Shown here: one piece after another, positions 1-32,225 of the stretch | Layout of the letters: the number at the start of each line of letters is the position of its first letter | Position numbering within the stretch: position 1 is the stretch's first letter | DNA from: a virus | IMG/VR virus record: IMGVR_UViG_3300042402_002054 | Location: 1-32,225 of that record | Reading direction: 5' to 3' (one strand) | DNA: 32,225 nt | Translations under genes and position numbers: made by a program | Notes under the pieces: model-generated | Databases searched by the model: none | What the model saw: the letters and a program-made list of their open reading frames with translations, nothing else | What the model was told of the DNA's origin: nothing

Positions 1-30
1 CGAATTAGAGAAATGTTTAATTTCGGCTAA
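1..30 (+). CDS. 3' end of an upstream gene (partial)
   Basis: Reading from base 1 the frame gives nine codons (RIREMFNFG) and then TAA at 28-30. The next gene starts 26 bases later with its own ribosome binding site, so a gene running in from the left is likely. Nine residues are too few to name a family. By context (head/scaffold-type genes follow) it could be a head gene, but that is only inference. Confidence 0.35.
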   Translation, partial: RIREMFNFG

Positions 31-34
31 ATAT
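27..34 (+). promoter_or_regulatory. Possible T4-type late promoter octamer (CTAAATAT)
   Basis: CTAAATAT resembles the T4 late promoter octamer TATAAATA and lies 22 bases before the ATG of the next gene. It overlaps the stop codon of the upstream gene. Similar octamers precede the tail spike, hsp20, clpS and two small genes in this window. The call rests on a short motif only. Confidence 0.3.
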
Positions 35-56
35 ATGCAAATTAGAGGATTCTCAA

Positions 57-932
57 ATGAAACTGCAAGAACTGGCCGCCCCGTCGCCAACAAAACAAAT
101 CGCTAAAGTTTTCGAAAGTTACTTTGGCTCTAACATTGAGTTTGACCGTTTAACACCGCGACAGACTCAACACCTGTTGCACCGTGTGCAAGGTCTGCTA
201 CATGAGCATCGTTCAGGGTCTGCTAGATATCAAAGCCAACAGAATCCTGGTTACCTTAAACTGGTAATGATGGAACAGGCATTGACCACACGCATGGCTG
301 AAGAAGCTATTCCTGTTGCTCCTGCCGCTGGTGTAGGCGCTACTCCAGGTGCTAAACCTGCACAACCAAATACTGTGCAAGTAAAAGATCCTAAGTTGGC
401 TGCAGCCTTGAAAAAGAGCACTAGTGGTCAAGCATTGAATCCTGAAGAGCAAAAGCTAGTGGCCGGCGCTGCCATGATGCAGGCCGAAAGCCGACTGCGT
501 CGTGTGATGACTCGTTTGAACGAATCTGAAGTACAACAAGCTCAAGTTGTTTTGGCCGCACAAGACATGGTTGATAAAATGCAAGGCATGCTAGAAGATG
601 TAACTGAGTTGCAGTTCAAAGAGTTGCCAGCCTTAGTTGACTCTATTAAGAACCAAGTGGGCATGGATCAAGCCACAAGATTCAACTCAGATGCCACAGC
701 CGCTCTTGCTGGTCTGGTACAAAATCTACAAGGTGCCAAAGCTGCCTTGGATCAAGCTCTGGGCGTGGTAACAGGCCAAGCACCTGCACCAGACGCTGGC
801 ATGGCCACTGCCCCTGGCGTGGTAGATGTGCAAGCTGACATGGCTGCTCCTGCTCCCGAAATGGGTGGAGAAATGCCGGTAGAACCAGAAGCAGCCGCAG
901 GCGGCGCTGGACTGGGCCGAGCACGTAGATAA
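57..932 (+). CDS. Putative phage head/scaffold-associated protein
   Basis: This 291-residue protein starts at an ATG with AGAGGA about six bases upstream. I do not recognise a named family with certainty. The N-terminal ~80 residues look folded and basic (FDRLTPRQTQHLLHRVQG). The middle (about 120-230) is Ala/Gln/Glu-rich and likely helical or coiled. The last ~50 residues are a low-complexity Ala/Pro/Gly/Glu tail, and a second Ala/Pro stretch sits near residues 85-100. The N-terminus MKLQE-L contains an L-x-E site like that cut by T4 prohead protease gp21. The stop overlaps the next start by one base (TAATG), so the two genes are translationally coupled. A prohead core or internal head role is an inference from composition and the neighbouring leader. 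Confidence 0.75.
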   Translation: MKLQELAAPSPTKQIAKVFESYFGSNIEFDRLTPRQTQHLLHRVQGLLHEHRSGSARYQSQQNPGYLKLVMMEQALTTRMAEEAIPVAPAAGVGATPGAKPAQPNTVQVKDPKLAAALKKSTSGQALNPEEQKLVAGAAMMQAESRLRRVMTRLNESEVQQAQVVLAAQDMVDKMQGMLEDVTELQFKELPALVDSIKNQVGMDQATRFNSDATAALAGLVQNLQGAKAALDQALGVVTGQAPAPDAGMATAPGVVDVQADMAAPAPEMGGEMPVEPEAAAGGAGLGRARR

Positions 933-1291
933 TGCGATTCCGTGAATTCATAACGGAATCCTCAACGCCAAGTCCCGATGAACTATTGGGGCTGGTCAAT
1001 TTTCTTGCCGGACGTGCAGAAGACGAAGGCGCCCAAAAACAAATTTCTCGAGGTGCATTTATTAGTCTTGCACAAAGTCTGAATATCAATGTCACCGAAG
1101 ACAATATTGAAGAAATTGTTGGACAACCTCCACTGAGTTCGGTGTTAGAACCTATGACCCCAGAATCACAAGAAATCATATTCAAAGGTGCCGGAGAACC
1201 AGAAGCTCCTGCCACAATGCCCGTTAACAAAGCACAAGACATAGTTGCCAATGCCGCTAAATCGGCAATGAACAAATCCCGCGGCGTTTAA
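932..1291 (+). CDS. Small phage protein with T4-like prohead leader
   Basis: This 119-residue protein is coupled to the preceding gene by a one-base TAATG overlap. It begins MRFREFITES. Short basic/aromatic leaders of this kind occur on head and scaffold proteins of T4-like phages, and I-T-E followed by S fits the (I/L)-x-E cleavage rule of the T4 gp21 prohead protease. The rest is acidic with several short helices and no recognisable enzyme motif. The C-terminal part contains an Ala/Pro-rich linker near residues 90-96. A virion or assembly role is inferred. The operon ends here: the next gene has its own promoter. Confidence 0.7.
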   Translation: MRFREFITESSTPSPDELLGLVNFLAGRAEDEGAQKQISRGAFISLAQSLNINVTEDNIEEIVGQPPLSSVLEPMTPESQEIIFKGAGEPEAPATMPVNKAQDIVANAAKSAMNKSRGV

Positions 1292-1299
1292 TCAAAACT

Positions 1300-1316
1300 G
1301 TCAACATTTGGTTGAC
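1300..1316. promoter_or_regulatory. Inverted repeat over the -35 element (possible operator)
   Basis: GTCAAC and GTTGAC are exact reverse complements separated by ATTTG, and the right arm contains the first bases of the -35 hexamer. A repressor bound here would block polymerase. Six-base arms can arise by chance, so this is a suggestion only. Confidence 0.3.
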
Positions 1317-1340
1317 TGCAGGCGTTATATATAGTATAAT
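1312..1340 (+). promoter_or_regulatory. Sigma-70 promoter for the Fe-S operon
   Basis: TTGACT (1312-1317), a 17-base spacer and TATAAT (1335-1340) form a near-consensus sigma-70 promoter. AAGGAG at 1347-1352 and ATG at 1359 follow directly. The -35 lies in an inverted repeat, GTCAAC (1300-1305) ATTTG GTTGAC (1311-1316), that could be an operator. The promoter separates the head-type genes from the His-rich protein, iscU and radical SAM operon. Confidence 0.85.
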
Positions 1341-1358
1341 AACTCAAAGGAGATCACA

Positions 1359-1661
1359 ATGAAAAAGATCTTAATTTCACTAGCATTGTTGATGGTCACT
1401 GTGCCTGTGCTGGCACAGCACTGGAATCATGGCCACAGACACCACGGTCATGCTAGGCACTATGGTCAGGGCAACTGGGTTGTTCCTATCATTATTGGCG
1501 GTGTAGTGGGCGCGGCAATTGCTAATCGTCCTGTGCAAGCAGAAACTGTGTTTGTTCAGAGACAACCAGTAATTGTGCAACTGCAAGAATCATGCACCCC
1601 TTGGAAAGAAATCCAAACACCGGATGGTCAAACATACCGAGAAAGAACTTGTACACAATAA
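1359..1661 (+). CDS. Exported His-rich small protein
   Basis: This 100-residue protein starts at an ATG six bases after AAGGAG. It has a classic Sec signal peptide: MKK, a hydrophobic core (ILISLALLMVTVPV) and a signal peptidase I site VLA-Q near residue 19-20. The mature N-terminus is His-rich (at least eight His between about residues 20 and 35), followed by a Gly/Ala/Ile stretch (IIIGGVVGAAIA) that may insert in or associate with a membrane. Two Cys lie in the C-terminal part (CTPW, RTCTQ) and could form a disulfide. It is the first gene of the operon, two bases before iscU. Metal binding in the periplasm is an inference from the His cluster and the Fe-S neighbours. I do not recognise a named family. 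Confidence 0.85.
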   Translation: MKKILISLALLMVTVPVLAQHWNHGHRHHGHARHYGQGNWVVPIIIGGVVGAAIANRPVQAETVFVQRQPVIVQLQESCTPWKEIQTPDGQTYRERTCTQ

Positions 1662-1662
1662 T

Positions 1663-2055
1663 ATGGCATACTCAGAAAAAGTTGTAGATCACTATGAAAA
1701 CCCCAGGAACGTCGGATCTTTTGACAAGAGCGATACTGATATTGGTACTGGTATGGTTGGCGCACCTGCTTGCGGAGATGTAATGAAATTGCAGATCAAA
1801 GTGGTAGATGGAATAATTACAGATGCAAAATTTAAAACATATGGTTGCGGGTCAGCCATTGCATCAAGTTCCTTGATCACTGAAATGGTCAAAGGTATGA
1901 CATTAGATAATGCTTCACAGATCAAAAATTCTGAAATTGCTGAAGAACTAGCCCTGCCTCCTGTAAAAATACACTGTAGTATTCTTGCCGAGGATGCTAT
2001 CAAGGCCGCAGTTGATGACTACAGAAAGAAACATGACCAAACGCATCTTAATTGA
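1663..2055 (+). CDS. iscU: IscU Fe-S cluster scaffold protein
   Basis: This 130-residue protein is full length (E. coli IscU is 128) and matches remembered E. coli IscU nearly residue for residue in long stretches, including MAYSEKV at the start and GMVGAPACGDVMKLQIKV. IscU accepts sulfur from IscS and iron, assembles a [2Fe-2S] cluster and passes it on through HscA/HscB. All ligands are present: C37, D39, C62, H104 and C105. The HscA-recognition motif LPPVK (98-102) is intact. The ATG at 1663 was preferred over an upstream in-frame start because MAYSEK is the family N-terminus and the upstream gene ends at 1661. No IscS, HscA/B or ferredoxin is seen here, so host partners would be needed. 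The 3' end overlaps the next gene by 23 bases. Confidence 0.97.
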   Translation: MAYSEKVVDHYENPRNVGSFDKSDTDIGTGMVGAPACGDVMKLQIKVVDGIITDAKFKTYGCGSAIASSSLITEMVKGMTLDNASQIKNSEIAEELALPPVKIHCSILAEDAIKAAVDDYRKKHDQTHLN

Positions 2056-2932
2056 TAAACTGGAATTTTATGTTACAAACGTTTGTAACTTGACCTGCAC
2101 TGGCTGTAATCGCTACAACAATTATAAATTCTCTGGATGGCAAAGTTGGGACGAATACGGTCCTATACTAGAACGCTGGGCAGAGAAAATTGACATCCGT
2201 CATCCTGTTATACTTGGCGGCGAGCCCTTGCTCAATCCAGAAATCAACAAGTGGGTTGAGGGATTAAAACGCCTGTGGCCAGATCATTCAGGTGTGCAAA
2301 TACAAAGCAACGGCACACGCATTGACCAGGTCAAGGGCTTGTATGAAGCACTGGGCAACGGTCAAGGGCACTGGATCGGCATCAGTATACACAATCCAGA
2401 CGATAAAGAAGAAATCTTTTCACGCATTAGAAACTTTCTAACCGCACCTATTGTGGAAACCAGTGATCCTACACATCCCATTGGTTCAGACTTTCAGTTC
2501 ACCGATGTAAACAAAAACTATGTGCATGCCTGGATGAGTAACAAATTTGTGCAAAGCAACATATTAGAATTGCCCAATGGCCGATTCGGACTGTACAACA
2601 GTGATCCTGTCAAGGCACATGACAACTGTGCGTTTGCTCGCTTTAAGAACTATCACATGATTCGTGGCAAGATCTACAAGTGTGGTCCGGCTGCCTTGAT
2701 GCCTGAATTTGATGATCAGTATCAATTTGATATTTCAGACGAAGACCGCTTGTTAATGAGAGGTTACCGGCCACTGACCATTGACGAGTTTGACACCCGT
2801 GGTGCTGAGTTCTTGGGCAATATTGACAACATGATTGATCAATGTAAGTTTTGCCCTGAATCCTATGACTACAAGCCTATTACTTTTACCAACTTGAAAA
2901 AGAACTGGAAGAAAGACGATGTTGCAGTATGA
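2033..2932 (+). CDS. Radical SAM enzyme with a SPASM-like C-terminus
   Basis: This 299-residue protein has the radical SAM signature CNLTCTGC (C18, C22, C25), which binds the catalytic [4Fe-4S] cluster, and GGEP (62-65), which contacts S-adenosylmethionine. Four further Cys in the C-terminal part (C199, C217, C271, C274, the last two as CKFC) suggest an auxiliary SPASM/twitch-type cluster. Such enzymes often modify peptides, but the substrate here is unknown. An upstream in-frame ATG at 1985 was rejected in favour of 2033 because it would add 16 residues encoded inside iscU. The gene overlaps iscU by 23 bases and iscA by four (ATGA). The Fe-S scaffold genes on both sides suggest dedicated cluster supply; that is inference. 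Confidence 0.92.
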   Translation: MTKRILIDKLEFYVTNVCNLTCTGCNRYNNYKFSGWQSWDEYGPILERWAEKIDIRHPVILGGEPLLNPEINKWVEGLKRLWPDHSGVQIQSNGTRIDQVKGLYEALGNGQGHWIGISIHNPDDKEEIFSRIRNFLTAPIVETSDPTHPIGSDFQFTDVNKNYVHAWMSNKFVQSNILELPNGRFGLYNSDPVKAHDNCAFARFKNYHMIRGKIYKCGPAALMPEFDDQYQFDISDEDRLLMRGYRPLTIDEFDTRGAEFLGNIDNMIDQCKFCPESYDYKPITFTNLKKNWKKDDVAV

Positions 2933-3252
2933 TCACAGTAACAGATATAGCAGCCAATAAGATACTAAAGAGCATTGCCAAACGTGGCAAAGGTCAGGGT
3001 ATTCAAGTGGGTGTTAGAACCACAGGTTGTTCAGGCTTGGCCTATGTGCTAGAATATGTAGACAATCCCAACTTGCATTGTGTTAGACACTACGATAGCA
3101 ATGGAATTAGGATATTTGTAGATCCCAAGAACATACCCTATCTTGACGGCATGATTATTGATTTCAAACGCAACGGACTCAATGAAGGATTTGAATTTAT
3201 CAACAAGAACGAACGTGACCGCTGTGGATGTGGAGAAAGTTTCAGAGTTTAA
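2929..3252 (+). CDS. iscA: IscA-type Fe-S carrier protein
   Basis: This 107-residue A-type carrier has the three conserved cysteines: C34 in TTGCSG and C99/C101 in the C-terminal CGCGESF. E. coli IscA is the same length and shares the pattern VGVRTxGCSGxAYVLE and GLNEGF. Members bind Fe-S clusters or iron and deliver clusters to apo-enzymes, especially [4Fe-4S] proteins. It starts in an ATGA overlap with the first radical SAM gene and its stop is directly followed by the ATG of the second, so the three are one translational unit. The carrier is likely to serve these enzymes, which is inferred from position. Confidence 0.96.
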   Translation: MITVTDIAANKILKSIAKRGKGQGIQVGVRTTGCSGLAYVLEYVDNPNLHCVRHYDSNGIRIFVDPKNIPYLDGMIIDFKRNGLNEGFEFINKNERDRCGCGESFRV

Positions 3253-4569
3253 ATGATTGAAAACAAAATACAGTGGATTAAGGATCGTCCCCATCTGTGT
3301 GTAAGCCCTTACAACAATTATGATTATAGAATTCAACAAGAAAAACTAAAAATAACAGTATGTTGTAATCTAGACACTTCGTACACTGATCTAGAACTAG
3401 ATAATGAATTCATAAACAGTTTACAAACAGACATTGAAAACAAAAAGTTGCCAGCAGCCTGTCATCTGTGTGGCACAATTGAAAAAAATGGTGCTCAAAG
3501 TGAACGAATCAAATATCTAATAGACTTCTCACCTGAACAATTGAACAAGTTTGAACAGGATAAAAAACCAGCCGATCTTCAGGTTGGCATGAAATTTTCT
3601 AATCGTTGTAATTTGGCCTGCAGAAGTTGCAACAGCTTTGACAGTAGTTATTGGTCAGAAAAAATGCGTGTGCCATCTGAGCCTGGTTTGGATGTAGATA
3701 TCTCGGACAATGCCATGTATTGGCAGCAAATGACTGCCATGATCGTTGACAAACACAGCCAAACTGATAATTTTATTCTTCACCCCATTGGTGGAGAAAC
3801 CATGTTACAAGCTGGATTTATTAAATTGCTAGACTGGATGATTGATCAAGATCTGGCTGCCACAACGTCCATTAGAATTACCACAAGCCTAGTAATCAAT
3901 CTTGAAGAGTTGCGTAATAAATTGTTGCAGTTTAGAAATATATTTTTCTTGGCCAGTATTGACAGCATAAACGAAAACTATCATTATGTTCGTTGGCCTG
4001 CAAAATTCGGCAAGGTACAATCAAGCCTAGATGAATTTTTGTATGTTAGAAAAAACTATCCCGGCAAATACGATTTATTGATAACACCAGTATTCAGTCT
4101 TAACAATATATTTTACATTGTAGAATGGTTAGATTATTGGTACAACTGGTGTAACGAAAACAACATAGAAATTTGGTTGCAAACCACACACATAAATCGG
4201 CCATTGGCATTGATGGTAGAATCACTGCCACAGGAGTATAGACCACAACTGATTTCAATTTTACAAACAGCAGTGGCACATCCTTTCTTTACAAAATATA
4301 CCACAACCAAAGTACAACATGAATACTTCAAAAGCATGTTATTGCTGTTGCAGTCAGACCAAGTGACTCCGAGATCAATATTTGATGACTACTTGAAATT
4401 CAGCGCCGATTACGACAAACGAACCGGTACAAACAGTTTTGTTTTAAATTCAAAACTGTATGGACTACTGTCTCATAACGATCAGCAAACCTATCACACT
4501 CACTTTAACAATACCAACATTACCTTACCAGTGTATGATATTTCCACTGGCCTCAGCGATCTAAACTAA
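3253..4569 (+). CDS. Twitch-domain radical SAM protein
   Basis: This 438-residue protein has two parts. The N-terminal ~100 residues carry paired Cys (C16, C37/C38, C70 and C73 in CHLC) followed by EKNGAQSERIKYL. That is the layout of the N-terminal twitch domain seen in a family of radical SAM proteins (CxxPW... CC... CxxCxxxExxGxxSxR). The radical SAM core follows with CNLACRSC (C119, C123, C126) and GGET (180-183). The substrate is unknown. The ATG lies directly after the iscA stop with no gap, and the next gene starts with no gap at 4570. Its N-terminal cluster lies on the opposite side from the C-terminal cluster of the first radical SAM enzyme, so the pair are not simple duplicates. Confidence 0.88.
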   Translation: MIENKIQWIKDRPHLCVSPYNNYDYRIQQEKLKITVCCNLDTSYTDLELDNEFINSLQTDIENKKLPAACHLCGTIEKNGAQSERIKYLIDFSPEQLNKFEQDKKPADLQVGMKFSNRCNLACRSCNSFDSSYWSEKMRVPSEPGLDVDISDNAMYWQQMTAMIVDKHSQTDNFILHPIGGETMLQAGFIKLLDWMIDQDLAATTSIRITTSLVINLEELRNKLLQFRNIFFLASIDSINENYHYVRWPAKFGKVQSSLDEFLYVRKNYPGKYDLLITPVFSLNNIFYIVEWLDYWYNWCNENNIEIWLQTTHINRPLALMVESLPQEYRPQLISILQTAVAHPFFTKYTTTKVQHEYFKSMLLLLQSDQVTPRSIFDDYLKFSADYDKRTGTNSFVLNSKLYGLLSHNDQQTYHTHFNNTNITLPVYDISTGLSDLN

Positions 4570-5286
4570 ATGTACAACCCAAAATTTGATTACAAACCTA
4601 TTCCTCGTGTGGTACTAGAGGGCAAACGATTCTATGCCACACCGGATGGCAATAACTTACCCAGTGTAACAACCATACTTGACAAAACCAAAAGTCAGGA
4701 CAAGATAGAAGCATTAAATCGCTGGCGCAAGAGTGTGGGCGTAGAAAAAGCACAACAGATCACAACAGAAGCTGCCAATCGTGGCACACGCATGCACACG
4801 TATCTTGAACAGTATGTGCGTGATGGTGCAATCAAAGACCCTGGATCAAATCCCTACACCTGGCCCAGTCATGCCATGGCCAAAGTTGTTGTGGACAAGG
4901 GACTACGAAATGTGTCAGAGTTCTGGGGAATTGAAGTTCCGCTGTACTTTCCCAGTATCTATGCAGGCACAACAGATGGCGCTGGCATACATTTGAACGA
5001 AGAATCAATTCTGGACTACAAACAAACCAACAAGCCCAAAAAGCGTGAATGGATTGAAGACTATTTTGTACAGTTATGCGCCTATGCCGAAGCACATAAT
5101 GAATTGCACGGCACTCGAATACGCAAGGGCGTTATTTTAATGTGTGTGAAACCTGATCTTGATGATCAGTTCAACATCATTAAACCCCCAGAATATCAAG
5201 AGTTTGTGCTAGAGGGCGCAGAATTTGACAAATATAGAGATTTGTGGTGGCGCAAGGTTGAACAGTATTATCTGCTAAATACGTGA
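4570..5286 (+). CDS. PD-(D/E)XK-type exonuclease
   Basis: This 238-residue protein shows the order of motifs of RecB/Cas4-like phage exonucleases: RGTRMHTYLE (71-80), E122, GTTDG with D136, ILDYKQT with D149 and K151 (the D-x-K metal site), then QLCAYAEA (168-175). Such enzymes degrade DNA in recombination, DNA processing or host DNA breakdown. Only two cysteines are present (LCAYAE and LMCVKP), so the four-Cys Fe-S site of true Cas4 or AddB is missing even though the gene sits in an Fe-S operon. The gene abuts the previous stop exactly. Nuclease assignment is strong, while the exact pathway is unknown. Confidence 0.85.
   Translation: MYNPKFDYKPIPRVVLEGKRFYATPDGNNLPSVTTILDKTKSQDKIEALNRWRKSVGVEKAQQITTEAANRGTRMHTYLEQYVRDGAIKDPGSNPYTWPSHAMAKVVVDKGLRNVSEFWGIEVPLYFPSIYAGTTDGAGIHLNEESILDYKQTNKPKKREWIEDYFVQLCAYAEAHNELHGTRIRKGVILMCVKPDLDDQFNIIKPPEYQEFVLEGAEFDKYRDLWWRKVEQYYLLNT
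5275..5282 (+). promoter_or_regulatory. Possible late promoter octamer (CTAAATAC) before the tail spike
   Basis: CTAAATAC sits over the last codons of the exonuclease, 21 bases before the tail-spike GTG. It resembles T4 late TATAAATA. A virion gene is where a late promoter would be expected, but only the motif supports it. Confidence 0.3.
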
Positions 5287-5303
5287 TCAATTGAGGAATC
5301 ATC

Positions 5304-7085
5304 GTGGCCATTTTACAAATATCTAGAATTACCCAACGCAAAGGTCTTGCACAGGATCTACCACAACCACTGGCTGGCGCTGAACTTGGCTGGGCCATTG
5401 ATGAACGCAAATTATACATTGGCAATGGTGAGCTTGCCGAAGGCGCCCCAGTTGTTGGCAACACCGAAGTACTAACAGAGTTTTCGGACCTGCTGAGTTA
5501 TGTCACTGCTTATACCTATCAAGGAGATGCGGCTGGATACACAGTACAAACAGGAGCTACATCAGGCAACCCAGTAACACAAAGCATTCAAGCTCGATTA
5601 GACAGCTATGCTATTGTTACAGATTTTGGGGCAACAGGCGACGGAGTAACCGACGACACTGCCGCTATTAATCGTGCATTGTATCAGATATATTGCCGCC
5701 AGACCAACACACAAATTCGTAGAAGTTTGTTTTTCCCTGCAGGTACGTATCTAGTAACTGGCACTATTCTTGTGCCACCATTTGCGCAATTGTACGGCGA
5801 AGGCTCAGACTCTAGCATTATCAGTTTCCAGGTCAACGACTGGGTGACATTGACACCATATGCGTCGGGTGTAATGGTTTATTACACAGTTAATGGCAAC
5901 TATTATCGATCTAAGTCAGTAGTACCAGCTGAAGATCCTACCAGTCCAGGAAGTCCTATTGCCCCAACAAACACCACCTATTGGGAACAACAAGACTTGC
6001 CAGAGTATGTGATACAAACAGCAGACAGTTTACAGCAAACCGGAGCAAGCATTGGTACCAATGGTGCTCTCCCGCCACAAAATATTGAAATGATTAACAT
6101 GGCAGTAAAAACTGCCAATCAAGGCAACGGAACCACAGTGCTACACAATGTGTGTTTGGTTGACCGCAGCAGTCAAGTGAGTTTTGAGCAGGTGAATTTT
6201 CAAGGACCGTTTACCACGGCTGATGGCAACACAGAACTAGACGCATTGGCGTGTGTGCATTTTAACAGCAGTCCAAGTTTGCCGTGTGTACAAGTTAATT
6301 TTACTGGATGTAAATTTAGTGGAGCAACCTATGGTATCATGACTGCCAATGTGATCAAGGGTTGTACAATTAGCAATGGATACTTTGACACATTGTTCCA
6401 GGGCATTATGTTGGACACCGAACCAACAGGAGTGAGAATTGTAGAAAACATTTTTGACAATATCTATCACGAAGGCATTGTGATCACAGGTGCCACACTA
6501 AATGCATCTGCATACAACATTTTCTATGATGTTGGCAACATATTCTTAGGTATTGTAACACGGCCAATAATTGACATAGATGCTGACAACAATATCAGTG
6601 TTGGTGATCTATTTGAACGCACAACTGCTGATTCAGTCAGTCATCCTCGCATTGCATTAAACAACACCGGATCTGTTGTGCTGGGCATGAACATTCGTGG
6701 CATCAGCTATATTATTGACGGCACAGCCAATGACACCATTGCTAATCAAATGCAACTGGGTGAGTACACTCGTACCACCGGCGTAGCAGATGTGTTAACA
6801 GATGCCACAACAGAAGACTTGTTTGTGGTCAACACAGGACTGAGTGATCCCATTGTGGCATTCAACGTTGACTATACTATCACAAGAAGCGCCAGCTATC
6901 GAAGTGGTACAATGAGTATTATATCTGGTACTGGATTCACTTATTCAGATGATTATGCAGAAAATTCTTCAACTGGAATCACACTATCTGCCGCTGCCGC
7001 AGGCGGCAATGTAACTGTATCTTACACATCATCCAGCACCGGTGATGATGGTACAATTAAATATTCAATCACACACCTATCTTAA
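5304..7085 (+). CDS. Tail spike/fibre with pectate-lyase beta-helix
   Basis: This 593-residue virion protein begins at GTG with GAGGA (5293-5297) upstream. Residues 7-41 (RITQRKGLAQDLP... LAGAELGWAID... LYIGNG) match a short N-terminal module common at the base of phage tail fibres. From about residue 102 the YAIVTDFGATGDGVTDDTAAIN pattern is the hallmark of the pectate-lyase-3 superfamily, a right-handed beta-helix used by tail spikes to bind or cut surface polysaccharide. Many Asn/Gly/Thr-rich turns follow to about residue 470. The last ~110 residues look like a separate beta-rich domain. It probably determines host range. Catalytic residues cannot be assigned by eye, so depolymerase activity is not shown. 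The next gene overlaps by one base. Confidence 0.88.
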   Translation: MAILQISRITQRKGLAQDLPQPLAGAELGWAIDERKLYIGNGELAEGAPVVGNTEVLTEFSDLLSYVTAYTYQGDAAGYTVQTGATSGNPVTQSIQARLDSYAIVTDFGATGDGVTDDTAAINRALYQIYCRQTNTQIRRSLFFPAGTYLVTGTILVPPFAQLYGEGSDSSIISFQVNDWVTLTPYASGVMVYYTVNGNYYRSKSVVPAEDPTSPGSPIAPTNTTYWEQQDLPEYVIQTADSLQQTGASIGTNGALPPQNIEMINMAVKTANQGNGTTVLHNVCLVDRSSQVSFEQVNFQGPFTTADGNTELDALACVHFNSSPSLPCVQVNFTGCKFSGATYGIMTANVIKGCTISNGYFDTLFQGIMLDTEPTGVRIVENIFDNIYHEGIVITGATLNASAYNIFYDVGNIFLGIVTRPIIDIDADNNISVGDLFERTTADSVSHPRIALNNTGSVVLGMNIRGISYIIDGTANDTIANQMQLGEYTRTTGVADVLTDATTEDLFVVNTGLSDPIVAFNVDYTITRSASYRSGTMSIISGTGFTYSDDYAENSSTGITLSAAAAGGNVTVSYTSSSTGDDGTIKYSITHLS

Positions 7086-7510
7086 TGTGGCCCAAAACAT
7101 TTGGCGAGAGACTCGCCTCCTGGTCAGAACTTCGTCGCCGCTGTGAAATCGGAGATGTTGATGTTGTGGTAAAAGACATCAACACATGGTGGTTCAACAC
7201 CCCTTGGCAACCTTACCATTTGCACTGGGATGATCGAGCAAATTGGCCAGATCCTTGGCAACTACTTGAAGATAACACTTACTGTTCTCTTGCTCGCGGC
7301 CTGGGAATCATGTATACTATAGCTATAGTTGATAGACCAGATCTGCAAGACGCGGTGCTTGTAGAGGCAGATAGCGACAATTTAGTCCTGACAACTCAAG
7401 AGAAATATATATTGAATTGGGACCGAGACACTGTCGTAAATATCAACCAGAGTCCCAAAAAGACACGACATCAGATAACACAAAACCAAATAAAACTACA
7501 AATAAAGTAG
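7085..7510 (+). CDS. Conserved-looking phage protein of unknown function
   Basis: This 141-residue protein starts in a one-base TAATG overlap with the tail spike, so it is probably made together with it. It is very Trp-rich in the first 70 residues (about 11 Trp, including INTWWFNTPWQPYHLHWDD) and has a Lys/Gln/Asn-rich C-terminal tail. There is no signal peptide, membrane segment or enzyme motif. A chaperone or accessory role for the spike is possible from position alone. I do not recognise the family. Confidence 0.75.
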   Translation: MWPKTFGERLASWSELRRRCEIGDVDVVVKDINTWWFNTPWQPYHLHWDDRANWPDPWQLLEDNTYCSLARGLGIMYTIAIVDRPDLQDAVLVEADSDNLVLTTQEKYILNWDRDTVVNINQSPKKTRHQITQNQIKLQIK

Positions 7511-7517
7511 GAGTAGA

Positions 7518-9836
7518 ATGAAAATAATAACAGTTGTAAAACGCTCAGGGCAGCGGGAGCCTTTGGCATTGGAAAAGTGGCAGACACAAATTGCCAAAAT
7601 CTGTGCAGGCACAGCAGACGTAAGTCAGAGCATGGTAGAGATTAAAGCACAGTTGCATTTTTACGATGGAATTACCACCAAAGAAATTGACGAAATCACA
7701 CTAAGAGCCATAGTAGACCTCATTGATGTGGAATCAAATCCTGATGTAGGGCACACCAACTATCAGTTTGTTGCAGGCAAACAAAGACTCAGTATGTTAC
7801 GCAAAGATGTGTACGGAAGTTATACTCCACCGCACCTGTATGAAATAGTAAAAATCAATGTGGCCACTGGATTATACACTCCTGAATTGTTAGAGTGGTA
7901 TTCGGAAGAAGATTGGAATCGCATGAACGACATGCTGGATCACTCCAAGGACGAAACATATTCATATGCGGCAATTGAACAATTAATAGAGAAGTACTTG
8001 GTCAAGAACCGTAGTACTAAACAAATATATGAAACTCCACAAATTAGATACATGGTCGCGGCCGCTACTGTATTTCACGCAGAAGAACCGAACTCAGCGA
8101 GAATGCGCTACATCAAAGAGTATTACCAAGCAGCCAGTGATGGACTCTTCACTCTTGCAACTCCAGTCCTTGCCGGCTTGGGAACGCCTACTAAACAGTT
8201 TAGTAGTTGTGTTCTTATTCGCTCGGATGATGATCTGGACAGTATTTTCGCGTCCGGGGAAATGATGGCCAAGTATGCCAGCAAACGTGCAGGCATTGGT
8301 TTAGAGATTGGACGATTGCGTCCGTTGGGTAGTCCCATCCGTGGTGGTGAGATTATGCACACAGGTATGATACCTTTCCTGAAAAAATGGTTCGGTGATT
8401 TACGATCATGTTCACAGGGAGGTATTCGTAATGCAAGTGCTACTGTTTTTTATCCTATTTGGCATCATCAGTTTGATGATCTTATTGTACTTAAGAACAA
8501 CCAAGGAACAGAAGAAACCCGAGTGCGTCATATGGATTATGGGGTTGTGCTTAGTGCTTTCTTCTGGAGACGATTTAAAAACAAAGAACAAATAACATTC
8601 TTTGATCCAAATGAAGTTCCAGATTTATATGAGGCTTTCTACTCAAACACAGAACGGTTTGAACAGCTCTATTGCGAATACGAAAAGCGTACTGATTTAA
8701 GAACAAAGACCATGAGCGCCGAAGAAGTATTTAAGTCGGGCATCTTAAAAGAACGCACAGATACAGGACGTATCTATCTTGTGTTTGTTGACAATGTTAT
8801 GAATCAAGGACCATTTGATCCTGAGTATCATACAATTTACCAGAGTAATCTTTGCTGTGAAATTCTTTTACCTACTAAATCCTTTAAACGTCTGGATGAC
8901 GAGTCTGGTCGTATTGCACTTTGCACACTGGGCTCAATCAATTGGGGTGCGTTCCGTAACCCAGAAGACATGCGCCGTGCTTGCCGCATACTGCATCGTA
9001 GCCTCAATAACATTCTTGACTATCAAGATTTTCTTTCCATCCAGTCTAAACTCTCCAACGACGAAATTAGACCACTGGGAATCGGAGTCACCAACCTTGC
9101 CTACTGGCACGCCAAGCGAAGCCTCCAGTACGGAGAGCGAGACTCCCTGGCTGAAGTCAAGACGTGGATGGAACACCAAGCCTACTACCTAACAGAAGCG
9201 TCAGTTGAGCTGGCCAAGGAACGTGGCCGTTGCAAAGACTCTGATAAAACACGTTATGGCAAAGGCGTCTTTCCCTGGGAACTACGGGCCAAGGGTGTTA
9301 ACGAACTTACAGACTTTACTCCTGAACTGAATTGGGAAGGCCTACGTGCAGAGATGCGCAGTTATGGTGTGCGCAATGCCACACAAATGGCCATTGCTCC
9401 TGTGGAGAGTAGCTCTGTAGTAATCAACTCAACCAATGGTATTGAAATGCCCATGAGTCTCATTTCTGTAAAAGAATCCAAGGCAGGCTCACTAACACAG
9501 GTGGTGCCTGAATATCACAAGTTGAAAAACAAGTATCAACAGATGTGGGCACAGAAAGACTGTGACGGATACTTAAAGACAGCGGCTGTGTTAGCAGCCT
9601 ACATTGATCAGTCCATTAGCACAAACACATTCTACAACCCTGCACACTTTGCTGACCGTAAAGTCCCCACAACCCTGATTGCCAAGAACTTGATGCAGGC
9701 ACACTACTGGGGATTGAAAACATTCTACTACAGTCTAATCAACAAAGCAGGATCAAAACAAAAAGCCGACGAGGCCGCTCCACTGGAGGAGATTGACTTT
9801 GATCTTGAGGAAGACTGCGAAAGCTGTAAACTGTGA
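7518..9836 (+). CDS. nrdA: Ribonucleoside-diphosphate reductase class Ia, alpha subunit
   Basis: This 772-residue large subunit reduces ribonucleoside diphosphates to deoxy forms with NrdB. Residues 1-95 form an ATP-cone regulatory domain (VVKRSGQREPLALEKW). Active-site residues are all present: C231 in FSSCVL, N444-L-C446-x-E448 in QSNLCCEI (E. coli N437/C439/E441), Y737-Y738 for radical transfer, and C767/C770 at the C-terminal CESCKL swinging arm. Length is close to the E. coli enzyme (761). GGAG lies just before the ATG. It is followed by a small membrane protein gene in a GTGA overlap and then nrdB. A GGAGGT-preceded ORF in another frame lies inside it (see 8431). Confidence 0.98.
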   Translation: MKIITVVKRSGQREPLALEKWQTQIAKICAGTADVSQSMVEIKAQLHFYDGITTKEIDEITLRAIVDLIDVESNPDVGHTNYQFVAGKQRLSMLRKDVYGSYTPPHLYEIVKINVATGLYTPELLEWYSEEDWNRMNDMLDHSKDETYSYAAIEQLIEKYLVKNRSTKQIYETPQIRYMVAAATVFHAEEPNSARMRYIKEYYQAASDGLFTLATPVLAGLGTPTKQFSSCVLIRSDDDLDSIFASGEMMAKYASKRAGIGLEIGRLRPLGSPIRGGEIMHTGMIPFLKKWFGDLRSCSQGGIRNASATVFYPIWHHQFDDLIVLKNNQGTEETRVRHMDYGVVLSAFFWRRFKNKEQITFFDPNEVPDLYEAFYSNTERFEQLYCEYEKRTDLRTKTMSAEEVFKSGILKERTDTGRIYLVFVDNVMNQGPFDPEYHTIYQSNLCCEILLPTKSFKRLDDESGRIALCTLGSINWGAFRNPEDMRRACRILHRSLNNILDYQDFLSIQSKLSNDEIRPLGIGVTNLAYWHAKRSLQYGERDSLAEVKTWMEHQAYYLTEASVELAKERGRCKDSDKTRYGKGVFPWELRAKGVNELTDFTPELNWEGLRAEMRSYGVRNATQMAIAPVESSSVVINSTNGIEMPMSLISVKESKAGSLTQVVPEYHKLKNKYQQMWAQKDCDGYLKTAAVLAAYIDQSISTNTFYNPAHFADRKVPTTLIAKNLMQAHYWGLKTFYYSLINKAGSKQKADEAAPLEEIDFDLEEDCESCKL
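8431..8595 (+). CDS. Possible nested membrane peptide inside nrdA (speculative)
   Basis: In the +1 frame of nrdA, an ATG at 8431 follows GGAGGT (8418-8423) by seven bases. It opens a 54-residue frame starting MQVLLFFILFGIISLMILLY, which would be one membrane span, followed by a charged segment. The SD-like bases also encode the conserved Gly-Gly of NrdA, and other hydrophobic +1 frames occur in nrdA (for example 8815-9192), so chance is a real alternative. Confidence 0.2.
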   Translation: MQVLLFFILFGIISLMILLYLRTTKEQKKPECVIWIMGLCLVLSSGDDLKTKNK

Positions 9837-10024
9837 ACAGTCTAGAAAAGATATGGGCACGAGCCACTGGGCACTTGATGGGCGAATCAGATCATGATCG
9901 CCCTGATGTGCCTATACTGACTCTTCAGGAAGCTCGAATAGCCTTGTTCTTCAAAACGTTTTGGGTTATAATACATGTTATAACTTGTGGCTTTATTATA
10001 GCCAACACAATCAGACACTGGTAA
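9833..10024 (+). CDS. Small membrane protein between nrdA and nrdB
   Basis: This 63-residue protein starts at GTG in a GTGA overlap with the nrdA stop. The N-terminal 30 residues are soluble (MNSLEKIWARATGHLMGESD, then DRPDVPILT). A single membrane helix follows (about 38-60: ALFFKTFWVIIHVITCGFIIANTI), ending in RHW. It is co-transcribed with nrdA and lies directly before nrdB, so a link to RNR such as membrane tethering is possible, but no motif shows it. Its ordered N-terminus and position argue against a chance ORF. Confidence 0.75.
   Translation: MNSLEKIWARATGHLMGESDHDRPDVPILTLQEARIALFFKTFWVIIHVITCGFIIANTIRHW
9944..9972 (+). promoter_or_regulatory. Weak possible internal promoter for nrdB
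   Basis: TTGTTC (9944-9949), 17 bases and TATAAT (9967-9972) lie within the small membrane protein gene, 58 bases before the nrdB ATG. The -35 matches only three of six positions. The -10 sits in an inverted repeat, GTTATAA (9965-9971) TACATG TTATAAC (9978-9984). Both could be coincidental within coding DNA. Confidence 0.25.
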
Positions 10025-10029
10025 TTAAA

Positions 10030-11130
10030 ATGAGTAAACAACAATACAATTTAAAAACAAAAACAGACTATCTCAATCGCAAGATGTTCCTAGATCCTGC
10101 AGGTCCTGTAACTATTCAACGCTTTGAAGAAGTCAAGTACAACAAGATTGCCAAATATGAGCAAGAGGCACGTGGGTTTTTCTGGATACCTGAAGAGATC
10201 TCGTTGACCAAGGACTCACAAGACTTTAAAGATGCGTCAGACACTGTCAAACACATCTTTACATCAAACCTACTGCGTCAAACAGCACTGGATAGTTTAC
10301 AAGGTCGTGGCCCAAGTCAAATCTTTACACCTGTGGTGAGTTTGCCCGAACTAGAAGCCTTGGTTTACAACTGGACATTTTTTGAAACCAACATCCATAG
10401 CCGCAGTTACAGTCACATCATTCGCAACATCTACAACGTGCCCAAGGATGTGTTCAACACCATTCACGACACCAAAGAAATTGTAGACATGGCATCAAGT
10501 GTGGGCAACTACTACGAAGAACTGCACATGGTCAACTGTCGCAAACAGCTAGGTGAAGCAGTTACAGAAAAAGAACATGTCCGAGCAATTTACATGGCAT
10601 TACATGCCAGCTACGCTCTTGAAGCATTCCGCTTTATGGTATCATTTGCCACAAGCCTGGCCATGGTAGAAAACAAGATCTTTATTGGCAACGGCAATAT
10701 CATTCAACTAATCTTGCAGGACGAAATCTTGCACAAGGAGTGGACTGCGTTCTTGATCAATCAAGTTGTGAAAGAGGATCCTCGCTTTGCTGCCGTCAAA
10801 GCAGAATGCGAACGTGAAGTATACCAACTGTACCTAGATGTGATTCGTGAAGAAAAAGAATGGGCTGACTACTTGTTCAAGTTTGGTCCTGTAATTGGAC
10901 TCAACGCCAACATCTTGAGAGACTTTGTGGACTTCACTGCCAAGAACGCACTGAACGAAATTGGTATCAAGTACATGGAACCCGCACCTAAATCAACACC
11001 TATTCCTTGGTTCAACAAACATGTTGACACCAGCAAGAAACAAACTGCACTGCAGGAGAATGAATCAACTAACTATGTTATCGGTATCATGAGCGACAAC
11101 ATCAACTACGAGGAACTACCAGAATTATGA
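10030..11130 (+). CDS. nrdB: Ribonucleoside-diphosphate reductase class Ia, beta subunit
   Basis: This 366-residue small subunit holds the diiron-tyrosyl radical cofactor used by NrdA. Expected ligands are present: D88 (QTALDSLQGR), E119, H123, the radical tyrosine Y127 (HSRSYSHIIRN), the Glu of LEAFRF and E/H of DEILH. The segment reads FFETNIHSRSY, which has one residue more between the Glu and His ligands than E. coli and T4 (ETIHSRSY). The C-terminal tail (NYVIGIMSDNINYEELPEL) is the NrdA-binding peptide type. The ATG at 10030 (MSKQQYNL) was chosen over a frame extension upstream that would lie inside the membrane protein gene. The stop overlaps the next start as ATGA. Confidence 0.97.
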   Translation: MSKQQYNLKTKTDYLNRKMFLDPAGPVTIQRFEEVKYNKIAKYEQEARGFFWIPEEISLTKDSQDFKDASDTVKHIFTSNLLRQTALDSLQGRGPSQIFTPVVSLPELEALVYNWTFFETNIHSRSYSHIIRNIYNVPKDVFNTIHDTKEIVDMASSVGNYYEELHMVNCRKQLGEAVTEKEHVRAIYMALHASYALEAFRFMVSFATSLAMVENKIFIGNGNIIQLILQDEILHKEWTAFLINQVVKEDPRFAAVKAECEREVYQLYLDVIREEKEWADYLFKFGPVIGLNANILRDFVDFTAKNALNEIGIKYMEPAPKSTPIPWFNKHVDTSKKQTALQENESTNYVIGIMSDNINYEELPEL

Positions 11131-11537
11131 TTGACGACAATTGGTTTGCACAAGGTGGGTTTGAAACCTACAAACATCCCACTCCTATTAGTTACGAGAC
11201 TGCCACTGACAATGGCACAGTAGACACACTAGAGGGACCTGTGGCTTACACAGTGGGACACAAGATTATTACCGGGCCCAAAGGTGAAAAATATCCTGTA
11301 AGTCCTATCAAGTTCTCGGCCTACTACGACGACAACGGTGATGGCACAGCTACACCCAAGAAGATCATGAAGGTGGCTAGACTTGCTGACCATGACGGGG
11401 TTGTTAAAGCGTCATGGGGCAATTTAGAATATACCAAGGGCAATGACTACATTGTCAAACATGGTCCAGGTGATTATGGCGTTGTTAAAACAGACATCTT
11501 TGCCAAGACCTACGATAAATCAAAAGAAAGAAAATAA
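11127..11537 (+). CDS. Conserved phage protein in the RNR operon, unknown function
   Basis: This 136-residue protein starts in an ATGA overlap with nrdB. It is rich in Tyr, Gly and Asp with alternating short strands, and ends in a PGDYGVVKTDIFAKTYD motif. That type of ending is seen on hypothetical proteins in phages and bacteria, but I know no function for it. There are no Cys, no membrane segment and no signal. Its place between nrdB and glutaredoxin suggests co-expression with nucleotide metabolism, nothing more. Confidence 0.75.
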   Translation: MIDDNWFAQGGFETYKHPTPISYETATDNGTVDTLEGPVAYTVGHKIITGPKGEKYPVSPIKFSAYYDDNGDGTATPKKIMKVARLADHDGVVKASWGNLEYTKGNDYIVKHGPGDYGVVKTDIFAKTYDKSKERK

Positions 11538-11539
11538 AA

Positions 11540-11770
11540 ATGCAAGCTATTTTATGGAGCAAATACCACTGCCCCTATTGCGATCAAGCAAAGGCACTGT
11601 TAAAACAAAAAGGTATTCCGTTTGAAGAACGCAAAATTGGAGACGGATATACCAAAGAAGAATTGCTTGAAGCAATCCCCTCAGCACGAACAGTACCACA
11701 GATTATCCTTGACGGAGAACTCATTGGTGGATTTACAGAACTCAAAGCAAAACTAACAGAAAGCGTCTAA
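11540..11770 (+). CDS. Glutaredoxin
   Basis: This 76-residue single-domain glutaredoxin has the redox motif CPYC (residues 11-14, WSKYHCPYC), the cis-proline motif TVPQI and the GG near the C-terminus (LIGGFTEL) that binds glutathione. Phage glutaredoxins of this size commonly provide electrons to class I RNR by reducing the C-terminal cysteines of NrdA, here CESC. The ATG lies three bases after the preceding stop with no strong SD. The stop overlaps the next start by one base. Confidence 0.96.
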   Translation: MQAILWSKYHCPYCDQAKALLKQKGIPFEERKIGDGYTKEELLEAIPSARTVPQIILDGELIGGFTELKAKLTESV

Positions 11771-12078
11771 TGACACAACTAGCACTAGAACCCAATCAGG
11801 TATACACATTCAAAATGAACTCAGGCGAGGAAATGGTAGCCAAAGTAAAGCAATCAGGCGGTGACTGGATTGTATTAGAAGAGCCTGTGAGCATTGCTCC
11901 GGGACCGCAGGGCATGGGACTTGTGCCCAGTTTGTTTACCGCAGATCCCAAGGAAGAAATCCGGTTAAATACTAACAGTGTTTCTTTGGTATCCAAGACT
12001 GATGATTCAGTTAGGATGAAATATCTAGAAGCAACAACTGGTATCAAAGTACCAGAAAAGAAACTCATACTAGGATAA
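11770..12078 (+). CDS. Small phage beta-barrel-like protein, unknown function
   Basis: This 102-residue protein is coupled to glutaredoxin by TAATG. The N-terminal half (YTFKMNSGEEMVAKVKQSGGDWIVLEEPVSI) has the strand-turn pattern of a small SH3/Sm-like barrel, and the rest ends in KYLEATTGIKVPEKKLILG. I do not know the function. The Sm-like suggestion comes only from the strand pattern and is weak. The next gene (PAAR) starts one base after the stop. Confidence 0.75.
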   Translation: MTQLALEPNQVYTFKMNSGEEMVAKVKQSGGDWIVLEEPVSIAPGPQGMGLVPSLFTADPKEEIRLNTNSVSLVSKTDDSVRMKYLEATTGIKVPEKKLILG

Positions 12079-12079
12079 T

Positions 12080-12346
12080 ATGCCAGCAGTACAGCGACAA
12101 GGTGATTTAGACACAGGCGGTGGGAAAATACTCTCAGGAGTAGGTTCTGTAAGAACCAATGGAATCCCCACTGCCACAATCAACTTGGCTGTGAGCAAGC
12201 ATGGTAAAGGTCCACACGGTGGCCCAAAAACTGCCGGAGGAGTTGGCAGTGTGCGAATTGAAGGTCAACCTATCAGTGTTGCTGGCAATGCTGACACCTG
12301 TGGTCACTCTCGCACTGGCGGCAGTGGCGATGTAAGGGCTGGATAA
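12080..12346 (+). CDS. PAAR-repeat spike-tip protein
   Basis: This 88-residue protein has the PAAR layout: PAVQRQGDLDTGGG, a repeated SVRTNG / SVRIEG unit, and the closing CGHSRTGGSGDVRAG. PAAR proteins form the sharp conical tip on the central spike of contractile tails (T4 gp5.4 is one) and bind a metal ion through His and Cys; candidates are H41, H46, C74 and H76. It starts one base after the previous gene and overlaps the following virion-type gene by one base (TAATG). This supports a contractile-tailed phage. Confidence 0.9.
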   Translation: MPAVQRQGDLDTGGGKILSGVGSVRTNGIPTATINLAVSKHGKGPHGGPKTAGGVGSVRIEGQPISVAGNADTCGHSRTGGSGDVRAG

Positions 12347-13506
12347 TGGCAGGCTCGGGATTTGGACAACCAGGTACATACACACCATTGCAATTGATTG
12401 CTGGTGCTGGTCTGCTACAAAATCAAGGTATCACGGTTCCTACATCATTAACCAATGCAATAAGTTCCTACAACTCATTGCCGTTTGTTGAAGACCTAAT
12501 GAGCACAATCTCGCTTGGTCCAGCCTTTGGACTAAATGCTGGAGTGATTGCAAGTTTAAAAACACTGGGCAACACCACATGCCCTGCACTTGGTGCCAGC
12601 ATTCCTTCTGCATATGCAGGAGTTAATCCTTTGATACCCGCAACAGAGACTGGTGGGTTCGGTAATCTAGTGGCCAACAATGCCGCATTGTATCTTGGTG
12701 ATGGCCAGGTTGATCGTTTCTGCCAAGCATATCAGATTGTTGTGGGGTACCGAGGCACAACAAACGAACTGATACAAAGTGCTGTGAATGCTACTACATA
12801 TCTTGGCCCTACATTCACCACAATGAATGATTTGATCACTGGCCAATTTACCAGCATAAACCTGGCATTGAAATGTCTCGGCAGAGATCTTGCACAACTT
12901 GGCAACGCAATCGACCTAGCCAACCTAGATGACTTTGGCACGCCAGCGGCTGTGTTACAACAACTCAGCGACGAAGGACAGATCACAGCAGGCACATTGA
13001 GTTGTGTGGCACTGAAATTAGCAGAGTACGGACTGACTGAAAGCGATATTATATCATTGTGTACCCCAGATGCCAGCACCAGAACACTATCAACAAATGA
13101 ATTCAATGCTCTGCAGAAAAAAGCATACCAGGCCATGGCCGCAATTGATGCAGACTGCTTGAGTTATGTGCTAGATGTACTCGGGGTGGTAACTCCTAAC
13201 ATCAACACCATGGCTGATTTGCTGGACTTAAAAAAGATTCTACCTGAAAGTTGGATATCATTAACAGTACCGTCGGCAGCAGGCGTGACTTTGGTGTTTA
13301 ATCCTGATGGATCGGTAAATCCCGAAGTGCAAGCGGCATTAAATAGCAGTGTAGCAATTGTGCTTCCTGCAGGTTGCGATGAGTTGGCCAAGATAATACC
13401 CCCGGATCAAGCAGTAGTAAACAAAGCATTCCAAGCAGGATTACAGAATGTAGGCGGCATTTCTACTACCACCTTGCCACGAGTGGCCACAGCATTGTTA
13501 GGATAA
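12346..13506 (+). CDS. Putative tail/baseplate protein
   Basis: This 386-residue protein follows PAAR with a one-base overlap. It is poor in charge, rich in Ala/Leu/Thr/Ser/Gly, and mostly helical by appearance, with six to nine Cys spread along it. No enzyme motif or signal is seen. Its place between the spike tip and two more virion-like proteins suggests a baseplate, spike or tail component. I do not recognise a named family. Confidence 0.75.
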   Translation: MAGSGFGQPGTYTPLQLIAGAGLLQNQGITVPTSLTNAISSYNSLPFVEDLMSTISLGPAFGLNAGVIASLKTLGNTTCPALGASIPSAYAGVNPLIPATETGGFGNLVANNAALYLGDGQVDRFCQAYQIVVGYRGTTNELIQSAVNATTYLGPTFTTMNDLITGQFTSINLALKCLGRDLAQLGNAIDLANLDDFGTPAAVLQQLSDEGQITAGTLSCVALKLAEYGLTESDIISLCTPDASTRTLSTNEFNALQKKAYQAMAAIDADCLSYVLDVLGVVTPNINTMADLLDLKKILPESWISLTVPSAAGVTLVFNPDGSVNPEVQAALNSSVAIVLPAGCDELAKIIPPDQAVVNKAFQAGLQNVGGISTTTLPRVATALLG

Positions 13507-13509
13507 CAC

Positions 13510-14199
13510 ATGGAAACACTCAAAGGTCTACCGCTAGTTGAAGATGTTACAAAACCTGTGCCAGACACAGTAACAACATATTACAAAGATACATTTGCCA
13601 CGGGCACTAGCGAGTTTGGCACGTTTACCATGCAGGATTTTTTGGGATCAGCAGTTGGTACTGTTACAAAAAATTCAATACAGAATATAGTTGCCACACT
13701 GTATAACATGAATATTTCTGCGTTGACCAGTTTGTACAATCAAATGTTGTTGACAGTGCAAGGCGTGTACGATGACCCATTGAATCCAGGACAAATTATT
13801 ATTCCAAGCGGTCCTGCTGCCGGCACATATGGCAGTGGTAACGATGCCTTTACATCAGGACTAATACCGGCAGCAAACACATTGATAGCAAGTTTGATTT
13901 CTACATATCCTTCTGCTACCACATCATTGAACAATAGTGTCAACGCCATATGCGAGCAATACGTGTATGAATACACCAATCAAACCAAAGCAGGACTGGT
14001 GTTTGCTGATCTAACATCGGGCAGTCAACAATCTACTATTAGTTTTATGAGTGGTCTGGCATCAGCGGGACTAGACACGCAAATAGGTGGACAAAGCAGT
14101 TATCTTTCATCAGTGGCCAATGCCGCAACAGAGGCTGGACAGGCCATACTAGGATCACTGCGAGAAGGTCGCAACAACGCACTAATGGACAAAACATGA
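13510..14199 (+). CDS. Putative virion/tail protein
   Basis: This 229-residue protein starts three bases after the previous stop. It is rich in Ser/Thr/Ala/Gly/Asn, with alternating hydrophobic stretches (FTSGLIPAANTLIASLIS) typical of phage structural proteins. It has little similarity to any enzyme. It ends with LREGRNNALMDKT and its stop overlaps the next ATG (ATGA). Together with the neighbouring genes it probably belongs to a tail or baseplate assembly, inferred from context. Confidence 0.7.
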   Translation: METLKGLPLVEDVTKPVPDTVTTYYKDTFATGTSEFGTFTMQDFLGSAVGTVTKNSIQNIVATLYNMNISALTSLYNQMLLTVQGVYDDPLNPGQIIIPSGPAAGTYGSGNDAFTSGLIPAANTLIASLISTYPSATTSLNNSVNAICEQYVYEYTNQTKAGLVFADLTSGSQQSTISFMSGLASAGLDTQIGGQSSYLSSVANAATEAGQAILGSLREGRNNALMDKT

Positions 14200-15362
14200 G
14201 TATCAAACACGATAACATTGTGCCTAGTGTATGGCCTGAGAATCAAGAAGATTCTGCAGGAATTCCTGCGGCTATAGTGGCATCAGTAGAACCAGCCACT
14301 CGCGGCACTGTGAGATATCTTAATTCTCGCGGAGCAGAAAATCAAGCAACACTTGTGAACAACACATTGCCACCACAGGCATTGCCACCGGTTGCTATAT
14401 ATCAAGTTCCGGGTAATGCAAATTCTACAGACTATTCATGCGGCACTGAAGCAAGAGAAAAAGTTCTAGATGAACCAATTACGCCACCTCAAGTTATTGT
14501 TCAAGTACTGGGCTTTTATGCAAATGATGATTCTATGCCATTGGGCTACGACCCTGCATTGCCAGCAACTCAGCTATTGGTCAATACTGATTTCTGGGTA
14601 AATTTAAGAATACGTCCCAGTGTTGGGCTAGATGGATTTGATCCTACTATTATCTTCTTGGACAACAATATTGATGGTACGTCTTATCCTAATCCTCCAG
14701 GATACCCGGGTACTTTTGCTGGTGACGGTGCCTCAAACTATGGCGGATTATTTTATAAAGTTCCTAGCTTTTACATAGCACAAGTTGGCCTGGCCACTAT
14801 GACATTCACTGCTGGCCAGCCAACTATCAATCCAAAATTTGGTTCCGCAACAGGTGCCATTCCAATTGTGTCTGCACCCACAGTGGTAGTGGCTGTTGTT
14901 GAACAACAAGGGTGGTTCCCGGGTATTATCAGTACTCCAGGATCAGCTGATGCTAACGTTGATTCGGTATATGTCACCCAGCTGTTACAGTTAGCAGTGG
15001 TTGGGCCGCCGTCGACAACTTATTCATATGTGTTGCCCTGGGCCTCGGGCACAAGCACAACCGATACCAGTGGTAGAGACGTAGTAACTGGAACAGCATT
15101 GGCAAGTGGAACTTGGCCGTTTACAGTTATATTTCCAGGAATAGCACCTGTATCGAAAACATTCTTGGTAATGGACGGTGATACGTCACCGGGCGGCTTT
15201 GATAGCAATGATGCCTCCAATGATGCCTCCACTGATGGCAACGCAGACGGGGATGGAGACGGCGATGGCGGAGATGGCAGTGGCGATGGTGACGGTGGAG
15301 ATGGCGGCGATGGTGGCGGAGGTGGTGATGGTGGCGGTGGTGGTGGTGGTGGCGCTATGTGA
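14196..15362 (+). CDS. Putative tail adhesin with Asp/Gly-rich tail
   Basis: This 388-residue protein is coupled to the preceding gene by ATGA. Residues 1-325 look like beta-rich virion domains (many Val/Thr/Pro/Gly, few charges). From about residue 328 the sequence becomes low complexity: N/D/A/S, then long runs of D and G, ending in poly-Gly and AM. A repetitive Gly-rich tail recalls receptor-binding adhesins of T-even type phages (gp38-like polyglycine motifs) and could also bind Ca2+ through Asp. Both are inferences. The repeats make the DNA prone to length change. The stop lies 16 bases before a hairpin terminator. Confidence 0.72.
   Translation: MSIKHDNIVPSVWPENQEDSAGIPAAIVASVEPATRGTVRYLNSRGAENQATLVNNTLPPQALPPVAIYQVPGNANSTDYSCGTEAREKVLDEPITPPQVIVQVLGFYANDDSMPLGYDPALPATQLLVNTDFWVNLRIRPSVGLDGFDPTIIFLDNNIDGTSYPNPPGYPGTFAGDGASNYGGLFYKVPSFYIAQVGLATMTFTAGQPTINPKFGSATGAIPIVSAPTVVVAVVEQQGWFPGIISTPGSADANVDSVYVTQLLQLAVVGPPSTTYSYVLPWASGTSTTDTSGRDVVTGTALASGTWPFTVIFPGIAPVSKTFLVMDGDTSPGGFDSNDASNDASTDGNADGDGDGDGGDGSGDGDGGDGGDGGGGGDGGGGGGGGAM
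15241..15359 (+). repeat. Imperfect GGN/GAN trinucleotide repeat tract
   Basis: The DNA coding for the Asp/Gly tail is built of GGT/GGC/GGA and GAT/GAC codons, with several short direct repeats such as GATGGCGG and GGTGGTGG. The purine/G bias on the + strand is far from that of neighbouring genes. Such tracts change length by slippage, giving in-frame variation in the protein tail. Confidence 0.7.
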
Positions 15363-15378
15363 CCAAAATTCACTCAAA

Positions 15379-15405
15379 AATGTGGCTTTTTAGCCACATT
15401 CTTTT
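15379..15405 (+). terminator. Intrinsic terminator after the adhesin gene
   Basis: AATGTGGCT (15379-15387), loop TTTT and AGCCACATT (15392-15400) form a perfect 9-base-pair stem followed by CTTTT. It closes the virion operon and lies directly before the first of three strong promoters, insulating them. Confidence 0.8.
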
Positions 15406-15407
15406 GG

Positions 15408-15436
15408 TTGACCATTAATTCCCCTTTTGCTATAAT
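15408..15436 (+). promoter_or_regulatory. Strong sigma-70 promoter, cassette copy A
   Basis: TTGACC (15408-15413), 17 bases and TGC-TATAAT (-10 at 15431-15436, extended -10 TG present). It is followed by ACTTGTATAGTAATTAAAA and AAGGAG six bases before the ATG at 15467. CTATA...TATAG (15430-15446) is an inverted repeat just past the -10. Two more almost identical cassettes follow at 15739 and 16193. Confidence 0.92.
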
Positions 15437-15466
15437 ACTTGTATAGTAATTAAAAAGGAGTTAGCG

Positions 15467-15742
15467 ATGCGAGCACTTACCACTTTTATTGACAACAAAA
15501 ACCGTTATGCCAGCCTGTTCCGAGGCCAGCGCACAGAACCCGTGTATGAAATTCAAACTGCCGCAGGCCGCAAGCGTGTGGCTGAAATGATTGATTCGGA
15601 CCTGAGCCCCGAAAATCTTTCTTGTGATGGTGAATTGCCCCGTGCAGAAGTCAACCGACGCTATCGTGAGCTCACAGCGGCCGCAAAAGACCTTGTGAAA
15701 CTGGATCCCACAGTGGCTCAATACATGTACGAATTCGGTTGA
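15467..15742 (+). CDS. Small unknown protein behind strong promoter A
   Basis: This 91-residue protein is basic/acidic mixed and likely helical (RAEVNRRYRELTAAAKDLVKLD). It begins MRALTTFIDNKNRYASLFRG. It has its own consensus promoter and a perfect SD, so it is probably strongly and early expressed. No motif, signal or membrane segment is seen. The stop TGA is part of the -35 of the next promoter. A host-takeover or early regulatory role is guessed from promoter strength only. Confidence 0.8.
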   Translation: MRALTTFIDNKNRYASLFRGQRTEPVYEIQTAAGRKRVAEMIDSDLSPENLSCDGELPRAEVNRRYRELTAAAKDLVKLDPTVAQYMYEFG

Positions 15743-15767
15743 CCAATAAATCCCATTCTGCTATAAT
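15739..15767 (+). promoter_or_regulatory. Strong sigma-70 promoter, cassette copy B
   Basis: TTGACC (15739-15744), 17 bases and TGC-TATAAT (15762-15767). The leader (TATAATACTTGTATAGTAA, then CTAAAAGGAG and CCTGAAATG) is the same as copy C and nearly the same as A. The -35 overlaps the stop codon of the upstream gene. Confidence 0.92.
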
Positions 15768-15796
15768 ACTTGTATAGTAACTAAAAGGAGCCTGAA

Positions 15797-16186
15797 ATGC
15801 ATACATACACAAAACAGACAGAACTTTCCTGGATCGACACTAACGATATTGGTGAGCACATTGAGGACTTTGGCGACGAAATCTTAAACAAGGCTTTTGG
15901 CAAGTTCTGCATTATGGATGACCAGTTGGCCCTCCACAAAGTTTTAGAGAACGAAGTTGGCTACAACGATGACGAAATCGATCCTGGGCATGTGGACATT
16001 GTGCAAAAAACAGTGGAAGAGACCTTGAAGCAAGTTAACCTTGTTTTCAAGAACTTGGGCATTGCACTAGAGTTCAAACAGGCCGACATGGTAGAATACA
16101 CTGCCTACATGCTCACTGGCAAAGGCGACACACCCGAGGACATGGGTCGACGCATTCGTCGACTGGTAGCAGACCAGACTGTATAA
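15797..16186 (+). CDS. Small acidic unknown protein behind promoter B
   Basis: This 129-residue protein is strongly acidic in the first 80 residues (IGEHIEDFGDEI, NEVGYNDDEIDPGH) and ends in a basic patch (MGRRIRRLVADQTV). It looks helical and soluble, with no known motif. An acidic protein under a strong early-type promoter could bind a host protein or mimic DNA, but nothing in the sequence proves this. AAGGAG lies six bases before the ATG. Confidence 0.8.
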   Translation: MHTYTKQTELSWIDTNDIGEHIEDFGDEILNKAFGKFCIMDDQLALHKVLENEVGYNDDEIDPGHVDIVQKTVEETLKQVNLVFKNLGIALEFKQADMVEYTAYMLTGKGDTPEDMGRRIRRLVADQTV

Positions 16187-16192
16187 GTTTGA

Positions 16193-16221
16193 TTGACCAA
16201 CAATTCCCAAACTGCTATAAT
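16193..16221 (+). promoter_or_regulatory. Strong sigma-70 promoter, cassette copy C
   Basis: TTGACC (16193-16198), 17 bases and TGC-TATAAT (16216-16221). From the -10 to the ATG at 16251 it is identical to copy B. It drives the small-gene run that leads to the ligase. Confidence 0.92.
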
Positions 16222-16250
16222 ACTTGTATAGTAACTAAAAGGAGCCTGAA

Positions 16251-16523
16251 ATGAACGTCAAAGAAATTAACTCTGCTATCATGTTTAGTAATCTCACCAA
16301 TGACGAACTGTCTACGGTGATTGATGCTGTGAAGTTTGCCCGTGCACAACTCACCCAACAAAAGAAACGTATTTTTTCAATTGGTGATTCCGTAAAGTTC
16401 ACCAGCAACCGCAACGGCCTAACATACGTTGGCACTGTGCGCAAAGTCAAAATTAAATTTGTGCTGGTTAATACACCTGGCGGCTTGTTCAATGTACCGG
16501 CCAACATGCTGGAGGCGGCATGA
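16251..16523 (+). CDS. Small KOW/SH3-like unknown protein behind promoter C
   Basis: This 90-residue protein has an N-terminal helical part (EINSAIMFSNLTNDELSTVIDAVKFARAQL) and a C-terminal part with the small-barrel pattern FSIGDSVKFTSN... YVGTVRKVKIKFVLVNT... FNVPANMLEAA. That resembles hypothetical phage proteins with KOW/SH3-like domains, which sometimes bind nucleic acids. The function here is unknown. The stop overlaps the next ATG (ATGA). Confidence 0.8.
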   Translation: MNVKEINSAIMFSNLTNDELSTVIDAVKFARAQLTQQKKRIFSIGDSVKFTSNRNGLTYVGTVRKVKIKFVLVNTPGGLFNVPANMLEAA

Positions 16524-16690
16524 CAGTCAAGCCGTTTCGCACCTGGCTTGCTGATGTATGGCGAGACAATTGTGAAGAGAATGATGGCTGGGGTCAGCCT
16601 AGAATGACCATGCCAGAATATTTTGCAAAATACAAATGGTGGCTCAAACGTGAGTACCAGTACCAAAAAGGAGTTAGACGTGGGTCTTGA
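16520..16690 (+). CDS. Small Trp/Tyr-rich phage protein (56 residues)
   Basis: The frame opens at an ATG in the ATGA overlap with the previous gene, with GGAGG just upstream, and ends at TGA 16688-16690. The 56 residues are rich in aromatic and charged residues: RTWLADVWRDNCEEN, then MPEYFAKYKWWLKREYQYQ. Composition, coupling and SD all support a real gene. Function is unknown. The last bases contain the AGGAG and GTG start of the next gene. Confidence 0.75.
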   Translation: MTVKPFRTWLADVWRDNCEENDGWGQPRMTMPEYFAKYKWWLKREYQYQKGVRRGS

Positions 16691-17087
16691 TATGTATGCA
16701 TACGTGGCTACTCGTGCAGGCCAACAAAAAGAATACTACGATGCCGCCAACTGGGACAATGATTCAAAAGAGATCACCTCTACTGTGACCCGGCCACGTG
16801 AGATTGCCTACTGGCGTAAGCATCCTAACCTGCATGGCTGGATGCAACAGTTGTGGGAGAGTCAAGGCAACTCAGGCGACTTCAATGGTGATGAACTAGA
16901 ACTAACATATGATGATCTTGAACGACTAGAGCTTGATGTCATTGCCGGCACCTTGCCCGGTACATCAGGATTCTTTTTTGGAAACGATGCAGACGAGCAC
17001 TACCGTAAAGACGATCTTGAGTTTATTAAGAATGCCCGAGCCGAGTTGTTCATGGGCTTAAAAGTGTTTTATAATAGTTCATGGTAA
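16680..17087 (+). CDS. Conserved phage protein with MGLDMY N-terminus, unknown function
   Basis: The GTG at 16680 lies six bases after AAGGAG (16668-16673), giving MGLDMYAYVATRAG. The MGLDMY start occurs on many hypothetical phage proteins, as does the following EIAYWRKHPNLHGWMQQLW pattern, which decided this start over an upstream in-frame TTG at 16623. The protein has 135 residues, is acidic and Trp/Tyr-rich, and has no known catalytic motif. It overlaps the previous gene by 11 bases. Confidence 0.85.
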   Translation: MGLDMYAYVATRAGQQKEYYDAANWDNDSKEITSTVTRPREIAYWRKHPNLHGWMQQLWESQGNSGDFNGDELELTYDDLERLELDVIAGTLPGTSGFFFGNDADEHYRKDDLEFIKNARAELFMGLKVFYNSSW

Positions 17088-17099
17088 CGGATTAAATAT

Positions 17100-18473
17100 A
17101 TGAATGAAACAAACTTCTCAGACCCAAGGTTCTCGGGTGTAATGGCAGCAGGTTGGATCCGCGACTTAGAAAGTTCGGACAGCCGCATACACAAAGAAAA
17201 AACAATCGAAAAGGCCTTGATGGCATCCAAGTTAGGCTCAGCAGATGCACAGGCTTTCTTGTTCAATTGCTATCAAGCCTACAATCCTTTCTATGTGTTT
17301 GGCATCCGGCAAGTGCCTGAGACTGAGGGTTTGACTGACCAACCAAATCACTGGCCTGGATTTTGGGCGTTGTTGGAAAGCCTACGCACCCGTAGCATCA
17401 CCGGCAATCGTGCAAGAGAGGCAATTGAAACTTGCAGTCAAATGTTTGACTCAGACGAGTGGAATAACTTGGCTCGACGGGTGTTGATCAAGGACTTGAG
17501 ATGCGGTATCTCTGAGAAAACTCTAAACAAAGTACTGGGCAAGACTGAATGGAAGATTCCTGTGTTCAGTTGCCAACTGGCGCAAGACTCAACTGATCAG
17601 CCCAAGAAGCTAAAAGGCATCAAACGCCTGGAAGTCAAACTGGATGGTGTACGTGTGTTGGCAGTTGTGAATGGATCTGCTTGTACATTGTACAGCCGCA
17701 ATGGCAAAGAGTTTGAGAACTTCCCACAGATTGCTGACTTTGTCGAAGAACATCGCAAGGCATTCCAGCGTGATTCTGCCTTTGGTGGACAGTTTGTGTT
17801 GGATGGTGAGATTGTGGGCAAGAGTTTTCAGGACTTGATGAAACAGGCTCAGCGCAAGAGCAATGCCAAGACAGACAACATGGTTTATCATGTGTTTGAT
17901 ATTTTGCCGCTAACAGAGTTCCGCGAAGGATTCTGCAACCTACAGCAACACAAACGCATTGACCTGCTGAAACGTGCTCAAGCATTCTTGCCTGAGAACG
18001 GTTGTGTGCGTGTGATGCCTGGTATGGATGTGAACTTGGACACAGCAGAAGGACACGATGTCATGCGTAGGTTTGCCGAAGCTTCAGTAGAAGAAGGCTA
18101 CGAAGGTATCATGATCAAATCAATGGATGCACCTTATGAGTGTAAACGTAGTGACTTTTGGATGAAATGGAAACCCACCATAACTGTTGATCTCAATATT
18201 GTGGGTTTTGAAGAAGGTACTGGTCGCAATGAGGGCCGACTGGGTGCTATAATCTGTGAAGGAGAAGACAATGACAGAACTATTCGTGTTAATGTTGGTA
18301 GCGGTTTGTCTGATAGCAATCGCGATGAGTATTGGGCCGCTCGCAATGAGCTTCTTGATCGGGTGGTTGAGATTGAAGCGGACGCAGTTACACAAAACCA
18401 AGACGGATCATACAGCTTGAGATTCCCTCGCTTTGTGAGATTCCGTGGGTTTGAAGCAGGAGAGAAACTTTGA
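17100..18473 (+). CDS. ATP-dependent DNA ligase
   Basis: This 457-residue T4-type ligase seals nicks in phage DNA. Motif I is EVKLDGVR with the AMP-accepting lysine K180. Motif III is QFVLDGEIVG, motif IIIa VYHVFDILPL, motif IV EGYEGIMIK and motif V DFWMKWKP. An OB-fold follows (LGAIICEGE... RFPRFVRFRG). The N-terminal ~170 residues are a helical DNA-binding domain. The SD before the ATG is weak (GGATTAAAT). Inside the OB-fold coding region a second frame opens with a strong SD (see 18271). The stop overlaps the TTG start of the next gene. Confidence 0.97.
   Translation: MNETNFSDPRFSGVMAAGWIRDLESSDSRIHKEKTIEKALMASKLGSADAQAFLFNCYQAYNPFYVFGIRQVPETEGLTDQPNHWPGFWALLESLRTRSITGNRAREAIETCSQMFDSDEWNNLARRVLIKDLRCGISEKTLNKVLGKTEWKIPVFSCQLAQDSTDQPKKLKGIKRLEVKLDGVRVLAVVNGSACTLYSRNGKEFENFPQIADFVEEHRKAFQRDSAFGGQFVLDGEIVGKSFQDLMKQAQRKSNAKTDNMVYHVFDILPLTEFREGFCNLQQHKRIDLLKRAQAFLPENGCVRVMPGMDVNLDTAEGHDVMRRFAEASVEEGYEGIMIKSMDAPYECKRSDFWMKWKPTITVDLNIVGFEEGTGRNEGRLGAIICEGEDNDRTIRVNVGSGLSDSNRDEYWAARNELLDRVVEIEADAVTQNQDGSYSLRFPRFVRFRGFEAGEKL
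18245..18253 (+). promoter_or_regulatory. Extended -10 element inside the ligase gene
   Basis: TGCTATAAT (18245-18253) is identical to the extended -10 of the three promoter cassettes upstream. No good -35 is seen 17 bases before it. It precedes AAGGAG (18259-18264) and an ATG at 18271 in another frame. It may be a promoter for the nested frame or chance within coding DNA. Confidence 0.35.
18271..18420 (+). CDS. Possible nested membrane-peptide gene inside the ligase
   Basis: In the frame shifted from the ligase, ATG 18271 follows AAGGAG by exactly six bases and opens 49 codons ending at TGA 18418-18420. The product has a short N-terminus (MTE), about 30 hydrophobic residues (from LFVLMLVAV to SFLIGWL) and a Lys/Arg/His tail (RLKRTQLHKTK), the build of a small inner-membrane protein. 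Small phage membrane proteins of this shape include holin-like and lysis peptides, and no lysis gene is seen elsewhere in the window. The promoter-like TGCTATAAT lies just upstream. The ligase OB-fold itself is normal, so this would be overprinting. Chance cannot be excluded. Confidence 0.4.
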   Translation: MTELFVLMLVAVCLIAIAMSIGPLAMSFLIGWLRLKRTQLHKTKTDHTA

Positions 18474-18901
18474 AAATTGGACTCAGTTACAGTCGATGTG
18501 TACGAGACATTGTGGATGGCAAAGTAGACATTGATGATGTGTTGGTTATCATTGCCCGCACTGACTTTGATCCCAACGATGACACTCAATGGTCGGGAAT
18601 ATGGAATGATTATGGAGGCGGGCAAACACTTGGAGGCATATTTGGTGGCCACGAGTGGATGGATTATCCAGCCGAAGACGAACACAAGTTTCGACAGGTC
18701 AGTATTGACTTATGGAAACAGGGCAAGTTTCATCAGCCACGTAAGTTTGGAGCCTACCCTGCACGTCGTCCGGAAATTTGGTTAGAGGCAGTGTTACCAA
18801 GTTCTGAATTACAACGCAATCCTGCGGCAAAAGATGCCTGGGACAAGTTTCAAACAGTTGCTAGTTTGACCAATGTTAAATTGAACAAAGAATATCAATA
18901 G
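18470..18901 (+). CDS. Conserved phage protein of unknown function (TTG start)
   Basis: The TTG at 18470 overlaps the ligase stop (TTGA) and has AGGAGAG just upstream, which decides the start. The 143-residue protein begins MKIGLSYSRCVRDIVDGKVDIDDVLVI, a pattern that seems familiar from hypothetical phage proteins. It has a Trp/Gly-rich middle (WSGIWNDYGGGQTLGG) and an Arg-rich PARRPEIW segment. No enzyme motif is recognised. It is co-transcribed with the ligase. Confidence 0.8.
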   Translation: MKIGLSYSRCVRDIVDGKVDIDDVLVIIARTDFDPNDDTQWSGIWNDYGGGQTLGGIFGGHEWMDYPAEDEHKFRQVSIDLWKQGKFHQPRKFGAYPARRPEIWLEAVLPSSELQRNPAAKDAWDKFQTVASLTNVKLNKEYQ

Positions 18902-18902
18902 T

Positions 18903-19133
18903 ATGAAAGCACAATCAGCCAACGGTGTCACCGGACACCTGATTCAGATTTTTACAGGACAGACGGTGTTCCGTGTGTACGATGACAATCATAATTTTGT
19001 TGATTATGATTTACGACATAGTGACTTGACAGTTACTATCGACGATGAAGATGCATATTTTTATCGTGATGAATACACCGATGCATTAGATCATGCACCA
19101 GAAACAATAGGAAAACCACATGGCAAAGACTAA
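18903..19133 (+). CDS. Small acidic phage protein, unknown function
   Basis: This 76-residue protein starts one base after the previous stop. It has a strand-rich N-terminal half (GHLIQIFTGQTVFRVYDDNHNFVDYDL) and an acidic C-terminal half (IDDEDAYFYRDEY). No motif is recognised. Its last 14 bases overlap the next gene. Confidence 0.7.
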   Translation: MKAQSANGVTGHLIQIFTGQTVFRVYDDNHNFVDYDLRHSDLTVTIDDEDAYFYRDEYTDALDHAPETIGKPHGKD

Positions 19134-19332
19134 AACAGTAAATAAAATCAGCGACAAGTTGACCAAGGTCAACGAATCGTTCACAGTGTACATGTATGAC
19201 AATGCGTACATGATTGAAGTATCGGGCCGAGACAGTGAGAACGACTACAAAACAGTCAAACTCATGGTTCCTACTCTGGAACAACTGCAGGCCTTGATCA
19301 AGGAAACTACAGAAATGGAAAGGGATGAATAA
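19120..19332 (+). CDS. Small conserved-looking phage protein, unknown function
   Basis: This 70-residue protein overlaps the previous gene by 14 bases. The sequence NESFTVYMYDNAYMIEVSGRD... KTVKLMVPTLEQLQALI suggests three beta strands and a C-terminal helix. It ends MERDE and its stop overlaps the start of the BAX-inhibitor-family gene. Function is unknown. Confidence 0.75.
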   Translation: MAKTKTVNKISDKLTKVNESFTVYMYDNAYMIEVSGRDSENDYKTVKLMVPTLEQLQALIKETTEMERDE

Positions 19333-20020
19333 CATGTTTGAAACAACTTATAATAGTGGTGCGTATCGTTCTGCAAGCGAAGTTAACTCAGCAATGGGTC
19401 GTGTGTACGGACACATGAGTCTTGCTGTTATTGTATCAATGTTTGTGAGTTACTTTGTGGGCTCTAGTCCCGAGTTACTGGCATTCTTTTTTACAGGCTG
19501 GTTGAAATGGATTGTGATCTTTTCACCCTTGGCAGCCATCTTTGGTGTGGGTTATGTGCTGGCCAACAATCCTAGCAAGGCTGTGGCACAGTTATGCCTG
19601 CATGGATTTGCGGCATTGATGGGGCTGAGCTTTTCGATGATCTTTGCTGTGTTTACCATGGGATCAATTGTGAGTGCCTTCATGGGTGCAGGCATCTTGT
19701 TTGGCGTCATGAGTGGCTATGGCTACTTTACCAAGCAGAGTTTGGATAGTGTTGGCAAGTTTATGTTTGTTGGATTGATTGCTATTGTGATTGCCAGCAT
19801 TGTGAACATCTTCATTGGATCAACAGTGATGCAGATGGTAATCTCAGCATTGGCTATCGTCATCTTCTTGGGACTTACTGCCTATGACACACAAAAGATT
19901 CGTGAAGAACTTTCAGTAGAAACCAGTGATTCAGCAGAAGTTCGTGGAGCACTGACCTTGTACATGGACTTTATCAACTTGTTTTTAAACTTGTTGCAGT
20001 TGTTTGGTGACCGGAAATAA
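19325..20020 (+). CDS. BAX inhibitor-1/YccA-family membrane protein
   Basis: This 231-residue protein has about seven hydrophobic helices and the family's closing signature: ALAIVIFLGLTAYDTQKIREE, then ALTLYMDFINLFLNLLQLFG. Family members are proton/calcium-sensitive channels or modulators of membrane proteases; E. coli YccA restrains FtsH. Start: ATG 19325 or 19334 (MNN-MFETTY), both served by AAGGG upstream; the first is given. It overlaps the previous gene by eight bases. In a phage it could protect the infected cell's membrane or damp FtsH. This fits the Clp/Hsp genes nearby, but is inference. Confidence 0.92.
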   Translation: MNNMFETTYNSGAYRSASEVNSAMGRVYGHMSLAVIVSMFVSYFVGSSPELLAFFFTGWLKWIVIFSPLAAIFGVGYVLANNPSKAVAQLCLHGFAALMGLSFSMIFAVFTMGSIVSAFMGAGILFGVMSGYGYFTKQSLDSVGKFMFVGLIAIVIASIVNIFIGSTVMQMVISALAIVIFLGLTAYDTQKIREELSVETSDSAEVRGALTLYMDFINLFLNLLQLFGDRK

Positions 20021-20022
20021 AC

Positions 20023-20505
20023 ATGTCCACCGTATATCTAATTAAACCACTGGAGAAAAAAAGCATTGTCTACCATGTAGAAATGTATCGTAAAAATCCC
20101 GACGATAGTATTAGTTGGTTTAACATTGACGAAACCTATCGTTGGGGGCATGGCTTTGTTGAAGGCGACTTAGACTGCAATCTTCCTTGGGAAGGTGATA
20201 CAGTAGCCTATGCTCGAACTGATTGTGGTTGGGGCTGTGAGTTTGATGACAGTGTCAGCATTGAGTGGGAGTTTAGTGACGACATCACCGAACTTGAACA
20301 ACAAGAGTTAAAAGAAGCATACTACGAAGGTGGAGCAGGTTGGCTGTATGATGGCGAGCATGATTGGTCAGAAGAAGATGCCGCAGTACACATCATTGCA
20401 CCATATCAAGTTGACCTGTGTGAAGACGATGGCACTGTGATTGAAGAAAATATCAAATTAAAATCTCGCCCTGCCGCCAGCAACAACTGGCCCTTTCCAG
20501 ATTAG
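20023..20505 (+). CDS. Acidic conserved-looking phage protein, unknown function
   Basis: This 160-residue, strongly acidic protein starts two bases after the BI-1 stop. It has many Trp and Asp/Glu (YRWGHGFVEGDLDCNLPWEGD, WEFSDDITELEQQELKEAYYEGG, then YDGEHDWSEEDAAVHI). It lacks a signal or membrane segment. I recognise no domain. It is the last gene of the ligase run, and a new promoter follows 17 bases later. Confidence 0.75.
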   Translation: MSTVYLIKPLEKKSIVYHVEMYRKNPDDSISWFNIDETYRWGHGFVEGDLDCNLPWEGDTVAYARTDCGWGCEFDDSVSIEWEFSDDITELEQQELKEAYYEGGAGWLYDGEHDWSEEDAAVHIIAPYQVDLCEDDGTVIEENIKLKSRPAASNNWPFPD

Positions 20506-20521
20506 CAGTTAGCCAAACTTG

Positions 20522-20550
20522 TTGACAATACTAGATCATGTTGTTATAAT
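20522..20550 (+). promoter_or_regulatory. Perfect sigma-70 promoter
   Basis: TTGACA (20522-20527), 17 bases and TATAAT (20545-20550) are both exact consensus. It drives the membrane protein, clpX and rpsU run. A palindrome flanks the -10 (next entry), which suggests repression. Confidence 0.9.
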
Positions 20551-20564
20551 TATAGAGCATGATC
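20534..20564. promoter_or_regulatory. Inverted repeat flanking the -10 (likely operator)
   Basis: GATCATG (20534-20540) and CATGATC (20558-20564) are exact reverse complements that bracket the -10 and the expected start of transcription near 20557. A dimeric regulator bound to both arms would cover the promoter. Confidence 0.45.
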
Positions 20565-20570
20565 AGGAAG

Positions 20571-20672
20571 ATGGTGCTGTTCAATGGTTTGGTGGGGTTC
20601 CTAGGCCTGCTAATACCGTGGCATGTGAACGTAAGTCACATAGGTTGCGACACTGTCCCTGGATTCGTCTAA
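20571..20672 (+). CDS. Possible 33-residue leader peptide
   Basis: ATG 20571 opens 33 codons: a hydrophobic N-terminal half (MVLFNGLVGFLGLLIPW) and HVNVSHIGCDTVPGFV, then TAA. AGGA lies only two bases before the ATG, too close for a good SD. The frame stays open for 19 more codons after the stop and ends in TAA one base before the next ATG. It may be a real micro-protein, a leader peptide or chance. Confidence 0.3.
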   Translation: MVLFNGLVGFLGLLIPWHVNVSHIGCDTVPGFV

Positions 20673-20717
20673 AACCCGGTTGATACCCGGGGGTATGCTC
20701 ATAGGGATTACACAGTG
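20651..20717 (+). promoter_or_regulatory. Structured 5' leader before the 20732 gene
   Basis: CACTGTCCCT (20651-20660) can pair with AGGG (20703-20706) and ACAGTG (20712-20717), leaving a five-base bulge. A GC-rich hairpin, CCCGG TTGATAC CCGGG, forms inside. The stem ends one base before the SD AAAGGA (20718-20723). Structure this close to the SD could control translation. No known riboswitch class is recognised. Confidence 0.35.
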
Positions 20718-20731
20718 AAAGGATATTTTTA

Positions 20732-21052
20732 ATGTCTGTTGAAACAGAGACCACTGCGTCGAGCATGTCTGCGTCACTCAATTTGCTTGAATCAACGCCC
20801 TTGGTCATGCACCGTATTTGGTTTGATTTGCGTGATACCGAAACTTGGTACGCAATCATGAAAGAGGCCACCACACTATATGGCCGAGATGGCTGGCGCA
20901 GTCAGCCTAGAGTCAAACGTAGACTGGAAAAGTTTGTGTGGGAAAGAAATAGACCTGAAAACCACGTTTGGTTTGAAGTGCCTGATCCGTCTTTTGCTAC
21001 TTGGTGTGCGGTAAAGCATGCTGTGATAGTGATAAAAAATCCCGGTAAATAA
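20732..21052 (+). CDS. Small phage protein, unknown function
   Basis: This 106-residue protein follows AAAGGA by eight bases. The N-terminus is Ser/Thr-rich and flexible. The rest is Trp/Arg-rich (RIWFDLRDTETWYAIMKEATTLYGRDGWRSQPRVKRRLEKFVW) and could contact nucleic acid, though no family is recognised. It is the first gene after the perfect promoter at 20522 and lies five bases before the large membrane protein gene. Confidence 0.75.
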   Translation: MSVETETTASSMSASLNLLESTPLVMHRIWFDLRDTETWYAIMKEATTLYGRDGWRSQPRVKRRLEKFVWERNRPENHVWFEVPDPSFATWCAVKHAVIVIKNPGK

Positions 21053-21057
21053 ACACT

Positions 21058-22584
21058 ATGATATTTGGTTTCGGCATATTGGCCACAGCTCTGCTACTGA
21101 GCGTGGTAGCCGCTTATTATTCAGTAGCAGGCCTAGTTGCAATCTTCTCTGCGGCGGCAATCCCTGTGATCATCATGGGTGGCAGTTTAGAGCTTGGCAA
21201 GATTGTGGCCACTGTGTGGTTGCACAACAATTGGAAACGAGCCGGCTGGGCATTCAAAGCATATCTAATTCCAGCAGTGGCATTTCTTATGCTGTTGACA
21301 TCAATGGGTATCTTTGGATACCTGTCAAAGGCACACAGTGACCAAAGCCTAGTGTCAGGCGACTCTATGAGTAAGGTTGCTATATATGATGAAAAAATTA
21401 AAACTGCTCGGGAGAACATAGATGTCAATCGCAAGGCGCTTAAACAAATGGACGAGGCAGTTGACCAAGTCATGGGCCGGAGTACATCAGAAACGGGGGC
21501 AGATAAATCCGTGGCTCTCCGTAGGGCTCAACAAAAGGAACGTGGGCGTCTCCTTGCTGAAATTTCAACCGAGCAGAAAACAATTACTGCGCTTAATGAA
21601 GAACGAGCGCCGTTGGCAGCAGAGTTCCGCAAGATTGAAGCCGAGGTTGGTCCTGTAAAATACATTGCCGCACTGGTGTATGGAGATAATCCCGATGCCA
21701 ATGTGTTGGAAAAAGCAGTACGTCTTGTTATTATCATGATTGTGCTGGTGTTTGATCCGCTAGCACTTACACTTATTCTGGCTGCCAACAAACAGTTTGA
21801 ATGGGCTAGACAAGGACGTGGCGGGTTTGTGCATGACGAGCCAGCCTACCCTCCAGATGACGGCCCGTTAACTGATGAACAAATTGAGCAGATAAAAGAG
21901 ACCGCCGACAAACCCAGTTGGATGATACGCACAGACCCATCGCCCCCAGGTTGGATGTACAACACTACCACAACAACATATCCTTCTACTGAAGAAGAAG
22001 TTGAAGAATTGAAAACAGAGTTTGACCGTAGCCGACATGCTTACTTAGACAAACCATTTGTGCATTTTGAAAATCTCAAACCCATGGTTGCCAAGTCAGA
22101 GTCCGTAATAGAGCCAGTTGAATCTGTGCCCGCCACAAGGCAAGTAATTGATTTTGATCCGTTTGATCCCGAAGATACTCCCGAAATGAAAGAAGCCAAG
22201 AGCCTTTGGAAAACTCTCAATCCAGACGATACACTAAAAAATCAACGTATCAAATTGGCCAAACACATGATCACTGAACTACCTTGGTTACAGTATTTAA
22301 AACCGGTTCCAAACTCTAGCTTTGGTCCTACATTTCCATCAACACCCGAGCGTGGCGACAGTTTTGTCAAAACAGATGTGATCCCAAACCAACTGTACAA
22401 ATTCAATGGCGACACATGGATTTTAGTTGACAAATCTACAGTAGATAACTATACTTACGATACAGCATACATTGATCATTTGATTGATAAAATTGCTACT
22501 GGTGAATATGATCCTGAACTTTTAAATCCAGGTGAACAAGAGCAAGTGGCGCAACGTTTACAAACTAAAACAAATAACACATGA
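21058..22584 (+). CDS. Membrane-anchored coiled-coil protein
   Basis: This 508-residue protein has three membrane helices in the first ~100 residues (about 2-25, 28-48, 70-90), a charged coiled-coil (about 105-195: KTARENIDVNRKALKQMDEA, later LLAEISTEQKTITALNEERA), a further helix (about 220-241: VRLVIIMIVLVFDPLALTLIL) and a long Pro/Asp/Glu-rich soluble tail. The tail holds a module PERGDSFVKTDVIPNQLYKFNGDTWILVD that resembles short domains in phage structural proteins. The layout recalls DUF4407-type membrane proteins, but I cannot prove membership. Topology suggests a membrane sensor or scaffold. The stop overlaps the clpX start (ATGA). Confidence 0.8.
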   Translation: MIFGFGILATALLLSVVAAYYSVAGLVAIFSAAAIPVIIMGGSLELGKIVATVWLHNNWKRAGWAFKAYLIPAVAFLMLLTSMGIFGYLSKAHSDQSLVSGDSMSKVAIYDEKIKTARENIDVNRKALKQMDEAVDQVMGRSTSETGADKSVALRRAQQKERGRLLAEISTEQKTITALNEERAPLAAEFRKIEAEVGPVKYIAALVYGDNPDANVLEKAVRLVIIMIVLVFDPLALTLILAANKQFEWARQGRGGFVHDEPAYPPDDGPLTDEQIEQIKETADKPSWMIRTDPSPPGWMYNTTTTTYPSTEEEVEELKTEFDRSRHAYLDKPFVHFENLKPMVAKSESVIEPVESVPATRQVIDFDPFDPEDTPEMKEAKSLWKTLNPDDTLKNQRIKLAKHMITELPWLQYLKPVPNSSFGPTFPSTPERGDSFVKTDVIPNQLYKFNGDTWILVDKSTVDNYTYDTAYIDHLIDKIATGEYDPELLNPGEQEQVAQRLQTKTNNT

Positions 22585-23771
22585 AATCAACTGAAAATCT
22601 CAGCACCTGCAGTTTTTGCAACAAACACAAAGATGCAGTAACTAAACTTATTGTGGGCGAAGAAGTTGCTATATGCAACGAATGTGTGGACCTGTGCCAA
22701 ACATTGCTAGTAGATCAACCAGAAGCAAAATCTGAAGAAGCCAACCTTGACCCAAGAGAAATTAAAAATCATCTTGATCAGTATGTTATTGGCCAGGATG
22801 CAGCCAAGGTCATGCTGAGTGTGGCAATTGCCAATCACTACAAACGTATTCGCAACAAAGATGTCAATACCGAAATTGAAAAAGCCAACATCCTCATGCT
22901 TGGTCCCACAGGATCCGGTAAGACATTACTGGCTCGCACAGTGGCACGGTATCTAGACGTGCCATTTGTTATTGCCGATGCCACTAGTCTAACCGAAGCA
23001 GGGTATGTAGGCGATGATGTGGAAAGTTTGATCAGTCGCTTGTATGCCGCCGCTGGTGGCGATGTTGAAAAGACACAACGTGGTATTGTGTTTGTGGACG
23101 AGATTGACAAGATCTCCCGCAAGAGTGAAAGTACTAGTATCACACGTGATGTGTCTGGTGAAGGTGTACAGCAGGCATTGTTAAAGCTAGTAGAAGGCAC
23201 CAAGTGTCGCATTATCCCACAAGGCGGCCGTAAACACCCAGGTGGCGACACTGTGGAAATTGATACTCGTAACATTTTGTTTATTGCAGGTGGTGCATTT
23301 GTGGGACTAGACAACATTGTTAAAAATCGTGTGCAAGGCACAGGAATTGGGTTTGGTGCCGACGTTGCTAGCAAAACAGCCAGCGACTTGCACTTGGATA
23401 AAACCACGCCGGATGACCTTGTGCGGTTTGGATTGATTCCTGAATTTGTAGGCAGATTTCCTGCTTGGGTCGCACTCAAAGAACTAGACAAAAAAGACCT
23501 TGTGCGTATCCTCAAAGAAGTAAAACACAACTATGTGAGTCAATACCAGTGGTTGTTCAAACAAGATGAAGTGGATCTTGAGTTTACATCTGACAGCTTG
23601 GATCTTATTGCTGAACGCACACTAAAGAACAAAACAGGTGCACGTGGACTACACAGTGAACTAGAACGGGTGTTAATGCCACACATGTACAATCTAGCAC
23701 GTTATCGTACCAACGGCATCAGCCATGTGGATATTGATCAAAACCTGGTAAATAGTCCAAAGGAATTGTAA
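22581..23771 (+). CDS. clpX: ClpX, ATPase subunit of the ClpXP protease
   Basis: This 396-residue AAA+ unfoldase is complete except for a slightly shorter C-terminus (E. coli 424). The zinc-binding domain has C10/C13 and C32/C35. Walker A is GPTGSGKT (108-115), the pore loop GYVG (141-144), Walker B VFVDEID (170-176), a QGGRKHP loop follows, the arginine finger R292 lies in GLIPEFVGRFP and sensor II is GARGL (353-357). The IGF loop that docks ClpP is kept (256-258, TGIGFGAD). No clpP is in the window, so it probably couples to host ClpP and redirects degradation. It starts in an ATGA overlap, seven bases before bS21. Confidence 0.98.
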   Translation: MKSTENLSTCSFCNKHKDAVTKLIVGEEVAICNECVDLCQTLLVDQPEAKSEEANLDPREIKNHLDQYVIGQDAAKVMLSVAIANHYKRIRNKDVNTEIEKANILMLGPTGSGKTLLARTVARYLDVPFVIADATSLTEAGYVGDDVESLISRLYAAAGGDVEKTQRGIVFVDEIDKISRKSESTSITRDVSGEGVQQALLKLVEGTKCRIIPQGGRKHPGGDTVEIDTRNILFIAGGAFVGLDNIVKNRVQGTGIGFGADVASKTASDLHLDKTTPDDLVRFGLIPEFVGRFPAWVALKELDKKDLVRILKEVKHNYVSQYQWLFKQDEVDLEFTSDSLDLIAERTLKNKTGARGLHSELERVLMPHMYNLARYRTNGISHVDIDQNLVNSPKEL

Positions 23772-23777
23772 CGACCC

Positions 23778-24002
23778 ATGGAAAAATTACACGGTAGATC
23801 AGTACTAGTAACAGATGGCAACGTAGACCGAGCACTGCGTAAATTCAAAAAGAAAATACAAGAAACAGGTCTGTTAAACGAACTTAGAGACCGTGAATTC
23901 TACACCAAGCCCACCACCCAACGTAAACTCAAAGCAAGTGCTGCCAAGAATCGCTGGAATAAAAAACTACGCGAACAACAGTTGCCTAAAAAACAGTTCT
24001 AA
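23778..24002 (+). CDS. rpsU: Ribosomal protein bS21
   Basis: This 74-residue protein has the bS21 signature: VDRALRKFKKKIQETGLLNELRDREFYTKPTT, followed by an RKLKASAAKNRW basic tail. bS21 (E. coli 71 residues) sits on the 30S platform near the anti-SD and affects initiation. Several phages are known to encode it, likely to swap the host copy and favour phage mRNA. Many genes here have strong SDs, which fits. The ATG lies six bases after the clpX stop. The stop overlaps the next ATG (TAATG). Confidence 0.95.
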   Translation: MEKLHGRSVLVTDGNVDRALRKFKKKIQETGLLNELRDREFYTKPTTQRKLKASAAKNRWNKKLREQQLPKKQF

Positions 24003-24220
24003 TGTACATAGAGTTTGACATTGTCACAAGCATGGACAGCTTTGATGATCTCAAAGACACAGTCAATGCCTGGGCCATGCGCTACAAGGTGCCCTACACG
24101 ACCAAAGTTGCCAAAGGTTTGAAATATCGACTTGGCCTAAATTACCCGGAGCATTTTACTCTTTTTACTATGACCTGGGTTGCATGCGATTACACAATAA
24201 AAAACATCGAAAAGTCTTGA
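24002..24220 (+). CDS. Small phage protein coupled to bS21, unknown function
   Basis: This 72-residue protein starts in a one-base TAATG overlap with rpsU. It is a mixed alpha/beta sequence: MYIEFDIVTSMDSFDDLKDTV... WAMRYKVPYTTKVAKGLKYRLGLNYPEHFTLFTMTW. No motif is known to me. Coupling to bS21 suggests joint regulation with translation-related function, though that is only positional. Confidence 0.75.
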   Translation: MYIEFDIVTSMDSFDDLKDTVNAWAMRYKVPYTTKVAKGLKYRLGLNYPEHFTLFTMTWVACDYTIKNIEKS

Positions 24221-24247
24221 CAACAGTTGAGATTTCCTGTATAAATA
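24217..24247 (+). promoter_or_regulatory. Promoter for hsp20
   Basis: TTGACA (24217-24222), a 17-base spacer and TATAAA (24240-24245) form a good sigma-70 promoter. The same bases read TATAAATA (24240-24247), the exact T4 late promoter octamer. Either reading, or both, could apply. A 64-base leader with a small hairpin and SD AAAGGAG follows. Confidence 0.8.
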
Positions 24248-24310
24248 TGTTTGTAGTGCCCATAGTGGGGCTACATTACAAGTCATCTTGCTTAATAAAG
24301 GAGAAAACAA

Positions 24311-24769
24311 ATGACAAAAACTCTCACCCTTCGATCTTTCGATATTCCCGCACTCACTAAATTTGGTATCGGCTTCGATAACATGTTTGATGAACTCATG
24401 CGTGTGAATGCCCAACAAAGCTCAACAAACTACCCGCCTTATGATATTGTACAAGTCAATGACGACGAGTACATGATTGCCGTGGCCGTAGCTGGTTTTG
24501 GGTATGATGATCTATCAGTGACCAAGGATAAAAAAATCTTGGTCATTGAAGGCAAACACAGCCGCGAAACTGTGGAGAATGAAGATTCTACTGCAAAATA
24601 TTTGCACAAAGGAATCAGTGAGCGTAGTTTCCGTAGAGAATTTCAACTAGCGGATCACGTGGAAATTACCGGCGCACATCTTGAACTTGGTATTTTGAGC
24701 ATTCACCTAACCCGTGAAGTTCCTGAAGAAGCCAAGCCAAAGACTATTGCTATCACCTACACTTCCTAA
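24311..24769 (+). CDS. hsp20: Small heat-shock protein (Hsp20, IbpA-like)
   Basis: This 152-residue protein has an IbpA-type alpha-crystallin domain: IGFDNMFDELMR near the start, YPPYDIVQVNDDEYMIAVAVAGF, LVIEGKH, ISERSFRREFQLADHVEITGAHLELGILSIHL, and a C-terminal IAI-type anchor (KTIAITYTS). Small Hsps hold unfolding proteins for refolding or degradation. Hsp20 is known in T4-like marine phages, including on virions. It has its own promoter and SD (AAAGGAG, 24297-24303). It is placed between bS21 and ClpS. Confidence 0.97.
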   Translation: MTKTLTLRSFDIPALTKFGIGFDNMFDELMRVNAQQSSTNYPPYDIVQVNDDEYMIAVAVAGFGYDDLSVTKDKKILVIEGKHSRETVENEDSTAKYLHKGISERSFRREFQLADHVEITGAHLELGILSIHLTREVPEEAKPKTIAITYTS

Positions 24770-24775
24770 TATAAT
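24747..24775 (+). promoter_or_regulatory. Possible promoter for clpS
   Basis: TTGCTA (24747-24752), 17 bases and TATAAT (24770-24775) lie over the hsp20 stop. The -35 matches four of six bases. Transcription would begin near 24782, placing a strong hairpin at the very 5' end of the clpS mRNA. GTAAATAC (24779-24786) is an alternative late-type octamer. Confidence 0.45.
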
Positions 24776-24783
24776 AGTGTAAA

Positions 24784-24812
24784 TACAGTGGCAGCGAGGT
24801 GCTGCCACTGTA
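24784..24812 (+). other. Perfect hairpin between hsp20 and clpS
   Basis: TACAGTGGCAGC (24784-24795), loop GAGGT and GCTGCCACTGTA (24801-24812) form a perfect 12-base-pair stem. No T-run follows (AACAGGG), so it is not a standard terminator. It sits just before the clpS SD (AGGGA) and could stabilise the 5' end of clpS mRNA or the 3' end of hsp20 mRNA. Confidence 0.75.
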
Positions 24813-24824
24813 ACAGGGAAAATT

Positions 24825-25133
24825 ATGTCACAATCAGAAACACGCACAAAAATCAAACCAAGCGAACAACTCAAAGAGCCGCCGATGTACAAGGTCATCT
24901 ATCTAAATGATAACCAGACCACAATGGAATTTGTGATCGAAACCTTGATTGAATTTTTTAATTACAACACTGACACAGCGTTTACCATTACTGAAGACAT
25001 TCACAATGCTGGGTCAGCATGTGTTGCGGTATTGCCATATGAAATTGCCGAACAAAAAGGCATTGAAGTAACACTGGCAGCCAGAAGCAACAGCTACCCT
25101 CTACAGATCAAACTTGAGCCTGATCAGGCCTAA
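24825..25133 (+). CDS. clpS: ClpS adaptor protein
   Basis: This 102-residue protein matches the ClpS core: PPMYKVIYLNDNQTTMEFVIETL, then ITEDIHNAGSACVAV and a C-terminal YPLQIKLEP. ClpS carries N-degron substrates to ClpA (bacteria) and blocks other ClpA substrates. The N-degron pocket is kept at N28, D29, T32, M34 and H60 (E. coli N34, D35, T38, M40, H66), with N30 where E. coli has D36. No clpA is seen, so host ClpA would be the partner. AGGGA lies six bases before ATG. It ends in a tail-to-tail overlap with the minus-strand gene. Confidence 0.95.
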   Translation: MSQSETRTKIKPSEQLKEPPMYKVIYLNDNQTTMEFVIETLIEFFNYNTDTAFTITEDIHNAGSACVAVLPYEIAEQKGIEVTLAARSNSYPLQIKLEPDQA

Positions 25134-25921
25134 AACTCCACAGTGATTCGACGCGGATAGTACACATGCTGTCCGTAGTCAGTATTGCCACGCCCTCTGC
25201 AGTGATTGATATACTGTATGTTATCACGTACTTGATCCACAGCACTATGATAATGTCCAAAACACCAGGTATGTATTTTTCGTTCAGTATCAACGGATCG
25301 AACCTGCCGCATCATCTGGTTGCCCATGGTGTTAAATCGCCAGGTACCTTCTAAATTGATGTCGTGACTGATCAGCACAGGATCGGGCACAGTGTGTGTT
25401 ACCATCACAATCTTTTTAACATCCTGATGTGTCTGTAGTCTTTTGACAGAATTGATCATGTACAGGGCGTCGGTGTTTGCCATTCTACTAATGGTCTTAA
25501 CTGCATGACTTGACAGGCTAAAATTATTTTGATACCACTGCGCACTTTGGGTGGGATCAATTGTTAGGTCAAAGTCAAAACTAAACCATCCATTGGTGCC
25601 TAATATAGCAACCCCGTCAATCACAACTACATTGTCCTGTAAGTATACCACGTTAGGAATACGTTCAATTCTGGTGACTAAATCAGCATAACTATAGGTC
25701 AAGTTGTTTAGATAATTGGTATGTTCGTCGTTGCCATCGATGTAAAACACAGCCTGATAGTTTTTACCTAAATGTGTGAGTACTTCTACTAGATCATTGC
25801 GATCCATGGCTATATCTCCTGCAACCACAGCAACAGGGCTAGTGGCAATACCCGTCCAGTCAAACCGTGGCCAGGTGTCAACGTGTAAATCAGAAATTAA
25901 ATCAAAGCTAAATGTCATCAT
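25130..25921 (-). CDS. Calcineurin-like metallophosphoesterase
   Basis: This 263-residue protein on the minus strand has the two-metal phosphoesterase motifs: D11-x-H13 (SDLHVD), GD with D36 (AGDIA), GN with N64 (GNDEH), H176 (MVTHTVPD) and GHYH (H223/H225). The third motif reads GNDEH, while the usual form is GNHE/D, so the general-acid His is replaced by Asp, with H67 two residues on. Substrate is unknown (nucleic acid, nucleotide or phosphoprotein). It is one of only two minus-strand genes, ending in a four-base overlap with clpS. The ATG at 25921 is doubled with 25918. Confidence 0.9.
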   Translation of the reverse strand: MMTFSFDLISDLHVDTWPRFDWTGIATSPVAVVAGDIAMDRNDLVEVLTHLGKNYQAVFYIDGNDEHTNYLNNLTYSYADLVTRIERIPNVVYLQDNVVVIDGVAILGTNGWFSFDFDLTIDPTQSAQWYQNNFSLSSHAVKTISRMANTDALYMINSVKRLQTHQDVKKIVMVTHTVPDPVLISHDINLEGTWRFNTMGNQMMRQVRSVDTERKIHTWCFGHYHSAVDQVRDNIQYINHCRGRGNTDYGQHVYYPRRITVEF

Positions 25922-25942
25922 ACATATTTAAAAGGAAATGAC

Positions 25943-26293
25943 ATGCACATTATTTTTGGCGACGCCGTTAAAGAAATACCCAACAGCTATACTGTGTTAG
26001 AGCTTGACACAATTGATACCAATGGCAACCGAGTCACAGCCTACTGTGTGGTAGAAAAAATACCATTACAAGAGTTTCCCTTGATCGATGCACACATTAA
26101 ACTACATGCAGATGTAATTGAAAATTATCGTTTACAACATTGGGATTATTGCGAAAAAGCCATTGGTGCGTTACTGGGCAAATGGAACGGAGAAGTTGAC
26201 AGTTTTTACCAAACTCTACTAGAACGTATAAAAACACTCAAAGAATCAGTGTTACCCGATGGCTGGGATGGTACTGTGATCAAAAACACCTAG
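25943..26293 (+). CDS. Small phage protein, unknown function
   Basis: This 116-residue protein is divergent from the metallophosphoesterase with 21 bases between the two starts. AAAAGGAAA precedes the ATG. Residues 1-50 look strand-rich (MHIIFGDAVKEIPNSYTVLELDTIDTNG), and residues 55-105 helical (HIKLHADVIENYRLQHWDYCEKAIGAL). No family is recognised. The short gap leaves little room for separate promoters. Confidence 0.75.
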   Translation: MHIIFGDAVKEIPNSYTVLELDTIDTNGNRVTAYCVVEKIPLQEFPLIDAHIKLHADVIENYRLQHWDYCEKAIGALLGKWNGEVDSFYQTLLERIKTLKESVLPDGWDGTVIKNT

Positions 26294-26302
26294 TAAATAA
26301 AA

Positions 26303-26331
26303 CTTCCGGGTAAATGTAAATACCCCGGGAG
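26303..26331 (+). promoter_or_regulatory. Hairpin that pairs the SD of the next small gene
   Basis: CTTCCGGG (26303-26310) can pair with CCCGGGAG (26324-26331), eight pairs with one G-T wobble and a 13-base loop. The right arm contains most of the SD GGGAGGA (26327-26333) of the gene at 26340. The loop contains GTAAATAC, a late-type octamer. Transcripts begun upstream would hide the SD; transcripts starting past the octamer would lack the left arm. Confidence 0.5.
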
Positions 26332-26339
26332 GAAAACAC

Positions 26340-26480
26340 ATGAGTTGGTTCAAAAGAAAGCCACATCTAAAGGCACCACCACAGCATCACCCACATCACA
26401 CTAGTCCAGCTACTTTAAAAGCATTGGAAAAAGCCAAAGAAACTGCCCCAAACAAACAACCCACACCACCCGCTAAATAA
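26340..26480 (+). CDS. Small basic His/Pro-rich phage protein (46 residues)
   Basis: ATG 26340 follows GGGAGGA by six bases and opens 46 codons to TAA 26478-26480. It begins MSWFKRKP and continues with a His/Pro run (PPQHHPHHTSPAT), a short helix (LKALEKAKE) and a Pro-rich end. Strong SD and codon use support a real gene. I recall similar short MSWFKRKP-type proteins in T4-like phages, but function is unknown. Confidence 0.75.
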   Translation: MSWFKRKPHLKAPPQHHPHHTSPATLKALEKAKETAPNKQPTPPAK

Positions 26481-26500
26481 TCTATTAATAGGGGTCTAGA

Positions 26501-27358
26501 GTGAAAATAGCACGAGTTTTGATGGTAGGGGCGCATCGCATTGGTGCCGCATGTTTGAGTCTACAGTTTGATCATAATCTTACAAAATTTGATAAAACAT
26601 ATGTAGTGTGCCCGCTGCCGGGAGAACGCTTACAACAAGTATTTGAAAAATACAATATCAACACTCAAGGGTTTGAATATGTCAATGATTATGATCTAGT
26701 GACTCAGAATCCTGAATTGACACATTGGCATTTTGCAGATGACACCCGTGGGACGTGGTTATTGCAACAGGCCATAAAGTTTTTAATGCTAGACCAAATT
26801 GATGCAGATGTAGTGTTTATTCACGACAGCGACACATTTTGTATACAACCATATCATTGTGTGGTAGATGGCAAGTTAAATTTATTTGTTAACGATGTTA
26901 GCCATCCAAAAGAATACTATCAGGTATTTGAAAACATCACAGGCTTGCCTAGACAACATGATAGTTCGTTTATTGCTGACATGATGCCAGTTTTTAAATC
27001 TGACTGGAATGTTCTTAAAATGTTAATAACAAATAAATTTGAACATCCATGGTTAGATGTGTTAATTGAAGAAACTCCTTGGAACTATACAGAAAATTTA
27101 AAGTGGTTCAGTGAATATGAATTTCTTGGCAATTGGACAACAAGCCAACATAATCAGTATCAGTTAACAGACCAATCTAGATATGAGTATTCTTTTTTGG
27201 AAATGTTAATGTCGGATAATTTTCCAGCTGGTATTGATTGTCTAATAGATAGAAATAAACAAGGTCGTATACTACCATTTGACTATGGTACCGATACTGT
27301 GGGAAATTTAGCCGCTGTACTAGATAGATTTCGACAATCTGGTCTGTTGACCAAGTAG
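26501..27358 (+). CDS. Glycosyltransferase-like protein (DUF6492-type)
   Basis: This 285-residue protein starts at GTG 26501, and AGGGG lies about nine bases upstream. It contains a DxD-type sugar-nucleotide motif, VFIHDSDTF (D109-S-D111), an upstream helix QQAIKFLML, and SEYEFLGNW, all in the order of DUF6492 glycosyltransferases. The substrate is unknown. It would act on a glycan or on phage or host surfaces. Its 3' end overlaps the minus-strand gene by 39 bases. Confidence 0.75.
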   Translation: MKIARVLMVGAHRIGAACLSLQFDHNLTKFDKTYVVCPLPGERLQQVFEKYNINTQGFEYVNDYDLVTQNPELTHWHFADDTRGTWLLQQAIKFLMLDQIDADVVFIHDSDTFCIQPYHCVVDGKLNLFVNDVSHPKEYYQVFENITGLPRQHDSSFIADMMPVFKSDWNVLKMLITNKFEHPWLDVLIEETPWNYTENLKWFSEYEFLGNWTTSQHNQYQLTDQSRYEYSFLEMLMSDNFPAGIDCLIDRNKQGRILPFDYGTDTVGNLAAVLDRFRQSGLLTK

Positions 27359-28648
27359 CTGTTCAATTTCTTCTGCATGAAACATGCTGTCAATTAGTCC
27401 GGGTACCGGGATATGATTAAATTTTTCCGGAGATTCTCGCCAGGCGTTATAAAATGCTCTCCAGTATTTGCCTGTTTTGTTATGTTCTGCCATTGCCAAA
27501 GCTGATCTTGCATTGGTTACAAATTCGTTAAAAATACTCTGTTGCCATGATTGATCAAAGAATAATTTTTTATTATAATCAGCGATAGCATAGAGATTTT
27601 GCCAAAGTTGACGTTTTTGTTCTGCTGACAATTGCGATATTCTTTTCATCTCATTCACAATAAGCACAAGTCTTTTCAACGGATCTTGAACAGTATCATA
27701 GGTCTCATCTATATAACCATCAAATGTTTTGAAACCGTAACTTCTAAGATATTCTAAACTGCCAGGTGCAGAAGCCAACATAAAAGGTCTGCCACAGGCA
27801 ATAGGTCTCAATGACTTTTCGGTCAAGTGCAATCGTGTATCATCAAACAGTGTTTCTAACACTACTTCAATGGCAGTGTGTTGATAATCGTTATTGTTAT
27901 AATCTGCACTGGCTGTGGCATCTACTAAGCATGAGTCAAAATGATTCTCCAGGTCTGTGCGTTGTATTTTAAACGCAGGATTAACAGGAGTAAACGTTTG
28001 ATAGTTATTCCCTTCAGATTCTGTATTGAATCGCATTACGCTGTGCATTTGTAAGTTGTTATTCACCACAAGTTCAGAAAATTTTAATCTGTACTCTCGT
28101 GTGCCAGACCAAGCACGATTGTAAATCAAAAAGTCTTTGTCAATAGAGTCAAAATTGATTTTGAGAGCGGCATCGTGTTGAGCATATCTAAACCAGTCAC
28201 AGGATATGGCAGCATGCGCCCACCAGTAAACACCAATGAATCCTGCTTGTACATATTGATCCAAATTGATACTGTTTTTTTCACTGTGTATCAACAGAGT
28301 TGTGTCATACACGCTGTATTGAGAATCAATTATACATCTCAAGTGTTGATGTTTAATAGCTGATTCTATGCGACCAAGAATATCTGAATTTAATTTTATT
28401 GCCGGGTTCTGCAAAAATTGATTCATCATGTCGTTATTACTGTATTGGTCAAAAAACAAGGGTTCTTGATCGTGGCAAATAGCACCCGATTTAAGCAACC
28501 ACTGCCATCCCTGATTGTTTATATTGTCTGACAGTGGTAGTAAATCGTCAAGTTTTTTTGATCCATGCGGATAGAAGCGATAAATTAGTATGTCATGGTT
28601 GCATAAACCGTCTAAGTGATTGTATAATCTATCTAAAGGAACGCTCAT
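27320..28648 (-). CDS. Glycosyltransferase/exostosin-like protein
   Basis: This 442-residue protein on the minus strand has no signal or membrane segment. The best clue is the C-terminal part: IEVVLETLFDDTRLHLTEKSLRPIACGRPFMLASAPGSLEYLRSYGFKTF...DETYD (about 255-320). That is the nucleotide-sugar-binding half seen in exostosin-like and related phage glycosyltransferases. The N-terminal ~230 residues are not recognised. Its ATG lies two bases from the ATG of the divergent dehydrogenase gene (CAT-AT-ATG). It overlaps the 3' end of the other glycosyltransferase-like gene. Low GC and AT-rich codons differ a little from neighbours. Confidence 0.72.
   Translation of the reverse strand: MSVPLDRLYNHLDGLCNHDILIYRFYPHGSKKLDDLLPLSDNINNQGWQWLLKSGAICHDQEPLFFDQYSNNDMMNQFLQNPAIKLNSDILGRIESAIKHQHLRCIIDSQYSVYDTTLLIHSEKNSINLDQYVQAGFIGVYWWAHAAISCDWFRYAQHDAALKINFDSIDKDFLIYNRAWSGTREYRLKFSELVVNNNLQMHSVMRFNTESEGNNYQTFTPVNPAFKIQRTDLENHFDSCLVDATASADYNNNDYQHTAIEVVLETLFDDTRLHLTEKSLRPIACGRPFMLASAPGSLEYLRSYGFKTFDGYIDETYDTVQDPLKRLVLIVNEMKRISQLSAEQKRQLWQNLYAIADYNKKLFFDQSWQQSIFNEFVTNARSALAMAEHNKTGKYWRAFYNAWRESPEKFNHIPVPGLIDSMFHAEEIEQLLGQQTRLSKSI
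28599..28628 (+). promoter_or_regulatory. Possible promoter for the sugar dehydrogenase
   Basis: TTGCAT (28599-28604), 18 bases and TATAAT (28623-28628) lie within the first codons of the minus-strand gene, where any promoter for the divergent + strand gene must be. AAAGGA (28634-28639) and ATG 28651 follow. The -35 is weak. Confidence 0.45.
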
Positions 28649-28650
28649 AT

Positions 28651-29889
28651 ATGAAAAAAATTGGATTTATCGGTATCGGTAAACTTGGCCTTGATTGCGC
28701 CGAAGTTATGGCAGAAAAGCACACAGTGCGGGGTTATGATATTTACCCACGCTCTAGTGACACTGTAAAAGTTTGCGACATTAACGAACTAGTCAATGAA
28801 AGCGAATGGATTTTTATTGCTGTGCCAACACCACACGCTGAAGGATACGATGGATCAGTTCCTTCTAGTCACATGACCCCCAAGGACTTTGGGCATGATG
28901 CTGTGATTGATGCCATCAACAAAGTCAATCAACATGCCAAGACCAGCAAGAAGGTTGTGCTGATCTCCACAGTATTACCAGGCACCACACGTAGCAAGTT
29001 TATTACATTGCTAGACCCCAAGCATCAGTTCTTGTACAATCCGTATTTGATTGCCATGGGAAGTGTGAAGTGGGACATGGCCAATCCAGAGATGGTTATC
29101 ATTGGCACAGAAGATGGCGAGCTCACGGGCATTGCAGGTGAACTGATTGAACTGTACAAAACCATCATGGCCAACGACCCACGCTACGAAATTGGCACTT
29201 GGGATGAATGCGAAGCTATCAAGATCTTCTACAACACCTACATCTCAGCCAAGGTTGGCATTGTGAACATGATCCAAGACTTTGCCATGAAGATTGGCAA
29301 TATCAATGTTGACGTTGTTACCAATGCTCTTGCACGAAGCACCATGCGATTGCAAGGTCCCAAATACATGACAGCAGGTATGGGTGATGCAGGCGCTTGC
29401 CACCCACGTGATAACATTGCACTGCGTTGGTTGGCAGAACACTACAAAGTGGGCTACGATTTGTTTGACACAATCATGCATGCTCGTGAAATTCAAGCTA
29501 AGAACCTGGGCTTGTTCCTAGTTGAGCAGGCTAAGAAAACAGGATTGCCTATTGTGATTCATGGCAAAGCCTACAAACCTGATGTGGAATACTGCATTGG
29601 CTCATACTCAACCTTAGTTGGGCACTATGTCAAAGAAGCAGGCATGCCTGTTGTGTACGTCGACCCATTAGCAGACAACCAGGACGAAGTTGTTGCAGAA
29701 GTCGCAGGACCTGCTGTGTTCCTTTGGGCACACAATCGCAAGATCACATACGAGTACACAGGCGAACAAAAAGACACACAGGCCTATTGCGATATCAAGG
29801 CAGGATCAGTGATTGTTGATCCCTGGCGCAAACTAGCATCTACACCAGAGTATCAAGTTGTTCACTATGGCAACACACGTGGTCAGTAA
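28651..29889 (+). CDS. UDP-glucose/GDP-mannose dehydrogenase family protein
   Basis: This 412-residue enzyme oxidises a nucleotide sugar to a uronic acid with NAD. It has the Rossmann motif IGFIGIGKLG (4-13), VPTP (58-61), the conserved K191/N195 in EAIKIFYNTYISAKVGIVN, and the catalytic cysteine C250 in GMGDAGACHPRDNIAL. ATG 28651 (MKKIGFIG) was chosen over an earlier in-frame start at 28534 because the Rossmann strand starts here and AAAGGA is placed upstream. The product would feed glycan synthesis by the neighbouring glycosyltransferases. The following gene overlaps by 23 bases. Confidence 0.93.
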   Translation: MKKIGFIGIGKLGLDCAEVMAEKHTVRGYDIYPRSSDTVKVCDINELVNESEWIFIAVPTPHAEGYDGSVPSSHMTPKDFGHDAVIDAINKVNQHAKTSKKVVLISTVLPGTTRSKFITLLDPKHQFLYNPYLIAMGSVKWDMANPEMVIIGTEDGELTGIAGELIELYKTIMANDPRYEIGTWDECEAIKIFYNTYISAKVGIVNMIQDFAMKIGNINVDVVTNALARSTMRLQGPKYMTAGMGDAGACHPRDNIALRWLAEHYKVGYDLFDTIMHAREIQAKNLGLFLVEQAKKTGLPIVIHGKAYKPDVEYCIGSYSTLVGHYVKEAGMPVVYVDPLADNQDEVVAEVAGPAVFLWAHNRKITYEYTGEQKDTQAYCDIKAGSVIVDPWRKLASTPEYQVVHYGNTRGQ

Positions 29890-30385
29890 GTATAACCTTC
29901 CTGTATTCTGGGACGATGAGTTCAAGACTCTTGACTATGTTCAGGAGCCTTTTAACGATCCTGTTAGCGTGGCACGGTGGATTGATCAAGGCTACACTAA
30001 CAAAATTACAGGTGATCTAAGCGACATGCGCCACCGTTTGCCAGTCTGGGCCAGTAAGTTTATTGACATATACACAGAAATGGGTTGGAAAGATATCGGA
30101 TTGGCATTCTATCGCATGAGAACAGGCACGGTGATGCCAGTACACAGAGACTTGTACAAACGCTATATTGAACTGTTTCATTTACAAGGCCAAGAGACCA
30201 CAATTCGACGTGCGCTGTTGTTGATGGAAGATTGGAAATCGGGACACTATCTTGAAGTTAATGGTCGTCCAGTCGTGGATTGGACAGCGGGGCAAGTTGT
30301 TGAGTGGGTGTACGACACACCGCACTCGGCTGCTAACCTTGGACTAGAAGATAGATACACACTTCAAATTACCGGACACGTATGA
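29867..30385 (+). CDS. 2-oxoglutarate/Fe(II) oxygenase, aspartyl-hydroxylase-like
   Basis: This 172-residue protein has the double-stranded beta-helix fold pattern of aspartyl/asparaginyl hydroxylases: H93-x-D95 (MPVHRDLYKRY), the distal H153 (DTPHSAANLG) and the 2-oxoglutarate arginine R163 (RYTLQITG). Substrate is unknown: peptide, nucleotide or sugar. ATG 29867 gives MATHVVSK; a TTG at 29858 and a GTG at 29879 are alternatives. It overlaps the dehydrogenase by 23 bases and the next gene by four (ATGA), so the three are coupled. Confidence 0.85.
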   Translation: MATHVVSKYNLPVFWDDEFKTLDYVQEPFNDPVSVARWIDQGYTNKITGDLSDMRHRLPVWASKFIDIYTEMGWKDIGLAFYRMRTGTVMPVHRDLYKRYIELFHLQGQETTIRRALLLMEDWKSGHYLEVNGRPVVDWTAGQVVEWVYDTPHSAANLGLEDRYTLQITGHV

Positions 30386-31305
30386 TAAACACACACAATG
30401 AATGGGATCCACTAAAGAAGATTGTAGTAGGATCAGCAACACATGCCAACTGGCCTGTAAACGATCCTGTGTTCTCCAAGGAAAGTGAAAAGACTTCATG
30501 GAAAGAAACGCCAGTGCCCAGTGGACCTGTGCCACAGTGGATCATTGATGAAGCCAATGAAGACCTTGATGGTCTAGCCAAGATTCTAACAGATCTAGGT
30601 GTGGTGGTTGTGCGCCCAGAACCCATGAACTTTCAAACGCACGATGGTATGTACAACTATTGCCCTAGAGACAGACTATTAATTGTTGGGGACAAAGTAA
30701 TTGATACTGCCATGATGTATCCTTGCAGAGACATGGAACTACAATGCTATCATAGCATCCTTGAAGATGCAGAAGTAATCACCATGCCCAGAGACCAGGA
30801 CCTGGTACTAGATGCTGCCAACATACTGCGTCTTGGTCCAAACAAAATGCTGTACTTGGAAAGCGCCAGCGGCAACAAAGCGGCTTATTATTGGTTGTTG
30901 GCCAATTTGCCACCTGACACCAGCATTGAACTATGTAATTTTTATGCTGGCGTGCATATTGATTCAACCATTGTGCCCTTGCGTGAAGGTGTTGTTATGT
31001 TGAATGCAAGCCGTGTTAGTTTTGACAATGTTCCCCGAGCATTTGAAGGCTGGCAAAAGATCTGGATTCGTGATGTAGTGGCACAAGGATTTCACGAATA
31101 TCCATATGCATCAAAATGGATAGCAATGAACATGTTGGTAGTAGATCCTGAAACAGTTATTGTGGACCGGCACCAAACCGAATTGATCAAAACTTTGGAA
31201 AGTTACCGATTTCGGGTAATTCCACACGAACTACGCCATAGTAGAACTCTTGGTGGTGGGTTTCATTGTGTCACATTAGATCTAATTCGGCAAGCAAGAA
31301 GTTGA
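30382..31305 (+). CDS. Amidinotransferase (glycine/inosamine type)
   Basis: This 307-residue enzyme transfers an amidino group, usually from arginine, to an amine. The catalytic triad is recognisable: D144 (LDAANILRLG), H192 (AGVHIDSTIVPL) and C296 (GGGFHCVTLDL). The spacing fits human AGAT (D254, H303, C407; differences 49 and 104 against 48 and 104 here). Acceptor is unknown. In streptomycin-type pathways related enzymes act on amino-sugars or inosamines, which fits the sugar genes next door, but glycine would be an alternative. It starts in an ATGA overlap, and its stop TGA is inside the next -35. Confidence 0.88.
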   Translation: MINTHNEWDPLKKIVVGSATHANWPVNDPVFSKESEKTSWKETPVPSGPVPQWIIDEANEDLDGLAKILTDLGVVVVRPEPMNFQTHDGMYNYCPRDRLLIVGDKVIDTAMMYPCRDMELQCYHSILEDAEVITMPRDQDLVLDAANILRLGPNKMLYLESASGNKAAYYWLLANLPPDTSIELCNFYAGVHIDSTIVPLREGVVMLNASRVSFDNVPRAFEGWQKIWIRDVVAQGFHEYPYASKWIAMNMLVVDPETVIVDRHQTELIKTLESYRFRVIPHELRHSRTLGGGFHCVTLDLIRQARS

Positions 31306-31330
31306 CTTTTTGCACAAATGAGTATATAAT
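31302..31330 (+). promoter_or_regulatory. Sigma-70 promoter for UV endonuclease
   Basis: TTGACT (31302-31307), 17 bases and TATAAT (31325-31330): the same hexamers and spacer as at 1312. The -35 overlaps the amidinotransferase stop. The expected start of transcription (about 31337) is the A of the ATG. Confidence 0.88.
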
Positions 31331-31336
31331 ACTCAT
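31318..31336. promoter_or_regulatory. Perfect palindrome over the -10 (likely operator)
   Basis: ATGAGTAT (31318-31325) ATA ATACTCAT (31329-31336) is an exact inverted repeat covering the -10 and ending right before the ATG. Its fit with the promoter suggests a repressor site. Confidence 0.55.
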
Positions 31337-32225
31337 ATGAACACACGAATTGGCTTTTGTTGCAAGTGGCTTAATGACCCTACTGAATGTGGTGGCATGA
31401 AAGTCAACGCAGTGGACCGTGACCTAAACGGCAGATCAACTACCATGAGGTGGCTCCGCGAACATGCTGACGAAGCAGACCAGCGTCAATGGGACATCAT
31501 GAATCACAATGCGTCAGCGGCTGTGCGGATGATCGAACGTGTGGCCACGTTACCAGAAGGTCGTAGAATGGTACGTCTTGGTAGCGAAATGCTACAGGGC
31601 TATACTGAGCCCAACTGGATTGCGTGGTGGCAACGGCAAGAAATTCAAGATCACTGTGCAAAGATCTTTGCCCCAATTGGTGAAGCCGCACGTAAATACG
31701 GTGTGCGTTTGAGCTTTCATCCTGGCCAGTTTTGCGTACTAGCAAGCGAAGCAGATGAGATTGTAGAACGTTCAATATTAGAATTTGAATATCACGCTGA
31801 TATGGCACGTTGGATGGGCTATGGTCGAACCTGGCACGACAACGGCTTTAAGATCAACGTACACTTGAGCGGTAAAGGTGGTCCCGCTAAATTCTTGCGT
31901 ACACTGGGTAGACTCAGCCCCGAAGCAAGAAATTTAATTACCATCGAGAATGATGAGATGACAAATGGACTTGACACTACTTTGGCTGTGGCTCAGCATG
32001 TGGCTCTTGTATTGGACCTACACCACCACTGGATTAACTCGGGAGAGTACATCTCCGCGACGGACGATCGCGTCAAGCGGGTTATTGACTCTTGGCGTGG
32101 CACTCGTCCTGCACTTCATTATAGTGTTAGTCGCGAGGACGTTTTGGTTGACCATGACCGAGGAACTAGACCCGATCTTGCTGAACTTCTTGCTAGAGGT
32201 TATAAGAAACAGAAACTCCGAGCAC
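31337..32225 (+). CDS. uvsE: UV damage endonuclease UvdE (3' end beyond window)
   Basis: The frame from ATG 31337 runs open to the window end (296 codons) and is therefore partial. It is a TIM-barrel UV damage endonuclease, which nicks 5' of UV photoproducts and starts repair independently of photolyase. The family motifs are in order: MNTRIGFCCKWL, RLSFHPGQFCVLAS (metal His), INVHLSGKGG, ITIENDEM (metal Glu), LDLHHHW and ALHYSVSRED. Only the very C-terminus is missing. No SD precedes the ATG, so the mRNA is probably leaderless (see findings). Confidence 0.95.
   Translation, partial: MNTRIGFCCKWLNDPTECGGMKVNAVDRDLNGRSTTMRWLREHADEADQRQWDIMNHNASAAVRMIERVATLPEGRRMVRLGSEMLQGYTEPNWIAWWQRQEIQDHCAKIFAPIGEAARKYGVRLSFHPGQFCVLASEADEIVERSILEFEYHADMARWMGYGRTWHDNGFKINVHLSGKGGPAKFLRTLGRLSPEARNLITIENDEMTNGLDTTLAVAQHVALVLDLHHHWINSGEYISATDDRVKRVIDSWRGTRPALHYSVSREDVLVDHDRGTRPDLAELLARGYKKQKLRA

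Follow-up and report, generated by a model that had tools for sequence, protein, structure and literature searches.

Genes lying wholly within other genes are well known in tiny phages and among the spanins. Annotation software tends to discard such genes, and a large phage is commonly supposed to have no need of them. We describe here an open frame of 49 codons nested in the ATP-dependent DNA ligase gene of a large phage, which can be set beside several of the known cases. In phiX174, gene E, whose small product has an N-terminal hydrophobic segment and a basic remainder, is encoded out of frame in the unrelated gene D. The peptide considered here is likewise small, hydrophobic in its N-terminal segment, basic in the remainder and nested out of frame, but the genome that carries it measures hundreds of kilobases instead of 5 kb, no sequence similarity to E was found, and a lysis role has not been shown. 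In the large virulent phage T4, gene 30.3' is fully embedded in gene 30.3, near the ligase gene 30. The likeness to our locus covers the full embedding, the large virulent phage and the closeness of a ligase gene, although in T4 the host gene is 30.3 and not the ligase itself.

In phage lambda, Rz1 (the o-spanin) is fully nested in the +1 frame of another phage gene, Rz (the i-spanin), and is a small envelope protein of the kind usually missed by gene callers (PMC6139136). The frame within the ligase gene would share these traits; unlike Rz1, it encodes no conserved lipobox cysteine, has a ligase gene and not an i-spanin gene as its host, possesses its own −10 box inside that host gene and ends in a basic tail. 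The genes olg1 and olg2 of phage Fc02 are also overlapping phage ORFs in different frames, one of them encoding a small superinfection-exclusion protein and olg1 matching a DEDDh exonuclease domain; unlike the present pair, they lie upstream of a prophage repressor gene, in its transcript, and no ligase is involved (PMC9936078).

A frame nested in the DNA ligase gene

The window, i.e., the whole stretch of 32,225 nucleotides that was analyzed, carries on its plus strand an ATP-dependent DNA ligase gene of 457 aa (17100..18473), composed of an adenylation domain and an OB fold and matching Pfam DNA_ligase_A_M (E=5.5e-23), DNA_ligase_OB_2 (E=5.7e-11) and PHROG 114 (E=5.6e-95). The OB-fold part is the site of the nested ORF, which runs on the same strand in the +1 frame of the ligase gene (18271..18420) and consists of 49 aa plus TGA, with its start ATG at 18271, its stop at 18418-18420 and MTELFVLMLVAVCLIAIAMSIGPLAMSFLIGWLRLKRTQLHKTKTDHTA as its product. 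A preliminary description had reported AAGGAG, six bases, ATG and a 49-codon frame inside the ligase gene, and inspection of the sequence found these elements as described. The AAGGAG-N6-ATG arrangement (18259-18273) is one of five in the window, where 0.26 would be expected.

The same description had inferred a hidden gene and proposed a comparison of homologous ligases for the start, the Shine-Dalgarno (SD) sequence, the lack of stops and synonymous constraint. The ORF withstood this comparison, made with near as well as distant relatives: start, SD and open frame are conserved far beyond what the ligase protein would account for, and strong synonymous constraint is limited to the signals and the ORF and to the clade that possesses it. 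The inference is thereby supported. Judging from these comparisons, we hold it to be nearly certain that 18271-18420 would be a real gene, and we give a probability of roughly 0.85 to its being an overprinted gene for a membrane peptide, a figure that leaves the role of the peptide aside. The gene is demonstrated by evolution and not yet by expression, since neither a transcript nor a ribosome footprint nor the peptide itself has so far been detected.

Conservation in the clade of the window

The closest relatives form a set of 80 ligases from viral contigs, the one of the window included, with ~75-100% DNA identity over the 3′ part. TATAAT is present in 80 of 80, ATG in 79 (the remaining one has GTG) and AAGGAG in 74, and 73 of 75 keep the +1 frame open as far as codon 49. 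Over the same stretch the +2 frame is open in 0 of 75 and the three antisense frames in 11, 12 and 0 of 75, so that antisense ORFs were ruled out as not conserved. Among these close relatives, degenerate codons whose amino acid is invariant never vary in 11 cases out of 27 inside the region vs 4 out of 172 elsewhere (p=3.5e-8), and third-position change per site drops from 9.78 to 3.67 within the ORF and rises again to 8.06 beyond the stop. The lowest synonymous windows of the ligase all lie in the nested region.

A wider set of 195 non-redundant ligases, for which two further scans did not use the nested signals, comprises the clade of the window (n=119) and a sister clade (n=76) that is ~48% identical to the window ligase. 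In the former the start (ATG or GTG) is kept in 115/117 members and 108/111 show an uninterrupted frame over 38 codons, conservation extending to ~65% amino-acid identity, while in the sister clade the signals are absent, with one TATAAT in 76. By parsimony, third-position changes per site in the clade of the window amount to 26.2 in ligase codons 60-381, 11.8 in the signal block (382-391) and 15.5 in the ORF (392-430), and the corresponding values in the sister clade are 22.5, 26.3 and 22.9. The first and second ligase positions of the former clade are not slowed in the ORF (9.13 and 5.49 vs 8.81 and 5.49), and on this ground a cold spot for recombination or mutation was rejected. Given these rates, only the third position is slowed, only in the nested stretch and only in the clade that bears the ORF. 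As the comparative data show, purifying selection acts on the +1 frame, its SD, its start codon and the upstream TGCTATAAT.

The ligase frame is older than the nested one, as the sister-clade ligases have neither the signals nor the constraint. The gene would have arisen within a single lineage of large freshwater phages, in the +1 frame of the part of the ligase gene that encodes the OB fold. It is not indispensable, since three members of the clade (L377, L378 and L433, the first two being sisters) have lost the ORF; in L378 the −10, SD, ATG and frame are all gone together.

Two further observations concern the history of these ligases. In a subclade of the sister clade (L298, L320, L332 and relatives), the +1 frame is open in 12/12 members (P=0.004 under the null described below) and AAGGAG occurs in 9, but the start codon is not conserved; this may be a precursor state or a remnant. 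Furthermore, L441, L228 and L237 have a window-type 3′ end and the nested peptide at only 68-74% identity in their best segment, and recombination within their ligase gene is likely.

A promoter-like box and a Shine-Dalgarno sequence

The putative extended −10 of an internal promoter, TGCTATAAT (18245..18253, plus strand), is written in synonymous sites of ligase Gly-Ala-Ile-Ile. It has 4 matches in the window vs 0.22 expected, it is kept in 80/80 close relatives, and TATAAT is found in 105/118 ligases of the clade. The preliminary description had equated it with the −10 of three cassettes (15428, 15759 and 16213), and the identity proved exact. Those cassettes (15408-15469, 15739-15799 and 16193-16253) are near-identical, with TTGACC-17-TATAAT, TGC before TATAAT and then a ACTTGTATAGTAAYTAAAAGGAG-like leader, and each precedes a short gene of unknown function. 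Eight related genomes (262-364 kb) each contain 9-15 copies of a promoter with a matching −10 box, and the box is therefore a repeated element of these phages.

Unlike the cassettes, in which TTGACC lies 17 bp upstream of the −10, the site at 18245 lacks a −35 hexamer that reaches the promoter-scan threshold, and therefore only a promoter of the extended −10 type is possible there. A weak −35-like hexamer, TCGCAA (18224..18229, plus strand; 3 of 6 positions), stands 18 bp upstream of TATAAT; it scores under the threshold and remains doubtful. Its first T, at 18224, is a frozen synonymous site, with 2 changes in the clade vs 28 in the sister clade.

The SD of the nested gene (18259..18264, plus strand) reads AAGGAG in 105/118 and AAGG in 118/118 of the clade. 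It is also the predicted transcript start: the gap between TATAAT and the SD is 5 nt, vs 17-18 nt in the cassettes, and the predicted transcript would therefore begin at the SD. The notion that so short a gap makes the promoter physically unlikely was dropped, because a short-leader layout recurs at an ordinary gene of the window (TTGACT-17-TATAAT-6-AAGGAG-6-ATG, ATG at 1359) and at other genes of related genomes.

Several other promoter-like sites of the window deserve mention on their own. A consensus-like promoter at 1310-1361 stands with almost no leader before the gene at 1359, and at 31302-31339 TTGACT-17-TATAAT is followed within 6-7 nt by the ATG of an ORF starting near 31337, apparently leaderless. 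At 20522-20565, a perfect TTGACA-17-TATAAT has its −10 flanked by the operator-like inverted repeat GATCATG...CATGATC. Moreover, a NifU/IscU-like gene of relatives (L164, L167, L171 and ~20 further loci) is preceded by GCTATAAT-N4-GAAGGA-N7-ATG, the layout of the nested gene, which the NifU gene of the window itself (1663) does not have.

The status of TATAAT changed ~9 times on the tree, and the ORF persists in most of the lineages that lack it; the ligase mRNA must therefore often be sufficient for translation. The internal promoter is less certain than the gene, for want of a clear −35 and in view of the turnover of TATAAT; even so, we regard it as probable that the nested gene has a promoter of its own. 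From the anatomy of the signals, RNA polymerase, directed by an extended −10 promoter within the ligase gene, would start at 18259/18260 and would produce a leader of ~12 nt with the SD at its very start. The ligase mRNA would probably be a second template, inasmuch as several relatives lost TATAAT but kept the ORF.

The predicted peptide

The nested frames encode 102 distinct homologous peptides of 39-55 aa (39, 49 or 55 aa in relatives). They begin with four residues of mostly polar, acidic or mixed character; one hydrophobic stretch follows, with invariant Met8 and Gly22, and the C-terminal part mostly has Trp32, Lys/Arg at 34 and 36 and then a basic tail. The membrane character assigned to the peptide beforehand finds support, as all 102 contain a 19-residue stretch with a mean Kyte-Doolittle hydropathy of at least 2.07. 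The AlphaFold2 model is a single helix spanning residues 2-45 (mean pLDDT 78.7). It must also be considered that hydrophobicity is inherent in the +1 frame over this part of the ligase gene, the mean hydropathy being 1.84 in the sister clade, where there is no gene. Altogether, the product is very likely a membrane peptide. It is inferred that it would insert as one inner-membrane helix (residues ~5-33) and, following the positive-inside rule, that its N-terminus would lie outside and its Lys/Arg tail in the cytoplasm.

These peptides form a new family. No match at a meaningful E-value was obtained in Pfam, NCBIfam or PHROGs, holin families included, and tblastn on phage records returned only E=3-4. 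Stand-alone copies of the gene were not found in 14 related contigs, among them the three that lost the nested ORF, and no ligase relatives appeared in the genome-contig scan.

Possible roles

For its role, the reading to which we incline, tentatively and with weak support, is that of a peptide made early, with the host inner membrane or a membrane protein in it as its target, in superinfection exclusion or host takeover; here function is deduced from anatomy alone. This reading fits because of the small size, the one membrane helix, the cassette-type −10 box and the position in a replication gene. In an overlapping phage gene pair in Pseudomonas, one member has been shown to exclude phages (PMC9936078). 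We infer that such an early role is more likely than lysis and that the peptide is not a ligase subunit.

A holin or lysis-like role had been suggested for this locus, and nothing positive speaks for it; that the peptide is a lysis protein, be it a holin, a pinholin or an amurin-like agent of single-gene lysis, we deem unlikely. The small peptide with one hydrophobic segment and a basic C-terminus would suit it, the membrane segment expected of a holin being present in 102/102 peptides, but the best-known holins have two or three such segments. Nesting in another gene, as in phiX174 E, would suit it as well. The +1 nesting of lambda Rz1 is a further parallel (PMC6139136). Searches of eight related genomes for three common lysis-enzyme families were negative, so that the lysis system of these phages is unidentified, although such a negative result says little. 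That no lysis gene is seen in the window, as had been remarked, weighs little, because these 32 kb are a fragment of a large phage whose relatives have contigs of 320-364 kb. Among the neighbors scanned no endolysin gene was recognized. On the other hand, the nested gene sits in a replication gene with no recognized lysis gene adjoining, its −10 box matches repeated cassette promoters and not a known late signal, and it has been lost in at least two lineages.

An o-spanin of the Rz1 type was excluded separately. The o-spanin lipobox has a conserved cysteine, [LVI][ASTVI][GAS]C (PMC6139136), whereas residue 13 is Cys in 35/102 of our peptides and otherwise Leu, Phe, Ile or Ser, and VAVC does not fit the motif. 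The host gene, moreover, encodes a DNA ligase and not an i-spanin. For a type I toxin-like membrane peptide one would expect an antisense RNA antitoxin in cis; all that bears on it here is the absence of an Rfam match in the window.

A phage Bax1-I gene (19325-20020) begins ~900 bp downstream of the nested gene and belongs to a cluster of Bax1-I, ClpX, HSP20 and ClpS genes (19325-25133); elsewhere in the window there are NifU_N, Fe-S_biosyn, glutaredoxin and ribonucleotide reductase genes. YccA, of the Bax1-I family, acts on FtsH. The peptide might accordingly modulate a membrane protease or chaperone such as FtsH, together with the phage Bax1-I (YccA-like), ClpX, ClpS and HSP20. The presence of these genes in the same window is, nevertheless, neighborhood evidence only, and the peptide has no sequence similarity to known FtsH regulators; this option seems to us slightly weaker still than lysis.

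A coding footprint at nucleotide resolution

The constraint could also be imagined to preserve a signal in DNA or RNA, such as an RNA structure, an internal promoter for downstream genes or a replication or packaging site, the open frame being a by-product. Indeed, it covers a promoter-like box that precedes the ORF and could by itself serve the gene at 18470. Nevertheless, the constraint tracks the reading frame and its signals position by position. In third-position changes (clade/sister), the −10 box has 4/29, 8/33 and 7/27, and the next third position, 18254, is free (34/31); the SD has 0/20 and 6/28, the spacer between SD and ATG is free (26/27 and 22/21), and the ATG has 2/23.

Within the ORF, T in the third position is maintained (0.96) where C would turn Leu, Ile, Met or Phe of the peptide into Ser, Thr or Pro, and such columns have 6.9 changes vs 20.7 in control columns (p=4.6e-5). 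Columns where the change would be from Val to Ala, only 3 in number, are not detectably constrained (22.3 vs 26.7, p=0.19). Furthermore, in lineages with ~12 independent origins the ORF stops early, at 39 aa, and the ligase codons beyond the stop relax, namely codons 435, 436 and 438 (Fisher p=5e-5, 7e-4 and 2e-4, uncorrected for kinship). A conserved RNA structure in particular was ruled out, with a folding z-score of 0.11, 1/16 predicted pairs covarying and no Rfam family matched in the window. A mere nucleic-acid signal without a gene is, in our opinion, highly improbable, and an overprinted gene remains the preferred reading.

The frame was also compared with a null in which, per column, the codon pattern across all sequences was borrowed from another ligase column with the same amino acid (5000 trials), a procedure that preserves each ligase protein and the shared ancestry. 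The 108/111 intact ORFs stand against a null mean of 5.4 and a maximum of 48, the mean hydropathy of peptide residues 5-24 is 2.36 against a null maximum of 1.55, and TATAAT was observed 98 times against a maximum of 13. Applied to the sister clade, the same null gave ordinary start values and only a mild excess of open frames. That ligase amino-acid conservation combined with third-position T bias produced the open frame by accident is scarcely credible: even the sister clade has a hydrophobic +1 frame in the OB-fold motif, with 41/72 open over 38 codons, but the intact frames and the hydropathy observed exceed these null maxima, and sister-clade start codons are not enriched (P=0.88).

Implications

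If we go beyond the gene itself, the odds seem to us about even that this is a new phage membrane-peptide family which exists only as a ligase overprint and whose complete expression unit, understood as an extended −10 promoter, an SD at the 5′ end of the transcript and a start codon, is accommodated in synonymous positions of the ligase. If this were true, a membrane function could be triggered inside the ligase gene on a schedule of its own, for instance as a switch that acts early in exclusion or at the host membrane.

Comparative data alone resolve, at nucleotide resolution, the promoter box, the ribosome site, the start, the hydrophobic code and the stop of a nested gene, and the natural gains and losses of the ORF constitute internal controls. 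This suggests that scans for synonymous constraint in viral contigs can find nested genes, and more small membrane genes may hide inside the core genes of large phages.
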